A DNA stretch of 64,000 nt from Pseudolysobacter antarcticus (GTDB lineage Bacteria > Pseudomonadota > Gammaproteobacteria > Xanthomonadales > Rhodanobacteraceae), in the NCBI RefSeq assembly GCF_004168365.1, contig NZ_CP035704.1, forward strand, positions 3,782,001 to 3,846,000, in the 5' to 3' direction. A program made the translations under genes and the position numbers. Positions 1 to 64,000 of this stretch are shown here, piece by piece (positions within the stretch are counted from its first letter, which is position 1; every line of letters begins with the position of its first letter). The notes beneath the pieces were generated by a model, which worked only from the letters and a program-made list of their open reading frames with translations, was not told the DNA's origin and did no database searches.

Positions 1-2
1 CA

Positions 3-587
3 CGCCTCAGCGCACGCGGCGCCGAAGCGCTAGAACCGGCGCGCGAAACCGCGGTGCTCGGCGCGCTGTCGCAACGCGCCGGCGAACTCGAAACCAGCAC
101 ACGCGCAACACAGGCGCAAACGCTGATCACGAGTTACACGCGCCGCGCGATTGTCGGCGCGATGGCCGCGGTCGCGCCGGGTAGTGATCTCGTGATCCAG
201 GGCACCCTCGCGACCGCGCTGATTCGCGAACTCGCACGCACCTACGATGTGGCGATTCGCGAAATCGATATCGATGCATTTCTCAAACAGGCCAGCTTGA
301 GTCTGCGCGCGAGCACCGCGATCGTGCTGGCGATTGCCGGCAACGCGATGAAAGCGTTTCCCGGCCTCGGTACGCTCGGCGGCGGTGTTGTGCATGCGAT
401 TGCCTACGGTCTGATTTTCGACAGTCTCGGCCGTGCCGTCGCGACCACGCTGGCCGAGCAGCAGCAGTTTGATCAGGTCCATGCATCGGCGACGCTGAAA
501 AAATTATTGGCGCAGACCAGTGGCGAACGCATGCGCGAAATTGCCGCGCTGGCATTACGCGCACATCAGGAATACGACCTGAAATAG
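3..587 (+). CDS. DUF697-family membrane protein, 5' truncated
   Basis: The frame is open from the window edge to a stop at 585-587, so only the C-terminal ~194 residues are present and the start lies upstream. The GTG at position 54 is probably internal. The sequence has alternating hydrophobic stretches, with 'APGSDLVIQ' early and 'FPGLGTLGGGVVHAIAYGL' later, as expected for the DUF697/YcjF C-terminal module. That module often follows a GTPase domain and contains amphipathic or membrane helices. A full GTPase-DUF697 protein is encoded at 8807-10186, so this may be the end of a sister protein. Whether an upstream GTPase domain exists cannot be seen. Confidence 0.6.
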   Translation, partial: RLSARGAEALEPARETAVLGALSQRAGELETSTRATQAQTLITSYTRRAIVGAMAAVAPGSDLVIQGTLATALIRELARTYDVAIREIDIDAFLKQASLSLRASTAIVLAIAGNAMKAFPGLGTLGGGVVHAIAYGLIFDSLGRAVATTLAEQQQFDQVHASATLKKLLAQTSGERMREIAALALRAHQEYDLK

Positions 588-689
588 TCCGATCGCTGCG
601 CGTTTTGCAGTGATGTCCGATTTGCGGCGGAAATTCCGTATCCCGATACAAGCCGGTCATTTCGCCGGCATTGTTCAGGGAGAACCGCC

Positions 690-2369
690 ATGACGCGACA
701 TTCCATCCGCTCCTTCAGCCCACGAAAAAGCGCCGATACCGCAAGCCCAGCGACATCGGGACAGCGCGCGCAGAGTGTGGGATTACGCTGCTCGCGATTT
801 TTGTTCGTGCTGTGTGCACTGCTCATCACCACGGCCAGCATACACGCGCAAATTTATCGCGCCGACGTCGATTTTAATGGCGGCAATTATTTTGTCGACG
901 CGTTTTCTGGCAGCGCAACCGACACCTATCGCGGCAAGAAACTGGTGCATCTGGACAACGGCGATGTCGTTGTCGCGGGACTCGTCCCGAACATGCGCGG
1001 CGGCAACGCCGGCGGCCTCGGGCTCGTGCGTTACAACGCCGCGGGGCAACGTGTGACATGGGCCAATCCCGGCGCAACTGGGTTCGACGGCAATCAATAC
1101 GTGGTGTATGACGCCAACACGTTGGTGCCGCGGCCGATCGATGACGTCAAGGACATCGTCGTATCGGGCAATCTGCTGTTCGTACTGGTCGATGTGCAGG
1201 GTTATGGATTGCATTTCAGCGGCAACCCGCCGATGCCCGTGCCGGCGTTCACTCGCTACGCATCGGATGTGATGGTGTTCAATACCGATGGCAAATTTCT
1301 CAGCAGTGTCGAGATGGGTTCCACCCTCGCGGACGAGGGCGATCCACGCAATTTTTTCGGCGGCGGCATCGCTGTTTACCAGAACAGTCTGCTGTTGAGC
1401 GACGGCGGAGTTTCACTCGTGTTTGCCGGCAGCGCGATCGAGAGCAATGTATCGCGGCCGGTGTTCCAGCGTTTCTCGTTGGACGCGACGGATGGTTCGC
1501 TGACCTCGGTCACCGGCATCGTCTATCCGAATCCCGGCAATTATTGTCCGACCAATCGCGGCTGCGAAATCAACGGGCTGGCGCTCGGCGGTCGACTGAC
1601 AGTGACCGGCCCACCGCGCATTTATCTGGGCGGATCGCGCCAAGCCACCCTCGGCGACAACGCCGATTGGGATTTCATGGTGATGCGGGTCAGCAGCAAC
1701 GGCGCGCCCGATACTTCTTTCAATACCGCAGGCGTCAACGTGATGCCATTCAATATCGCGCCCGGCAACTTGGGCGATCACGGGCGATCCATCGCTGTGC
1801 TCGGCAGCAACGGCACGACGACGAATGAACGCATTTTTGTCGGCGGCGATGTCGCAGTCAATTGTGGCGACGGCATGGGCGTGGTCAAGTTCAACGGCGA
1901 TGGCACCCCGGATTCGACGTTCGGTTCGGGTGGACTCGCCAAGCGATACTTCGGTTCGGAGTATTCGTCATCGGGCTGCATGGTGCCGCGTACTGATAAC
2001 TACACCCACAGCATCACGCTTGCCGAAGGTCTGATCGCTTTCGCCGGGCAGCGCAACACCGCTCCGTTTTTCATCAGCCCCGATAGCGTCGATGGCGTCG
2101 TCGCATTCATGGACATGCAGTCGGGCTCCTTAATAAGCTTCGACATCTACCCGTATGCGGAGACGGCTGGTGGATCACGCTCGCGGCATTCTGGTCTGTG
2201 GGGCATCGTCGCAGCCGGCCACGGCGCGTTCACCGCGACCGGCGATGTGCGTTATTTCACCTCTTCCGGCAGCAGCGTATCCGGAAAAATGCAGTACGCC
2301 ACGCTACGTTTCAGTGACCGGATTTTCAGAAGCACACTAGGCCATGGCGACGATCCGGTGACACCGTGA
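690..2369 (+). CDS. secreted delta-60 repeat (beta-propeller-like) protein
   Basis: 559 residues. The ATG at 690 follows a GGGAGA ribosome site. An unusually long N-terminus of about 35 polar residues precedes a hydrophobic segment (residues 36-50) and an A-x-A-type cleavage point near residue 53 (IHA|Q), so export by a Sec-type signal is likely. The mature part is rich in Gly, Asn and Asp. At least two delta-60-like motifs are visible, 'GAPDTSFNTAGVNVMPF' (about residue 338) and 'GDGTPDSTFGSGGLAKRYF' (about residue 402). Such repeats usually form propellers in secreted or surface proteins. No catalytic motif was recognised and the role is unknown. It could be a T2SS substrate, but nothing in the sequence proves it. 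Confidence 0.75.
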   Translation: MTRHSIRSFSPRKSADTASPATSGQRAQSVGLRCSRFLFVLCALLITTASIHAQIYRADVDFNGGNYFVDAFSGSATDTYRGKKLVHLDNGDVVVAGLVPNMRGGNAGGLGLVRYNAAGQRVTWANPGATGFDGNQYVVYDANTLVPRPIDDVKDIVVSGNLLFVLVDVQGYGLHFSGNPPMPVPAFTRYASDVMVFNTDGKFLSSVEMGSTLADEGDPRNFFGGGIAVYQNSLLLSDGGVSLVFAGSAIESNVSRPVFQRFSLDATDGSLTSVTGIVYPNPGNYCPTNRGCEINGLALGGRLTVTGPPRIYLGGSRQATLGDNADWDFMVMRVSSNGAPDTSFNTAGVNVMPFNIAPGNLGDHGRSIAVLGSNGTTTNERIFVGGDVAVNCGDGMGVVKFNGDGTPDSTFGSGGLAKRYFGSEYSSSGCMVPRTDNYTHSITLAEGLIAFAGQRNTAPFFISPDSVDGVVAFMDMQSGSLISFDIYPYAETAGGSRSRHSGLWGIVAAGHGAFTATGDVRYFTSSGSSVSGKMQYATLRFSDRIFRSTLGHGDDPVTP

Positions 2370-2441
2370 GGTAAGAAGATCCGTCGAGCCAGCGCCGCTG
2401 CCTGCTTCACGAAATTCCATTCCCGTGCCCTGAGGTATGCC

Positions 2442-3455
2442 ATGAAACATCGATATGACAAGCGTATTTTCCGAACGATGATTCTGCTCTTGGCAAGTCT
2501 TTTCCAGCTCAGTGTTTTCGCCGCCGGTGCTGGTGCCGATCATCCGCTGGTGGGTCGTTACGAGGGCTCAAAACTGGTCGGATATTACGTGCGGAACTAC
2601 GACGAAATCGACGTGATGAACGGACCTATCGCCAACAGCCTGCGCAACCCATCCGCGCCGGGATGGCTGCATCTCGAAGGCAAAATTCAGCTGTATTACT
2701 ACCAGCTGCCGGCAAGTCATTCTTCGTTTGAAGTACTGCGAAATTACCAGGACAGCTTGAAATCCAAAGGCTTCGAAATCGTGTTCACTTGCGCGACGTC
2801 CGATACTTCGTGCTACATGAAACGCCCGGGCCACGCCGTCACAACTGGCCCATACGACTTTGCCAACGCGCTTGATGCCGCGCCGGAATTGCCGCGCTAC
2901 AATGGCGATTACATGCGCAATTATTTCCAAACCAGCGCGCGTTATCTGCTCGCCAAACTCGATCGCAACGGCAGCACGGTTTACGCGAGCATCGCACTGG
3001 CGGAAGGCAGTCGCGAAAGTCTGGCGATCGTGCGCGTGGTCGAGAGCAAGGCGATGGAGTCAGGAAAAATCGCCTTCGTTGGCGCCGATGAAATGCGGCA
3101 GACCATCAGCAATGCCGGGCGTATCAGTCTTTACGGGATCCACTTCGATTTTGATCGCGATGCGATTCTGCCGGACTCGAAACCGACGCTGGATGAAATC
3201 GCCAAGCTATTGCAGGCCGACCTGACGTTACGCGTAAACGTAGTCGGCCACACCGATGGACAAGGCAAGACCGCCTACAACCTTGATCTTTCGCGCCGTC
3301 GCGCAGCGAACGTCGTCGCGACACTCGCGCACGATTACGGTATCGATCCGGCACGGCTGCAACCACGCGGCGCTGGCGCCAGCGAGCCGCTCGCAAGCAA
3401 CGACAACGATGCGGGACGTGCGCAGAATCGGCGTGTGGAACTCGTGCGATTGTGA
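2442..3455 (+). CDS. OmpA-family protein with N-terminal DUF4892-like domain
   Basis: 337 residues starting at an ATG preceded by GAGGT. A signal peptide (hydrophobic residues 12-27, cleavage after FAAGAGA) leads into a domain starting 'DHPLVGRYEGSKLVGY', which resembles DUF4892. The C-terminal third (from about residue 226) is an OmpA-like peptidoglycan-binding domain, with 'HFDFDRDAIL' and 'VVGHTDGQGKTAYNLDLS' followed by RRRA. The protein is expected in the periplasm, anchoring to peptidoglycan or associated with the outer membrane. It lies 104 bp upstream of the ECF sigma/kinase pair on the same strand, which may indicate shared envelope-stress control; that link is inference. The OmpA part is secure and the DUF4892 label moderate. 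Confidence 0.85.
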   Translation: MKHRYDKRIFRTMILLLASLFQLSVFAAGAGADHPLVGRYEGSKLVGYYVRNYDEIDVMNGPIANSLRNPSAPGWLHLEGKIQLYYYQLPASHSSFEVLRNYQDSLKSKGFEIVFTCATSDTSCYMKRPGHAVTTGPYDFANALDAAPELPRYNGDYMRNYFQTSARYLLAKLDRNGSTVYASIALAEGSRESLAIVRVVESKAMESGKIAFVGADEMRQTISNAGRISLYGIHFDFDRDAILPDSKPTLDEIAKLLQADLTLRVNVVGHTDGQGKTAYNLDLSRRRAANVVATLAHDYGIDPARLQPRGAGASEPLASNDNDAGRAQNRRVELVRL

Positions 3456-3559
3456 GCGTGGCCGTGCTCGCGCACGCCAGATTTTATCATGTGCCGCGAC
3501 GCATGCACGCTGAGGATTTTTTTGCGCCGCGCCGACGAAGCGGTTATCGTCGCGCTCGC

Positions 3560-4123
3560 ATGCAAAATCAAACCGAAAGTATCGCGCGCCTGCTTCAGCG
3601 CTGGCGCGATGGCGACAGCGACGCGCTCGAACGTTTGCTGCCGCTGGTCTACGCTGATCTGCGGCGCATTGCCGCATCGGTATTGCGCGGCAGCTCCGGC
3701 CACGCCACGTTGCAAACCACCGCGCTCGTACATGAAGTGCTGCTGCGCCTGCTCGGTCGAGCGCCCGCGGATTTTAGCGACGGCGCGCATCTGCTGAACG
3801 CCTCGGCGCGCATCATGCGCCAGATTCTGGTCGATCGCGCGCGCGCTGCCGGCGCAGAGAAACGCGGCGGCACGTGGTTGCGCGACGACTTCGCCGAAGC
3901 GCTGGAACTGCCGATTCCGGACGGGACCGATCTGGCCGCACTCGATGACGCATTGAACGAGCTGGAGTCCGTCGATCAGCGCATGTCGCAAGTGGTCGAG
4001 TTGCGATTTTTTGTCGGTCTCAGCGTCGAGGAAATCGCCGGTACGCTCGGCATCACCGCACGCACCGCGAATCGCGACTGGGTCGCCGCACGCAGTTGGC
4101 TGAAACAGCGCCTCGAAGCGTGA
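3560..4123 (+). CDS. ECF-like RNA polymerase sigma factor (TIGR02999-type)
   Basis: 187 residues from the ATG at 3560. In-frame upstream starts at 3452 (GTG) and 3503 (ATG) exist, but this start matches the family's usual N-terminus ('IARLLQRWRDGDSDALERLL'). Region 2 contains 'PLVYADLRRIA' and region 4 a helix-turn-helix, 'LSVEEIAGTLGITARTANRD'. Members of this group are commonly encoded beside a PknB-type Ser/Thr kinase with TPR repeats, exactly as here (kinase start at 4176, 52 bp downstream). The kinase presumably takes the place of a zinc anti-sigma factor in signalling. No convincing Shine-Dalgarno precedes 3560, so the exact start is less certain than the gene. Confidence 0.88.
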   Translation: MQNQTESIARLLQRWRDGDSDALERLLPLVYADLRRIAASVLRGSSGHATLQTTALVHEVLLRLLGRAPADFSDGAHLLNASARIMRQILVDRARAAGAEKRGGTWLRDDFAEALELPIPDGTDLAALDDALNELESVDQRMSQVVELRFFVGLSVEEIAGTLGITARTANRDWVAARSWLKQRLEA

Positions 4124-4175
4124 ACCGATAACACCATCGTTTGACAGCACGCTCCACTGCGCGGAAAAATTTGGC

Positions 4176-6776
4176 ATGAACGATACCGAAAAATTGGCTT
4201 TGCGCATCGCGCGCGATGCTCTCGATACCGACGCCGCCGCGCGCGACGAATTTGTCTCGCTGCGCTGCGGCCACGATGCCGCGTTGCTACGGCAGGTGCA
4301 AAGCCTGCTCGCGCGTATTTCAGCCGACGAAGATTCGACCGATGACGCCGTGCAAGACCGCGAACCCGTCGATGCCTTGATCGGCACTACGCTCGGCGCG
4401 TATCGCATCGTCGAGCAGGTTGGCCGAGGCGGCATGGGCGTGGTCTATCGCGGCTTGCGCGAAGGCGAGGATTTTGCGCAAACCGTGGCGATCAAACTGA
4501 TACGCCGCGGTTTCGATTTCGGTGACGTGCACGCGCGTTTTTTGCGCGAGCGGCGCATCCTTGCGCGACTCGCACACCCACATCTTGCACGCTTCATCGA
4601 CGGTGGCGTGGCGCCGGATGGGCGACCGTGGTTCGCGCTGGAATTCGTGCGCGGCGAATCCATCACGCGCTGGTGCGATGTCCAGCGACTCGACCTGCGC
4701 GCACGCGTGAAATTATTCCTCGATGTCTGCGCCGCGGTGCAATACGCGCACACGCAATTGATCGTGCATCGCGATCTGAAACCCGGCAACGTGCTTGTCG
4801 ATGAAACCGGCGCGGTGCGTTTGCTCGATTTCGGCATTGCCGGGCTGCTCGAAGGCGACGAGGAAAATTTCGCCGCACCGCTGACCGTAGCGAGCCGCCA
4901 GGTGATGACGCCGGAATACGCCGCGCCCGAACAGTTCATCGGCGCGACGGCCGTGGTCGCCTCCGATGTGTATGCGCTCGGCGTGATTCTTTATCAGCTG
5001 ATCGCTGGCGTGCTGCCGTATGAATTCGATCGCGGCGATCTCGTCGCCGCGGAACGCTGCGTGCGCGAAGTACCGCCGCAATCGCTGTCGGCGGCCATCC
5101 AGCGCGCGGCGCGCAGCGATGCCGATACGCCCATCATTTCGGATGCAACGATCGCGACCGCGGTGTGGCCCGCGACGCTGGCGCAGACCGATGCGGATGC
5201 GCGCGCCGCCGCGCAATCATCGCGTACGACCGATATTGTCACTACGCGCCTGCTCGCACGGCGTACCGGCTTGCGCGCGTATCGCAATACGGTGCGCGGC
5301 GACCTGTCGCGCATCATCGAGAAGGCCCTGGCGAAAGAACCGTCGCGTCGTTACGCCACGGTTGATGCATTTGCCGAGGATCTGTCACGCTGGCTTGGCG
5401 GCGAACCGGTACGCGTCACCGGCCAGCGTTTCGGTTATCGGCTCGGCAAGTTCATCACGCGCAATCGCGTCGCGGTCGGCATCGCCGCGGCGCTGAGCCT
5501 CGCGCTGATCAGTGCGACCGGATTCGCGTTGTACAAAGCGCATCAGGAAGGCATCCAGCGCGATGCCGCGATCGACGAAACAGCACGAGCCACCGCGGTG
5601 CGCGAGTATGTGATGTTGATGTTTGGCGACGCCGCTAAACGGCGTGACAGTACAACGACGACGGCACGCGATATCCTCAAGCAAGGCGCGCTGGAAATAT
5701 TCACGAAGTACAAGGATCGACCGAAGGACGGGCAGGAAATCGCGCTAAGTCTCGCCGAGCTGTACATGCAGATCGGTGATGTCGAGGGCGCAATGCCGCT
5801 GCTCGAAGGTCTTATGGCGTGGCCGGATATCGAGAAAAATCCGTCCGTGCTCGCGAGTGCCCGTTATGATTTTTCGCAAGCTGAATATATGCGTGGCAAG
5901 AGTGCGCATGCGCGCGAATTACTCGATTTGGCGCAAGCATTCTGGAGCACGCAGCCGCAGCGGTTTCAGGTGATTCTCAACGAAAGCCGCGCGCCGCAGG
6001 CTCAACTGGAACGCACTGAGGGCAAGGGCGAGCAGTCGGTGATCACGCTCCAACACGCGATTGCCGAACGGCGTGCATTGATCGGCAGTTCGGATCGAGA
6101 AGTGGCCGCCGCATTCAATTCTCTAGTACTGTCACTGACTCTTGTCGGCCGTTACGAAGACGCGATCAACGCGGCGAAGGAAGGTTATCAAGTTTGTGTC
6201 GATCTCGGCCAGGCAAACACGGCCACGGGTTTGGCGCTGATCAATAATCGCGCGATTGCAGAAACTTATCTCGGCCGTTACGACTGGGCCGAAGCCGATT
6301 ATCGTCTCGTTGTGAATATGCGCCAGGAACTGTACGGCGAGTCGCCCGAACTGGCCGGCGCGCAGAACAATCTGGCGCTTGCGCTGGCGCGCCAGAATCG
6401 CATGGAGGAAGCCACACATCTGCTCGAAGACGCGTTGCGCATTTCGCTCGCGCAGGCCGGCGAATCCGGTCGCGAAACAATGATGTCGCGCGCCAATCTG
6501 GCCGACGCCTACGCCACGACCGGCCGCGCCACCGAAGCGCTGCCGCTGGCCGAAGCCGCGTTGAAAAACGGCCTTGCGCTTTACGGCGCAAAATCCGCAT
6601 TCACCGGCATCGCCTATCGCAGTCGCGCCAAGACGATGCTGGCGCTCGGCAAAATCGCCGAAGCACGCGCCGATCTGGACGCCGCAACCGCGGTGTTTGT
6701 CGGCATGGGCAAAGGCGGCGAAATCCAGCTCAAGACACTACTGCCATTGCGTGAGAAACTCGCGGCGCACGAATAG
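4176..6776 (+). CDS. membrane-anchored serine/threonine kinase with C-terminal TPR-like sensor region
   Basis: 866 residues. The Hanks-type kinase domain covers about residues 75-400: glycine loop GRGGMG (83-88), VAIK lysine (107), catalytic HRDLKPGN (188-195), DFG (208-210) and APE-like 'AAPEQF' (239-244). All core residues are present, so it should be active. A spacer rich in Ala and Asp (about 290-345) interrupts the C-lobe. One transmembrane segment (about 422-442) follows, then a long alpha-helical region with repeats typical of tetratricopeptide units (for example 'AQNNLALALARQNRMEEATHLLEDAL'). The kinase is probably cytoplasmic and the TPR part periplasmic. It probably acts with the upstream ECF sigma factor, with which it is likely cotranscribed. 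Confidence 0.92.
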   Translation: MNDTEKLALRIARDALDTDAAARDEFVSLRCGHDAALLRQVQSLLARISADEDSTDDAVQDREPVDALIGTTLGAYRIVEQVGRGGMGVVYRGLREGEDFAQTVAIKLIRRGFDFGDVHARFLRERRILARLAHPHLARFIDGGVAPDGRPWFALEFVRGESITRWCDVQRLDLRARVKLFLDVCAAVQYAHTQLIVHRDLKPGNVLVDETGAVRLLDFGIAGLLEGDEENFAAPLTVASRQVMTPEYAAPEQFIGATAVVASDVYALGVILYQLIAGVLPYEFDRGDLVAAERCVREVPPQSLSAAIQRAARSDADTPIISDATIATAVWPATLAQTDADARAAAQSSRTTDIVTTRLLARRTGLRAYRNTVRGDLSRIIEKALAKEPSRRYATVDAFAEDLSRWLGGEPVRVTGQRFGYRLGKFITRNRVAVGIAAALSLALISATGFALYKAHQEGIQRDAAIDETARATAVREYVMLMFGDAAKRRDSTTTTARDILKQGALEIFTKYKDRPKDGQEIALSLAELYMQIGDVEGAMPLLEGLMAWPDIEKNPSVLASARYDFSQAEYMRGKSAHARELLDLAQAFWSTQPQRFQVILNESRAPQAQLERTEGKGEQSVITLQHAIAERRALIGSSDREVAAAFNSLVLSLTLVGRYEDAINAAKEGYQVCVDLGQANTATGLALINNRAIAETYLGRYDWAEADYRLVVNMRQELYGESPELAGAQNNLALALARQNRMEEATHLLEDALRISLAQAGESGRETMMSRANLADAYATTGRATEALPLAEAALKNGLALYGAKSAFTGIAYRSRAKTMLALGKIAEARADLDAATAVFVGMGKGGEIQLKTLLPLREKLAAHE

Positions 6777-6939
6777 GATCGAATGATCGCGACTACCGCA
6801 GCAGCCCATGCAACTGCGTAACATGCACGGGAATAAACTCGCCGCCGATCCGGTTAAACGCATTGGTTCCATCGGCGCAACAGAGTTTCCATGCGATCTC
6901 TCTGGTATTGCGGTTGTCCAATCTGCCAAGCTGCGCATC

Positions 6940-7635
6940 ATGAAAAAGCTGCTATCTGCGGGTCTCGTGTTTCTGCTCATGCTCGGCGGCGCAAACGCGT
7001 GGGCCGATGCGGACACCTACAGTTTCGATCCCGTGCATACGCAGATTTTTTTTTGCACGGTTCATCTGGGTTTCTCGAAACCTTGCGGTCGATTGCACGT
7101 TTCGGCCGGAAATTTCAGCTTCGACAGCAAAGACTGGAGCACCGCTAGAGTCGATGCTGTGATCGATATCAATTCGCTGGATCTCGGCGATGCGGAATGG
7201 GAATCGCGTGTGAAATCCGGCGAGTTTCTCGATGCACAACGTTATCCGACCGCGCGATTCATGAGTCAACGCGTGGAAAAAACCAGCGACAAAACCGGCG
7301 CGCAAACCGGTGTTGCACACGGCCAGTTGATCCTGCACGGCAAGACGCTGAAAATGGATCTGCCGTTCACCTTCAACAAGGCCGGCGTGCATCCGTATAC
7401 ATTCAAACGCATCGCCGGATTTTCCGCGACGCTGAAATTCAAGCGCAGCGATTTCGGCATTGATCGTTATCTGCAAGTGGTCAGCGACGAGGTCGAGTTG
7501 CGCATCGAGGCCGAAGGTTTCCGCGATCGTCACGCCGGCGAATCGACGCCGCCGGAGGCAGCTCCGGACAGCGAAAATCCCGAGCAGAATCCCACCACCG
7601 TCAAGGAGCATCACGATGCCGATACGCAACACTGA
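6940..7635 (+). CDS. YceI-family periplasmic protein (first copy)
   Basis: 231 residues from the ATG at 6940, chosen because it begins a clean signal peptide (MKKLLSAGLVFLLMLGGANAWA) ending before 'DADTYSFDPVHTQI'. The open frame upstream to 6808 lacks a signal. YceI proteins are lipocalin-like beta-barrels that bind isoprenoid-type lipids such as polyprenyl chains or quinone-like molecules in the periplasm. The core runs from 'YSFDPVHT' to 'VELRIEAEGF'. Unlike the second copy it carries two cysteines (FFCTVHLGFSKPC) and a polar Pro/Glu/His-rich tail of about 35 residues. The stop overlaps the following cytochrome b561 gene, so the three genes 6940-8802 form one operon. Confidence 0.88.
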   Translation: MKKLLSAGLVFLLMLGGANAWADADTYSFDPVHTQIFFCTVHLGFSKPCGRLHVSAGNFSFDSKDWSTARVDAVIDINSLDLGDAEWESRVKSGEFLDAQRYPTARFMSQRVEKTSDKTGAQTGVAHGQLILHGKTLKMDLPFTFNKAGVHPYTFKRIAGFSATLKFKRSDFGIDRYLQVVSDEVELRIEAEGFRDRHAGESTPPEAAPDSENPEQNPTTVKEHHDADTQH

Positions 7636-8248
7636 GCAAGCCTGGGGCAGCGTCAACAAGGCGTTCCACTGGATACTCGCGCTACTGATTATCGGCATGG
7701 GTTTTCTCGGCTGGTACATGACCTGGCTGCCGAATGCGCCGGGCAAGATCAAGATTTACGCGCTGCATAAATCGATTGGCCTGACGATTCTGGCGCTGGT
7801 ATTGCTGCGCATTTTGTGGCGCCAGTTTGATCGTCGCCCGCCGGAATTGCCGATGCCGCAATGGCAACATGTCGCGGCGCGCGCGGTGCATATCGCGCTG
7901 TACGGCGTGATGCTGCTAATGCCGCTTTCGGGCTGGCTGTTCAATTCCGCTGGTAATTTCCCGCTGCAATGGTTCGGCCTGTTTCATGTGCCGAGCCTGA
8001 CCGATGGCGAAAATCCCACGCTCAAGGCGATTGCCGGCATCACCCATCTGATCCTGTTCTGGGTGTTGCTGGTCGCATTCATTCTGCATGCGGGCGGCGC
8101 GCTCAAACATCATTTCATCGATCGTGACTCGACCTTGCGGCGCATGTTGCCGTGGGGCATACGCGCCGAAAAATCGCCGGCATCGCCAACAACGACCACG
8201 ATCAATTCCGCTCAGAATTCGCCATCAACACCCGAGGTAAAGTCATGA
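7616..8248 (+). CDS. cytochrome b561-family membrane protein
   Basis: 210 residues. The ATG at 7616 lies seven bases after AAGGAG and overlaps the end of the preceding YceI gene by 20 bases; the longer frame from 7460 has no support. Four hydrophobic segments carry histidines placed as in the bacterial b561 (CybB) family: FHW near residue 18, ALHKSIGL in helix 2, a histidine in 'AVHIALYGVMLLMPLSGW', and 'FILHAGGALKHH' near the end of helix 4. These would ligate two b-type haems. CybB is a quinol:superoxide oxidoreductase-like inner-membrane protein. Its position between two YceI genes suggests electron or lipid-quinone exchange with YceI, as in other YceI-b561 operons. The C-terminal tail is low-complexity Ser/Thr-rich. 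Confidence 0.9.
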   Translation: MPIRNTEQAWGSVNKAFHWILALLIIGMGFLGWYMTWLPNAPGKIKIYALHKSIGLTILALVLLRILWRQFDRRPPELPMPQWQHVAARAVHIALYGVMLLMPLSGWLFNSAGNFPLQWFGLFHVPSLTDGENPTLKAIAGITHLILFWVLLVAFILHAGGALKHHFIDRDSTLRRMLPWGIRAEKSPASPTTTTINSAQNSPSTPEVKS

Positions 8249-8802
8249 AAAATGCCCTGCTGTTCGTTCTTGCTTTTAGTCTGTCCGCCAGCGCCAGCGC
8301 ACGCGACTGGTCCACCGATGCCGCGGCCAGCAAACTGGGTTTCAGCGGCACGTACCAGAACGAAAAATTCGAAGGCCAGTTCAAGAAATTCGATGCGACG
8401 ATCAGCTTCGATGCGGCCGACTTGAGTAAGTCAAAATTCGATGTGAACGTCGATGTGACCAGTATCAATACCGCCAACGAAGAACGCGATGGCAGCCTCA
8501 AGGACAAGGAATTTTTCGACTTCGCCAAATTCCCGAAGGCGCATTTCGTCACCACTACTTTTCGCAAAGCCGCCGATGGCAGCATCGAAGCCGATGGCAC
8601 GCTGACCGTGCGCGACAAATCCAAGCCAGTCACTTTGAAAGTGAAGTTCAGCGAGACGGGCGACAAGGCCACACTCGATGTCGATACCAAACTCAATCGC
8701 CTCGATTTCGACATCGGCAGCGGCGACTGGAAAGACACCTCGATTATCGGCGCCGATGTGCTGGTGCATGCGCATTTGAGCCTGACCGCAAAAGCCGGCT
8801 GA
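8245..8802 (+). CDS. YceI-family periplasmic protein (second copy)
   Basis: 185 residues. The ATG overlaps the b561 stop in an ATGA junction, with GAGGTAA just upstream as ribosome site. The signal peptide is MKNALLFVLAFSLSASASA, followed by 'RDWSTDAAASKLGFSGTYQ'. The mature part is a compact YceI domain ending in 'VLVHAHLSLTAKAG', close to the usual family size and without the tail or cysteines of the first copy. It probably binds an isoprenoid-type ligand in the periplasm. Tight coupling to the b561 gene suggests the three proteins act together. Confidence 0.92.
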   Translation: MKNALLFVLAFSLSASASARDWSTDAAASKLGFSGTYQNEKFEGQFKKFDATISFDAADLSKSKFDVNVDVTSINTANEERDGSLKDKEFFDFAKFPKAHFVTTTFRKAADGSIEADGTLTVRDKSKPVTLKVKFSETGDKATLDVDTKLNRLDFDIGSGDWKDTSIIGADVLVHAHLSLTAKAG

Positions 8803-8806
8803 TCGC

Positions 8807-10186
8807 ATGAGCGAAGATCGTTCGCTTTGGCAACGTCTGCGCGGACTGCTGCCGCTACGCGCGCAGAACGTTGCCGGAACGGCGAACGCGCCGGAAGATG
8901 CCGCGCGCGGCGAGGCGCATCTGAGCCAGGCGAGCGATGCATTGCGCGCGTTGCTCGATGATCCGAGTATTCCCGACAGCGTGCGCACGCAGCTCGCCGA
9001 TGATTTTGCGCAGATCGAAGCGCTGCTCGGCAAACTCACGCGCGGCGATTTGCATATCGCGGTGTTCGGTCGCGTCAGCGTCGGCAAGTCCGCGCTGGCG
9101 AATGCGCTGCTTGGCCGCGACGCATTCGATGTCGGCGTTTTGCACGGCACCACCACGATGCGCCAGACCCAGCGTTGGCACGAAGTCGCCAGCAGCGGCC
9201 TGCAACTGATCGACACTCCCGGCATCAACGAATTGTCGGGCGAAGAGCGCGAACGGCTTGCGTTCGATGTCGCCGGCATCAGCGACCTCGTGATTTTTGT
9301 CGTCGATGGCGACATGACTTCGACCGAACTCGCCGCCTTGCGCACGCTCGCGCAAACACAGCGTCCGCTGATGCTCGCATTGAACAAGGCGGATCGCTAC
9401 AGTCCAGCCGAACGCGAGCGATTGCTGACACGCCTGCGCGAACACGCAAGCGGATTGGTGCGCGCCGAAGACGTTGTGGCCGCAGCGGCGCGCCCCGCCG
9501 AACGAGTGGTCGTGCAGATCGATGAGAATGGAATCGAGCACGAATCGCGCAGCGAACAAGCACCCGATGTGGTTGATCTCACTACGCGCGTTTTCACGAT
9601 TTGCGAGCGCGAAGGCAAGACCCTTTCTGCGCTGAATGCGAGTCTGTTCGCCGGTCGGCTGAGCGACAACGTCAGCGCGCGCATCGCCGCCGCGCGTCAT
9701 CAACTTGCCGAGCGTGTGATCCGGAATTATTGCATCGCGAAAGGCGTGGCCGTTGCGCTGAATCCAATTCCGGTCGCCGATCTGCTCGCTGCCGCGTCAC
9801 TCGACGGCGCGATGGTGGTGCATCTGGCCAAGGTCTACGGTTTGCCACTGACGCGCGCCGAGGCCGGCACCTTGCTCGCGACGATTACCGCACAGTTGAT
9901 TGCGCTCATGAGTGCGATCTGGGGCATGCATCTGGTCGCATCGGCATTGAAAGGTTTGAGCGCAGGATTTTCCACCGTGGTCACCGCCGGCGCGCAAGGT
10001 GCACTCGCGTGGTACGCCACTGAGCTGGTCGGGCGTGCTGCGGAACGTTATTTGATTCAGGGCAAATCGTGGGGCGAGCTCGGCGCCAAACGTGTGGTAG
10101 CGGATATTGTCGCGAGCCTCGATCGCGATTCGATCTTGCGCGAAGCGCGCGGCGCGATTCTGCAAAAGCTGCGCACAAGTCCGTAA
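8807..10186 (+). CDS. Era/HflX-like GTPase with C-terminal DUF697 domain
   Basis: 459 residues, starting four bases after the second YceI gene. The G domain is complete: P-loop GRVSVGKS (88-95), switch I threonines in 'HGTTTMRQ', DTPG (136-139) and NKAD (193-196). From about residue 300 the sequence becomes alternately hydrophobic ('AVALNPIPVADLLAAASLDG'), matching the DUF697 module, which may insert into or lie on the inner membrane. The family is related to YcjX/YcjF and EngA-like stress GTPases of unknown function. Close spacing suggests cotranscription with the YceI-b561 operon. The truncated DUF697 protein at the window start may be a paralogue. Confidence 0.85.
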   Translation: MSEDRSLWQRLRGLLPLRAQNVAGTANAPEDAARGEAHLSQASDALRALLDDPSIPDSVRTQLADDFAQIEALLGKLTRGDLHIAVFGRVSVGKSALANALLGRDAFDVGVLHGTTTMRQTQRWHEVASSGLQLIDTPGINELSGEERERLAFDVAGISDLVIFVVDGDMTSTELAALRTLAQTQRPLMLALNKADRYSPAERERLLTRLREHASGLVRAEDVVAAAARPAERVVVQIDENGIEHESRSEQAPDVVDLTTRVFTICEREGKTLSALNASLFAGRLSDNVSARIAAARHQLAERVIRNYCIAKGVAVALNPIPVADLLAAASLDGAMVVHLAKVYGLPLTRAEAGTLLATITAQLIALMSAIWGMHLVASALKGLSAGFSTVVTAGAQGALAWYATELVGRAAERYLIQGKSWGELGAKRVVADIVASLDRDSILREARGAILQKLRTSP

Positions 10187-10196
10187 ACCTTTTTGG

Positions 10197-10424
10197 TCAA
10201 GCGGTTGCGCAGAATTTGCGGATCGCATACGCATCAAACGGCCAATCCAGCTCCGTGCCGTTATCTTCATTGCGCAGCACCGGAATGCGTTCGCCGTAGC
10301 GGGTTTCGAGTGCCGCATCGCTGTCGACATCGATCGGCACAGCAACCACATCGGCATGCCGCAGCGCCTCTTCGGCGTGCCAACACAACGCACAATCGCC
10401 GCGTCCGTACAAAACTAATGCCAT
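10197..10424 (-). CDS. glutaredoxin-like (DUF836-type) small thiol protein
   Basis: 75 residues, starting 'MALVLYGRGDCALCWHAEE' with a CxxC pair (C11-C14) at the start of the first helix and a likely cis-proline in 'ERIPVLRN'. This is the compact thioredoxin-fold layout of glutaredoxin-like DUF836 proteins. They probably act in cytoplasmic thiol-disulfide exchange, though partners are rarely known. The gene is convergent with the GTPase gene, with stops 10 bp apart, and divergent from the serine dehydratase gene. It is short but its motif order leaves little doubt that it is real. Confidence 0.85.
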   Translation of the reverse strand: MALVLYGRGDCALCWHAEEALRHADVVAVPIDVDSDAALETRYGERIPVLRNEDNGTELDWPFDAYAIRKFCATA

Positions 10425-10489
10425 GGTAAATCCGCGAGTAACAACTCAGCGTAGAATAAGTGTTTTCGCGCTCACGCAGGAATCTCGCA

Positions 10490-11869
10490 ATGGCTGTCAG
10501 TGTTTTCGACTTGTTCAAGATCGGCATCGGGCCGTCGTCATCACACACCATCGGGCCGATGCGTGCCGCGCATCGTTTTGTGTTTCGCCTGATCGAGCGC
10601 GGCCAGCTCGAACAGACCGTGCGTTTGCGTTGCGAATTGTTCGGCTCGCTAGCACATACCGGACGCGGCCATGGCACTGACAAGGCGATCATGCTCGGAC
10701 TCGAAGGCGACGAGCCGGACAAGGTCGATGTCGACAGCATCAACGCTCGACTCGCGCGAATCCGCGGTGAAAAACGGCTGCAGCTGAATCCAACCTTGTC
10801 GATCGCCTTCGATGAAAAGCGCGACCTGATTTTCAACAAGCGCCAGAAGCTGCCGTACCATTCCAACGGCATGCGTTTTCACGCCTTCGACGCGCAGGAA
10901 AACGAGTTGTTCACGCGCGACTACTATTCGGTCGGCGGCGGTTTTGTGGTCAATCACGACGAGGCCGCCGAAGACAAGATTGTCGCCGACACCACCGCCC
11001 TACCCTATCCGTTTCACAGTGGCGACGAGTTGCTGCAGCAATGCGATGACAACGGCATCAGCATCGCGCAACTGATGCTGGCGAATGAAAAAGTCTGGCG
11101 CAGCGAGACGGAAATTCGCAGCGGCCTGCTGACGATCTGGAAGGCGATGCAGGATTGCGTTGCGCGCGGCACGCGCGAAAGCGGCATCCTGCCCGGCGGC
11201 CTGAAAGTGCAACGTCGCGCGCCGCAGATGTTCGCCGAATTGATGAGCCAGCCAGAAGCCGCTTTGCGCGATCCGCTGACCATTCTCGATTGGGTGAATC
11301 TCTACGCACTCGCGGTCAACGAAGAGAATGCGGCGGGCGGAAGAGTCGTCACCGCACCCACCAACGGCGCGGCCGGCATCATTCCGGCGGTGTTGCATTA
11401 TTACCATCGCTTTTGCCCGAACGCGAACGAACAAGGCGTGCTGGATTTTATGCTGACCGCCGCGGCGATCGGCATCTTGTACAAGGAGAACGCATCGATT
11501 TCCGGCGCCGAAGTCGGCTGCCAAGGCGAGGTCGGCGTGGCCTGCTCGATGGCTGCGGGCGGGCTCACCGCGGCACTCGGCGGCACGATTTATCAAATCG
11601 AAAACGCAGCCGAGATCGGCATGGAACACAACCTCGGACTCACCTGCGATCCGATCGGCGGCTTGGTACAAATCCCGTGTATCGAACGCAACGCGATGGG
11701 CTCGGTCAAGGCGATCAACGCGCAGCGCATGGCGTTTCGCGGCGACGGCCAACATCGCGTGTCGCTCGACAAAGTCATCAAGACCATGCGCGATACCGGC
11801 CGCGACATGCAGGACAAATACAAGGAAACCTCGCGCGGCGGGCTGGCGGTCAACGTCATCGAATGCTGA
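10490..11869 (+). CDS. sdaA: L-serine ammonia-lyase (single-chain, iron-sulfur)
   Basis: 459 residues. The ATG at 10490 gives the usual N-terminus '[20 protein letters not shown]'; the frame extends ten codons upstream without support. The enzyme deaminates L-serine to pyruvate and ammonia using a [4Fe-4S] cluster. The cluster cysteines are visible as C344 (VGCQGE), C386 (LTCDPIGG) and C397 (IPCIER), the spacing of single-chain type 2 enzymes such as E. coli SdaA. The N-terminal beta domain with 'SSSHTIGPM' and the C-terminal alpha domain are fused, as is standard in gammaproteobacteria. It is divergent from the glutaredoxin-like gene, with a 65-bp shared promoter interval. Confidence 0.96.
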
Positions 11870-11882
11870 TCGGCGATTGACG

Positions 11883-12842
11883 ATGCGCACGAGAGTTTTC
11901 CGACATTACGGCAATCTGTATGGCGTGATATTTTTTTGGACATTGCTCTGTTACGGACGCATCACCGAAGCCAAACATCTGTATCAATACACCGACGACA
12001 AAGGCATCGTGCATATCACCGATGTCGCGCCGACCGATAACGCCAATTTCAAAGTCACCACGACGCTGGCACGCGCCGAACCGCAGCCGTTGATGCGCTT
12101 GCGCGAGGATGGGCCGGATACTGATCGCACCATTACTTTCATCAATTTTTCCGGCGGGCCGGTCAGCGTGGAAGTCAGCTTTAGCGAGTCGGCGAACGTG
12201 GCGACAGAGCCACCTTTGCCGGCTCGTCTGGTGATCAAGCCACAGGGAGAAACGCCGGGCGTGCATATTCATGCGGCTAATCCGCGACAGGGATTTCATT
12301 ATCGATTCAGCGCCACCTACATGCCGGGCGATGTGCACGCGGCGGTGGATGAATCGGCGCGTTATCGGCTACCGTTTGCCACGCACAATCAGTTTACGGT
12401 GGCGCAGGGTTTCGGCGGCAAGTTCAGTCACCACGATGCGCAGAATCAATACGCGGTGGATATCGGCATGCCGGAAGGCACGCCGGTAATCGCCGCGCGC
12501 GATGGCGTGGTGATGACGGTCGACAATGATTTTTACGGCGCCGGCCTGGACATGGCGCGGTACGGCGATCGCGCCAACAATATCCGCATCGTTCACGCCG
12601 ATGGCAGCATGGCGGTGTATGCGCATCTGCAGATGGAAACCGCGCGGGTACATGTCGGCGCGCATGTGCGGGCGGGTGAGACGTTGGCGTTGTCTGGTGA
12701 TACCGGATATTCGAGTGGGCCGCATCTGCATTTTTGCATCCAGCAGAATCGGAATATGCAACTTGTGTCGGTGCCGTTCAAATTCGCCGGAGCGGATGGT
12801 GATTTTGTTCCGGTTGAAGGCACGGTGCTCAGCGCTCCCTGA
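11883..12842 (+). CDS. M23-family metallopeptidase with N-terminal DUF4124 domain
   Basis: 319 residues from the ATG at 11883 (a TTG at 11877 is also in frame). A hydrophobic signal (residues 11-25) is followed by a DUF4124 module, '[19 protein letters not shown]', then a beta-rich linker. The C-terminal part is a LytM/M23 zinc peptidase: a zinc-binding region around '[20 protein letters not shown]' and the closing 'SSGPHLHF' motif, with the middle 'AVYAHLQ' histidine also present. M23 enzymes usually cut peptidoglycan cross-links in the periplasm. Whether the first zinc histidine is H181 or H182 is not certain. The gene begins 13 bp after sdaA but is probably functionally unrelated. Confidence 0.9.
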
Positions 12843-12962
12843 ATATTTGCATGCGCATTATCCAGAGAGTTATGCGAGAAAATTTCGCTTAGTGTGCGGA
12901 AAGTACTTCGCAGCAGTGTCCGCACCGGCGTTGCCATTGCCATGCGCGGGACGCGGATCGAC

Positions 12963-12968
12963 TATAAT
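12963..12968 (+). promoter_or_regulatory. prfC: possible -10 element upstream of prfC
   Basis: A perfect TATAAT hexamer lies 68 bases before the prfC ATG in the 193-bp gap after the M23 gene. The best -35-like match, TTGCCA at 12937-12942, is 20 bases upstream, longer than the usual 16-18. The call therefore rests mainly on the hexamer. Confidence 0.35.
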
Positions 12969-13035
12969 CGCAGCCCTTTCGGCGACTAACGCTAGTGCCT
13001 AGCGCGCCCGATCAACACATTCTTGCGGCGCCGCC

Positions 13036-14634
13036 ATGACCCAGCTTTTAGAAACCCGCCGTCGGCGCACCTTCGCCATCATTTCGCATCCCGATGCGGG
13101 CAAGACTACGCTGACCGAAAAGCTGCTGCTGTTCGGCGGCGCGATCCAGATGGCGGGCAGCGTGAAATCACGCAAGGCAGCGCGGCATGCAACGTCGGAT
13201 TGGATGGCGCTGGAAAAAGAGCGCGGCATTTCGGTGACGTCATCGGTGATGCAATTTCCATACGAAGATCGCGTCATCAATTTGCTCGACACACCGGGCC
13301 ACGCGGATTTCTCCGAAGACACCTATCGGGTGCTGACCGCGGTCGATTCCGCGCTGATGGTGATCGACTGCGCCAAGGGCGTGGAAGAACGCACAATCAA
13401 ACTCATGGAAGTCTGTCGTCTGCGTGATACGCCGATCATTACCTTCATCAACAAGCTGGATCGCGAAGGGCGTTCGCCGATCGAATTGCTGGATGAGGTG
13501 GAGTCGGTGCTCGGCATTCAATGCGCGCCCGTGACGTGGCCGATTGGCATGGGTTCGCGCCTCAAAGGCGTGTATCACTTGCTCACGAATGAAGTGCATT
13601 TGTACGAACCCGGACGCAATTTCACGCGCCAGGATTCGACGATTTTTACCGGCCTGGATCATCCGGAATTGCGTCGGCGCCTTGGCGACATGTATGACGA
13701 ATTGCGCGAAGAACTGGAGCTGGTGCTGGGCGCATCGAATCCATTCGATCGCGATGCCTATCTGGCCGGCAAACAGACGCCGGTGTTCTTCGGCTCGGCG
13801 GTGAATAATTTCGGCGTACAGCCACTGCTCGATGCGTTTGTCGAAAATGCACCGGGGCCGCTGGCGCGCGCGACGACGTCGCGTGTAATTTCTCCCGATG
13901 AAACCAAACTCACCGGCTTTGTGTTCAAGATCCAGGCGAACATGGATCCGATGCATCGTGATCGCGTCGCGTTCATGCGCATCTGCTCGGGTAAATTTAC
14001 GGCGGGCATGAAGGCGTTTCATGTGCGCACGCGCAAGGAAATGAAACTGGCGAATGCGCTGACGTTCATGGCGTCGGATCGCGAACTGGTGGAAACGGCA
14101 TGGCCCGGCGATGTCATCGGCATCCATAACCACGGCACGATTTCGATCGGCGATACGTTTACCGAAGGCGAGAATCTGAGCTTTACCGGCATCCCGAATT
14201 TCGCGCCGGAGTTATTTCGCCGCGCGCGCTTGCGTGACCCGCTCAAGATCAAGCAATTGCAGAAAGGTCTGGCGCAATTGTCGGAAGAAGGCGCGACGCA
14301 GTTTTTCCGGCCACTGATGTCGAACGATCTGATTCTCGGTGCGGTGGGCGTGTTGCAGTTCGACGTGGTTGCGTATCGGCTCAAGGACGAATACGGCGTG
14401 GATTGTCTGTTCGAGACGATCGGTGTGGTCACGGCTCGCTGGGTACATGGCGAAGACGAGAAAAAACTCGCCGAGTTCCGCGAGAAGAATGCGTCGTTTC
14501 TGTCGCTGGATGCGGCGGGTGAGCTGGTCTATCTGGCGCCGACGCGAGTCAACCTGCAACTGGCGATCGAACGTGCGCCAGCGATACGTTTTGCGGCGAC
14601 TCGCGAACATGCGAGTGCGGCTTTGATCAGTTGA
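13036..14634 (+). CDS. prfC: peptide chain release factor 3 (RF3)
   Basis: 532 residues, near the E. coli length. RF3 is a translational GTPase that recycles RF1/RF2 from the ribosome after peptide release. The G domain has '[10 protein letters not shown]' (17-26), the G3 motif '[14 protein letters not shown]', and 'NKLDRE' for guanine recognition. The switch region '[20 protein letters not shown]' is a hallmark of RF3 against EF-G. Domain II/III sequence ('[18 protein letters not shown]') also fits. It stands alone on the plus strand, with a possible -10 at 12963 and a hairpin after the gene. Confidence 0.97.
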
Positions 14635-14685
14635 GTTGCGGGTTGTGGTGCGATTTCCGCAGTTAAGCTTGAGGATTATTTGAAA

Positions 14686-14712
14686 CGCTCGGCAGTGTGA
14701 TCATGCCGAGCG
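14686..14712. terminator. hairpin between convergent genes, possible bidirectional terminator
   Basis: A 9-bp perfect stem (14686-14694 with 14704-14712) and a 9-base loop sit between the prfC stop and the stop of the minus-strand gene at 14731. The U-tract is weak on both sides (TTTC on the minus strand), so termination is plausible but not certain. Confidence 0.45.
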
Positions 14713-14730
14713 CCATCCTTGCCGGAAAAC

Positions 14731-15351
14731 TCAGCTGCCGTTGAAGCGCGCGCTGAAGATCTTGTCGCCTTCGCTCACGCTATTCGAATTGAAAATCGTG
14801 TCGCTGCGGCGTGGCATCGAGTTTGATTCGCCGCGATTGCTGGCGACGCGTGAACCTGTTTCGGCGCGGAAAATTTCGTCCCCGGCTGGCGGCACAGTGA
14901 GTTGCTGCTGCGCGATAACAGATGTTTGTGAACTTTGTTTGAAACTGCGCGGCACGGTGACAAGCACTGCCGCTACTACGGCCGCCGCAACAGCGAACGA
15001 AGCCCAACGCGTCAGTGTCGGGCGCGAGCGAGGTGCAGGGGCGTGCTGCGCAGGCAAGGCGCGCTTGAATGGCACTACGGTGTTGGGCACTTGCGACTGC
15101 GTTGCCAGATCTTGTGCAAGTTCCGCGGATATCGGCTGTAACGCCTGCAACAATCGATACAGATCGGCTTCAATTGCCGAACCGGCGATGGCCGTGATCG
15201 CCTTTTCGCGATTTTCGTGGCTCAAGACACCACCTGCGGCCTGCGCCAGCAGATCGGCATCGCTCGATGCAACCGAACGATGCAAAGCATCGGCAGCAGA
15301 CTGACGATAGATCCGACCGAGACTCGGCTTGTTCTGACTGTGCTTATTCAT
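14731..15351 (-). CDS. single-pass membrane protein, probable anti-sigma factor partner
   Basis: 206 residues from the ATG at 15351, which follows GGAG by seven bases and overlaps the stop of the sigma-factor gene by eight bases; a GTG four codons upstream is the alternative. An N-terminal helical, mostly polar domain of about 115 residues precedes one transmembrane segment ('WASFAVAAAVVAAVLVTVP') and a polar C-terminal tail rich in Ser, Asn and Arg. I see no HxxxCxxC zinc motif of the common ZAS anti-sigma fold and no clear family. The overlap with an ECF sigma gene and the topology are what suggest an anti-sigma role, so this is inference. Confidence 0.7.
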   Translation of the reverse strand: MNKHSQNKPSLGRIYRQSAADALHRSVASSDADLLAQAAGGVLSHENREKAITAIAGSAIEADLYRLLQALQPISAELAQDLATQSQVPNTVVPFKRALPAQHAPAPRSRPTLTRWASFAVAAAVVAAVLVTVPRSFKQSSQTSVIAQQQLTVPPAGDEIFRAETGSRVASNRGESNSMPRRSDTIFNSNSVSEGDKIFSARFNGS

Positions 15352-15940
15352 CGAAATCTCCACATCCCAATTCGGTCAGGCGCAACTTGAGCTGCTCCAA
15401 CCCTCGCGATAATAATTTTCTTACTGCATCCACTGAAACATTCACCAGCCCGGATATCTCTTCTGCCCGGAAACCTTGCAGGTGCAACGCCACCACTTGG
15501 CCGCGCTGACCCGGCAATTCCGCCAAGCAGCTTGCTATTAGCGCCATATACTGCGACCCGCCCACCATGTCGTCGGGCCGAGCCGAGGTATCCTGCAACG
15601 CAGACGATTCCTCGTCTTCCGGCATTGCCTCAACCGGCCTCGCCTGCAGCCGGCGCAACGCGTCAATTACGGTGCTCGCTACTGTTCTCTGTATATATAA
15701 CGCATGAAAGACCGAATTCTGGTCACGTTCGAGAGCTTTCCACAGACGAATGCGTACTTCTTGCTCGATATCGTCTGGATCGATGCATATCGTGCCAATC
15801 CGTGGGTCTCCGATCAGGGCACGCAACTTGGCGCCGTAATCGCGCAGGACACGCTGTAGCGTCGCGTGGCGGGGATCGTTCTCGCGGATGCTCACGCGCC
15901 CGCCTCGCGCGGTTTTGGCAGCTAGAATCTGCATCCGCAT
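15344..15940 (-). CDS. ECF-type RNA polymerase sigma factor
   Basis: 198 residues (ATG 15940; a second ATG two codons later). Region 2 is recognisable in 'IDPDDIEQEVRIRLWKALER'. Region 4 is an HTH with 'LPGQRGQVVALHLQGFRAEE' followed by ISGLVNVSVDAVRKLLSRGLEQLK. It would direct RNA polymerase to a small regulon, possibly including its own operon, and is probably held inactive by the overlapping membrane protein at 14731. The spacing from the CBS gene upstream is 32 bp, so all three may be cotranscribed. It differs clearly from the sigma factor at 3560. Confidence 0.88.
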   Translation of the reverse strand: MRMQILAAKTARGGRVSIRENDPRHATLQRVLRDYGAKLRALIGDPRIGTICIDPDDIEQEVRIRLWKALERDQNSVFHALYIQRTVASTVIDALRRLQARPVEAMPEDEESSALQDTSARPDDMVGGSQYMALIASCLAELPGQRGQVVALHLQGFRAEEISGLVNVSVDAVRKLLSRGLEQLKLRLTELGCGDFDE

Positions 15941-15972
15941 GGAATCGCTTCTCGCCTTGGGCAGAGCAATGC

Positions 15973-16461
15973 CTATGGACTATTCGCACTGTCGAGACAT
16001 TGCGGCCTCGCCCGCCACCACCACGCCTCACCGGCTATGTAACGTTGCAGTTGATCGATATGCTGCTGTTGCTCGTCGATCACGGATTTCACCAGGTCGC
16101 CAATCGAAAGAACGCCGATCACGCGTTCGCCATCGACCACCGGCAGATGGCGCACACGATGCTCGGTGACCGTCTGCATGCACTCGGGTACTGTGGCCTG
16201 CGGATTCACCGTGATGACCGGGGCGGACATGATATCGAGCACGGCAGTGTCGCGAGATGAGCGTCCCATCAGCACCACTTTGCGCGCGTAATCTCGCTCG
16301 GAAACGATGCCGACCAGCGTCGCGCCGCGCATTACCAGCAAGGCGCCGACGTGTTTTTCGGCCATGAGTTTGATCGCGTCGAGTACGGACGCATCCGGCG
16401 CAATCGCATGGATGGCGCTACCTTTGTTTTCGAGCAGATGTTTTGGCCTGATGCATGACAC
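15973..16461 (-). CDS. tandem CBS-domain protein
   Basis: 162 residues starting at a GTG (16459-16461) that lies three bases after a GGAGG sequence; this spacing is short, so the start is provisional. Two CBS motifs fill residues 10-140, one ending around 'LVGIVSERDYARKVV' and the second around 'VRHLPVVDGERVIGVLSIGD'. Stand-alone CBS pairs sense adenine nucleotides and modulate partner proteins. The C-terminal tail (WWWRARPQ and beyond) is unusual and tryptophan-rich. It lies upstream of the ECF sigma gene on the same strand; no functional link is demonstrated. Confidence 0.88.
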   Translation of the reverse strand: MSCIRPKHLLENKGSAIHAIAPDASVLDAIKLMAEKHVGALLVMRGATLVGIVSERDYARKVVLMGRSSRDTAVLDIMSAPVITVNPQATVPECMQTVTEHRVRHLPVVDGERVIGVLSIGDLVKSVIDEQQQHIDQLQRYIAGEAWWWRARPQCLDSANSP

Positions 16462-16548
16462 GAACCTCCATCATGACGAGGCTGTCGCAGCGACAGCGGT
16501 TTGATACAGTCTACTGCGGTTTGGCCAGTAACAGCCAACGGCAATAGA

Positions 16549-17496
16549 CTATCGGTCTGCCGGGTTTTCTGCGGCCGCTACAAATTCATCGGTGAGGTAC
16601 AGCGGCCGTTGCTTTGCTTCCACATACAGGCGGCCAAGATATTCGCCAATCACGCCGAGCGCCACGAGTTGCACGCCGCCAAGGAACAGTACAACCAGCA
16701 TCAACGATGGATAACCCTTGACGGTATCACCCCATACCAATGCCTTGATCAGCACCCAAACGCCGTAGATAAAAGCGATCATCGCAGTGAAGGATCCGAC
16801 ATAAGTCGCCGCCTTCAACGGTGCGCCCGAAAACGACGTGATGCCGTCGAGTGCAAAATTCCACAAGCGCCAGTAATTGAATTTTGTGGTGCCGGCAAAA
16901 CGTGGGTCACGATCGTACGGCACGGACAGTTGCTTGAATCCGACCCAGGTAAACAGGCCTTTCATGAAACGCTGGCGTTCACGCAGTTGTTTCATGCCGT
17001 CGAGTGCGCGCCGACTGAGCAGGCGGAAATCGCCGGTATCGCGCGGCACCGGCGTATTGCTCAGGCGCTCCATCACGCGATAAAACGCCGAAGCAGTAAG
17101 TTTTTTCAGTCGCGATTCACCAGCGCGCGAGGCACGCGTGCCGTACACCACGTCATAACCCTCGCGCCAATGCGCAATGAACGTGGGTATCAATTCCGGG
17201 GGGTCTTGCAGGTCCGCGTCGATCACCACCACCGCATCGGCGTCGACATGATCGAGGCCTGCGGTGAGCGCAAGCTCCTTGCCGAAATTGCGACTCAGCT
17301 TGAGCGTGGATACGCGTGCATCAGCGTCGCGCAATGAGCACATGACCGAGTACGTGTCGTCGCGACTGCCGTCGTCGACGTACAACACCTCGCAGCGCAT
17401 GCCATCGAGTTTGTCGAACACGGCAGCCAGGCGCAGATGGAACTCGCGCAGTGCCTCACTTTCATTGAATGCGGGAACGACAACGGCTAGATGCAT
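16549..17496 (-). CDS. GT2 glycosyltransferase with C-terminal membrane segments (polyprenyl-phosphate sugar transferase type)
   Basis: 315 residues. The GT-A domain opens with 'LAVVVPAFNESEAL' and carries the nucleotide-sugar/metal motif 'VVVIDADLQDPPELI' near residue 93; 'GDFRLLSRRALDGM' is typical of the GtrB/DPM1-like group. Two transmembrane segments follow (about 228-250 and 263-288). Such enzymes transfer glucose, mannose or a modified sugar from a nucleotide donor to undecaprenyl phosphate at the inner membrane, for later modification of LPS or other glycans. The sugar cannot be told from the sequence. No partner flippase or glucosyltransferase gene lies beside it. Confidence 0.93.
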   Translation of the reverse strand: MHLAVVVPAFNESEALREFHLRLAAVFDKLDGMRCEVLYVDDGSRDDTYSVMCSLRDADARVSTLKLSRNFGKELALTAGLDHVDADAVVVIDADLQDPPELIPTFIAHWREGYDVVYGTRASRAGESRLKKLTASAFYRVMERLSNTPVPRDTGDFRLLSRRALDGMKQLRERQRFMKGLFTWVGFKQLSVPYDRDPRFAGTTKFNYWRLWNFALDGITSFSGAPLKAATYVGSFTAMIAFIYGVWVLIKALVWGDTVKGYPSLMLVVLFLGGVQLVALGVIGEYLGRLYVEAKQRPLYLTDEFVAAAENPADR

Positions 17497-17623
17497 TACA
17501 GACTTTCCACGCGGCAGAATGTCTGCATCGTAACGGACAGCACGTTACACGGAAACTATTGCTGTAGTACTGGAGCCACCTGGGGGGATGGAAGGAACAG
17601 CTTTATACTCTTCCGAAGTCGCA

Positions 17624-17656
17624 CACCATATTGCGCTAGTGAAGCGCAATATGGTG
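17624..17656. repeat. perfect 14-bp inverted repeat (hairpin) between two minus-strand genes
   Basis: Arms 17624-17637 and 17643-17656 are exact reverse complements around a 5-base loop (AGTGA). It starts 15 bp after the stop of the parvulin gene when read on the minus strand. No U-tract follows, so it is not a textbook Rho-independent terminator. It could still terminate or protect the 3' end of the mRNA. Confidence 0.7.
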
Positions 17657-17671
17657 CGGCGTCGAGTTAAG

Positions 17672-18631
17672 CTAGTTCTTGCCAGCTGCAACGGGCACGG
17701 CAGTTGGCGCCAACGGGGTTGCTGCCGACGTGGGCATGTAGCGGTCACGCAACGACTCCACCAGTGCAGGATCGGCGTCTAGCGGCATGCTTGAAAAATT
17801 TGCGCTATAGGTACGTAACTGCTGCTCCTTGTACTGAGCGGTCAGTTGCGCAATCAAAGCCTCGCGTGATTCGTCGAAACTCTTTTGATGATCGGCTTCG
17901 CGCTTCACCAGCTTCAGAATGTGATAGCCGAATTTGCTATGCACCAGCGGGGATATTTCACCCTCTTTCTTCAGACTCTGAGCGCCTGCGATAAACGCGG
18001 GATCGTATCGGGTGTCGCCGGCATCGGTCATCAAACCGGCATTTTTACTTTTGCTGGGATCATCCGAATATTTCTGAACCAGCGTATCGAATGCTGCCGG
18101 ATCGGCCTTCGCCTGATGCTCGACATCCTGCGCGAGCTTCTTTGCCTCGTCGTCGCTACGCGATTTTACATCGATCAAAATATGCTTCACGTCAATCTGA
18201 CCATGAGTTACATAGTCGGATTTATGTGTGGCATAGGTTTCCTTTGCCAAGGACAACAGGTCGGGCAATTTCAGGTTGGCCTCGAAACTGGTCAAAGCCT
18301 GCTTTGACAATAACTCGTCCTGCGCCAGCTTCAATTGCTGCTGCACCGCGGGAGTCTGATCGAGTTTGTTATCCCGCGCAGTCTGCGCCAATTGCTTTTG
18401 CAGCAACAGGCCGTCGATCAAATTCTCGATACGCTTGGGGCTGTCCATAAATCCCGCGCGATCTTTCTGCGGTATACGCTGCACATACGCATCAATATCG
18501 GCGAAAGTCACTTTCGCCGTGCCGCGAGACGCGATCACCGCGTCGGAACTCGGTAAATCGACTGCGGATGCCGTAGCGATAAAGGTTGCAGCCAAGGAGA
18601 TGATAAAGCCGAGCTTGGTTCCGATACTCAT
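17672..18631 (-). CDS. periplasmic parvulin-type peptidyl-prolyl cis-trans isomerase
   Basis: 319 residues. A signal peptide (about residues 1-23, ending TASA|VDLP) is followed by an N-terminal helical chaperone-like region with 'PKRIENLIDGLLLQKQLA'. The PpiC/rotamase domain starts around 'QIDVKHILIDVKSRSDDEA' and ends with 'PLVHSKFGYHILKLVKRE', the conserved family signature. It should fold exported proteins in the periplasm, like SurA or PpiC but with a single rotamase domain. The C-terminus is a Pro/Ala/Val-rich tail. It stands just after (upstream in coordinates from) genes for exported proteins and the T2SS, but cotranscription is not evident. Confidence 0.93.
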   Translation of the reverse strand: MSIGTKLGFIISLAATFIATASAVDLPSSDAVIASRGTAKVTFADIDAYVQRIPQKDRAGFMDSPKRIENLIDGLLLQKQLAQTARDNKLDQTPAVQQQLKLAQDELLSKQALTSFEANLKLPDLLSLAKETYATHKSDYVTHGQIDVKHILIDVKSRSDDEAKKLAQDVEHQAKADPAAFDTLVQKYSDDPSKSKNAGLMTDAGDTRYDPAFIAGAQSLKKEGEISPLVHSKFGYHILKLVKREADHQKSFDESREALIAQLTAQYKEQQLRTYSANFSSMPLDADPALVESLRDRYMPTSAATPLAPTAVPVAAGKN

Positions 18632-18667
18632 TTACGCCATTTTTTAATTTAAAATTTCAAAATAGCC

Positions 18668-18699
18668 TTGTGGACTAGTCTTATGACATTAGTCCACAA
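18668..18699 (-). terminator. inverted repeat downstream of the 18725 gene
   Basis: A 9-bp stem (18668-18676 with 18691-18699) with a 14-base loop lies about 25 bp after the stop of the minus-strand gene at 18725. It is followed by an AT-rich stretch. The long loop makes it a weak terminator candidate. Confidence 0.4.
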
Positions 18700-18724
18700 A
18701 GCCGAATAGATATACCTTAGCTCT

Positions 18725-19948
18725 TCAGGGAGTATTGACAGTATTCTTAATTGCAGAATCACAACCAGCACCATCTATAGCATTGCTGCAGAGTTGCACG
18801 GGATGGGTTGGCGGATTTGTCAATGCAACATTCGCAATATTAAGCCAATACTGAGTACCAGGAGTCAGATGACATGTCCCCGGGGTGGTGCCGTTAGGAT
18901 CCGTGTCCCAAGATACGGCAGGGGTGCGATCCGTGCTGGATTTGAAGCAATTAGCACCAAGGGCCCCTGCTACAACGGCGGTTCTGAAATCGCCTTTGCA
19001 TGTGCTGATGGTAATTGATGCATTGGCTTGATTAGCACTTGCCTGACTTAAATAAGTACCGGAGTGTGTACCTGCCAATGCTGTGAATGAGAAGGCTAAA
19101 AAACCATTTGTATTTATAACTATGAACTGAGGCCCTGCGCTCGTGACGCCCGGCCAGCCCACCTGAGAAGGCCCACCAAAAATCGACCCGAAAGTGCTGC
19201 CGGTGACACCCGTACTATCATTGGTTATGACCGGTTGCTGCGTAAACGATCCCGAGTACACCACAGGACTAGGGCAGTTGCCTGTCGGAACGATGATGTT
19301 AGCGGTAACGGCTGGGCTGACGGCCAATGAGGACGTAGCCGTACTCGTCAGATTTCCGGAAGTTAGCGTACTGCTGCATGTAAGACCAAAAACATAGGTG
19401 CCGGTGGACAAATTAGACGCAGTCGCCGAGGTTAAACTGCCGCACGCCGCAGCATTTGAACACACAGTACCAGACCAGCCGCTAACGGTAGTGCTAAATG
19501 CGCCACTGCCGGTATTGAGCGTTGCAGATGCCACACATGACGTCGAAACTCCCGCTGGCGACAAATTGCCAATCGATATGTTTATCGGAGTGGTGGTCTG
19601 ATTTGCGGGTAGCGTTGTAACGGGCACACCTAACGTAATAGTAGGCGTTGCGGGAATTCCAGGCCCTGTCTGCGTAGTTCCACAGGTCGTGGCGTCAGGT
19701 GTGGCGCTGGAGATATACAAATCGCCTGCTTCGGTCTTGCCATTCGGTGGCGGATTCGCAAATGCACCAGCCACCACAAAGGTACCGCCAATGGTGTCCG
19801 CGACAATGTCCACGCCTGGACCTACTTTCACCTGGCAGGTCTTGAGTGGCGAGCCATATTGAAAATAGATATTAGTCGCTGCAGCGTTGCCGGCGAAACC
19901 GACGGACAGCAGGAAAATGGACGCACTTGCTAAGGCAGATCGAATCAT
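18725..19948 (-). CDS. exported Ser/Thr/Gly-rich protein of unknown function
   Basis: 407 residues beginning MIRSALASASIFLLSVGFAG, a clear signal peptide cleaved near AAA|TNIYF. The mature protein is very rich in Thr, Ser, Ala, Asn and Gly, with many short beta-strand-like segments and about a dozen cysteines (for example 'GNCPSPVV', 'TCHLTPGT', 'CSNAIDGAGCDS'), suggesting a disulfide-stabilised secreted beta protein. I recognise no catalytic domain or sorting signal. GC content is visibly lower than in the surrounding housekeeping genes. It lies downstream of another exported-protein gene and the T2SS operon, so secretion by the T2SS is possible but unproven. Confidence 0.75.
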   Translation of the reverse strand: MIRSALASASIFLLSVGFAGNAAATNIYFQYGSPLKTCQVKVGPGVDIVADTIGGTFVVAGAFANPPPNGKTEAGDLYISSATPDATTCGTTQTGPGIPATPTITLGVPVTTLPANQTTTPINISIGNLSPAGVSTSCVASATLNTGSGAFSTTVSGWSGTVCSNAAACGSLTSATASNLSTGTYVFGLTCSSTLTSGNLTSTATSSLAVSPAVTANIIVPTGNCPSPVVYSGSFTQQPVITNDSTGVTGSTFGSIFGGPSQVGWPGVTSAGPQFIVINTNGFLAFSFTALAGTHSGTYLSQASANQANASITISTCKGDFRTAVVAGALGANCFKSSTDRTPAVSWDTDPNGTTPGTCHLTPGTQYWLNIANVALTNPPTHPVQLCSNAIDGAGCDSAIKNTVNTP

Positions 19949-20116
19949 TGGCGTAAGTAGTCTGTGAGTGGCTAACGGATATTGTACGCTGCGCCGGTTA
20001 AATCTTTGCTAATTGGGGCAAAGCGAGACACCAAAGTTGCTTATAGCTTATGTTGCCCGGATGTCACGCTTCAATGCATTGATAGTCGTGACGTAGCCGA
20101 ACAAAGTCGCGACCAT

Positions 20117-20146
20117 AAAAAAAGAGGGGGCCAAACGGCCCCCTCT
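20117..20146 (-). terminator. strong Rho-independent terminator
   Basis: On the minus strand a 10-bp G+C-rich stem (20137-20146 with 20123-20132) closes a 4-base loop and is followed by a run of at least six U (20117-20122). It stands 24 bp after the stop of the frameshifted secreted-protein gene and is the clearest terminator in the window. Confidence 0.92.
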
Positions 20147-20169
20147 TCAACTTACAACACGCTACTTGC

Positions 20170-21686
20170 TTACGAGCAAACACCATTGGTGTTGGTGCAA
20201 GTACGCGAGGTACGGTGACGGTACAGACCAGCATAGTTACCCAGGATACCCGGGGTCACGTTCTTGTTGGTGAAGTCCTTCGCGAGGAAGCCGGTTACCG
20301 GCAGACCCGAGAACACGTTGCCTTCGTTGGAAGCGGTCAACAAGTGACCGGCACCAGTCAAGGTGATGTTAACCCAGCCCGAGGTACCGCTGGCGCCGAG
20401 GTCATGCAGCGTATCGACGTTGGTGAACAGCGGCGAACCGAAGATCGGCGAAGCTGCACCGACAGACGCGGTCGGCTGGAAGGTAACAACCTGTGCTTCC
20501 CAGCAAAGAACCGGGCTGTTGGCACCCGGACGCGGCGGCGAGAAGCCCGTTACGCGCTGCGGGGTACGCTCTTCACGATCATACTCGTTCAGGCCAACCT
20601 TTTCGCAAGCCGTGCCTGGATTCGCACTATCGTCACCAAACAGCACGGTGAAGGGAGGAATTGCGGCCAGGAACAAGGTCGGATCAACGTAATAACGCTT
20701 GGTCGGGAAGGTAATTACCCATTCCGGGCAACCGAGCCGCTGGCCGGGTTCAGCTCATATTCGTTGTAGATATGGTCAGCGGTGAAGACCGAGCTTACTG
20801 CATCGATCGAGCCGCCGCTGGTCAGGGTCCACGACGAGGTAATCAGCTTGCCGTTGTTGAACACGTACGAGGTTTCAACACCACCGGTGTTGTCGCCGTT
20901 GGTCAGATCGGGTGCGATCGTACCTGCCTGGTTGAACAGATTACCGGTGCTGGTGTAGAAGCCGTCAACCGCATCGGCGTTGTAACCAAACAGGGTACCA
21001 GCCAGCGAGTTGACGATGCTGCCCGTACCGAACAGACCACCGGTCGGGGTGAGGTAATCCGCACCACCGGTAGCACCGATAACGGCTTTGCAGCCCGGCG
21101 GCACACCGTTGACATGCTTGATGTTGGCAAGCGTCGGACCGACAACCGTCGCCATTTCGATCAACTCGATATGGCCGGTGCGGGTACGGCTGAGAGCTTC
21201 CGGACCGCCGTCATCGTTGCCACCAGCATATGCACTGTTGACGAATGCAGCGAAGTTGCGGCCATCAGGCAGCTGTTCGATACCCGGGTTGCCAACTGCG
21301 CCATGCTTGATAGCAGGATCGGTGCAGCTTTCGTCCGGAGTAAGCACGGCGGCTTCTGCGCTGCCGTCAGTTGCGCGAAGATTGATACCGCCGGTATCAA
21401 ACACGGTTGCGGTCCAGACGTCATACGGCGACAGGTACAAGTTGAAATCGAGTACTTCGCGGCTGTCATAACCTTCAAGGAAACGCACCTTGACAGCCTT
21501 ACCAGCGTTCTGGGTGTTAACCACAGAGAGCAAGGTCTGGTTGTTGGCATTGACGGTGAAGTACGGGTAGATCAAGACCTGGCCCAGACCATCCGGGTTC
21601 AGGTTAACGGCACCCGCCATGTTCGCGATGCCAGCAACACCGGCGATTCCGGCGATCACGGCAGTAGTAAGATTATTTCGTTTCAT
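20170..21686 (-). pseudogene. exported protein gene interrupted by a one-base frameshift
   Basis: Two adjacent frames make one protein of about 505 residues. The first (ATG 21686, preceded by AGGAG at good spacing) has a signal peptide and ends prematurely at 20715 with 'NPASGSVARNG'. Reading one base out of phase from there gives 'EWVITFPTKRYYVDPTLFL', which joins directly to the second frame ending at 20170. Insertion of one C into the CCC run (GGG at 20726-20728 on the plus strand) would restore a continuous protein. Both halves share composition, beta-rich character and one terminator, so the break is recent or a sequencing error. No enzymatic motif was recognised; function unknown. Confidence 0.82.
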
Positions 21687-21798
21687 CACAACACTCCTAA
21701 TGTAACCACAGGGCTTTCTGGCTTTTGCTTTACACGCCTGCCTTCGACCGATTTAGCGGTTTTGGCCCGCCTTCTTACGGCTAGGGTAGGCAACAGCG

Positions 21799-21827
21799 GT
21801 TCTATGCTAAGACAAAGTTCAAGGCAA
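21799..21827 (-). promoter_or_regulatory. possible sigma-70-like promoter for the frameshifted secreted-protein gene
   Basis: On the minus strand TTGCCT (21822-21827) and TAGAAC (21799-21804) are separated by 17 bases, about 110 bases before the ATG at 21686. Each hexamer matches four of six consensus positions. This is a weak but well-spaced candidate in the 223-bp gap. Confidence 0.35.
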
Positions 21828-21912
21828 CGCAATATCTGTTTACTTAGCGTTAGTTTGGCCGGCTTGTGGATTCAGGCTCGTGCCTCATGCATATCCGCAA
21901 TCCCGGCCAAAA

Positions 21913-22362
21913 CTACTTGGGGGTTGCTCCGCCCAATGCCGGTGGCAGGAAGTACCAATGCCCGTCGGTATTGAGCCAATCTTCCTTGACAACGTCTACC
22001 GAACTCGCTTCACGGCCCATGCCTATACTCATGTTGACGGTGAAATCAACAAGCAAACGCACGTGGCAAACGTCTTCGCTGCAATCCTTGTTGAGGAACG
22101 ATACCTTTTTCCAGTGTACCGGACGATTGTTCATTTGTGCAGCGTAGTTTTCGCGAGATTGCGTTTTTTGATAGCCCGGCGAGAGATAGTCATAAGACTT
22201 CTCGGCTTTGCCAGCGATTAACAGGTTCCAGCGCTCTACCGCCCGCTTGTCGACAACCGATACATCTTCTTTTTTGGTCATGGTCGCGCAAGCACCAAGC
22301 ACCAGCAACAGTCCCAACAGGGTTGTTGCGCGCAAGGCCGGGGAAAAAGTCCGAATATTCAT
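21913..22362 (-). CDS. small lipoprotein encoded directly after gspD
   Basis: 149 residues from the ATG at 22362 (TTG 22374 is an alternative). The N-terminus has a lipoprotein signal with lipobox 'LVLGAC', so the mature protein should be anchored to a membrane. The remainder ('VERWNLLIAGKAEKSYDYLS') resembles small NTF2-like alpha+beta folds, with two cysteines in 'KDCSEDVCHVRL'. I do not recognise a named family. It begins eight bases after the gspD stop, so it belongs to the T2SS operon. That position and the lipidation make it a candidate pilotin or secretin accessory protein; this is inference. Confidence 0.82.
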   Translation of the reverse strand: MNIRTFSPALRATTLLGLLLVLGACATMTKKEDVSVVDKRAVERWNLLIAGKAEKSYDYLSPGYQKTQSRENYAAQMNNRPVHWKKVSFLNKDCSEDVCHVRLLVDFTVNMSIGMGREASSVDVVKEDWLNTDGHWYFLPPALGGATPK

Positions 22363-22370
22363 AGGCAGTC

Positions 22371-24845
22371 TCAATGTTGTTTGTCAGGGTTAGGCATAGG
22401 TACGGTTTCGGCGGGAACGAAGCCTTTATCCGAACCGTTGGTATTTTTGATGGGAGCATCCGGTGAAGACGTAGGAACCGGCGGCGCCAGCACCGTACCT
22501 TTTGCGCGCAGGGGTGCAAGCGACTCAAACTTGTTTTGATATTCCTCGGTCATCGTGCGCGCTTCTTCCTGATTTCTGATGACTCGCGGCGTGATCAAAA
22601 TAATGAGCTCGGTTCGATCACGATGATTAGTGGTATTGCCAAACAATTTACCGATGATCGGAATATTCACCAAGCCCGGTAAACCAGTCTCCACCGTACT
22701 ATTGTTTTCCTGGATCAACCCGCCTAGCAAAACCGTCTCGCCGCTCTGAACCGCTACCTGCGTTTGTAGCTGACGCTGGTTGATCGCCGGATTGGCGCCC
22801 GGAGCAGCTTGGGCTGGCGAGCTCACTTCCTGCTGGATATCCATGTATACCAAGCCGCCCGGATTCACGCGCGGGGTGATCGTGAGCGTAGTCCCGGTCG
22901 AAATATAGTTGACGGAGTTATAGGAACTACTAGTCGTACTCGTTCCCGTGCCGGTGGTGCCGATCACGCCCGGTGCAAGCGAGACCGTAGTGATAGGAAT
23001 CTGTGAGCCGGACATGATCGTTGCCGACTGATTATTCATCACTACCAGCGACGGCGTCGCCAACGCCTTGGTTAGTCCTTTAGTCTGCAGCGCGTTGATC
23101 GCGACTTCGAAATTCTTGTTGAGGAACGAATAGAACAGACCGCCGTTGGCAACTGGCCCAGGCCCTGCTGTGGTAGCGCCGAGGGACGTGCGATGGCGGT
23201 CGTGTGAATTGCCTGTGAAATCTCTGCCATTGTTGACCCCAGGCGGGTTGTAGTTGTAGTTACCGTTTGCCTCCGCCGAGCCCGCGCCAGTGCCGATGAG
23301 TCCGTTGAGATACCACTGCACGCCGTAGTTCAGATCGCCCGACAGAATTACTTCCAGCACTTTAGCTTCGATCTGCACTTGCAACGGCGGCACATCCAGA
23401 CGACGAATCGCCGAGGTGATCGAATCCCACTCGAATGGCGTCGCCATGATCAACAACTGATTGTTTTCTTCCACGGCAGTGATGCGGATATCGCTGTCCT
23501 TGGCCGCAGCTCCACCCGATGCAGCAGGCGCTGAACCACCGTTGGCCCCTGCATTTGTTGGCAGATTATTGGTGCGTGCCTGGTTGAGTCCGGTGGTTGC
23601 CCCGCCGACACCGCCGCCCAAACTGCTACCTCCCAATGTGCTGCCACCGATACCACCACCCGCGCCGCCGATCGAACTCGATCGCAGCCCTGGCGCCACC
23701 GAGCCCGAAGTGCTCGTGCGACGCGCGCCAGAGGAGCTGGAGCCGCCGATGAAAATGCTGATCAGATGATCCGAAAGATCTACCGCCTTGACGTTTTTCA
23801 CGTCGTAAACGTAGAGCTGCGTTGCGCTGTCACCCGCGCCCACATCGAGACGATGCAGCCACTTCTCGGCCTGCTCCAGATAAGTGACCTGCGGCGTGAT
23901 CACCACCACCGAATTGGTGCTGTCGATCGGAATAAAACGAAACATGCCGGCCAGAGGCGATTCGCCGGTGGCGCCGAAGATCTTGTCCATCTCGGTCATG
24001 ATTTTCGCCACTTCGGCGTGTTGCAGCGCGTACACACCGACCGACATGCCCTTGAGCCAGTCGACGTCGAAAATCTGGATAACGCGCGCGTAGTTTTCGA
24101 GCTCGCCCTGATTGCCCGCCAATACCATCATGCTGCGCGCAGCATCGGCAGATACCACGGCATCGGCGCGCGCGTAAGGCTTGAGAATCTTTGCCATCTC
24201 GGTCGGCGAGACGTATTTGAGCGGAAACACGCGCACTGAATAACCGTTGGGCAAAGTGGGCGCCGAAATCGTCGGCGCAAGATTGCCCGGAATCGCATCG
24301 GCCACAGCGGTAACGATATAACGGCCATCCTTGAATACCAGCGAGTTTTTGGTCCACGACAACAACATCTCCAGAATCGACATGGCCTGATCGAGATTGA
24401 TCGGCTTGGCGGTGGAGAACGTCACATTACCCTGCACGCCCGGCGCGATGGTGTAGTTGCGCTTGAGCAGCTCGCCAAGAATATTCTGCACGACAGCCTG
24501 AATCGGCGTGTTATCGAAGTTGAAGGTAATCTGGCCATCGGCTGCGGCTTTCGGCGTGAGCGCCTTTGCCGCTTGTTCATTGATGAATTTGCCGGTGCCG
24601 AGCTCAACCTCGCCTTTCGCCGGTGGCTTGCTCGGATCCTTGCCTTTGCTGCCGATGGCAATGCCGGTGCTGGTTTCATCCAGCTCGCGCTGTTTGCGCT
24701 CAGCATCAGAACCGACCGGCGCCATCGTGCGAATGATCGAATCTTCGCCAGCAGGCGCCGAGTCCTTGTGTTGGCCCGGCGTGGCGCAACCGGCAGCCAA
24801 GGCCGTCAGCAACGCGATAATCGTTATTCTCAGACGTAATGACAC
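22371..24845 (-). CDS. gspD: type II secretion system secretin (GspD/XpsD)
   Basis: 824 residues from a GTG at 24845 preceded by GGAG at seven bases; this start gives a compact lipoprotein signal (VSLRLRITIIALLTALAAGC). A TTG at 24902 would add 19 residues. GspD forms the outer-membrane channel. N-domains fill the first ~450 residues ('ITFNFDNTPIQAVVQNILGE', 'VRVFPLKYVSPTEMAKIL'), interrupted by a Gly/Ser-rich loop. The C-terminal secretin domain has the conserved 'VPIIGKLFG'-type region and 'ELIILITPRVI'. A lipidated secretin encoded last in the operon matches Xanthomonas XpsD. A Pro/Ser-rich tail may be a pilotin-binding S-domain. Confidence 0.95.
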   Translation of the reverse strand: MSLRLRITIIALLTALAAGCATPGQHKDSAPAGEDSIIRTMAPVGSDAERKQRELDETSTGIAIGSKGKDPSKPPAKGEVELGTGKFINEQAAKALTPKAAADGQITFNFDNTPIQAVVQNILGELLKRNYTIAPGVQGNVTFSTAKPINLDQAMSILEMLLSWTKNSLVFKDGRYIVTAVADAIPGNLAPTISAPTLPNGYSVRVFPLKYVSPTEMAKILKPYARADAVVSADAARSMMVLAGNQGELENYARVIQIFDVDWLKGMSVGVYALQHAEVAKIMTEMDKIFGATGESPLAGMFRFIPIDSTNSVVVITPQVTYLEQAEKWLHRLDVGAGDSATQLYVYDVKNVKAVDLSDHLISIFIGGSSSSGARRTSTSGSVAPGLRSSSIGGAGGGIGGSTLGGSSLGGGVGGATTGLNQARTNNLPTNAGANGGSAPAASGGAAAKDSDIRITAVEENNQLLIMATPFEWDSITSAIRRLDVPPLQVQIEAKVLEVILSGDLNYGVQWYLNGLIGTGAGSAEANGNYNYNPPGVNNGRDFTGNSHDRHRTSLGATTAGPGPVANGGLFYSFLNKNFEVAINALQTKGLTKALATPSLVVMNNQSATIMSGSQIPITTVSLAPGVIGTTGTGTSTTSSSYNSVNYISTGTTLTITPRVNPGGLVYMDIQQEVSSPAQAAPGANPAINQRQLQTQVAVQSGETVLLGGLIQENNSTVETGLPGLVNIPIIGKLFGNTTNHRDRTELIILITPRVIRNQEEARTMTEEYQNKFESLAPLRAKGTVLAPPVPTSSPDAPIKNTNGSDKGFVPAETVPMPNPDKQH

Positions 24846-25018
24846 AGCAACACTCCGTTTACGGGCTGGCAGCCGAGTAGTGGCAACCGCCGGATAAAAC
24901 AAACCATGAATACATCGTACGGTGATCGCAACAGCATGCAGAATCTCTGTCGCGACGGCAAAACTCGCACTATCAGCCGTGCCTGCTGAATCGACCAGAT
25001 AGTCTTTCCAGCGTCAAA

Positions 25019-25765
25019 TTATTGCGATCCTTTCTGTTGCGCTTGCTTGGCCGCTTCGTCACGCATTTGCTTGCGGCGCTCCTCGATACGATGCTGCAAA
25101 TCGTCAACCTTGGCCTCGCCGGTAGGCGTGCGGCCAGGGGGCGGTGTGCCGGGAGGTACGTACGCATTTGGTACGGTCGCAACCGCTGGCGCAGCAGCTT
25201 TTGGGTCAGTTCCCGGCGCCGCTTTTGCTGTTGGTGGCGTTTTCGATGGGGGCGGTGATGGCGCACTGCTGAGCTCGACTTCCACATCCGAGCTACCGTC
25301 ATTGAAGATCGCGCTGCGCGGTTTGATCGTCATCAGCGTCCAGCCGCCCTGATCGCCCGGCAGCGGCATGCCTTCCTTGATCATTACCGGTGTGTTTTTG
25401 GCTTTGTCGGTCAGCATTACCAAATGGACGTCCGGGGTGAGAATGACGCCGTTGAGCGTGATATTCAGCGCTACCGGCGGCAAAGCAGGCTTGTCAGGCG
25501 TGGGATCCGCAAATTGGGTAGGCTTTCTATCCTCATTGAAAGGCGGCCTTTTCTGCACATCTGAAAACGTGTTTTCGTTGGGCAACTTGAACGGCTCACG
25601 GTCGATCGCGGCGGTAGCATTGGCGGCAGCGCCCGCATCCGAGGAATCGCCCGCCCATCCATATCCCGTGCCCAATCCGAACAATTGCAGCACGGCCAGC
25701 AATGCGAAGAAACCGCATATGCAGGTTAGGACCAAGGTGGCCAAGCTAGCTACACGCGTATTCAT
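25019..25765 (-). CDS. gspN: T2SS protein N, XpsN-type (GspC-like connector)
   Basis: 248 residues with one N-terminal transmembrane helix (about residues 8-30), a periplasmic homology region around 'FSDVQKRPPFNEDRKP' and 'LNGVILTPDVHLVML', and a Pro/Ala-rich stretch before a charged C-terminal helix. In Xanthomonas, XpsN takes the place of GspC, linking the inner-membrane platform (L and M) with the secretin. No gspC is present in this operon, which supports the same role. The start overlaps the gspM stop by four bases. A gap of about 170 bp separates it from gspD. Confidence 0.85.
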   Translation of the reverse strand: MNTRVASLATLVLTCICGFFALLAVLQLFGLGTGYGWAGDSSDAGAAANATAAIDREPFKLPNENTFSDVQKRPPFNEDRKPTQFADPTPDKPALPPVALNITLNGVILTPDVHLVMLTDKAKNTPVMIKEGMPLPGDQGGWTLMTIKPRSAIFNDGSSDVEVELSSAPSPPPSKTPPTAKAAPGTDPKAAAPAVATVPNAYVPPGTPPPGRTPTGEAKVDDLQHRIEERRKQMRDEAAKQAQQKGSQ

Positions 25766-26421
25766 TCCGAACGTTTCCCGCCAGTTTGCGGCTTTACCTC
25801 GGGCTTCTTGCCAGGCTGGCGCAGATAACCGGAAAGATTAAAACGAATATCGAGCGATGCCCCTGCCGTAGGTTGCTTGCCCCCCGGAACGGCGACAAAT
25901 CCGCCACCGCCGGCTTGTTTGAAAATCGCCAACTGATCCACGAACAGATACGGGTTACTGTTTTCCAGGTCGTACACAATATGCGCAAAGGTCTCCATAT
26001 CGCAGCGCATGCGCACTTGGGCAATCACGCGCAGATAAAGTTCCTCTTGCGCCAGATTGATCGGCTGCTTGCTGCTGATGCTGCAGCGGGTGGCATCGGC
26101 GGCGCGCATCGTGACTACCTGCGTGAGTTTCTGCGTCAGGCTGGAGAACGCGCTATTCGCATCCGCGTCGGTTAGAAACGCCTGATTGTTTTTTTCGAAA
26201 CTCAATACCTCGGCGAGCTGCGTCTCGATCTGCGGACGCTGCGCCGTGGTCTCGCGGAACTTGAGCTGCTGCTCGCGCAGATCACTCATTTGGCTGGCAT
26301 AGTCCAGATGCGGCGCGACAAACCACCAATGCACTCCCAGCAGGTAGCCGATCAACACTACCATCAGCAATAACGCCAGTGCGAAATATCGCCCCTTACT
26401 TGCTTCCGGCGTCAGGCGCAT
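25762..26421 (-). CDS. gspM: T2SS inner-membrane platform protein M
   Basis: 219 residues from the ATG at 26421, which follows AAGGAG closely and overlaps the end of gspL by 26 bases. The longer frame to 26589 is out-of-phase gspL sequence. One transmembrane helix (about 12-34, 'YFALALLLMVVLIGYLLGVH') is followed by a coiled-coil segment ('QMSDLREQQLKFRETTAQRP') and a periplasmic ferredoxin-like domain with 'PYLFVDQLAIF'. It should pair with GspL at the inner membrane. Confidence 0.9.
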   Translation of the reverse strand: MRLTPEASKGRYFALALLLMVVLIGYLLGVHWWFVAPHLDYASQMSDLREQQLKFRETTAQRPQIETQLAEVLSFEKNNQAFLTDADANSAFSSLTQKLTQVVTMRAADATRCSISSKQPINLAQEELYLRVIAQVRMRCDMETFAHIVYDLENSNPYLFVDQLAIFKQAGGGGFVAVPGGKQPTAGASLDIRFNLSGYLRQPGKKPEVKPQTGGKRSE

Positions 26422-27625
26422 TAGCCTCTCCTTTGGCGGCAGCATCAGGTTTCGATTTCGACTTGGCGGCATCGATCGCCGGCTTGTCGGATTTGAAATC
26501 ACGCGGACGCAGTTGCGCGATAAGATCGAAACGCTCTTTCTTGGTACGTGGATCGGGCTGGATCTGGCCCTGAAACGACGGATCGGCAATCACATCGGAC
26601 TGTTTCAGAGTATCAATCAGTTTCGCCGCGATCGCACTTTGCCCCTGGATTTCGAGCTTGCCCTTTTCGTCCACATTCAAACGCTCAAGAAATGTGTCGT
26701 CGGGCAGGCGCCGTGACAGATCATCCAGCAGCGCAACCATGTTCGGCGTTTCGGCTTTCTTGCGGCTCAGGAAGTTGGCCGAAGTAATCGTGTCCTGCAA
26801 GGTCCGGCGCAGATCGGAAACCTGCTTGGCGTCCTTGTTGGCCTTGTCTACTTCCTCGGTCATCGCGGCCACAGCTTGGGCGCGATTCGACAACGATTGC
26901 ACCATCACCACCAGCAGCAGCAATATCGCCGCCGCCGCCAAGGCGAGATTCAGGCGCAAACGCATGTCGCGGCGCTTGGCCCGACGATCCTGTGGTAGCA
27001 GATTTAATCCGGCACGACCGCTACCCGGCTGATCGCGCCAGCAGTCGACGCCGTCCAGCACCGCACCGGTGGTGGCGAGCGCGGCAAGTTCGTTATCGAG
27101 GACTCCGCGCGGCACCACGGTCAGATCCACACTCAGATTACGCCCGGCAGCATCACGCGCACCGGCCTGATAATCGAAATACACCTGGTCGGCCTTGAAC
27201 GGCGTCTGCCGGTCCATTTCAAATGCTAGCACCTGGCGCAAATTGTCTTCCGCCGCCGTGGGCAGCCACAAATTGCGATGCAAGGTGCGGGCGCGACTGA
27301 TGCAGAAATACACACGCAGATTCGGATCGGCGACCGCATTACGCAAGCGCGCAAAATTATCCTGCTGCTGCTCGGGCGTCAGCTCCAGCGCGATGCGGCC
27401 ATGCTCGCTGATCCGGTTCCCGGACTGACGCCACAGCACCAGTTCGCCCGGGTTGCGTTCGAGCAGCAAGGCTTCGCCGCGTTCGCCCAACGCGGCACGC
27501 CAGCGTTCGGGCAAAAAGGCAAAAAGCTCTCCGCCCCACCACGAAAAGAATCCGGGCAGTGGAGTTTTGGCATAGCGCGTCCGCAGTTGGACGAGCCCTT
27601 TTTTGAGCTGATCAGTAGGTGTCAT
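26396..27625 (-). CDS. gspL: T2SS inner-membrane platform protein L
   Basis: 409 residues from the ATG at 27625, whose A is the last base of the gspK stop. A cytoplasmic actin-like domain of about 235 residues ('RVYFCISRARTLHRNLWLP', 'EMDRQTPFKADQVYFDY', PilM/GspL type) precedes one transmembrane helix (about 240-262) and a periplasmic domain with coiled coil and a PilN-like fold. GspL recruits the GspE ATPase to the membrane and pairs with GspM. The C-terminal tail is Lys/Ala/Asp-rich and probably disordered. Confidence 0.92.
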   Translation of the reverse strand: MTPTDQLKKGLVQLRTRYAKTPLPGFFSWWGGELFAFLPERWRAALGERGEALLLERNPGELVLWRQSGNRISEHGRIALELTPEQQQDNFARLRNAVADPNLRVYFCISRARTLHRNLWLPTAAEDNLRQVLAFEMDRQTPFKADQVYFDYQAGARDAAGRNLSVDLTVVPRGVLDNELAALATTGAVLDGVDCWRDQPGSGRAGLNLLPQDRRAKRRDMRLRLNLALAAAAILLLLVVMVQSLSNRAQAVAAMTEEVDKANKDAKQVSDLRRTLQDTITSANFLSRKKAETPNMVALLDDLSRRLPDDTFLERLNVDEKGKLEIQGQSAIAAKLIDTLKQSDVIADPSFQGQIQPDPRTKKERFDLIAQLRPRDFKSDKPAIDAAKSKSKPDAAAKGEANAPDAGSK

Positions 27626-28542
27626 CAAGAGGCTTCGCCATCACGCCAGCGCAACACGACATACGGCCGACCCTCGTTACCGACACCGCCCATGCGAATG
27701 GTAGCGTCGAGCAGGGTACTGGCACCATTCGGGAGCGTGGCACGGGATTTAATACTATACGTGAGCCCGCCGCCATCTGCCACGATTGGCGTGCCGTCAG
27801 GGCCGGTAAGACCGGTTTGCGGGGTGCCGGCGGGTATCAGCTGGCGTTGCTGAATGATCTGGTTGGCCATGTCTGCCGTCATTCCGGGAGTAGACATCAA
27901 CGCCTCGAACGTCCCATACGCCAGACTAGCGTTGCCGCGGCCGGTATACAGCGTGATCGCGGGTTCAATGCGGCGATAGATTTCGTAGTTCATGCCGATC
28001 ACCTGCTGCATTTCAGACACCGTAGTGAACGGTTTGTTCGCGGGTCCATAGGCATAACCGGCGGATTTGTATTCGTTCAATTCGGCACCGTTTGGGGACA
28101 CCAGATCATCGGGATCGCGCCAGTCGATAATCGCCGCCGCGAGCTGGTCGGCCTTGGCCGGATCGATGCCGTTACCGACGAACATCTGCGTAAGAATGTT
28201 CACATCAGCGGTATTCAAATCGATCTTGCCGGAGTCGTCAGTGATCGCAACACTGACCTTGAAACCCTCGTATTCGAAATCATTCGGACGGCCATCCGCC
28301 ACCCAGCGCGTGGTTGGATCGGGCAGGCGCAACTGGAACACCGCGAGATTCAAACCCGCTTCAGCCGCATAACGCGCTCGCGTGGTATCAAACAAATGCC
28401 GTGCTTCGAGATTTTCGGTGCGTGCGATCAAGGCAAAACTGCCGAGCAGAATCGCGAGCAACGTGGTGATCCACATCACCAGGATCAGCGCCACGCCATG
28501 CTGCCGCGAAACGGCGATCAAATTTTTATCGCGACTAGACAT
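27625..28542 (-). CDS. gspK: T2SS minor pseudopilin K
   Basis: 305 residues from the ATG at 28542, overlapping the gspJ stop in a TAATG junction. The prepilin leader ends QHG|VALILV. As usual for GspK, the glutamate at +5 is missing. The large globular head contains 'DDSGKIDLNTADVNIL' and 'AAIIDWRDPDD', typical calcium/helix-hairpin-helix-like parts of the GspK alpha domain. GspK caps the pseudopilus tip together with GspI and GspJ. The longer frame to 28653 is gspJ sequence read in another phase. Confidence 0.94.
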   Translation of the reverse strand: MSSRDKNLIAVSRQHGVALILVMWITTLLAILLGSFALIARTENLEARHLFDTTRARYAAEAGLNLAVFQLRLPDPTTRWVADGRPNDFEYEGFKVSVAITDDSGKIDLNTADVNILTQMFVGNGIDPAKADQLAAAIIDWRDPDDLVSPNGAELNEYKSAGYAYGPANKPFTTVSEMQQVIGMNYEIYRRIEPAITLYTGRGNASLAYGTFEALMSTPGMTADMANQIIQQRQLIPAGTPQTGLTGPDGTPIVADGGGLTYSIKSRATLPNGASTLLDATIRMGGVGNEGRPYVVLRWRDGEAS

Positions 28543-29258
28543 TAACGCGCCGCTCCGTTGTTCAGCGGGTTGCCACGCGGTGTCGCGATAAAGCCATTGC
28601 GCTGTTGTGTGCTCGCGCCATCCATGACCAGCGCAATCTGCATGTCCGGCCATGCCACCAGCGCTTCGCGCGCCATTTCCAGATGGATGCGCACCATCAC
28701 CGGCGTCTTGCCCGGATCTTCCCAGCGATCGGTCCAGTCACCGAGTTCGCCTTGATCATTGTAGGTGCGGTATTCGAAACGGCCGGACTTGACCTGATCG
28801 ATCAGCACCTGCGGATCGAGATCGCTCAGCGTGAGTTTTTTTGCGTCGTAACCGGTCAGGATCACATTGCTGAAATACAGCTGCAAAGTGTTTCCCGCGG
28901 CGCGCTTGAGCTCGATTGTTTGCACGTACGCACCACCGTGCGATAGATAACCCGGCATCGGCGCAACAAAACGCATCATGTCGCGCGTGCCCTCGAAAAT
29001 TTTGTTCTCGCCGGTACTGTCGTCGTGATCGTAGGGCAACGGCAGAATGCGGCTGATCTGATGCCGCATGAACTCCTGCGACACACGCAGGCGATTGGTG
29101 CGCTCGACCGAAACCTCACCGGAAGCCATCGCTTTTGCCGCAGCACGCAGGCCGCTGTAACCCGCGCCGATCAATACCGCCAGCAAGACGATGGCAAGCA
29201 CCGTCTCCAGCAAGGTGAAGCCGCTGTTTGCACGCGGATGGATATGCAGATTCTTCAT
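28542..29258 (-). CDS. gspJ: T2SS minor pseudopilin J
   Basis: 238 residues. The prepilin leader MKNLHIHPRANSG is followed by FTLLETVLAIVLLAV, with Glu at +5 and the N-terminal hydrophobic helix. The head domain includes 'MMRFVAPMPGYLSHGG' and 'GRFEYRTYNDQGELGDW', typical of GspJ. It belongs to the pseudopilus-tip complex with GspI and GspK. The start overlaps the gspI stop in an ATGA junction. Confidence 0.94.
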   Translation of the reverse strand: MKNLHIHPRANSGFTLLETVLAIVLLAVLIGAGYSGLRAAAKAMASGEVSVERTNRLRVSQEFMRHQISRILPLPYDHDDSTGENKIFEGTRDMMRFVAPMPGYLSHGGAYVQTIELKRAAGNTLQLYFSNVILTGYDAKKLTLSDLDPQVLIDQVKSGRFEYRTYNDQGELGDWTDRWEDPGKTPVMVRIHLEMAREALVAWPDMQIALVMDGASTQQRNGFIATPRGNPLNNGAAR

Positions 29259-29713
29259 CCGCCGGGTTGTCCGGCAGGTTGAGGCGTATTCGCGCGCAAG
29301 GTCACGAAACGCGCCTGACGTTGCTGCGAGGTACCGTTCCAGCTGACGTTGAGATCGAGCTGATACAAATCGACGGGCGCGATTTGCTCGGCGGTAAATT
29401 GCGCTGCGGCCGGCGGCTGGAATTTGCTGATGCGCAGATCCCAGCGATAATTATTGTCGAAGCGACCGTTCGATCCGCCTTCCTTGAGGCGCTCGCCGAC
29501 GCCGACAACATCCAGCAATGACTGCGCCCACAACGCCGCCTGCGTATATTCGGCGGAGCGTCGCACGTTCTGGATCGAAGACGTCAACACGCCCATCAGC
29601 ACACTGAAACTGATCGCGAAAATCACGAACGCCGCGACCAGCTCGAGCAACGTGAATCCGCGCTGCTGCGGCAATCGGTTGTAGCGAAATGATCGGCGTT
29701 GAAGTGTCTGCAT
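29255..29713 (-). CDS. gspI: T2SS minor pseudopilin I
   Basis: 152 residues from the ATG at 29713; a TTG at 29758 overlapping the gspH stop would add 15 residues. The leader of 19 residues ends QQRG|FTLLELVAAFVIFAI, with Glu at +5. The rest has 'WAQSLLDVVG' and a short beta-sheet head. GspI nucleates the tip complex. No ribosome site is obvious before either start, so translation may be coupled to gspH. Confidence 0.9.
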   Translation of the reverse strand: MQTLQRRSFRYNRLPQQRGFTLLELVAAFVIFAISFSVLMGVLTSSIQNVRRSAEYTQAALWAQSLLDVVGVGERLKEGGSNGRFDNNYRWDLRISKFQPPAAAQFTAEQIAPVDLYQLDLNVSWNGTSQQRQARFVTLRANTPQPAGQPGG

Positions 29714-29754
29714 GGCGGGCGTTGTTGACCGGCATGGCGCGTACAAGTTCGCGT

Positions 29755-30207
29755 TCAATGCTGAATCTCCTCGCGCCCGACTTCACCCGTGAGCCAGCTC
29801 ACGTTGATATGCCATTCACGCTTGCCGAGATACACCGTGACGTGGCCACCGGTGGAACTGCCATCGGGATAAAAGCGGATCGAACCGGATTGCGCGCTGG
29901 TCAGCTCGTTGGTTGCCGTGAGCAAACCGAGGTGCATGCTTGGCGGCAGGCGCACGATCGCGCGACCCGGCGCCTTGTAGCTGTTGGTCTCGATATTCAG
30001 CTCGAAAATCTGCTGCTGGCCTTTGACGATCGCCTGACCACGCGTGTATTTGAGCATCGCCGCGAGATCGCGACTGGCCGCTTCGATCTTGGCGCTGGTC
30101 AGGCTTTTGCTGAAGCCGAATGACACCACGGCAATCGCGATGGCCAGCAACGCCATCACAGCGACCAGCTCCATCAGGCTGAAGCCGTGCTGGCGCGATG
30201 AGTTCAT
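29755..30207 (-). CDS. gspH: T2SS minor pseudopilin H
   Basis: 150 residues with a short leader, MNSSRQHG|FSLMELVAVMALLAI, Glu at +5. The head domain carries 'LAAMLKYTRGQAIVKGQQQI' and 'IRFYPDGSSTGGHVTV', both typical of GspH. It links the pseudopilus tip to the GspG shaft. It starts 36 bp after the gspG stop. Confidence 0.94.
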   Translation of the reverse strand: MNSSRQHGFSLMELVAVMALLAIAIAVVSFGFSKSLTSAKIEAASRDLAAMLKYTRGQAIVKGQQQIFELNIETNSYKAPGRAIVRLPPSMHLGLLTATNELTSAQSGSIRFYPDGSSTGGHVTVYLGKREWHINVSWLTGEVGREEIQH

Positions 30208-30243
30208 GGCGTACTGTGCCGAACGTTTGCTAGCAGCGCGGGA

Positions 30244-30711
30244 TTATTCCCAGCTGCCGACATCCTTGTTCAAGCTGTCGCCACCTGGGGCGCCATCCTT
30301 GCCGAGAAAAACGATGTCGAAATCGCCATGCTCGCCCGGCGCCTTGTACTGGTATGGATGGCCGAATGGATCTTTCAAATCCGAATCCTTGGCATACGGC
30401 CCGTTCCAGTTGCCGGCACTGCCCGGTCGCGTCAGCAGGTCGCCGAGCTGCGCAGGCGGGTTGCCATTGTCGAGAATATAGGCATTGATTTTCATTTCCA
30501 ACGCATGCAGCTGCGCCTTGCCCGCTCCGTATTTGCCCTTGTTGAAATTGTCCATGATTTTGCCGCCGACAATTCCCATAACCAAGCCGATCAAGACCAG
30601 CACAGCGATCATTTCGATCAAGGTAAAACCTTTCGTCCGCGACAGATTCGCGCGCGAGCCGAAACGCGCTATGCGTAACGCGCCATTCGATTGCATGTTC
30701 ATGTTTGTCAT
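30244..30711 (-). CDS. gspG: T2SS major pseudopilin G
   Basis: 155 residues; the ATG overlaps the gspF stop (ATGA). The cleavage site is RTKG|FTLIEMIAVLVLIGL with Glu at +5. The leader of 28 residues is longer than usual, so a start at one of the nearby Met codons (residues 4 or 6) is possible. The globular part has 'LLTRPGSAGNWNGPYAK' and 'LKDPFGHPYQYKAPGEHGDF', the conserved calcium-site region of GspG. It forms the pseudopilus shaft. Confidence 0.96.
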   Translation of the reverse strand: MTNMNMQSNGALRIARFGSRANLSRTKGFTLIEMIAVLVLIGLVMGIVGGKIMDNFNKGKYGAGKAQLHALEMKINAYILDNGNPPAQLGDLLTRPGSAGNWNGPYAKDSDLKDPFGHPYQYKAPGEHGDFDIVFLGKDGAPGGDSLNKDVGSWE

Positions 30712-31922
30712 CCTACGGATCCAGTCAGATCAAGAATCGGCAGCAGGATCGCCATCATCACAAAGGCGACTACCACCGTCATTATCACGGTTATCACCGG
30801 CACCAGCAGTGCCAGCAAACGATCAATGGTATTTTTGGTATCGTTATCGAAAGTATCGGCGACCTTGAGCAGCATGCCGTCGAGCGCGCCGGACTCTTCA
30901 CCGACACTGATCATCTGCAATGCGAGTTTCGGAAAGCGCTTGCTTTGTCCCAGCGAAAACCCGAGGCCCGAACCAGTTTTTACTTCTTCGGTCGCATTGG
31001 CGACCGCTTCAGCCATCGCGCTATTGCCGATTACATTGCGCACGATCGAAAGCGCGCTCAATAACGGAACACCATTCTTCAACAGAGTTCCCAACGTACG
31101 TGCAAAACGCGCAGTTTCGAGCTTGGTAAACAGCGGTCCGAGCAAACGCATGCTGAGCAAACGCTCATCGAATTTCAATCGCGATTCCGGCTGCGACAAC
31201 TGGCGCCGCACATAAGTCACTGCAAAAAACACCAGGGCAATCAATATCCACCAATAACTCGCCAGCACATTACTCACTGCTAGCACCATCTTGGTGATAA
31301 ATGGCAACTCGATATTCATGTCCTTGAACATCGGCATGAATTGCGGCACGACAAAAACTAGCAAGACGAACAACGCAAGAAATACCATCGCCACGAGGAT
31401 AGCCGGATAGATCAGCGCGTTGACGACGCTTTCCTTGAGCGCTTTCGCGCGCTCCAGATAATTCGCCAAACGCTCCAGCGTAGTATCGAGCGAACCACCG
31501 ATTTCACCTGCGCGCACCATGTTCACGTAGAGCCGCGAGAAAATGCCGTGTTCGACTTCGAGCGCGTCCGACAACGCCCCACCGCCACGCACTTGATCGC
31601 GTACACGCTCGATCACGCGACGCGCCTTTTCGTTCTCGGGCATGTCGAGCAAAATCTGCAGACCGCGATCCAGCGGCTGGCCCGCGCCCATCAACGTCGC
31701 GAGCTGCTGGGTGAACTGCAGCACTTCGGTCGGCCCCATCGCCGCACGCTTGAACATGCCACCGAGACCACTACCGTCGGCGCTGTCGGCCATGCGCACA
31801 TCCAGCGCAATGCTGCCGGCGTCCTGCAATTTTGAGACGACATCGTCGTTTGACGCGACTTCCATCTGGCCTTCGATGGTATCGCCGGCGGACGTGATCG
31901 CCTTGTAATAATACATAGCCAT
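30708..31922 (-). CDS. gspF: T2SS inner-membrane platform protein F
   Basis: 404 residues. Two GspF cytoplasmic helical domains (about 65-190 and 268-390) alternate with three transmembrane segments (about 165-190, 215-240, 375-398). 'SVGEESGALDGMLLKVAD' and 'RAGEIGGSLDTTLERLA' are the paired family signatures. GspF is the polytopic platform protein that couples the GspE ATPase to pseudopilus assembly. It begins seven bases after gspE. Confidence 0.96.
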   Translation of the reverse strand: MAMYYYKAITSAGDTIEGQMEVASNDDVVSKLQDAGSIALDVRMADSADGSGLGGMFKRAAMGPTEVLQFTQQLATLMGAGQPLDRGLQILLDMPENEKARRVIERVRDQVRGGGALSDALEVEHGIFSRLYVNMVRAGEIGGSLDTTLERLANYLERAKALKESVVNALIYPAILVAMVFLALFVLLVFVVPQFMPMFKDMNIELPFITKMVLAVSNVLASYWWILIALVFFAVTYVRRQLSQPESRLKFDERLLSMRLLGPLFTKLETARFARTLGTLLKNGVPLLSALSIVRNVIGNSAMAEAVANATEEVKTGSGLGFSLGQSKRFPKLALQMISVGEESGALDGMLLKVADTFDNDTKNTIDRLLALLVPVITVIMTVVVAFVMMAILLPILDLTGSVG

Positions 31923-31929
31923 CAGTGGC

Positions 31930-33675
31930 TCACGATTCCGAGGTCACGCGCAGCACTTCTTCGATCGTGGTCACGCCTTCGATGGCCTTGACCAGTCCAT
32001 CTTCGTACATCGTGCGCATGCCTTCTTCGCGAGCCTGAGTTTCGATCTTGCCCATGTCGCCGTGCTGCATCACGAGGCGCCGAATCGGATCGCTCATGAC
32101 GAGGAATTCCATGATCGTGGTACGACCGTGATAGCCGGTCGGCATCTGCGGTGTCGGCACCGGTTTGTACAGGTTCACCGGGCCTTCGGGCGCGAAACGG
32201 CGCAATCCGAATTCTTCGACGACCTCAGGCAAGGCTGGATACGCTTCGCGATGCGCAGGGTCGAGGCGGCGTACCAGACGCTGCGCCAGAATGCCGTTCA
32301 CGGTCGAGGTAAGCAGGTAATCTTCCACGCCCATATCGAGCAGACGCGTGATGCCACCCGCCGCGTTGTTGGTATGCAAGGTCGACAATACCAAGTGGCC
32401 GGTGAGCGCGGACTGGATCGCGATCTTCGCGGTTTCCAGATCACGCATTTCGCCGATCATGATGATGTCCGGATCCTGTCGCACGATCGAGCGCAACGCG
32501 TGCGAAAAGTCCAGCCCGATTTGCGGCTTGGCCTGGATCTGGTTGACGCCTTCGATCTGGTACTCGACCGGATCTTCAACCGTGATGATCTTGACATCAG
32601 CAGTGTTGAGTTTCGACAACGCCGTATACAGCGTTGTGGTTTTACCCGAACCGGTCGGACCGGTCACGAGCAAAATACCGTGCGGCATTTCCAGCACGCG
32701 CATGAAGCCGGCGAGAAACTGATCGGTGAAACCAAGCTTGTGGAAATCCAGCACGATCGATTCGCGATCAAGAATACGCATCACCACCGATTCGCCCCAC
32801 GACGTGGGCACGGTGGACACGCGCAGATCGAGCTCTTTGCCCTGCACGCGCAACATGATGCGGCCGTCCTGCGGCAGGCGGCGCTCGGCGATGTTGAGTT
32901 TGGCCATGATCTTGAGGCGTGAGATCACCGCGGCAGTCGATGCGGCCGGCGGTGACTCGACTTCGTGCAATACACCATCGACGCGATAGCGAACTTTCAG
33001 ACGATTTTCAAACGGTTCGATATGAATATCCGAGGCGCGACCTTCAACGGCGCGTTGAATAATCAGGTTGACCAGGCGGATCACCGGCGCTTCGGAAGCG
33101 AGATCGCGCAGGTGCTCGATATCGTCTTCGCTGCGATTGTTTTCGTCGGTCAGATTCTCGACGATCGTGCCCATCGCCGAGCGACCGGAGCCGTAATAAC
33201 GCTCGATCAGATCGTCGATCTCGGAGCGAAAACCAACCTTGACCTCGGCGGTTTTTCCGGTCGCGAGTTCGATCGCTTCGATCGGATAACGCTCGGCTGG
33301 ATCGGCCACGAGCAAGACGATGCCGTCGTCGCTCTCGCCGATTGGCACCATGTGATTCTGTTTCAAAAAGCGAATCGACACCTGCACGTTCGGCGGGGGC
33401 GATTCGGGAAATTCCTTCGCTGTGAGCAGCGGCAAGCTCAATACTTCGGCCAGCGCATCGCCCATGTCGCGCTCGGAAACCAGTCCGAGTCGGGTCAGCA
33501 GCGGAACCAGATTGCCTTCACCGCCCTCCTCGTGCAGGCGCCGCGCGCGCACGAGATCGGTTTCTTTCAGACGGCCGCGCGACACCAGAAACTGGCAGAT
33601 GCGTTCATCCAGCGCATCGGCTGCCAGAATGGTCTGGGCCGAAGGCGATGGCAGGTGGGCTGGTACTGCTGACAT
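31930..33675 (-). CDS. gspE: T2SS assembly ATPase E, without the zinc tetracysteine
   Basis: 581 residues, first gene of the T2SS operon. The N-terminal domain (about 1-165) is the GspL-binding region. The ATPase core has Walker A GPTGSGKT (339-346), the Asp box 'VEDPVEYQ' (366-373), Walker B 'IIMIGEMRD' (404-412) and the His box 'TGHLVLSTLHTN' (425-436). All appear intact. The C-terminal subdomain where most GspE proteins carry a CxxC...CxxC zinc site (about 467-520) contains no cysteine here; the only Cys in the protein is residue 27. 'MPTGYHGRTTIMEFL' otherwise preserves the module's end. GspE powers secretion at the cytoplasmic face. Confidence 0.96.
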   Translation of the reverse strand: MSAVPAHLPSPSAQTILAADALDERICQFLVSRGRLKETDLVRARRLHEEGGEGNLVPLLTRLGLVSERDMGDALAEVLSLPLLTAKEFPESPPPNVQVSIRFLKQNHMVPIGESDDGIVLLVADPAERYPIEAIELATGKTAEVKVGFRSEIDDLIERYYGSGRSAMGTIVENLTDENNRSEDDIEHLRDLASEAPVIRLVNLIIQRAVEGRASDIHIEPFENRLKVRYRVDGVLHEVESPPAASTAAVISRLKIMAKLNIAERRLPQDGRIMLRVQGKELDLRVSTVPTSWGESVVMRILDRESIVLDFHKLGFTDQFLAGFMRVLEMPHGILLVTGPTGSGKTTTLYTALSKLNTADVKIITVEDPVEYQIEGVNQIQAKPQIGLDFSHALRSIVRQDPDIIMIGEMRDLETAKIAIQSALTGHLVLSTLHTNNAAGGITRLLDMGVEDYLLTSTVNGILAQRLVRRLDPAHREAYPALPEVVEEFGLRRFAPEGPVNLYKPVPTPQMPTGYHGRTTIMEFLVMSDPIRRLVMQHGDMGKIETQAREEGMRTMYEDGLVKAIEGVTTIEEVLRVTSES

Positions 33676-33707
33676 GGGTTATCGTCTGACCTTGGATGAC
33701 TTTCGAC

Positions 33708-34343
33708 CTATTCGCTACGAATAGGTTCCTGAGGTGGTTCCTGAGGTGGTCGCGTAAGTTCTTCGACCAAGCCGCGATTAAACACGATCCACATTGCCGC
33801 AGGCACAATCGCCGGCAGCATGAGATAGCCCAACTGGTAACAAAGGGCAATCACTTCCGCGGAAATACCATGTCGCGCAACGATGGCGGCGCCGGACGGC
33901 CCGGCCTCCATGCCGAGATATTTCAGCAGCTCCCAATACACACCCCAAGCCTGACTGACACTGATCACGCACAATCCGGCGACAAGCTGCCAGGTGCGTT
34001 GGCGACCGCTCAACGGCGCGGCCAACACCAGCCCGGCGAACAGCGGCAGCGCATAACCGTACACCATCGGATTGATCGGAATTGCATCGATCACGAATGT
34101 GCGTCCGCTGGCCGGATCGATCTGCGGCCCGAGCAATGGCACGAAGTTGATCACCACGGTGTGCAGCTTGCTGTCGAACACGAGGCTCGCGGCACTGATC
34201 GCATCCGCCAGAAAATGCGCAACGGCCCAACGCACGATGCAGAACGCCGGAAACACCAGCGGCCCGGCAAAATAAAACCACGCAAAAAAGCACAGCGGCA
34301 GCCACAGGAAACCCGATAGCACAAAGCGGCGCAGCGGGCTCAT
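33708..34343 (-). CDS. polytopic membrane protein, possibly exosortase-associated
   Basis: 211 residues with about four hydrophobic segments (near 8-42, 95-112, 118-135, 165-188) and a periplasmic-looking loop 'FDSKLHTVVINFVPLLGPQI' between the first and second. Its N-terminus ('FVLSGFLWLPLCFFAWFYFA') resembles the membrane proteins annotated beside exosortase H in Xanthomonadales, but no exosortase is in the window, so this is tentative. The C-terminus includes a duplicated PQEP unit from a 12-bp tandem repeat. It starts two bases after the purL stop and ends 32 bp before gspE, linking purL and the T2SS on one strand. Confidence 0.75.
   Translation of the reverse strand: MSPLRRFVLSGFLWLPLCFFAWFYFAGPLVFPAFCIVRWAVAHFLADAISAASLVFDSKLHTVVINFVPLLGPQIDPASGRTFVIDAIPINPMVYGYALPLFAGLVLAAPLSGRQRTWQLVAGLCVISVSQAWGVYWELLKYLGMEAGPSGAAIVARHGISAEVIALCYQLGYLMLPAIVPAAMWIVFNRGLVEELTRPPQEPPQEPIRSE
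33724..33747. repeat. 12-bp tandem duplication within the 33708 gene
   Basis: Two exact copies of a 12-base unit (33724-33735, 33736-33747) encode PQEP twice at the C-terminus of the membrane protein. The unit preserves the frame, so copy number could vary without harming the gene. Confidence 0.8.
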
Positions 34344-34344
34344 C

Positions 34345-37300
34345 TCAACCTACCCAGACACGCGCGTTCTGGAACATGCGCAGCCACGGCGAATCCTCGC
34401 CCCACTCTTGCGGGTGCCACGACATCTGCACGCTGCGGAATACGCGTTCGGGATGCGGCATCAGGATCGTCACGCGCCCGTCGGCCGCGGTCAGGCCGGT
34501 AATACCGCCGCTCGAGCCATTGATGTTGAGCGGATAATTCTCAGTCGCGCGACCGCGGTTGTCGACAAAGCGCAAGCATGGCGAGACTTTTTTCGTGTCA
34601 CTACTTTCAGCGTATTCGATGCGGCCTTCGCCATGAGCGACCACGACTGGAATGCGCGAGCCTTGCATGTCGGTGAAGAAAATCGACGGCGACTCCAGCA
34701 CCTCGACAGTGACCAGCCGTGCTTCATATTGCTCCGACGTATTGCGCTCGAAACTCGGCCAGTTCTGCGCGCCAGGAATAATTTCCTTGAGCGCCGCCAA
34801 CATCTGGCAACCGTTGCATACCCCGAGCGCGAATTTTTTCGGATCGGCAAAAAACCGCGTGAATTGTTCGCGCAACATTGGATTGAACAGGATCGATGTC
34901 GCCCAGCCGCGACCGGCGCCGAGTACGTCGCCGTAGGAAAATCCGCCGCACGCAGCAAGGCCGACAAATTCATCCAGCGTGTAGCGGCCCGATTGCAGAT
35001 CGGTCATATGCACATCGAACGTATCGAAGCCGGCGCGATTGAACGCCGCCGCCATTTCGATTTGTCCGTTCACGCCCTGATCGCGCAGGATCGCGATACG
35101 TGGCCGCGTGCCTGCACCGATGAATTTCGCGGCGATATTCTGCGCCGGCTCGAAGCTCAGCTTCGGACTGATGCCGAGATCTTCCTCGCTGCAGCGCCAG
35201 ATGTTTTCTGCATCCGCGCAGACCGGATTGTCGCGCCGCTGTTGCATCGCGTGACTGGTTTCCGACCACATCGTGATCAGATCCTGCCACATCCAACGCG
35301 CGACGATTTCCGTGCCGGAACGCAGCACGATGCTGAGTTTCGGTTTCGGTCGGCCGATCAGATGCGCCAGTTTTTCCAGCGCATGATGTTGCAGCAGCGC
35401 GATGAACTTTTCGCGATCGCCGGCGCGAATCTGCACCACCGCGCCGAGCTCTTCGGTGAATAGTGCACGTAACGCGTTATCGGCCCAGCCGGACAGATCG
35501 ATGCCGAGTCCGCAATGTCCGGCGAACGCCATTTCGAACGCGGTGATCAGTGCGCCGCCGTCGGAGCGATCGTGATACGCGAGCAGCAAACCGAGCTGAT
35601 TCGCTTCCTGGATCGCGGCGAAAAAATTCTTCAGCAACACGGGATCATCAAGATCGGCCGGCGCGCCACCGCTGCGATTGAATACCTGCGTGAGTGCCGA
35701 ACCGCCGAGGCGATTCTGCCCGGCGCCGAGATCGATCAGCCACAGTTCGCTCTCACCCTGATCGAGTCGCAATTGCGGCGTCAGCGATGAGCGAACATCG
35801 CCGACACGCGCAAACGCAGTGACGATCAGCGATACCGGCGCGACCGTCTTGCGCTGGCGCTCGCCGTCGTTCCACACGGTGTGCAGCGAGAGCGAATCCT
35901 TGCCGACCGGAATCGAAATGCCGAGCGCGGGACACAACTCCATACCGACCGCTTTCACCGCATCAAACAAAGCCGCGTCTTCGGTCGCATACGAGACCGC
36001 CGCCATCCAGTTGGCCGAGAGTTTGATTTCCTGCAACGCCGCGATCGGCGCCGCCGCCATGTTGGTTATCGCCTCGCCTACCGCGAGGCGCGCCGATGCG
36101 GCGGCGGAAATGAGCGCGACCGGACTACGCTCGCCCATCGCCATTGCTTCGCCAGCGTAGCCATCGAAATCATTCAAGGTGACGGCGCAATCGGCGACTG
36201 GCACTTGCCACGGCCCGACCATCGGATCGCGCGAACACAAACCGCCGACGCTGCGATCGCCGATCGTGATCAGGAACGATTTGCTGCCCACCGCCGGCAG
36301 GCGCAACACGCGTTTCACCGCTTCATCGATCGTGATGCCATCGAGATCGGCGACCAGATCGACGCGAGGCGTGGGGCGTTTGGTATTGCGCTGCATCTTC
36401 GGCGCCTTGCCGAACAAAACATCCATCGGCAGGTCGATTACGGTCTCGCCGAGCAGTGAATCGGTGAGCAATAATTTTTCTTCGGTACCGACTTCGCCGA
36501 CGATCGCATACGGGCAACGCTCGCGTGCACACAGCGCTTCGAACGCGGCCAGACTTTCTGGCGCGATGCCGAGCACGTAGCGTTCCTGCGACTCGTTACA
36601 CCATATCTGCATCGGCGTTAGCTGCGGATCGGCGCACGGAATCTTGCGCAATTCGATACGCCCGCCGACGTCACTGTCGTGCAGGATTTCCGGGATCGCA
36701 TTCGACAATCCGCCAGCGCCGACATCGTGAATCGTGATGATCGGATTGTGCGCTCCGAGCGCCCAGCAACGATCGATCACTTCCTGACAACGACGTTCCA
36801 TTTCCGGGTTGTCGCGTTGCACTGAGGCGAAATCCAGCGCTTCGGAACTCGCGCCACCGGCAACGGATGATGCCGCGCTGCCGCCGAGCCCGATCAGCAT
36901 GGCCGGACCGCCGAGCACGACTACCGCAGCACCTTGCGTGAGACGACGTTTTTCGACGTGTTCGTGTTTCAGATTGGCGATGCCGCCGGCGATCATGATC
37001 GGTTTGTCGTACCCGCGGCGCAGCCCGACTTCGGCGGTTTCCTGCTCGAACGTGCGGAAATATCCGCCGAGTGCGGGCCGACCGAATTCGTTGTTGAATG
37101 CCGCGGCGCCGAGCGGGCCGTCGCGCATGATCTCGAATGCGGTGGCCATGCGCGGCGGCAACGGACGATCCTGTTCCCACACGCGCGGCAGGCCAGGAAT
37201 GCGTAGATGCGATACGGTGAATCCGGTCAGACCGGCTTTTGGTTTGCCGCCGCGGCCGGTCGCGCCTTCGTCGCGAATCTCGCCGCCCGCGCCGGTCGAT

Positions 37301-38205
37301 GCGCCGGGAAACGGCGAAATCGCGGTTGGGTGATTATGCGTCTCGACCTTGATCGCGTAATCGATTTGTTCCGCATGCGCGGTGTATTTGCCACTCGCTG
37401 GATCGGCGTACCAGCGCTGTCCGTGACTGCCTTCGATCACCGCGGCGTTGTCGGAATATGCCGACAAGGTGAACTGCGGTGCGAGCGCATGGGTGTTCTT
37501 GATCATCGCAAACAACGAATCGGTTTGTGCCTCGCCGTCGATCTTCCAACTCGCGTTAAAAACCTTGTGCCTGCAATGTTCGGAATTGGCCTGCGCGAAC
37601 ATCATGAGTTCGGCATCGCTCGGATCGCGGCCTAGCTCCTGATAACGATCCGCAAGATAGCCAATTTCATCCGCCGACAAGGCCAGACCGAGATTCTGAT
37701 TAGCATGTTTCAGCGCATTCAGCGGCGAACTGCCGAGCGCGACATGTTCGAGCGCACCGGGTTTTCCGGCCAGAAAAAGATTCTGCGCCGCAGCCAGATC
37801 GGTGATCACCGATTGCGTCATCGGATCGTGCACAGCGCGCAGCAAAATATCCCAGGCGGCGCTATTCGGCGCGATCACGGCGCTTAGTTCACACGCCATG
37901 CCGCGCTCGACGCGCTGCACTGGAAAACCGCAACCTTGCAGGATATCGGTCGCCTTGCTCGACCACGGCGACAGCGTACCGAGCCGCGGCACGACCCACA
38001 GACTCGCCGTTTGCGGTGCGCCCGGCGTCGCCTTCAGCACGCGGCAAAGTTGCGCAGGATCGGGTTGTGCGTCGTCGCTGACGGCGATGAAATAAATCCA
38101 GCGCGCGGACTTCAGCATGCAGCCGACTTCGGCGGCGGCGAGTTCACGGTTGATGCGTTCCAGACGGAACGGCGAGAGGGCGGCACTGCCGTCAAAAACA
38201 ATCAT
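34345..38205 (-). CDS. purL: phosphoribosylformylglycinamidine synthase
   Basis: 1286 residues from the ATG at 38205, giving the usual N-terminus '[20 protein letters not shown]'; the frame continues upstream to 38343 without homology. The enzyme converts FGAR plus glutamine and ATP to FGAM in purine synthesis. It has the full proteobacterial single-chain layout: N-terminal and linker domains, FGAM-synthetase core ('[20 protein letters not shown]', 'VSPFPG'-like and AIR-synthase repeats), and a C-terminal class I glutaminase with nucleophile Cys in '[10 protein letters not shown]' and 'MPHPERVF' His/Glu. Length is normal and no motif is missing. Confidence 0.97.
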
Positions 38206-38371
38206 GAGGCACTCTGAAGCAACCGCCAGAATCAATCGGCGCCCAAGCACTTGCAGCGCAAGAACTTGAGAAGTGTGGAGGTATTGTTGGCAAGGACGAC
38301 ATCCAACGACCGAACTCGCGCAGACTCCCCATGGAGTCGTCAATCAAGGCGCGAGGCGCGCAATGATAACG

Positions 38372-38403
38372 AAAACGGCAGGTATCCGCGAGAATACCTG
38401 CCG
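38372..38403 (-). terminator. Rho-independent terminator after the dsbC-like gene
   Basis: A perfect 10-bp stem (38394-38403 with 38376-38385) and 8-base loop stand 24 bp after the stop of the disulfide isomerase gene. On the minus strand they are followed by TTTTCGTT (from 38375). Confidence 0.8.
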
Positions 38404-38427
38404 TCGATGGTGTTGCTGGCGACGCTG

Positions 38428-39183
38428 TTATTGCGTGCCGCCGCTCGTTGCGACTTTCTTCTGCGCGGCGATGCGATCGAGCTCGGCGGCGAGTTGCGGC
38501 GGCGAATACGCCACTTGCGCCTGGATCTGCGTGCCGTCTTCGGCGTAGAAACTCGGCGTGCCGTTGACGCCGATATCGTTACCGATCTTCATCGTTTCGG
38601 CGATCGGGTTATCGCAGGTCTTGCTGCCGGGATCCTTGCCGAGCATCGCCGCGTTCCACGCCGCGTTGCGATCGGTCGAGCACCATACCGACACGGTTTT
38701 CTTGTCCGAACCCGGATGGATGCTGAGCGGGAACAGCATGTACTGCACTTCGATGCCGGCCTTGTTGTAGTCGGCCATCTGCTCGTGGAACTTGCGGCAA
38801 TACGGGCAATCGACATCGGTGAACACCGTGACCACATGCTTGGTGGTCTTCGGCGCGAACACGATGCGCTTGCTGACGGGCACGCCATCCAGCACGCTCT
38901 TGCGCGACTTCGCCAGGCGAGCCTCGGTCAGATCGAGCTTGTTGGCCATGTCGTACAGATTGCCCTGCAGCAAATATTTGCCGTCGGCGCTGGCGTAAAC
39001 CACGGCGTGACCGATGCCGACTTCGTAAAAGCCAGGCAGCACCGATTTGTCGACCGAATCGATCTGCGCCGTCGGCACCAGCGCATGAATGGCATCACGG
39101 ATCGCCTTGTCGGCATTGTCAGCCGCGTGCGCCGTCAGTGTCGCTCCACCCAAGGCAGCAGCTATCAGAATTTTGTTCAACAT
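38428..39183 (-). CDS. dsbC: periplasmic disulfide isomerase, DsbC family
   Basis: 251 residues from the ATG at 39183, preceded by GAGGA at good spacing; the longer frame to 39336 lacks support. The signal peptide (MLNKILIAAALGGATLTAHA) leads to the DsbC dimerisation domain ('GFYEVGIGHAVVYASADGKY', 'LLQGNLYD'). The thioredoxin-fold part carries the active-site CPYC (126-129), a second cysteine pair (C168, C190) as in E. coli DsbC, and the cis-Pro loop 'NGTPSF' (P210). It should correct disulfides in periplasmic proteins, useful for T2SS cargo. It lies between xerD and purL, an arrangement like xerD-dsbC in E. coli. Confidence 0.95.
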   Translation of the reverse strand: MLNKILIAAALGGATLTAHAADNADKAIRDAIHALVPTAQIDSVDKSVLPGFYEVGIGHAVVYASADGKYLLQGNLYDMANKLDLTEARLAKSRKSVLDGVPVSKRIVFAPKTTKHVVTVFTDVDCPYCRKFHEQMADYNKAGIEVQYMLFPLSIHPGSDKKTVSVWCSTDRNAAWNAAMLGKDPGSKTCDNPIAETMKIGNDIGVNGTPSFYAEDGTQIQAQVAYSPPQLAAELDRIAAQKKVATSGGTQ

Positions 39184-39350
39184 TGCAGTTTTCCTCGAAG
39201 GGGGACGCCGAGATCTCGGTTGCCGAAGATTCGACAGACCGGAGTAGATCGCTTTGCCTTTCATTGTCGCACGCAGACGCGTACTCACCAAACGCCCCGC
39301 TTCGACAACCTTTCGCAGAATTGGTTCGCCAACCACGAATATCGTAGCAA

Positions 39351-40277
39351 TCAGCCGCGCGGATGATGTTCGGCATGCAGCCGTTTCAGACCTTCCTTGG
39401 CGATCAGGGTGTAGATCTGCGTGGTCGACAGCGAGCTGTGTCCTAGCAACATCTGCAGCGCGCGCAGATCGGCGCCGTGATTCAGCAGATGCGTCGCAAA
39501 CGAATGCCGCAGCACGTGCGGCGAGATGCGCCGGATGTCGATGCCGGCCACCAGCGCATGTTTTTTCACCATGAACCAGAACATCTGCCGGGTCATGCCG
39601 GCGCCGCGCGCGGTGACAAACAGCGCATCGACCACACGACCGCGCAACAATGCAACGCGCGAATCCCGCATGTAGCGATCAAGCCATTCGATCGCTTCAT
39701 CGCCGATCGGCACGAGTCGATCCTTGCCGCCTTTGCCGCGCACGCGCAGCACGCCTTGGCGCAGATTCACTTGGTCCAGCGTCAACCCGACCAGTTCGCT
39801 GACGCGCAAGCCGGTGGCGTAGATCAGCTCGAACATCGCGCGATCGCGCAGGCCGAGCGTGCCGCCGACATCCGGTGCGTGGATCAGCGCCTCGACCTGG
39901 TTTTCGGTCAGCGCCTTCGGCAAGGATCGCGGCAATTTCGGCGGATCGAGTAACAGCGTCGGATCGTCGCTGATCGTGCCGAGACGCAACTGCACTCTGA
40001 AATACTGACGCAGGCTCGAAACCAGACGCGCGTTGCTGCGCACCTTGTGCGTGGTATCGGTGCGCTCGCGAATGTAATCCTGCAGATGCACGCGTGTGCA
40101 TGCATTCAGATCTGTGCCGAGCGCTTCGAGCCAGCGCGCGAGCCCTTCCATGTCACGCCGATACGCCGCCAGCGTATTTTTCGACAATCCGTTTTCGGCC
40201 CAGATGCGATCGAGAAAAATATCGATGCGCTGGCGTTCGATCGGTTGAATTGCAGCGAGTTTGCTGGCTTTCGGCAT
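39351..40277 (-). CDS. xerD: tyrosine recombinase XerD
   Basis: 308 residues from the ATG at 40277; the frame upstream to 40583 is unrelated to the family. XerD with XerC resolves chromosome dimers at dif. The N-terminal SAM-like domain ('FLDRIWAENGLSKNTLAAYR') precedes the catalytic domain with R158 (ATGLRVSEL), K182 (GKGGKDR), H254 and R257 (HVLRHSFATH), H280 (LLGHSSLSTTQIYT) and the nucleophile Y289. All six are present. dsbC follows 167 bp downstream, the order found in E. coli. Confidence 0.97.
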   Translation of the reverse strand: MPKASKLAAIQPIERQRIDIFLDRIWAENGLSKNTLAAYRRDMEGLARWLEALGTDLNACTRVHLQDYIRERTDTTHKVRSNARLVSSLRQYFRVQLRLGTISDDPTLLLDPPKLPRSLPKALTENQVEALIHAPDVGGTLGLRDRAMFELIYATGLRVSELVGLTLDQVNLRQGVLRVRGKGGKDRLVPIGDEAIEWLDRYMRDSRVALLRGRVVDALFVTARGAGMTRQMFWFMVKKHALVAGIDIRRISPHVLRHSFATHLLNHGADLRALQMLLGHSSLSTTQIYTLIAKEGLKRLHAEHHPRG

Positions 40278-40445
40278 GGAATGGTCGCACTTGATCGGAT
40301 GTCGTAGATGACGCTCGCGCGCGCAACCACGAAAGATTTGCACTGTAATGCATTGCGCCGGCTTGCCGCAGCGCAGGCACCAACAGACTTGAACTTGGAT
40401 CGGCAAAGCGCCAACCTGCGCGCCTAAACCCTGCCATGCGTAACC

Positions 40446-40865
40446 ATGAATAACCCAACGCCGCCGCCACTGTTGCATCTGCGCCTCGCTGCGGGCATCT
40501 ACGATTTTTTCCCGCTGCTGCCGATCTGGTTCTTCAGCGCGGCGGCGTGCCTGCTCGCGACCAACGGCACGCTGGACTATCACGCGTGGTGGTATCGCAC
40601 GGTGATGTTGCTTGTGACCGCAGCGTATTTCGTGATCTCGTGGAACCGCGGCGGCCAGACGATCGGCCTCAAGGCGTGGCGTTTGCGCGTGAGCCGCGCC
40701 GATGGTTCACGCCTGAATCTGCCGCGCGCCACGCTGCGTTTTTTTGTCGCGCTGGTTTCGCTATTCGCCTGCGGCCTCGGATTTTTCTGGGCCCTGCTCG
40801 ATCCACAACGTCGCACCTGGCACGATATCGCGGCGGGCACGGTAGTGCAGCGCCTGCCGAAATAA
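40446..40865 (+). CDS. RDD-family membrane protein
   Basis: 139 residues. The RDD signature is seen as 'RLAAGIYDFFPLLPIWFF' at the start, then 'GQTIGLKAWRLRVSRADG' in the middle and 'DPQRRTWHDIAAGTVVQR' at the end. Three hydrophobic segments span about residues 20-40, 50-66 and 95-115. Some RDD proteins are proposed Na+/H+ antiporters, but most are uncharacterised. It is divergent from xerD (168-bp gap) and convergent with lptG (stops 19 bp apart). Confidence 0.92.
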   Translation: MNNPTPPPLLHLRLAAGIYDFFPLLPIWFFSAAACLLATNGTLDYHAWWYRTVMLLVTAAYFVISWNRGGQTIGLKAWRLRVSRADGSRLNLPRATLRFFVALVSLFACGLGFFWALLDPQRRTWHDIAAGTVVQRLPK

Positions 40866-40884
40866 TCGTCAGGCACCGCGGCGG

Positions 40885-42006
40885 CTAGGCGCTTCGTCGG
40901 AAATATACACCTGCGAGCAAAATCAGCACGACCGACGGCAAGATGTTGGTCAAGGCCATGTCGAATCCGTACACCGAACCGACGCTGACGATCGACTGCT
41001 GCAAAAACGCGTAACTCACGGCCAGCACCATGCCGAGAAACAGGCGTTTGCCGAGGCCGCCGGTGCGCAGTGCACCGAACGCAAATGGCACCGCGCAAAA
41101 CGCAAGCACGAGCACATTCAGCGGATAGAAAATTCGCGCCCAGTACGCACGTTTGTAGCTCGACGCATCCTGCTGGTTACGCTCGAGATATTCGATATTG
41201 CGCGCGAGATTGCGCGTCGCCATGTTTTCCGGATGCGCGATCGACAGCGGCAGCACGCGCGGATCGAGGCCGGAGGCCCAATGCATGTTCGGCACGATCG
41301 TGGTCGAAACCTCGGTGCCCTTGAACTCGGTGCGGCGCACGTCCTGCATGGTCCAGTCGCTGTGCGCAAAGATCGCGGTTTTCGCCAGCGACAACGTACT
41401 CAGTTGACCTTCCGGCGTGAACTCGAACACACGCACATCGCTAAGCTCGACCTCATCTTCGCCCTTCACACGCCGCGTGCGAGCACGCTTGGCATTGATC
41501 ACCGCCGCGCCATCGCGCGCCCACAGGCCACCGCCTTTGGCGATTGCGATGTCCTTGGCTTTGGCGACGAGCGCCAGCGACTGCGCTTTTTGTTCACCGA
41601 GCGGCCCGATGGTTTCGCCGACCAGCGCGACCAACGCAGTGAGCAGCGACAACGCCAATACCGCGGATGCGCAGATGCGCAATTTGGACAATCCTGCAGC
41701 ACGCAAGGCGATCAATTCGCTGGTCGCGGCAAGGCTGCCGAGCCCCATCAACGTGCCGATCATCGCGGCGTAGCAAAACCACTCGTACGTGCGGCGCGGC
41801 AAGGTCAGCAACACATATGTGGCCGCTTTGCCCAGGGTGTACTGGCCCTGCCCCACGCTGTTGGCTTCGCTGACGAAAATTCGCAATGCATCGAAACCCA
41901 CCAATACCGACCAAGTGATGAGCACTGCAGTGAGCACGGCGATGCCGACCAGTTTGTCGACGCGCTTGAAACGCAGTCGATCGCGCAATCCGGAAATGAC
42001 CGTCAT
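40885..42006 (-). CDS. lptG: LPS export permease LptG
   Basis: 373 residues from the ATG at 42006, which overlaps the lptF stop (ATGA). LptG, with LptF and LptB, extracts lipopolysaccharide from the inner membrane. Six transmembrane helices are visible, three at each end ('VLTAVLITWSVLVGFDAL', 'LVLAFCAVPFAFGALRTG'), flanking a periplasmic beta-jellyroll of about 180 residues. 'ELIALRAAGLSKLRI' is the coupling-helix signature for contact with LptB. Typical length and organisation. Confidence 0.95.
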   Translation of the reverse strand: MTVISGLRDRLRFKRVDKLVGIAVLTAVLITWSVLVGFDALRIFVSEANSVGQGQYTLGKAATYVLLTLPRRTYEWFCYAAMIGTLMGLGSLAATSELIALRAAGLSKLRICASAVLALSLLTALVALVGETIGPLGEQKAQSLALVAKAKDIAIAKGGGLWARDGAAVINAKRARTRRVKGEDEVELSDVRVFEFTPEGQLSTLSLAKTAIFAHSDWTMQDVRRTEFKGTEVSTTIVPNMHWASGLDPRVLPLSIAHPENMATRNLARNIEYLERNQQDASSYKRAYWARIFYPLNVLVLAFCAVPFAFGALRTGGLGKRLFLGMVLAVSYAFLQQSIVSVGSVYGFDMALTNILPSVVLILLAGVYFRRSA

Positions 42007-43127
42007 GGCGTGGCCACGGCGACGCGCGTCGGCGCGCGCGGCTTCGGCATTTGCTGGCTGCGCCAGAGCAACCACAACGCCAGCGCGAGCGTGGGAATAT
42101 GCACCCACCAGCAACCGAATGCGGCCGGCAATTTGCCTTGGGCAATCCACGAACGACTCAAGGTCAGGCCGGTGTAATAAATGAAATACGTCAGCAAGCC
42201 GACCAGCAATTTGGCGAAACGCGGTTCGCGTGGCGAGGTACGCGACAGCGGCAAGGCGAGCAGCATCAATACCAGCGCTTCGATCGGTGCGGCCAGGCGC
42301 CAGTGAAGCTCTGCGCGCTGCACCGGATCGCTGCTCGCGAGCAGCACGCTGGTCGGCGCGCTGCGCTTCATAGAATCCTGATCGCCATCGGCATCGCTAT
42401 CGGGCAATTTCGGATCGTTGCGCTCGTAACGCAGCAGCCGAAAATTATCCTGGCCGAGTACGCCTTCGACACGGAATCCGTTGTTCAAACGCAGATAACG
42501 GCCGATGCCATCGGCCTCGTGATACATCTCGCCGTTCGCCGCGGTGGTGATGCTGATCTCGGCATTGCCATCCTTGTTTTTCTGCTCACTCACGACGAAA
42601 AAATGATCGAAGTGGGTACCGTCGGGACTCATGTTCGAAACATAAATCACGCCGTTGCGATTTGGCATGTCGACAAAATGTCCGGGTTCCAGACCCGCGA
42701 CAATCAGCGATCGGCTCGCCTCCTGCTGCAAGGTTTGCGACATGCGTACCGACGCCGGTGCGAGCCAGAAAGAAATGGCCGCGAGCACGATCATCGTCGG
42801 CAACGCCAGCAGCAGCAGCGGACGCAGCAGGCCTGTGATATTCAGCCCCGACGCGGCAAACACCGCCATCTCGCTATCGCGATACAAACGCCCGTAGGCC
42901 AGCAACACGGCGAGGAATACCGCCAGCGGCAGCAGGATCGTCAGCGCATCGACAATGCGCAGGCCGATCAGCGCAAGCATCAGATCCGCCGGCACGCGAC
43001 CGCGCGCGATCTTGCCGACCAGATCGGCGACTACGCCGCCCAGAGTCACCAGCAACAACAGCAACGCGCTCGCGAAAAAACTCATCGCAAGTTCGCTCAG
43101 CAGATAACGATCAATGATTCGCAGCAT
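42003..43127 (-). CDS. lptF: LPS export permease LptF
   Basis: 374 residues starting 'MLRIIDRYLLSELAMSFFA', a typical LptF N-terminus. The coupling region is 'RLYRDSEMAVFAASGLN', with flanking transmembrane triplets and a central periplasmic domain containing the conserved 'SFWLAPASVRMSQTL' segment. It acts with LptG and LptB in LPS export. It is divergent from pepA across a 205-bp interval, the same arrangement as in E. coli. Confidence 0.95.
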   Translation of the reverse strand: MLRIIDRYLLSELAMSFFASALLLLLVTLGGVVADLVGKIARGRVPADLMLALIGLRIVDALTILLPLAVFLAVLLAYGRLYRDSEMAVFAASGLNITGLLRPLLLLALPTMIVLAAISFWLAPASVRMSQTLQQEASRSLIVAGLEPGHFVDMPNRNGVIYVSNMSPDGTHFDHFFVVSEQKNKDGNAEISITTAANGEMYHEADGIGRYLRLNNGFRVEGVLGQDNFRLLRYERNDPKLPDSDADGDQDSMKRSAPTSVLLASSDPVQRAELHWRLAAPIEALVLMLLALPLSRTSPREPRFAKLLVGLLTYFIYYTGLTLSRSWIAQGKLPAAFGCWWVHIPTLALALWLLWRSQQMPKPRAPTRVAVATP

Positions 43128-43142
43128 CAGTGGTACTTATGC

Positions 43143-43242
43143 ATTAAACTGGCGGTTGGCGACGTGTCCGTATGATCCGGCTGAGTGTTTCGAACCCAGC
43201 TTTCGCGCATGTCGAACGGACGGCAAAGTAACCCAGTTTAAT
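43143..43242. repeat. 10-bp inverted repeat in the lptF-pepA divergent promoter region
   Basis: ATTAAACTGG (43143-43152) and its exact reverse complement (43233-43242) lie 80 bp apart between the divergent genes. A second 7-bp pair (CGGTTGG / CCAACCG) lies immediately to the right of each arm. It could be a paired operator; chance is not excluded. Confidence 0.35.
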
Positions 43243-43332
43243 CCAACCGTCGCTGACTAATCGTTATCCCTTCGTTGACGCACCGCCTGCGCGGTTCGCG
43301 CAACGACCCCGAATTTGTGCATGGAAAGACCG

Positions 43333-44829
43333 ATGAGCCTTGAATTCAGCACCACCAACGAAGCCCCTGAAACTGCGGCCAGCCCATGTGTCGTGGTCGG
43401 CGTTTACGACGATCGCATGCTCAGCAGCGCGGCTGCGCGCATCGATGAAAAATCCGACGGCGCGATCAAACGCCTGATCGATAGTGGCGATATCAGCGGC
43501 AAGCTCGGCAGCAGCACCTTGTTGTTTGCGCAGCCAGGCATCAATGCCGCGCGCGTGCTGATGATCGGTCTGGGTGAGCAGAAAAAATTCGATGCGGCGC
43601 GGTTTCAGCGCGTCAATGCGGAAGCCGCGAAACAGCTGAAATCCCTTCCGCTGGCATCGGCGACATCGTATCTCGTCGACATCGAAGTGCCTGGTCGTGA
43701 TGCGCACTGGAAATTGCGCCAGGCCGCGATTGTCAGCGATGCCGCTACCTACAAATACACCGCCACGTTCAAGCCGCGCGAAAAATCCAAGGCCGAACAA
43801 CTCGGCGCAATCGTATTTCACAGCCAAGCCGATTCCGGCACCGCGCTCGCGCAAGCCGAGGCGATGGCGCAAGGAATTTTGCTTGCGCGCGAACTCGGCA
43901 ACCTGCCGCCGAACATCTGCAACCCGGCCTATCTCGCCGAGCAGGCGAAAAAGATCGCCGATGCGCACGACGGCGTGAGTCTCGACGTGCTCGAACGCGC
44001 CGACATGGAAAAGCTCGGCATGGGTTCTTTGCTCGCCGTGGCACAAGGTTCGGCGAACGCCCCCAAGCTGATCGTGCTGCAATGGCGTGGTGCCGCCGAC
44101 AGCGAAAAACCGTACGCATTTGTCGGCAAGGGCATCACCTTCGATACCGGCGGCATTTCGCTGAAGCCCGGCGCGGGCATGGAAGAAATGAAGTTCGACA
44201 TGTGCGGTGCGGCGGGTGTGCTCGGCGCATTTTATGCTGCGGTATTGTTGAAGCTGCCGCTCAATCTCGTGACCGTCGTGCCGGCGGTCGAGAACATGCC
44301 GGACGGCGCGTCGTATCGCCCGAGCGATGTCGTTACCTCGATGTCCGGCATCACCATCGAAGTGCTCAACACCGACGCTGAAGGCCGCTTGATCTTGTGC
44401 GATGCGCTCACCTACGTGCAGAAATTCGATCCGCAGATCACCATCGATGCCGCGACGCTGACCGGCGCCTGTGTGGTCGCGCTCGGCAAACATGCTTCCG
44501 GCTTGATGAGTCAGGACGACGAACTCGTCGAGCAGCTGCTGAGCGCCGGCAATACCACGCTTGATCGCGCGTGGCGCCTGCCGCTGTGGGACGACTACCA
44601 GAATCAGCTCGACACCGGTTACGCCGACGTCGCCAACATCGGCGGCAAATATGCCGGCGCGATCACGGCGGGATGTTTCCTCGCACGTTTCACCGAGGGA
44701 TATCGTTGGGCGCATCTGGACATCGCCGGATCGGCGTGGGACGAAGGTCGCAAGGGTTCGGCGACCGGCCGACCAGTCGCGCTGCTCGTACAATATTTGC
44801 TGGATCGCGTCGCCGCAAACAAGGCTTGA
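43333..44829 (+). CDS. pepA: leucyl aminopeptidase (M17)
   Basis: 498 residues from the ATG at 43333 (MSLEFS..., the family's usual start; ATG 43321 is also in frame). PepA is a hexameric two-metal peptidase releasing N-terminal leucine and other residues, and in some bacteria also a DNA-binding regulator and Xer accessory protein. Metal and catalytic residues are in place: K266 and D271 in 'GKGITFDTGG', and D348, E350, R352 in 'NTDAEGRL', each four less than in E. coli. xerD lies 3 kb away, consistent with but not evidence for a Xer role. Confidence 0.97.
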   Translation: MSLEFSTTNEAPETAASPCVVVGVYDDRMLSSAAARIDEKSDGAIKRLIDSGDISGKLGSSTLLFAQPGINAARVLMIGLGEQKKFDAARFQRVNAEAAKQLKSLPLASATSYLVDIEVPGRDAHWKLRQAAIVSDAATYKYTATFKPREKSKAEQLGAIVFHSQADSGTALAQAEAMAQGILLARELGNLPPNICNPAYLAEQAKKIADAHDGVSLDVLERADMEKLGMGSLLAVAQGSANAPKLIVLQWRGAADSEKPYAFVGKGITFDTGGISLKPGAGMEEMKFDMCGAAGVLGAFYAAVLLKLPLNLVTVVPAVENMPDGASYRPSDVVTSMSGITIEVLNTDAEGRLILCDALTYVQKFDPQITIDAATLTGACVVALGKHASGLMSQDDELVEQLLSAGNTTLDRAWRLPLWDDYQNQLDTGYADVANIGGKYAGAITAGCFLARFTEGYRWAHLDIAGSAWDEGRKGSATGRPVALLVQYLLDRVAANKA

Positions 44830-44914
44830 AGTGACCCATCACGAGTGATTCGCGCATAATCGGCGCGCGCATGCGAATCGACATGCACGCCCTCGGCAAG
44901 CTTAAGGAACGATC

Positions 44915-45433
44915 ATGAAACCTTATCTGTGGCTGGCTTCACTCGTGCTCACGTTGCTGGCATGCGACAGCGCTTTTTCGTTCACTTCGCAGCACTTCAC
45001 CGAGCCGCGCCTGAGCGGCGCGTTTCCGGTTTACAGCGTGCCGCAATTGATCGCGCTGACCGAAGACGAATGGTCGCACCGGCACCTTGCGATCAAGGGC
45101 GAGTTCTCATTCCCGATCAAGCGCGCCGCGGTCGGCGAAGGCCGTGAAGCCGACTACATCTATTTCGATTCGGAGGCGGATTTCCGCAGCCCGACCAGCC
45201 TCAACGTGATCCTGCTGCCGAAGGCCGCCGCGCAATTCAGGGAGAAATTCGGCGCCGACGGATTGAGCAAACTCGAAGGCACGACGTTGACCGTGCATGG
45301 TCTCGCGCGGCACAGGCAAATCAAATGCAACAACGGCTGTCCGCAGGATCCAGCGGCAACCCATTATTTCCAGACCCAGGTGTGGGTCGGCGATCTCAAC
45401 CAGATCGTGTCGACCAACATCACCGGCAAATAG
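44915..45433 (+). CDS. exported protein of unknown function
   Basis: 172 residues. The start MKPYLWLASLVLTLLACDSAFS is a signal peptide; the Cys at residue 17 could be a lipidation site, but the lipobox (TLLAC) is not decisive. The mature part reads like a small beta-barrel domain ('LAIKGEFSFPIKRAAVGEGR', 'LEGTTLTVHGLARHRQIKC') with an OB-fold-like pattern and a CNNGCP pair of cysteines. I cannot name the family. It lies between pepA and holC, 29 bp before the latter. Confidence 0.78.
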   Translation: MKPYLWLASLVLTLLACDSAFSFTSQHFTEPRLSGAFPVYSVPQLIALTEDEWSHRHLAIKGEFSFPIKRAAVGEGREADYIYFDSEADFRSPTSLNVILLPKAAAQFREKFGADGLSKLEGTTLTVHGLARHRQIKCNNGCPQDPAATHYFQTQVWVGDLNQIVSTNITGK

Positions 45434-45462
45434 CCGTCCAAATCACTCACAGCAACCGCCTG

Positions 45463-45885
45463 ATGCCACGCGCCGATTTTTACCTGATCGCCAAACCGCG
45501 TTTTCTCGACGAGCCGCTGCTGCTCGTCTGCGAGCTGGTCAAGCGCGCGTATGCGAGCGGTCAGCCGACGCTGGTTCTGACACGTTCGCTGGAACAGGCC
45601 GAACAGCTCGACGAAAAACTCTGGGAGTTCGACGAGGACGCATTCATCCCGCACCAGCTTGCCGGCGACGATGACGACGACATGACCGCGGTGTTGATCG
45701 TGCCGCCGACCTTGGCCAGCGCCGACCGCAATCTGGTGATCAATCTGCGCGACGAATGTGCGCCCGGGTTGTTCGAGCGTGTACTTGAAGTCGTCGCCGC
45801 CGATCCGGCCGAACGCGAAGGTTCGCGCAAGCGCTGGCGCACCTATCAGCAGGCCGGATTCGAGCTGAAGAAATTCGATATGTAG
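45463..45885 (+). CDS. holC: DNA polymerase III chi subunit
   Basis: 140 residues from the ATG at 45463; the frame runs upstream to 45325 inside the preceding gene. The chi signature is seen in 'ADFYLIAKPRFLDEPLLLVC', 'QAEQLDEKLWEFDEDAFIPH' and the C-terminal 'RWRTYQQAGFELKKFDM'. Chi links the clamp loader, through psi, to single-stranded DNA-binding protein. The usual neighbours pepA and valS are conserved here as in E. coli (pepA-holC-valS). The spacer before valS is enlarged by the GIY-YIG element. An acidic run (DDDDD) is a local feature. Confidence 0.95.
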   Translation: MPRADFYLIAKPRFLDEPLLLVCELVKRAYASGQPTLVLTRSLEQAEQLDEKLWEFDEDAFIPHQLAGDDDDDMTAVLIVPPTLASADRNLVINLRDECAPGLFERVLEVVAADPAEREGSRKRWRTYQQAGFELKKFDM

Positions 45886-45923
45886 TTTCGCGTTTCCCGG
45901 CTTTGCTCGTTGATTTTTTGCTC

Positions 45924-45957
45924 GTCATCCCAGCGCAGGCTGGGATCCAGTTCTTGA
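45924..45957. repeat. left arm of 34-bp inverted repeat, REP-like hairpin
   Basis: Its reverse complement is found exactly at 46288-46321. Within the arm, ATCCCAGC and GCTGGGAT form an 8-bp stem with loop GCAG, so the arm folds on its own. The T-rich stretch after it could also serve as a holC terminator. Confidence 0.93.
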
Positions 45958-45985
45958 TTTTGCACTCGCCGCTTCCGCAGAAAAA

Positions 45986-46276
45986 ATGAAAAATCCCTGC
46001 GTCTACGTTCTGGCGAGCGCGCGATACGGAACGCTCTATATCGGCGTGACCTCGGATCTGATCAAGCGAATCTGTAAACACCGAAACGATGCAGCAGAAG
46101 GTTTCACAAAGAAGTATTGCGTGCACGCTCTTGTCTGGTTCGAACAACACGAAACGATGGAGTCCGCCATATCGCGGGAAAAAGCGCTGAAATCCTGGCG
46201 GCGCGATTGGAAACTGAATTTGATAGAGTCGCAAAATCCCGAATGGCGCGATTTGTACCTCGACATCATTTTATAG
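45986..46276 (+). CDS. small GIY-YIG nuclease-superfamily protein
   Basis: 96 residues. The fold signature is present: YVL near residue 7-9, then 'YGTLYIGVTSDLIKRICKHR' (GIY-YIG-like T-L-YIG), the conserved Arg in 'LIKRICKHR', and a Glu in 'ISREKALKSW' expected to bind metal, with 'LNLIESQNPEWRDLY' closing the domain. It belongs to the single-domain UPF0213/YhbQ-like group, found in many copies in some Xanthomonadales. Function is unknown; DNA cleavage is plausible. The gene has no clear Shine-Dalgarno and is bracketed by inverted repeats. Confidence 0.92.
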   Translation: MKNPCVYVLASARYGTLYIGVTSDLIKRICKHRNDAAEGFTKKYCVHALVWFEQHETMESAISREKALKSWRRDWKLNLIESQNPEWRDLYLDIIL

Positions 46277-46287
46277 TTGATTGCAGG

Positions 46288-46321
46288 TCAAGAACTGGAT
46301 CCCAGCCTGCGCTGGGATGAC
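46288..46321. repeat. right arm of 34-bp inverted repeat
   Basis: Exact reverse complement of 45924-45957, beginning 12 bases after the stop of the GIY-YIG gene. The same internal 8-bp hairpin is present. Pairing extends outwards to 46329 with one mismatch. Confidence 0.93.
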
Positions 46322-46381
46322 GGGCAAAAGCGCCGAGCGATGAGCGAAAAACAAAATCTCCATATTGAGAAAAGTATATAA

Positions 46382-49339
46382 ATGGAAAAGACCTTCGAGC
46401 CCAAAGATATCGAATCCAAGTGGTACGCCGCGTGGGAAGCCAGCGGTGCGTTTCACGCCTCCGGTCACGGCGATCCGTATTGCATACTGCTGCCGCCACC
46501 GAACGTCACCGGCACGTTGCACATGGGTCACGCGTTTCAGCAGACCATCATGGATGCGCTGATCCGTTATCACCGCATGCGCGGCTTCAATACGTTGTGG
46601 CAGGGTGGCACCGATCACGCCGGTATCGCGACGCAGAAAATCGTCGAAAACCAGCTCGCTGCTCAGGGGAAAACGCGTCACGATTTCTCGCGCGCTGAGT
46701 TCATCGAACGCGTGTGGGAATGGAAGGAAGAATCCGGCTCGACCATAACCAATCAGATGCGCCGTATCGGCGCGTCGGTGGATTGGTCGCGCGAACGTTT
46801 CACGATGGACGAAGGTTTGTCCACCGCCGTGCGCCGTGTGTTTGTGCAGTGGTATCGCGATGGTCTTTTGTATCGCGGCAAACGTCTCGTGCACTGGGAT
46901 CCGGTGCTGATGACGGCGGTGTCCGACCTCGAAGTGAACAACGAGGAAAAAGATGGCTCGATGTGGTCGATTCGTTATCCGGCCAGCGACGGCGGTGAAG
47001 GTCTGGTGGTCGCCACCACGCGTCCGGAAACGATGCTTGGCGACGTCGCCGTGGCGGTGCATCCTGAAGATGACCGCTATGCGCATCTGGTCGGAAAGAC
47101 GCTAAAACTGCCGTTGTGCGATCGCGAAATTCCGGTGATCGCGGACGATTATGTCGACAAAGATTTCGGCACCGGCGCGGTCAAGATTACGCCGGCGCAC
47201 GATTTTAATGACTGGCAGATGGGCGTACGCCACCATCTCGAACCGCGCGTGATCCTGACGCTCGACGCAAAGATCAGCGATGAAGCGCCGGAGAAATATC
47301 GCGGCATGGATCGCTTTGTCGCACGCAAAGCCATCCTCGCCGATCTCGACGCACTCGGCCTGCTGGTCGAAACCAAAAAACACAAGCTGCAGGTTCCGAT
47401 CAGCCAGCGCAGCGACGCTGTGATCGAACCGATGCTGACCGATCAATGGTTCCTCGATCTCACCACCGAGACGCTGCCGGAAGGTCGTGCCAAACCTGCG
47501 GGAAGTCCCGGCGGTCGCAAGCTCATTACCGAACCGGCACTCAACGCGGTCAAGAATGGCGATATCAAGTTCGTGCCGGAAAACTGGAGTACGACCTACA
47601 ACCAGTGGCTCGAAAATATTCAAGACTGGTGCGTGAGCCGCCAGCTCTGGTGGGGCCATCGCATTCCGGCGTGGTTCGATGAAGCCGGCAATATTTTTGT
47701 CGGCGAAAACGAAGCCGATGCGCGCGCGCATGCAAGCACACCGCCGGTCGGTGTGATGCGTCAGGACGACGATGTGCTGGACACTTGGTTCAGCTCGGCG
47801 TTGTGGCCGTTCTCGACCATGGGCTGGCCATCCGAGCAGGCGGTCAACGAGGCCGGCAAGCCGGTTGCGAACTGGGCGCAGGATCAGGCTTTTCTGCCGA
47901 GCGCGGTACTTGTCACGGGTTTCGACATCATCTTTTTCTGGGTCGCGCGCATGGTCATGGCGACGCAGTATTTCACCAGCAAGGTGCCGTTTCGCGAGGT
48001 CTACATCAACGCCATCGTGCGTGATGCGGAAGGCCAGAAGATGTCGAAGTCGAAGGGCAATACGCTCGATCCGCTCGACCTGATCGATGGCATCGATCTC
48101 GAATCGCTCGTGAAAAAATCCACCGCATCACTGCTGATTCCGCAGGTGCGTGAGAAAGTTGAAAAACGCATCCGCAAGGAATACCCGGACGGCATTACCG
48201 CAGTCGGCGCCGACGCGCTGCGTTTTACTTTCGCTGCGCTCGGCACCTACGGGCGCACGATCAATTTCGACCTGAGCCGCGCTGAAGGCTACAAGAATTT
48301 CTGCAACAAGCTGTGGAATGCGGCGCGTTTTGTGCTGATGAATTGCGAGAATTATGTCCCGCCCGCAGCCACAAACGCGGTGGTCGCCGCGGAAGTTTCG
48401 CCATCGGGCATTCCGATGATTGCACTGGTCGGCACGCCGCAAATCACGCCGGCCGCGGTGACCGAAGCGGAGCGCTGGATCATCGCGCGCCTGCATCACA
48501 CCCTCGTCGAAGTGCACAAGCAATTCGCCGCGTATCGATTCGACCTGCTCGCGCAAGCTGTATACGAATTTACGTGGAACGAGTTCTGCGACTGGTTTCT
48601 GGAATTCGCCAAACCGGCGCTGCAAGGCACTGCCGAAACCGGCGATGCAACGATCAATGCGAGCCAGCAGCGCGCCGCCGATTCGACGCGGCACACGCTG
48701 TTGTACGTGCTCGAAACCGTGTTGCGCACCCTGCATCCGTTGATCCCGTTCGTCACCGAGGAAATCTGGCACGAGATCGCACCGCGGCTAGGCATCAAGG
48801 GCGACACGATCTCGTTGCAACCGTATCCGCGCGCTGAAGAATTTGCCGTCGATATCGATGCGGAAAACGATATTCAGTGGCTCAAGAGTGTGCTGCTTGG
48901 CATCCGCAGCATTCGCGGCGAGATGAATATTTCTCCAGCGAAAAAAATCACGCTGCTGCTGGCCAATGGTGATGCCTCGGATCGTGTTCGCTGCGAAAAA
49001 TTCGCTGCGCAGATTGCATTCCTCGCACGCGCCGAAACGCCGCGCTGGCTCAGTGCCGACGAAGCGGAACCTGCCGCGGCAGCAGCGCTGGTTGGCGAGT
49101 TGCGCGTGCTGATTCCGTTGGCCGGGCTGATCGACAAGGAAGCGGAAAAAATTCGCATCCTGCGCGAGATCGCGCGTGTCGAAAGCGAGATTGGAAAGTG
49201 CGAGGCGAAGCTCGGCAAACCGAGTTTCGTCGACAACGCACCAGCCGCGGTGGTCGAGCAGGAAAAACAGCGGCTCGCCGACTTCAGTGCATTGCTCGCC
49301 AATCTGAAAGAGCAACTACGACGGCTCGGCGAGTTGTAA
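46382..49339 (+). CDS. valS: valyl-tRNA synthetase
   Basis: 985 residues. Class I synthetase charging tRNA-Val: HIGH-type motif '[10 protein letters not shown]' (41-50), KMSKS at 553-557, a CP1 editing domain ('[20 protein letters not shown]') and the C-terminal coiled coil ('[18 protein letters not shown]'). The insertion region '[20 protein letters not shown]' and the tRNA anticodon-binding alpha domain are normal. Length is slightly above the E. coli enzyme (951), with extra residues around 590-620. Its start follows a weak ribosome site (TTGAGAAAAG). Confidence 0.98.
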
Positions 49340-49350
49340 TCGCTGGTATC

Positions 49351-49376
49351 AGCGCCGCTGTAAAAACAGCGGCGCT
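49351..49376. terminator. bidirectional hairpin terminator between valS and rimI
   Basis: An 11-bp perfect stem (49351-49361 with 49366-49376) with an AAAA loop begins 11 bp after the valS stop and overlaps the rimI stop by one base. It is well placed to end both convergent transcripts, although neither side has a strong U-tract. Confidence 0.7.
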
Positions 49377-49861
49377 TACTCGGCGTCGTGGAATAATTCC
49401 AGCGCCATGACGATCGCGTCTTCGCGGCCTTGCTTGGCCGGATAATAATTCGGACGGTTGCCGATCTCGTTGAAACCGAGGTTGAAATACAGCGCGATCG
49501 CACGCGTATTCGACGGTCGCACTTCGAGAAAAATCCGCGAGGCATGATGCCAGCGCGCGAGGTCGATCAGGCGTCGCATCAGATGTTTGCCGTGGCCTTC
49601 GCCCTGCGCATCGCGCGCCACACAAACGTTCAGCACATGCGCTTCGCCCGCCGCCGCGGCAAGGATGCCGTAGCCGACGATTTCGCCGGATTGCACCAGC
49701 ACCCAGCAGTCGTAAGCGGCGCGCAGGCAGTCCCGAAAAATCGCACTGGTCCACGGGTAATCGTAGGATTTCTGCTCGATCGCGCTGACGGCATCTACGT
49801 CTTCCGCGCGCATGGGACGCATGTTCGCGGCAGCGTGAGTGGATGTGAGTTGGGCAACCAT
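49376..49861 (-). CDS. rimI: ribosomal-protein-alanine N-acetyltransferase
   Basis: 161 residues from the ATG at 49861. GNAT fold: 'RPMRAEDVDAVSAIEQKSYD', acetyl-CoA-binding motif 'ARDAQGEGHGKHLM', the general-base region 'FLEVRPSN' and 'ALYFNLGFNEIGNRPNYYP'. RimI acetylates the N-terminal Ala of ribosomal protein S18. Its preceding gene encodes a HolD-like protein, matching holD-rimI in E. coli. It is the last gene of the long minus-strand operon beginning at pssA. Confidence 0.93.
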   Translation of the reverse strand: MVAQLTSTHAAANMRPMRAEDVDAVSAIEQKSYDYPWTSAIFRDCLRAAYDCWVLVQSGEIVGYGILAAAAGEAHVLNVCVARDAQGEGHGKHLMRRLIDLARWHHASRIFLEVRPSNTRAIALYFNLGFNEIGNRPNYYPAKQGREDAIVMALELFHDAE

Positions 49862-49874
49862 CGTCGTTCCGAAC

Positions 49875-50399
49875 TCAGTGTTGTGCGGGCGATGCCGGGG
49901 CGCTCGCGGCAAGCTTGCGCAGCGCCCGCGCGATCGGTTTCAAGGCCTGCCAGAAAGCGCTTTTGTTAGCAGCGCCACGCAACGCATTCGGCAACGACAA
50001 TGCGACTGCAATCACCGAAGCATTTTGCTGCTGCGTCGATAATTGTTGACCAAGCACACGCGCGAGATGCTCGCCAAGCACGAGCCAGATATTGAGCGCG
50101 GGCGGCGTTTGTTCAAGCTGCTTCGCATCCGCAAACAGCCATTCGATCTGCGTTGCATCCACACCGAGCGCGCGCAAAATCAGCGCAGCCTGACGCTCGA
50201 ATACTTCGTGCGAATTTCCATCGGCACGTTCGCACACAATCGCGAGACGGGGCTGCTGCATCGCGACCGATGCCGGCGTTTTTTCCGCGTCGATAATGGC
50301 ATCGATAGACGTGATCGGCGACTCGATACGCGAGCGCAACACATAGACATCAACGCCCATTGCTTCCAGGAATTGCTGGCGTTGCGTTTCAACCAGCAT
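49875..50399 (-). CDS. HolD-like protein, probable DNA polymerase III psi subunit
   Basis: 174 residues from the ATG at 50399. The first part, 'RQQFLEAMGVDVYVLRSRIE', resembles the psi N-terminus (short helix binding chi), and later 'ALILRALGVDATQIEWL' and 'NKSAFWQALKPIARAL' recall the psi core and its C-terminal 'ALWQQI' helix. Position beside rimI supports this, because holD-rimI is conserved in gammaproteobacteria. Psi proteins diverge quickly and the identity is weak by eye, so the symbol is left blank. The start overlaps the upstream lipoprotein gene by 11 bases. Confidence 0.6.
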   Translation of the reverse strand: MLVETQRQQFLEAMGVDVYVLRSRIESPITSIDAIIDAEKTPASVAMQQPRLAIVCERADGNSHEVFERQAALILRALGVDATQIEWLFADAKQLEQTPPALNIWLVLGEHLARVLGQQLSTQQQNASVIAVALSLPNALRGAANKSAFWQALKPIARALRKLAASAPASPAQH

Positions 50400-50994
50400 G
50401 GCTATCGACCTTGATCGCGGCGAGGTCGGCCTGGAAACGTTTGAAGATCGCATCGACTGCCGCACCGAACGCCTGCACACTGGCATCGAGCGTGGTCAAC
50501 GGCACGGCAATTTCCTCGACATAATTCTGTTCGAGCAATGGTTGACCGGCCGCATCAAGACGCATCTGCAGATTCACCACGACGCGAAAACCCTGGGCTT
50601 GTTTGACTCTTTCAAAGCGCCGGATCAAGCCGCTGACACGCAACGCCTTGGCGCCCGAAGGCAGGCGATCGGTAACCAGCGGCGCCACTTTCGCATCACG
50701 CAATTGATCGACCAACCGACGCTGCAACATGCGCGATGGCGGATCGGCCCAGAGCTGATAATGATAAGCGCGCAAGGTGCCGGCCTCGGCATCGGTGGTG
50801 TAGATCAGCGCCTGTTCCGCATACAAACCGTCGGCGCTGAAGACGTCCACCACCAACGGTTGCGCGAACAGCGGTCGCGCATTCGGCGCAGCGTTATTGG
50901 TCGATGCCGGCAGGCGAAAATAGGTTTCGTCCGGCACGCTCGGCGCCGAGCACGCGCCGAGCAATAACAGCAGCGCGACGATCAAAATTTTCAT
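50389..50994 (-). CDS. ABC-type transport auxiliary lipoprotein, PqiC-like
   Basis: 201 residues. The signal 'MKILIVALLLLLGAC' has a lipobox with Cys15. The rest has 'PDETYFRLPASTN', 'PLVVDVFSADGLYAEQALIY' and 'YHYQLWADPPSRMLQRRLVD', the signature of auxiliary lipoproteins of MCE transporters (ABC_trans_aux/PqiC). It probably sits in the outer membrane and helps the MlaD-like partner bridge the envelope. It overlaps the MCE gene by four bases. Confidence 0.9.
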   Translation of the reverse strand: MKILIVALLLLLGACSAPSVPDETYFRLPASTNNAAPNARPLFAQPLVVDVFSADGLYAEQALIYTTDAEAGTLRAYHYQLWADPPSRMLQRRLVDQLRDAKVAPLVTDRLPSGAKALRVSGLIRRFERVKQAQGFRVVVNLQMRLDAAGQPLLEQNYVEEIAVPLTTLDASVQAFGAAVDAIFKRFQADLAAIKVDSHAG

Positions 50995-51917
50995 TGTTTG
51001 TCTTCCTCGACCTTGTCCGCTTTTGGCGCCAGCAACAGGCGATTCGGACTCTTGCGGATTTCGTGACTGAATTCGTCGAAGTTGCGGCTCGCCGCATCCA
51101 GATGCTGGGTCATGCTGCCGATGCGGCTGGACAAGGTCGACAAAATCGTCTGCAAGTCATCAACGGATTGTTTCACGCCCGGACGATTTTCCTGCGCGAT
51201 CGCGCCGATCTGCAGCAGCGCCTGATTCAGCAAATCCTGGGTCGTGTGTAGCTCTTTGCTGACGCCACGAATGTCGCCGAGAATGCCGGCAACCGCGGCG
51301 CGATTCTGCGGCTTGAGTAGATCGTTGACCGAATCCGATGCCGTGTTGAGTCGGGTTAATAGCGCTTGGGTTTGGTCGAGAATTTCCGGCGTCTTTTTAT
51401 CGATGCTGCCCGTGATCGAATCGACGCGTTGCGACAAGGTCTGGATCAGTGGCGTGATCTGGCTGCGCGTGAGATCGCTGAGCTGCGCGGCGAGCGCATT
51501 CATCGCGGTGAAAATGTCCGCGCTTTCCGCGCCGAGCAGTTCACCACCCACCGGCGCTTTTTCCGCACTCGGGCCTTCGTCGATCGCAACGGCGACATCC
51601 GAAAGCAAACCGGTCGCGGCAAGTCGCGCCACGCTGTCTTTCGGAATCGCCCAGTCGCGCTGCACCGCGAGCGTGACTTTGTAACGCGTGCCTTTGGCCG
51701 TGCGTTCGGGCGTGAGATCGCTGACCTGGCCGATGCGATAACCCTGATAGAACACCGGCGCGCCGTAATGCAAGCCGGTGACGTTGCGGTAATAGGTGTG
51801 GTAATCCGCGCTCGCACCGCCGCGGCCGGTGATCATCGTCAGCGCGGTCAGCAGCACGACAAACGCGAGCACGACAAACGCGCCGACGAGGATGTAATTG
51901 ACGTTATCGCGCTTCAC
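50991..51917 (-). CDS. MlaD-like MCE-domain lipid transport protein
   Basis: 308 residues: one N-terminal transmembrane helix (about 9-30), the MCE domain (about 38-118, 'YRNVTGLHYGAPVFYQGYRI' with 'GLLSDVAVAI'), then a long helical region with coiled-coil character ('LTRLNTASDSVNDLL') of about 150 residues. MCE proteins form hexamers in the periplasm that shuttle phospholipids or other lipids. The extended helical tail is longer than in E. coli MlaD and may form a tunnel or needle as in PqiB/YebT-like or Mycobacterium Mce proteins. Cotranscribed with its ATPase, permease and lipoprotein. Confidence 0.93.
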   Translation of the reverse strand: MKRDNVNYILVGAFVVLAFVVLLTALTMITGRGGASADYHTYYRNVTGLHYGAPVFYQGYRIGQVSDLTPERTAKGTRYKVTLAVQRDWAIPKDSVARLAATGLLSDVAVAIDEGPSAEKAPVGGELLGAESADIFTAMNALAAQLSDLTRSQITPLIQTLSQRVDSITGSIDKKTPEILDQTQALLTRLNTASDSVNDLLKPQNRAAVAGILGDIRGVSKELHTTQDLLNQALLQIGAIAQENRPGVKQSVDDLQTILSTLSSRIGSMTQHLDAASRNFDEFSHEIRKSPNRLLLAPKADKVEEDKQ

Positions 51918-52708
51918 GCTCTTTCCTCGGTCAGGCGTCGCAGGTAGGCATCGGCATCCACCACGATTTCGCGCGGGCGCCGATTCAGCAAGTCTTGAAT
52001 CCGCTCGTTCGGCGCGGCGCGCACTTCGGCCACCGTGCCGGTCATGAGGATCGATCCCTCATCGAGCACCGTTATCGTATCCGCAATCTTGAACGCGCTG
52101 TCGAGTTCGTGCGTCACCACCACGATAGTCATGCGCAGCGCATCGCGCAATCGCAAAATCAATTCGTCGAGTTCAGCCGATACCACCGGATCGAGCCCGG
52201 CCGACGGCTCATCGAAAAACAGCAGCTTCGGATCCATCACAATCGCGCGAGCGAGTGCCGCGCGTTTGATCATGCCGCCGGAAAGCTGGCTCGGCATGAG
52301 TTCCTGAAATCCGCCGAGGTTGACCACTTCGAGTTTGAGGCGCGACATGATGCGTATGGTGTGTTCGTCGAGCGTGGTGTGCTCGCGTAACGGCAGCGCG
52401 ACGTTTTCGCCAACCGTCATCGAAGTGAGCAACGCGCCGCCCTGGAACGACACGCCGATCTTGCGCCGCACGTCGAGCAACTCGCGCGGCGACGCTTTGG
52501 CGATATCCACGCCAAGCAAACGGATATTGCCGCCGCGTGGTTTGTGCAGCCCGAGCAGATGCCGCAACAAGGTACTTTTACCCGAGCCCGAACCGCCCAT
52601 GATGACGCGAATCTCGCCCGCGTTAACGCTGAAATCGACGTCGTGCAGAATGCGTCGACGGCCGTACCAGGCTTCGAGGTTTTCTACTTCGATGAGTGGT
52701 GGCGACAT
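51914..52708 (-). CDS. MlaF-like ABC transporter ATPase
   Basis: 264 residues. Walker A 'GGSGSGKST' (38-46), Q-loop 'SFQGGALLTSMTV', signature 'LSGGMIKRAALARAI', Walker B 'LLFFDEPSAGLD' and H-loop 'VVTHELDSAF' are all intact. It powers lipid movement by the neighbouring MCE permease. The ATPase gene is separated from its permease gene by the DUF6438-like gene, and overlaps the MCE gene by four bases. Confidence 0.95.
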   Translation of the reverse strand: MSPPLIEVENLEAWYGRRRILHDVDFSVNAGEIRVIMGGSGSGKSTLLRHLLGLHKPRGGNIRLLGVDIAKASPRELLDVRRKIGVSFQGGALLTSMTVGENVALPLREHTTLDEHTIRIMSRLKLEVVNLGGFQELMPSQLSGGMIKRAALARAIVMDPKLLFFDEPSAGLDPVVSAELDELILRLRDALRMTIVVVTHELDSAFKIADTITVLDEGSILMTGTVAEVRAAPNERIQDLLNRRPREIVVDADAYLRRLTEERA

Positions 52709-52723
52709 CTGATAGGCGGCCGG

Positions 52724-53299
52724 TCAGTGCGATACTTTCGGCTGTTGTATCGAAGGGTTCTCGGCGGGTTTCCATTCTAGGGTCGTAGAAATTGCATCGA
52801 TAGCTCGCCCCATTGCCCACACTTGAGCTGGCCCCACATCACCATAATCCGAGACGCGTTTTTTAGTTTTTCCTGCTACGACGATCAAGATCATGGTGGT
52901 ATCGTCAGTCCACCCCGCGCTGTAGCTATCCCTCAGATTGAAAAAATTTGCCACGTAGACGAGCTGGCATAGCCGGATGAAATCATGCAGATTAATCTCA
53001 GCATGGAATTTTCCGTTATGTGCTGTATTTCCGCGTCCTTCCATAAACGCATAACCGTCCTTGTTGAACGTGATCGAATAATCTGGGCACAGGCCATAGC
53101 ATGGGGTTCGCTCCAGCGAAATACTGTCTATAGGTATGGCAGTGCGCGCAACAGACTCGTCTGTGGGAACCGGGCCTTCTTCCAGTACTTTCTGCAATCG
53201 CGAAGTAATCTGTGCATCGGTCGCAGCCGATGTTTGCGAAACGCCCACTAACATGAGGATGGCAAGCACCTTGGCGAAGTCGAAGAGAGGTATTTTCAC
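52724..53299 (-). CDS. exported DUF6438-like protein within the MCE operon
   Basis: 191 residues. A signal peptide (about 1-25, 'VLAILMLVGVSQTSA') is followed by a charged helix and then 'ISLERTPCYGLCPDYSITFN', a Cys-containing motif with 'GYAFMEGRGN', characteristic of DUF6438 proteins. 'WTDDTTMILIVVAGKTKKRV' and 'YGDVGPAQVW' complete the domain. It is expected in the periplasm; function unknown. It lies between the permease (gap 10 bp) and ATPase (gap 15 bp) genes. Its lower GC content compared with neighbours suggests later insertion. Confidence 0.85.
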   Translation of the reverse strand: MKIPLFDFAKVLAILMLVGVSQTSAATDAQITSRLQKVLEEGPVPTDESVARTAIPIDSISLERTPCYGLCPDYSITFNKDGYAFMEGRGNTAHNGKFHAEINLHDFIRLCQLVYVANFFNLRDSYSAGWTDDTTMILIVVAGKTKKRVSDYGDVGPAQVWAMGRAIDAISTTLEWKPAENPSIQQPKVSH

Positions 53300-53309
53300 G
53301 TCGCCTCCA

Positions 53310-54119
53310 TTATCGATTCAAGAAAAACGAAAAAATCATGTCGGCGACAATGATATAGCTGATCGACAACACCACCGCGCGCGTGGTGGCGCGGCCCACG
53401 CCTTCGGCGCCGCCGCTGACGGAAAATCCGGTGCTGACACCGATCAAGGTGATGAGTATGGCGAACACCGCGCTCTTGGCCAGGCCTTGCCACAGATCGC
53501 CGGGATCGGTCAGCGCGACGGTCTGCAATAGATACGCGGTCGGTGTGATGTTCAGCGCGGGCGAGCTGTACATGGCCGCGCCGCAGATCGCGACGACATC
53601 GGCGAACAAGGTCAGCGCCGGCAGCATGATCAACAATGCGATCAATGCGGGCGCGACCAGATAACGCACCGGCTCGATGCCGATCACGGCGAGCGCGTCG
53701 ACTTCCTGCGACACCATCATCGAGCCGATGCGCGCGGCGAGCGACGAGCCCGAACGTCCGGCCACAAGAATGCTCGTGATCAGCGCACCGAATTCGCGCG
53801 TGACCGATTTCGCCACGGCCACGACCACCTGCGATTGCGCGCCGAATGCCGACAGCGCGGCGATGAACTGGATGCCGAGCATGATGCCGATCACGAGTGC
53901 GAGCAGGGTCACGATCGGCAGTGCATCGACGCCGACTTGGCGCATCTGTTCGGCGATCGCGCGCCAGCGTACGGGCTGGCCCTGGCGCCAGCCGACCGCG
54001 GTGAAATAAATACTTTCGAGCAACAACATGCCGGCGTAACCGATGCCCGCAAGCGCACCAACCGTGCTGCGTCCTAGACGCTCCAGCGGGCCGGCGATGG
54101 TTTCAGCGGGTTCAGCCAC
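53310..54119 (-). CDS. MlaE-like ABC permease
   Basis: 269 residues from a GTG at 54119 that overlaps the STAS gene stop by eight bases; a GTG at 54158 is the alternative. The MlaE signature is clear: 'FGALITSILVAGRSGSSLAA' followed by RIGSMMVSQEVDAL, with five to six transmembrane helices ('IVTLLALVIGIMLGIQFIAA', 'IALLIMLPALTLFADVVA'). It forms the inner-membrane channel of the MCE lipid transporter with the ATPase at 51914. The STAS partner is a separate gene directly upstream. Confidence 0.93.
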   Translation of the reverse strand: MAEPAETIAGPLERLGRSTVGALAGIGYAGMLLLESIYFTAVGWRQGQPVRWRAIAEQMRQVGVDALPIVTLLALVIGIMLGIQFIAALSAFGAQSQVVVAVAKSVTREFGALITSILVAGRSGSSLAARIGSMMVSQEVDALAVIGIEPVRYLVAPALIALLIMLPALTLFADVVAICGAAMYSSPALNITPTAYLLQTVALTDPGDLWQGLAKSAVFAILITLIGVSTGFSVSGGAEGVGRATTRAVVLSISYIIVADMIFSFFLNR

Positions 54120-54444
54120 GGCGTGCGGTTTCCAAATCGGGGAACAGCAAAAATACACGATCGAGCCGCGCCAGTTCGAGCACGGCGCGTACCGCAGTGC
54201 TGACTGCTATCAAGACAAATTGCTGGCTCTTGCCGCGCGCGTTCTGGAAACCTTCGACCAACGCGGCAATACCGGATGAATCGATATAACTCACCTCCGA
54301 TAATTCCACCGCAACGGCATTGCTTTGTTCGAGTGCGGCGAGCACTTCCTGGCGCACTTGCTGCGACCACGACAGGTCAACTTCGCCGCTCAAACGCACC
54401 AGCACATATTCGTCGTGGGTTTCGCGACTGACTGCATTATTCAT
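54112..54444 (-). CDS. STAS-domain protein (MlaB-like / anti-sigma antagonist-like)
   Basis: 110 residues. The STAS fold is shown by 'VLVRLSGEVDLSWSQQVRQE' and the phosphorylation loop 'SYIDSSGIAALVEGF', with D55-S56-S57-G58 identical to the site phosphorylated in SpoIIAA/RsbV proteins. In MCE transporters a STAS protein (MlaB) binds the ATPase; in partner-switch systems such a protein is phosphorylated by an RsbW-type kinase and dephosphorylated by a PP2C. Both contexts occur here: the phosphatase/kinase gene is upstream (4-base overlap), the permease gene downstream. Confidence 0.93.
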   Translation of the reverse strand: MNNAVSRETHDEYVLVRLSGEVDLSWSQQVRQEVLAALEQSNAVAVELSEVSYIDSSGIAALVEGFQNARGKSQQFVLIAVSTAVRAVLELARLDRVFLLFPDLETARRG

Positions 54445-56138
54445 TCTTTGTCTCCGGGATTAAGCGTCAGTTTCTTGCGCATGGTCAGGCGATTGCCGCA
54501 GCGCCGCGGCAGGGTTTCGATGAACCATTCGTCCATCAATGCGTCGATGAAATTCACACCGAGCCCACCGGGTCGGCACTCACCGAGATCGCGCGGCTTG
54601 ATGCAGGCCACGTCGACCGGCGGTGCCTGATCGCTGAGTTCAAAACGCAAACCGTCGGCTTCACGCGTCAGCTTGAAAATGATCTCGCCCTGCCCCGTGC
54701 CGCGATAGGCATGCCGCAGAATATTGGCCGCGGCTTCGTCCACCGCGAGCACAAGCTTGTCGCGCAGGTTGCGTTCGATGCCATTTTCATCGAGCGCGGC
54801 GCGCAATGCCACGCGCAATTGATAAAGGTTTTCTGCGCGCGCTGGCAGCGAGAAAGATAACAGCGAACGCTGTTCAGGTGCGGGCTCTTCGAGCAGCAAT
54901 ACCGTCGTGTCGTCGACCAGGCGCAGTTGCTGCAGCTCCGCGACGACGGCGCGCAATCGTGCGGCAGGCGGCAAGCTCGTATAACGCTTGATCAAGGTGC
55001 GCAGGCCAGCTTCGCCGATCGTGTTGCGATCCGCGTCACGCACGTCGGTGGCACCGTCGGAAAAAAAGTACAGGCTGTCTTGACCGAGCGCGACTTCGCG
55101 TTGTTCGTAAGAAGAGTCATCGAGGATGCCGAGCGGCGGCCCATCGGCACCGAACTCCTCGAAAACACCATTGCGATACAGCAAGGCGGGCGGAAATCCG
55201 GCGCTCGCAAAAACCGCGTGGCGCGTGACCGGATCGTATTGCCCGACCAGCGCGCAGACGAACATGCCTTCATTGACGGCGCTGCACACCTCGACATTCA
55301 CGCGCGCGAGCCACTCCGCCGGCGCGAGCCCATCCTTGCCAGCCCAGCGCAGCAGGCTGGCGGTGCGCACCATCAAAAACGCGGCGTTCAAACCCTTGCC
55401 GGAAACATCGCCGATGACAAACGCGATACGGCCATCCGGCAGATCGAAATAATCGTAGAAATCGCCGGAGATTTCGTTCGCCGGCAGATTGATGCCGAGC
55501 AATGGAAATTTTCCACGGCGACGTTTGGGCAACAGCGATTTTTGCAAGCGACGCGCCATTTCGAGCTCGCGCTTGATGCGCTGTTGCTCAACCAGCGCAA
55601 GCGCCATATGCGCGTTGCGCACGGCCAGCGCAGTCGGCGCAGCGAGCAGTCGCAGAATATCCAGATCGTGCGTATCAAACTCGCCGCCATCGCGTTTGTT
55701 GATGACTTCGACCACACCGATCGGGCCGCGCGCGGTGGCCAGCGGCGCACTGAGAATCGAACGCGTGCGGAACCCAGTTTTTTTGTCGATGCTGTGCAGC
55801 ACATCAGGATCGTGTTGGGTGTCGTTGACGATTTGCCCGGTGTTTTCAGTGAGCGTGCGCCCCACCACGCCGCTGCCAACAGCCAAGCGCAGACCAAGCA
55901 CATCGACCGGGCCGGCACAGGCGCGACATTCGAGATGCAACTTGTCCTTGTCGAGCAGAAACACCGCCGCCGCTTCGGCATGCATGTGCAAGGCGATACG
56001 TCGCGCCGACTCGGCTAGGGTTTGTTCGAGATCGATAGATTCGGCCAGTGCCTGACTCAAATCGGCGAGCAAGGCGAGCGTGCGGCTATCGTTGTCGCCG
56101 CCCGGCGCCGGAATGATCGCGGCGGGCGCGACGCTCAT
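54441..56138 (-). CDS. GAF - PP2C (SpoIIE/RsbU) phosphatase - HATPase (RsbW-like) fusion
   Basis: 565 residues in three parts: GAF sensor (about 25-185), PP2C/SpoIIE phosphatase (about 215-415) with 'EISGDFYDYF' (D226, D229), 'GDVSGKG' (243-249), 'SDGATD' (360-365) and 'DDTT' (409-412), and a GHKL kinase domain (about 430-555) with N-box 'VDEAAANILRHAY' (E468, N472) and 'RPGGLGVNFIDALMDEW' (G2). The G1 box reads 'DQAPP', lacking the usual glycine. It could both phosphorylate and dephosphorylate the neighbouring STAS protein. It overlaps pssA and the STAS gene by four bases each. Confidence 0.94.
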   Translation of the reverse strand: MSVAPAAIIPAPGGDNDSRTLALLADLSQALAESIDLEQTLAESARRIALHMHAEAAAVFLLDKDKLHLECRACAGPVDVLGLRLAVGSGVVGRTLTENTGQIVNDTQHDPDVLHSIDKKTGFRTRSILSAPLATARGPIGVVEVINKRDGGEFDTHDLDILRLLAAPTALAVRNAHMALALVEQQRIKRELEMARRLQKSLLPKRRRGKFPLLGINLPANEISGDFYDYFDLPDGRIAFVIGDVSGKGLNAAFLMVRTASLLRWAGKDGLAPAEWLARVNVEVCSAVNEGMFVCALVGQYDPVTRHAVFASAGFPPALLYRNGVFEEFGADGPPLGILDDSSYEQREVALGQDSLYFFSDGATDVRDADRNTIGEAGLRTLIKRYTSLPPAARLRAVVAELQQLRLVDDTTVLLLEEPAPEQRSLLSFSLPARAENLYQLRVALRAALDENGIERNLRDKLVLAVDEAAANILRHAYRGTGQGEIIFKLTREADGLRFELSDQAPPVDVACIKPRDLGECRPGGLGVNFIDALMDEWFIETLPRRCGNRLTMRKKLTLNPGDKE

Positions 56139-56929
56139 TTTTCGACACGCTCTTCGGCGCGTGTGCTATCGCGCTTTTCGCGCCGCAAGCGCAAACCCCA
56201 CAAGGTCAGCGCGGGGCCGGACAACACATACGACGCGGCAATCGCGAGCAGTACGCCGGAAGGCTCCATCGCCAGCGCGATCAGGATCAAAACGACCAGC
56301 GGAATCCAGAAAAACGGCACGCGATCGGACAACGGCCACGCCTTGAAACTGTAATAACGCACGCGGCTGACCATGAGCAATCCGGCAACAATGGAAATCA
56401 CCGGTGCAAGGATCTGGATCAGGCGCTGGTCGAAGGCATGCTCGGTCGCAGCCCAGACAAATGACATCGCCAACCCGGCGGCGGCGGGACTCGCCAGACC
56501 CTGAAAATAACGTTTGTCGGCCATGCCGACCTGGGTATTAAAACGCGCCAGCCGCAACGCCGCGCATGCGGTATACAAAAACGCCGCGCACCAGCCGAAC
56601 TTGCCCCAGAACGGACCGAAATCCTGCAGGCTTTTCAGCGTCCACGTATACATCACCAAAGCTGGCGCAACGCCAAAACTGACCATGTCGGACAACGAAT
56701 CGTATTGCACGCCGAATTCGCTCTGGGTATTGGTCAGGCGCGCGATGCGGCCGTCCAGACCGTCCAGGATTCCGGCGACGAAAACCGCAATCGCGGCATC
56801 CGAAAAATGACCGCCGATCGCGGCGATGATCGCGTAAAAACCCGCAAACATGGCGCCGGTGGTAAACAGATTGGGCAGCAGATAAATGCCACGGTGAGGC
56901 TTGTTGGCGGGTACCGGCGGAGTGCTCAT
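56135..56929 (-). CDS. pssA: CDP-diacylglycerol-serine O-phosphatidyltransferase
   Basis: 264 residues from the ATG at 56929; the longer frame to 57091 has no support. The CDP-alcohol phosphatidyltransferase motif is complete: 'DGLDGRIARL' followed by 'GVQYDSLSD', matching DGxxDGxxAR...GxxxDxxxD. Several transmembrane helices follow. It makes phosphatidylserine, precursor of phosphatidylethanolamine, at the inner membrane. This is the membrane-bound (type II, Bacillus-like) enzyme, not the E. coli peripheral type. It is the first gene of the lipid-transport operon. Confidence 0.94.
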   Translation of the reverse strand: MSTPPVPANKPHRGIYLLPNLFTTGAMFAGFYAIIAAIGGHFSDAAIAVFVAGILDGLDGRIARLTNTQSEFGVQYDSLSDMVSFGVAPALVMYTWTLKSLQDFGPFWGKFGWCAAFLYTACAALRLARFNTQVGMADKRYFQGLASPAAAGLAMSFVWAATEHAFDQRLIQILAPVISIVAGLLMVSRVRYYSFKAWPLSDRVPFFWIPLVVLILIALAMEPSGVLLAIAASYVLSGPALTLWGLRLRREKRDSTRAEERVEK

Positions 56930-57209
56930 GGTGTGTATCGTGCTTGAATTCCCGTGCCGAGTGTACCGCAAGCCGCCGTTGCGAGAATGGCGTAGTCGGT
57001 GCCTGCGCATCACTGCAGACTGCGGCGGTGCACGTGTGGCGCAGGCCTGCCCTCGCCATTCTTGCTGCGCTCGGTATAGACTGCGCGCCATGGCATCGGC
57101 GCCACGGCACGCAGAATGCCGCTAGCGACGGGTGCTGCGAACAGGGGCGCAGCGAGCTTGATTGTTGAACGGTCACGGGAAACCCCCGTGCAAAATCAGG
57201 AGCAGCATA

Positions 57210-57659
57210 ATGATTCGCACACTCGCACTCGTGACATTACTGGCAAGCTCGACGCTGGCATTGGCCGCGGCGCAAAACTCGGTATACAAGTGGAAAGATG
57301 CCGGCGGCGCCGTGCATTATTCCGACGCGCCACCGCCGCAGGGAATCAGCTTTACCAAGGTCAAGGCTGGCATTACCAGCGCGGGCGCGGCGCCCACCGA
57401 TGCTGCCGCACCGCCACCGGCTGCCAATCCGGCAGATAGCGATAAATCCGCCAGCGCCGATACCGCAGCCACACTGAAACAGACGCAGGCGCAGGCCAAC
57501 GTCAAGCTCTGCGAACAGGCACGCGCCAACGTAAAACTGCTGCAGGGCGCGGGCACATTGAACATTTCGCGCGATGGCAAAGTAGAGCCGCTACCCGATG
57601 CAAATCGCGCTGGCGAACTGAAGCGCGCGCAGGCCGCTGCCACACTTTATTGTGGCTAA
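57210..57659 (+). CDS. exported DUF4124-domain protein
   Basis: 149 residues from the ATG at 57210, preceded by AGGAG. A signal peptide (MIRTLALVTLLASSTLALAA) leads to DUF4124, 'SVYKWKDAGGAVHYSDAPPP', a beta-hairpin-rich module common in Xanthomonadales envelope proteins. The centre is Ala/Pro-rich and probably disordered; the C-terminal helix contains two cysteines. Function unknown. A second DUF4124 occurs fused to the M23 peptidase at 11883. Confidence 0.9.
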   Translation: MIRTLALVTLLASSTLALAAAQNSVYKWKDAGGAVHYSDAPPPQGISFTKVKAGITSAGAAPTDAAAPPPAANPADSDKSASADTAATLKQTQAQANVKLCEQARANVKLLQGAGTLNISRDGKVEPLPDANRAGELKRAQAAATLYCG

Positions 57660-57795
57660 AATCCTGCGCGGAATTGAAACGGATCGATTTCAATCGATCC
57701 CTCGCTTGCTTCGATGATGGAAAATCCATCGCGGTTTTGATGCGTTTGCGGCGCAACGGCTACAATGGCGTTCTTTCCATTGAATTGTCCGAATC

Positions 57796-59493
57796 ATGCG
57801 CCTGTCTCAATTTCATCTCTCCACCGTCAAGGAAATCCCCGCCGACGCCGACATCGAAAGCCAACGGCTGATGTTGCGCTCGGGCATGCTGCGCAAACTC
57901 GCCGCCGGCATCTACACCTGGACGCCGCTGGGGCTGCGTGTTCTGCGCAAGGTCGAAACCGTGGTGCGCGAGGAAATGAATCGCGCCGGCGCGCTGGAAA
58001 TGCTGATGCCGTCAATTCAGCCGAAAGAGCTGTGGGACGAAACCGGGCGCTGGGAAAAATTTGGCGGCCAGTTGCTGAAGATCAAGGACCGCGCCGAGCG
58101 CGAATTCTGCTACGGCCCGACGCATGAAGAAGTCATTACCGATTTTGCACGCGCGGAACTGCGTTCGTACAAACAATTGCCGCTGAATTTTTATCAGATC
58201 CAGACCAAGTTCCGCGATGAAATTCGTCCGCGTTTCGGCGTGATGCGTGCACGCGAATTCCTCATGAAAGATGCGTACTCGTTTCACCTGACACCGGAAT
58301 GCATGGCGCAAACCTATCAGGTGATGTTTGACGCCTATACGCGCATCTTCACGCGGCTCGGTTTGCAATTCCGCGCGGTGCAGGCGGATTCGGGCGCTAT
58401 CGGCGGCAATTCTTCGCACGAATTCCAGGTGCTGGCCGAATCCGGCGAAGATGCAATCGCGTTTTCCGACACCTCGGATTTTGCCGCGAATATCGAACTC
58501 GCCGAAGCCGTCGCGCCGAGCACAATCGCACCAGCGGCAACTGCAGCGCTGACCCTGGTCGATACCCCGAAGCAAAAAACCATCGAGGAAATTTCCGGAT
58601 TCCTCAAGGTCGATCCGACGCAGTGTCTGAAAACGTTGATCGTGCAAGGTCGCGATGGTCTGGTCGCGTTGTGTCTGCGCGGCGATCACGAAATCAACGA
58701 GGTCAAAGCCGCCAAGCTCGCCGAATTGCCGGGTGAATCGGTGCTCGCCGAAGAAGCGCAAATCGTCAAGATTATCGGCTGCAAACCCGGATTCATCGGC
58801 CCGATCGGCCTCACTATTCCCGTGATTGTGGATCGCGCCGCAGCCGTGCTCGCGGATTTTGTCTGTGGCGCGAACAAGGACGGCCAACATTACACCGGCG
58901 CCAACTGGCAGCGTGACGCACAGGTCACACGCGTTGCCGATATCCGCAAAGTGGTCGCAGGCGATGCCTCGCCGGATGGCCACGGCACGCTGAAAATCGC
59001 GCGCGGCATTGAGGTCGGACACGTCTTTCAGCTCGGCCAGAACTACGCGCAAGCAATGAATGCGACCGTGCTCGACGAAGCTGGCAAGGCGCGCGTGATG
59101 TACATGGGCTGTTACGGCATCGGCGTATCGCGCATCGTCGCGGCGGCGATTGAGCAGAATTTCGACACCGCTGGAATCCGCTGGCCCGAAGCGATGGCGC
59201 CGTGGCAAGTGGCGATTTGTGTGATCAATCCGAAAAACAATGCCGAGGTCAACGACGCGGCGACCGCGCTATTGCAGGAACTGCAGCAAATGCAGATTGA
59301 TGCGGTGATCGATGATCGCGGCCTGCGTCCGGGGGTGATGTTTGCCGATATCGAATTGATCGGAATTCCGCATCGCCTGGTAATCAGCGAGCGCGGCCTT
59401 TTGGCCGGCACCCTGGAATATCGTGCGCGCGCTGAAACGGAAAATCAGGTTCTACCACGCGCGGAAGCCATCGCATTATTGCAGCGGCATTGA
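57796..59493 (+). CDS. proS: prolyl-tRNA synthetase
   Basis: 565 residues, close to E. coli ProS (572). A class II synthetase with motif 2-like '[20 protein letters not shown]' and motif 3 '[15 protein letters not shown]'. The editing (INS/YbaK-like) insertion is present between motifs 2 and 3 ('[20 protein letters not shown]'), as expected for bacterial-type ProS. The C-terminal anticodon-binding domain ends '[15 protein letters not shown]'. It charges tRNA-Pro and clears alanine errors. Confidence 0.97.
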
Positions 59494-59522
59494 ACCCATC
59501 GCGGTTTTAATCGGTTACGCAC

Positions 59523-59552
59523 AATGCCGGCGAATTCATCATCGCCGGCATT
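59523..59552 (+). terminator. hairpin after proS
   Basis: An 11-bp perfect stem (59523-59533 with 59542-59552) with an 8-base loop starts 30 bp after the proS stop. The tail is only moderately U-rich, so terminator function is likely but not certain. Confidence 0.6.
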
Positions 59553-59723
59553 GGCTTATCGAACGCCGGGTGCGTTCGGACCCGATCATTTCACACCTTT
59601 TTGACCGCCGCGCGCGTATCAGGCATCGCTTACTCTGCGATATATGCCTGAAGTCACGACGAATTTCCTATTGCGCGAAATCAATTCGTGACTAATAATG
59701 TGACCGTTTTTGGAATTCTCACA

Positions 59724-59753
59724 TTGTTTAATGTAAAGAAAACGTTCTGTAAT
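59724..59753 (+). promoter_or_regulatory. possible promoter of the H-NS-family gene
   Basis: TTGTTT (59724-59729) and TGTAAT (59748-59753) are 18 bases apart, about 117 bases before the ATG at 59870, in AT-rich DNA that H-NS-type proteins themselves may bind. Autoregulation is plausible but unproven. Confidence 0.4.
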
Positions 59754-59869
59754 TGAGTATTTTACAAACGGTTCGCACCGATCTTTTCTATCAATGACTT
59801 CATGGAAGGGTAGAGCCCATGACACGCATCTCTAGATTGGCCGCAGAAAAACCACCCAAAGGAAAATCA

Positions 59870-60193
59870 ATGGCAATTGACATCAAGACCTTGAATCACA
59901 ATCAGCTCGACGATCTGATCCAGAAAGCCGAAACGCGCAAGCACGAATTGGCCAAGGAAAAATCCGTCAAGCTGCGTGAAAAGCTGACCGCGCTGGCAAA
60001 GGCGGAAGGTTTCACCATCGAAGACTTGTTCAGTCTGAAAGGTGCCAAGCGCGGCGCCAAGCGCGCACCGGCAAAACCGAAATATCGCAACCCGGCCGAT
60101 CACACCCAGACCTGGTCCGGTCGTGGCAAACGTCCACGCTGGTTCCATGCTGCGTTGACGGCTGGCAAGAAAGAAAAAGATTTGCTGATCTGA
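59870..60193 (+). CDS. H-NS-family nucleoid-associated protein
   Basis: 107 residues from the ATG at 59870, preceded by AAGGA at seven bases; an ATG at 59819 in frame is less likely. An N-terminal coiled coil ('LDDLIQKAETRKHELAKEKS') is the oligomerisation region. A Lys/Ala-rich linker leads to the C-terminal DNA-binding motif 'QTWSGRGKRPRW', matching the H-NS/BpH3/XrvA consensus TWxGRGRxPxW. It should bind AT-rich DNA and repress genes, including horizontally acquired ones. It is a stand-alone gene with its own promoter candidate and terminator. Confidence 0.95.
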   Translation: MAIDIKTLNHNQLDDLIQKAETRKHELAKEKSVKLREKLTALAKAEGFTIEDLFSLKGAKRGAKRAPAKPKYRNPADHTQTWSGRGKRPRWFHAALTAGKKEKDLLI

Positions 60194-60222
60194 ATTCAGA
60201 GTCAGTGAGTCGTGGTTACCTG

Positions 60223-60258
60223 AAGCGGAGATCGCAACTGATCTCCGCTTTATTTTTG
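60223..60258 (+). terminator. Rho-independent terminator of the H-NS-family gene
   Basis: A 10-bp stem (60223-60232 with 60241-60250), 8-base loop and a TTTATTTTTG tail follow the stop by 29 bp. Confidence 0.9.
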
Positions 60259-60385
60259 TCTGCAGATTTGCGCCGCGACAAATAGCATACGCGCCCGTTC
60301 AGACGAACCTCATTAGCGCGAATTCCGCGCGATAATTATCGCGGCGGTATTTTCCAGATGATTTCAGCGTTCGCCACGCAGCGGA

Positions 60386-61621
60386 TTACAGACTGCGGCG
60401 CGGCGCTACCAGCAAGTCGCCGAACAACAATCCCGCGACCAGCGAAACCAGCAGAGTCATCAGCGCAAATGCGGTGTCGATGCCTAGAAAAATGTCGCGC
60501 TCGAACATGAAAGAAAGACTGCGGAATCCGACACTACCCGGCACCAGCAGGATGATTCCCGGAACACGAACGAGCGCGCCGGGACGACGCGCGATCACCG
60601 CATACAGATTGCTCAATGCGCCCATCGACAATCCGGCGATGAACACGCCGAACTCGGCGCCGAACGCAACGCTGCCGCTATAACTGATGCCGTAGCCCAG
60701 TGCAGCGGAAAACATCACCAACAGATAATCGCTGCGCGCGCTTTTGAACAACACCGCGAACGCATAACAACCGGCGATCAACGCGGTCCATTCGACCAGA
60801 CTCGATACCGGCGGCAACGGTTGTCCGGTCGGAATCAATCCGAGCAGCAAGCACAATTTGTTCGCCGCGAGCGTGCCGAACGCGAACTTCAGCAACATCG
60901 CCAACGCGCCGGCCAAACGCGCCACGCCCGATACCAGATGCTGGGTCGATAATTCGCGCACGGCGGTGGTCAAGGTCAGGCCCGGCAGCAGTACGATCAC
61001 GCTCGCCAGCACCACCGCTTTCACCGACAGCGGAACGAGATAAAAACTGATGACCGTGGCGATCAGCGTCGCTAACAACGCCGACAAGGCTTCGAGACTC
61101 GCGGCCAGCCGTGGCCGGCGCTGCGCGAGTTGCGCGAGCGCGCCGATCAGCATGCCGGTGGCCGCCGATACCGCAATATCCGCAACACTGGTGTGCAGAA
61201 TCGCGGCCACCGCGGCGGAGGCGATGCCGTAGCACAGCACGGTGTGCAGATCCGACAAACGACTTTGCCCGTGCCGGATCGCGCGCAACTGTTGATGTCC
61301 CTGTTGGATATCCAGACTGCCATCGATCACGCGATCGGCGATCTCATCGACGCGGCACAACAAATCCAGGTCGATATCGCCCGGCGACAGACGAATCACT
61401 TGGGTGAGCTGCGACAGCGCATCTTCGCCGAGTGCGCAATCGGCGAACGACATGATGATCGAGGTCGGGCTGGACATGATGTCGCAGCGCAAATTCAGGC
61501 GTCGGCTGACGCGGTTGATCGCATCTTCCAGACGTGGCGCCGCGGTGCCGTACTGATGCAGGCGGCGCGCGAGTTCCATCACGAAAGCGATGCGGGTAGT
61601 TAGCGCGGATTCGACATTCAT
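60386..61621 (-). CDS. ThrE-type threonine/serine exporter
   Basis: 411 residues from the ATG at 61621, which follows AGAGG. The ThrE/DUF1212 N-terminal part ('FVMELARRLHQYGTAAPRLE', 'DIMSSPTSIIMSF') precedes about ten transmembrane helices, including a DUF3815-type C-terminal half ('GIILLVPGSVGFRSLSF'). The family exports threonine and serine from the cytoplasm. Both halves are fused in one chain, as in Corynebacterium ThrE. An L-serine dehydratase elsewhere in the window is unrelated in operon terms. Confidence 0.9.
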   Translation of the reverse strand: MNVESALTTRIAFVMELARRLHQYGTAAPRLEDAINRVSRRLNLRCDIMSSPTSIIMSFADCALGEDALSQLTQVIRLSPGDIDLDLLCRVDEIADRVIDGSLDIQQGHQQLRAIRHGQSRLSDLHTVLCYGIASAAVAAILHTSVADIAVSAATGMLIGALAQLAQRRPRLAASLEALSALLATLIATVISFYLVPLSVKAVVLASVIVLLPGLTLTTAVRELSTQHLVSGVARLAGALAMLLKFAFGTLAANKLCLLLGLIPTGQPLPPVSSLVEWTALIAGCYAFAVLFKSARSDYLLVMFSAALGYGISYSGSVAFGAEFGVFIAGLSMGALSNLYAVIARRPGALVRVPGIILLVPGSVGFRSLSFMFERDIFLGIDTAFALMTLLVSLVAGLLFGDLLVAPRRSL

Positions 61622-61793
61622 CACAACCTCTGGTGGCACGCTTCAACCCCGCGCGCTGTGCAATGCCAAGCATACTGCGCCGATGGCAAACTGCGCATTC
61701 TGCGGCAGCATCGATTTACGCGCGCTGTCTGTGTTGGCCGAACTTTGCCGCGCGCAGGTTCGCAGCTTCGGCGATTGCTGCTAGCCTTGCTAC

Positions 61794-62933
61794 ATGTCCG
61801 CAGCCACCGCCGGTTACGCCGAAATTCAGCACCACGGCGCAGAGTCTTCTCTGCGCATCGGTGGCGACTGGACATTGGCCTACGCCGCAGCGCTCGATGG
61901 CAAGGTGAATCGCCTGAAACGCGATGCATCGCTCCGTGCTGCGCACATCGATGCCAGCGCGCTCGGCAAACTCGACAGCATCGGCGCGGAATTGCTGATC
62001 GCACTGCTCGGTCGCGAACCGCTGCAAATACTCGCGCAAGATCCGCAGGCGCTGACCGCACCGCAACGCGCCTTGCTCATCGCCGTCAGCGCCGCACAGG
62101 GCGAAAGTCGAATTTCGGCATCACCAAAACCGCGTTGGAGCGACGCACTCGCACGCATCGGCGCCGCGGTCGAAACCATCACCGGCAATTTCATCGCCCT
62201 GCTCGGTTTCATCGGCCTGAGCTTGAGCACACTCGTGCGCGTGTTGCCGCAACCGCGACGCTGGCGTGTGACTTCGCTGGTATTCCATATCGAGCAGACC
62301 GGATTGAACGCGGTGCCGATCGTCGCGCTGCTGAGTTTTCTGGTCGGCGCGGTAATCGCATTTCTCGGCGCGACCGTGCTGCGTGATTTCGGCGCGTCGG
62401 TATTCACGGTCGAACTGGTTGGTTATTCGTTCCTTCGCGAATTTGGCGTGCTGCTCACCGCGATTCTTGTCGCAGGTCGATCCGGCAGCGCGTTCACCGC
62501 GCAAATCGGCTCGATGAAAAGTCGCGAGGAAATCGACGCCTTGCGCACGCTCGGTCTCGATCCGATGGAAGTGCTGGTGATGCCGCGCCTGCTCGCATTG
62601 CTCATCGCGATGCCGATGCTGACTTTTATTGCGATGATCGCCGGCATCATCGGCGGCGGCGCGGTCTGTGCACTCGCGCTGGATATTTCGCCGGGCATGT
62701 TCATTTCGCGTTTTCTCGAAGGCACCGAAGCACGGCATTTCTGGGTCGGCATGGGCAAGGCGCCGATCTTCGCGTTCCTCATCGCGATCATCGGCTGCCT
62801 CGAAGGTTTCAAGGTGTCGGGTAGCGCCGAGTCGGTCGGCGAACACACCACCGCGAGCGTGGTGCAATCGATTTTCATGGTGATTCTGGTCGATGCGATC
62901 GCCGCGATCTTTTTCATGGAGATCAACGTTTGA
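61794..62933 (+). CDS. MlaE-like permease with N-terminal STAS domain
   Basis: 379 residues. The first ~100 form a STAS domain ('LRIGGDWTLAYAAALDGKVN', loop 'ALGKLDSIGAELLIALLG', D61-S62-I63-G64). The rest is an MlaE permease with 'FGVLLTAILVAGRSGSAFTA' followed by QIGSMKSREEIDAL, the family signature, and several transmembrane helices. Fusion of the MlaB-like STAS to the permease is a known variant. It starts a second MCE operon: the ATPase gene overlaps by four bases and an MCE gene follows. Substrate unknown. Confidence 0.93.
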   Translation: MSAATAGYAEIQHHGAESSLRIGGDWTLAYAAALDGKVNRLKRDASLRAAHIDASALGKLDSIGAELLIALLGREPLQILAQDPQALTAPQRALLIAVSAAQGESRISASPKPRWSDALARIGAAVETITGNFIALLGFIGLSLSTLVRVLPQPRRWRVTSLVFHIEQTGLNAVPIVALLSFLVGAVIAFLGATVLRDFGASVFTVELVGYSFLREFGVLLTAILVAGRSGSAFTAQIGSMKSREEIDALRTLGLDPMEVLVMPRLLALLIAMPMLTFIAMIAGIIGGGAVCALALDISPGMFISRFLEGTEARHFWVGMGKAPIFAFLIAIIGCLEGFKVSGSAESVGEHTTASVVQSIFMVILVDAIAAIFFMEINV

Positions 62934-63778
62934 ATTCCGTGCAGACAATTGCCGCACCCGATCCCGAGGCCGCGCAAAACGTGATCGAAGTACGCGGCAT
63001 GCGCAACCAATTCGGCACGCAAGTGGTGCACGATAATCTCGATCTCGAAGTTCGCCGTGGCGAAATCCTCGCTGTGGTCGGTGGCTCCGGCGCAGGCAAA
63101 TCCGTGTTGCTGCGCGCGATCATCGGCCTGCGCACAGCGGATGCGGGTGAGGTGTATTTGCTCGGGGAAAACATCAAGCAACTTTCGCCCGCGCGACGCG
63201 CCACGCTTGAACAACGCATCGGTGTCCTGTTTCAGGACGGCGCATTGTTCTCGTCGCTGACCGTCGCGGAGAATGTCGCGGTGCCGCTGATCGAGCATCA
63301 TCGCCTCAGCAAGACGCTGGTCGAACGCATCGTCGCGCTGAAGATTTCGCTCGCAGGCCTGCCCGCCGATGCCGGCGCAAAATATCCCGATCAACTTTCC
63401 GGCGGCATGCGCAAGCGCGCCGCCCTCGCACGTGCGCTCGCGCTCGATCCGGACATTCTGTTTCTCGATGAGCCGACCGCGGGCCTCGATCCAATCGGCG
63501 CCGCCGCATTCGATCAACTGATTTTGACCTTGCGCGAAAGTCTCGGCCTCACGGTTTTCATGATCACCCACGATCTCGATACGCTGTACACCATTTGCGA
63601 CCGGGTTGCAGTGATCTCGCAGAAAAAAGTGCTTGTGCTCGGTGATCTCGCCACCGTGGCGAGCAATCCGGATGAGTGGATTCAGTCCTATTTTCACGGC
63701 CCGCGCGCACGTGCCGCAGCAGCCGCGCAAGCACGCCAGCTGCCACCGCAATCCTCGATATCGGCGCCCAGGAGTTAA
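62930..63778 (+). CDS. MlaF-like ABC transporter ATPase (second system)
   Basis: 282 residues if the TTG at 62930 is used; GGAG at 62917-62920 supports it, while a GTG at 62939 is an alternative. Walker A 'GGSGAGKS' (51-58), 'LFQDGALFSSLTVAENVAVP', signature 'LSGGMRKRAALARAL', Walker B 'ILFLDEPTAGLD' and 'MITHDLDTL' are present. It energises the STAS-permease protein at 61794. A C-terminal Ala/Gln-rich tail is extra compared with the system at 51914. Confidence 0.94.
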   Translation: MNSVQTIAAPDPEAAQNVIEVRGMRNQFGTQVVHDNLDLEVRRGEILAVVGGSGAGKSVLLRAIIGLRTADAGEVYLLGENIKQLSPARRATLEQRIGVLFQDGALFSSLTVAENVAVPLIEHHRLSKTLVERIVALKISLAGLPADAGAKYPDQLSGGMRKRAALARALALDPDILFLDEPTAGLDPIGAAAFDQLILTLRESLGLTVFMITHDLDTLYTICDRVAVISQKKVLVLGDLATVASNPDEWIQSYFHGPRARAAAAAQARQLPPQSSISAPRS

Positions 63779-63780
63779 TG

Positions 63781-64000
63781 ATGGAAACACGTGCGCACCA
63801 TGTTCTGATCGGTGTATTCACCCTCGTGGTGGTCGCCGCCGCGATGCTGTTCGTATTGTGGCTGTCGAAGGCCAGCGCGGATCGCGAATTCGCCTATTAC
63901 GACGTCGTTTTTACCGAGGCAGTAACGGGTTTGTCGAAAGGCGGCCTCGTGCAATACAACGGCATCAAGGTGGGCGAAGTCACGCAGTTGCGACTGTCGC
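63781..64000 (+). CDS. MlaD-like MCE protein, 3' truncated by window end
   Basis: The ATG at 63781 lies two bases after the ATPase stop. The 73 residues visible have a transmembrane helix ('VLIGVFTLVVVAAAMLFVLW') and the start of an MCE domain ('YYDVVFTEAVTGLSKGGLVQ' then YNGIKVGEV, the typical signature). The rest is beyond the window. It completes permease-ATPase-MCE order for the second transporter. Confidence 0.9.
   Translation, partial: METRAHHVLIGVFTLVVVAAAMLFVLWLSKASADREFAYYDVVFTEAVTGLSKGGLVQYNGIKVGEVTQLRLS

Follow-up and report, generated by a model that had tools for sequence, protein, structure and literature searches.

Gene organization at the locus

The stretch of DNA analysed here, hereafter the window, is 64,000 nucleotides long. 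The genome it comes from measures 4.73 Mb, is assembled into 2 contigs and is estimated to be 100% complete. On the minus strand of the window, a frame of 323 codons (21686 to 20718) forms one half of a gene, and the other half is a second frame whose end lies at 20170. The features of the locus and its surroundings are as follows.

17672..18631, minus strand: PpiC-type prolyl isomerase, which marks the distal edge of the conserved cluster
20121..20148, minus strand: intrinsic-terminator-like hairpin 3' of the gene, with a 12-pair stem (20148-20121) followed by T
20170..20724, minus strand: downstream half, which starts with 'EWVITFPTKRYYVD' in the other frame and reaches the C-terminus without an internal stop
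20722..20729, minus strand: break site, consisting of GCC, two bases and GAA, where homologues have a whole Ser/Thr codon before E/D-W
20718..21686, minus strand: upstream half, with a signal-like N-terminus and 320 family-like residues, then 3 out-of-frame residues
21913..22374, minus strand: small lipoprotein-like gene, which separates gspD from the split gene, labelled from its N-terminus and without a Pfam match
22371..24902, minus strand: gspD secretin (PF00263, PF03958, PF21305)
25019..33675, minus strand: remaining genes of the type II secretion operon (E, F, an N-methylation-motif protein, K, a PilN-domain protein and M)

The upstream frame reaches a stop codon at 20717-20715, after 'NPASGSVARNG', and the second frame, one base out of register with it, runs for 192 codons without a stop down to 20170. 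Counted together, the halves have the same length as homologous proteins. The ATG at 21686 is preceded by an AGGAG site and the N-terminus of the upstream half is hydrophobic and signal-like; the ribosome site, signal peptide and terminator named in the first-pass annotation thus correspond to the AGGAG site, this signal-like stretch and the 12-pair hairpin. Within the secretion operon the PilN-domain protein is taken as GspL and the segment 25019-25765 as gspC, the latter from its position only; the Pfam scan of the operon covered all but 29255-30711. Between the split gene and the prolyl isomerase gene, positions 18725-19948 of the minus strand encode a 407-residue protein that begins like a signal sequence and matches no Pfam family.

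The frames were also examined with a homology-free segmentation by codon usage trained on 16 other genes of the window. The segmentation switches frame at 20726/20727. It flagged 36 same-strand frame changes in the window, of which 34 were examined, those at 10212 and 10412 (between short minus-strand segments) being left out. The change at 20726 was alone among the 34 in that the new frame offers no ATG within 120 bases and no alternative start codon within 50, the nearest start being a TTG 53 bases on. The nearest candidates were 40899, which has no ATG but a GTG 26 bases further, and 49308, where the sole ATG lies 98 bases further and leads into an 88-base segment. Judged from the positions of stops and starts, no further breaks were seen among the 34.

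Homologues, paralogues and the site of the break

All 27 homologues read at full length (L005-L031, one per other genome) are single frames of 457-552 residues, so that the intact protein sought in relatives was found, and the two paralogues in the same genome are likewise single frames, of 499 and 501 residues. Homologues were present in 29 of the 61 genomes searched, own genome included; only 9 of the 37 genomes of the same family in that search had a match, and presence within the family is patchy. A wider draw gave matches in at least 137 of 299 genomes of the order. The search returned 80 match rows, or 76 places once 4 second pieces were merged, and the open frame was shorter than 400 residues at 5 of the 76: the window gene, three contig-end cases (one in G046 and two in genome G001, of which one contains an in-frame TAA) and a 126-residue fragment in G036.

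Of the named relatives found, a Pseudolysobacter metagenome bin is the nearest. One of its loci (L036, on the same contig as L004) carries gspD, the lipoprotein-like gene and an orthologue of the split gene in matching order, its gspD being 88% identical over a 622-residue alignment. Across the break position the orthologue reads '...GSVASEWVVTFPTKRYYVDP' with the frame open, and the contig ends 15 codons later. Since the frame is open over the site, the genus has an unbroken frame there. The rest of this orthologue was sought in the bin and not found; the sole other match there to the downstream half (L051) was rejected as an orthologue, having a C-terminus of the paralogue type and matches to 0 of 11 tested neighbour genes. 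A paralogue in the bin (L037) has an in-frame TAA near a contig end. Among the gspD-linked copies examined, the window gene is the only split one, the orthologue in the bin being cut by the contig end.

The two paralogues of the window gene (L002 and L003) lie in tandem, both intact, at about 1,892.5-1,895.6 kb of G000:C2; in the 16-kb stretch that contains them (L038), 0 of 11 tested neighbour genes were matched. Their upstream parts are 82% identical (285 columns) and their downstream parts only 54% (179 columns); gene conversion or recombination could account for this unevenness.

The break itself was located against 30 aligned homologues, comprising the 27 full-length proteins from other genomes, the 2 paralogues and the orthologue in the bin. 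Agreement with the family extends in the upstream frame as far as the codon GCC at 20729-20727 and resumes in the downstream frame with GAA at 20724-20722. Two bases sit between them, where the homologues carry one full codon, encoding Thr in 17 and Ser in 13 of the 30. The alignment suggests that the net loss of one base falls between 20727 and 20724. The plus strand reads GGG at 20726-20728, that is, CCC on the coding strand, and the first-pass annotation had placed the loss of a C in this run; a C restored there would encode Pro at a position that is Ser or Thr in 30 of 30 homologues, which argues against the run as the site. No run of more than three equal bases occurs within 20701-20760, and no repeat spanning the break site was found.

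Because homologues, paralogues and codon composition agree, the two frames, both present as first described, are read as one split gene. The locus very probably represents what was once a single gene, encoding an exported protein some 500 residues long and split by a net loss of one base through mutation or assembly error; export is suggested by the signal-like N-terminus. The break is of an ordinary type, namely one disrupted gene or an assembly slip. The proposal of a net one-base loss in a single gene therefore stands, and what did not hold up is the CCC run as its site and phase variation as a possible cause.

Origin of the break

Three further explanations were considered. Programmed ribosomal frameshifting could connect the two frames if the ribosome stepped back by one base, and each half has the appearance of coding sequence; exported proteins are common targets of phase variation, which here would act by slippage in a short run. 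Both mechanisms are highly improbable because neither a slippery sequence nor a stable RNA structure was seen at the site and 0 of 30 aligned homologues are split there. Inspection by eye revealed no X-XXY-YYZ heptamer at the site, and an 81-base RNA segment starting immediately ahead of the stop is less stably folded than shuffled versions of itself (z +1.67), 194 of 200 shuffles folding at least as well. Slippage is further opposed by the composition of the interval 20701-20760, in which the longest run is 3 bases with no repeat across the site, and by the residue that a change in the CCC run would introduce, which is absent at that position from all 30 homologues. Least credible of all is that the frames are two genuine separate genes, with the TTG at 20676 opening the downstream one: such a start would lose 'EWVITFPTKR', the best kept residues of the downstream half, the second half has no visible signal sequence, and the homologues are one frame.

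The age of the break was approached by comparing conservation of the two halves. Mean identity of the window gene to seven homologues from the same family of bacteria was 0.515 for the upstream half and 0.438 for the downstream half. The intact paralogues, compared with the same seven, fell from 0.484 to 0.384 and from 0.485 to 0.373 between the corresponding halves. In many pairs among the seven the halves are about equally conserved. We read the downstream half as probably having undergone no extra decay since the break, the drop being common to the intact paralogues. Absence of extra decay would mean either a recent break or one that exists only in the assembly. In most pairs synonymous sites are close to saturated or already past it, so that the break can be dated only roughly.

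The frequency of such breaks in the genome was surveyed over 304 kb, comprising the window and 12 stretches of 20 kb. The survey gave 146 adjacent same-strand frame changes, of which 105 lie between segments longer than 150 bases, and 15 of the 105 have no start codon from -60 to +45. Two of these 15 were read as true breaks: the window gene, which was the basis for choosing the window, and a site near 13080 of L053. In twelve others a start codon follows within the next 100 bases, and these were judged by eye to be gene boundaries; the change at 3685 of L061, which is followed by an ATG at 3794, was likewise rejected as a break and assigned to a normal boundary between genes. Candidates in L059, L062 and L064, which adjoin a segment of less than 150 bases, were left out of the survey. 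The second one-base break (L053 ~13070-13085, corresponding to G000:C2 ~213,080) lies at a five-G run in a Kelch-repeat gene with a signal-like start, and Pfam Kelch motifs were matched in both frames. A single break in 240 kb is compatible both with consensus errors at a modest rate and with gene decay of the ordinary kind.

There is roughly an even chance that the break is a sequencing or assembly error and that the gene of the strain is whole. Favouring an error, the downstream half is conserved no worse than in the intact paralogues, and the 240-kb sample of the same genome contains one more one-base break, in the Kelch-repeat gene; a homopolymer run such as five G is a common kind of place for consensus errors. 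The break in the window, in contrast, lies outside any long run (the longest nearby is 3), and the 34 frame changes examined in the window yielded no other. A real and recent inactivating mutation in this strain or species is given a probability a little under one half. It is consistent with a break site free of repeats, with an assembly of 2 contigs and 100% completeness, and with the presence of two intact paralogues that could buffer the loss; against it, the position beside the secretion operon is widely kept, so that loss may carry a cost. Mutation and error are left as about equally probable.

As the sequence is written, being one base short between 20727 and 20724 would bring the frame to a stop three codons on. 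The cell would then make a protein without more than its last third, with the downstream half untranslated or nearly so. Such a loss would have arisen by inactivating mutation in the recent past or else be an assembly error left uncorrected, and a mutation would perhaps be tolerated because two intact tandem paralogues sit elsewhere in the genome. The locus resembles a frameshift pseudogene or an assembly frame error in its one-base loss, premature stop, intact homologues and paralogues, and family-like downstream half, and it differs from a typical frameshift pseudogene in showing no clear decay.

The protein family and its association with type II secretion operons

Neither half of the split gene, nor the 407-residue neighbour, nor the lipoprotein-like neighbour matched any Pfam or NCBIfam family at E values up to 1. 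A set of 27 family members, consisting of every full homologue except L029 (26 of 27) and one paralogue, gave Pfam matches to five families with one member each and best E values of 0.021 to 0.098, which were taken as chance. A profile of the same 27 members matched no solved structure at E values up to 1. AlphaFold predictions for the downstream half alone and for the upstream half with two relatives had mean pLDDT of 28.9 and 26.9, respectively, giving no usable fold. In the portion of the literature available to us, nothing was found on the split gene or on the sequencing of its genome. Mean pairwise identity in the family is highest in the post-signal region corresponding to residues 27-95 of the window protein (0.735), the values being 0.596 for the signal region, 0.389 for residues 96-318 and 0.403 for the downstream half.

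The gene order around the family is conserved. In 12 of 12 relatives, which were picked for strong matches and not randomly drawn, gspL, gspM, gspC, gspD, the lipoprotein-like gene, the homologue of the split gene and ppiC occur in that order. The slot occupied by the 407-residue protein is a variable one in the cluster, because a match, weak at about 30%, was found there in only 2 of the 12. A gspD lies beside the family member in 25 of the 27 other genomes examined, these being the 12 relatives, 14 genomes represented by loci with 1.5-kb flanks and the Pseudolysobacter bin with its orthologue, with L029 outside the test. The exceptions are L018, with neither neighbour in the flank, and L020, with the lipoprotein-like gene only.

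The window gene shares neighbours, order and kind of N-terminus with this unnamed exported family found beside type II secretion operons in the order, and differs from the gspD-linked copies of the family in being split. The conserved position suggests a functional link of the family with type II secretion. From the gene neighbourhood it is conceivable, albeit doubtful, that the family is a dedicated cargo or accessory of an unnamed type II secretion subtype in this order of bacteria; in that case the frame break would have naturally knocked out the copy linked to the operon, and the tandem paralogues might stand in for it. The split itself is routine, although worth flagging in annotation; a better lead than the break is the family itself, which has no name and has kept its place next to type II secretion genes across many genomes of the order.
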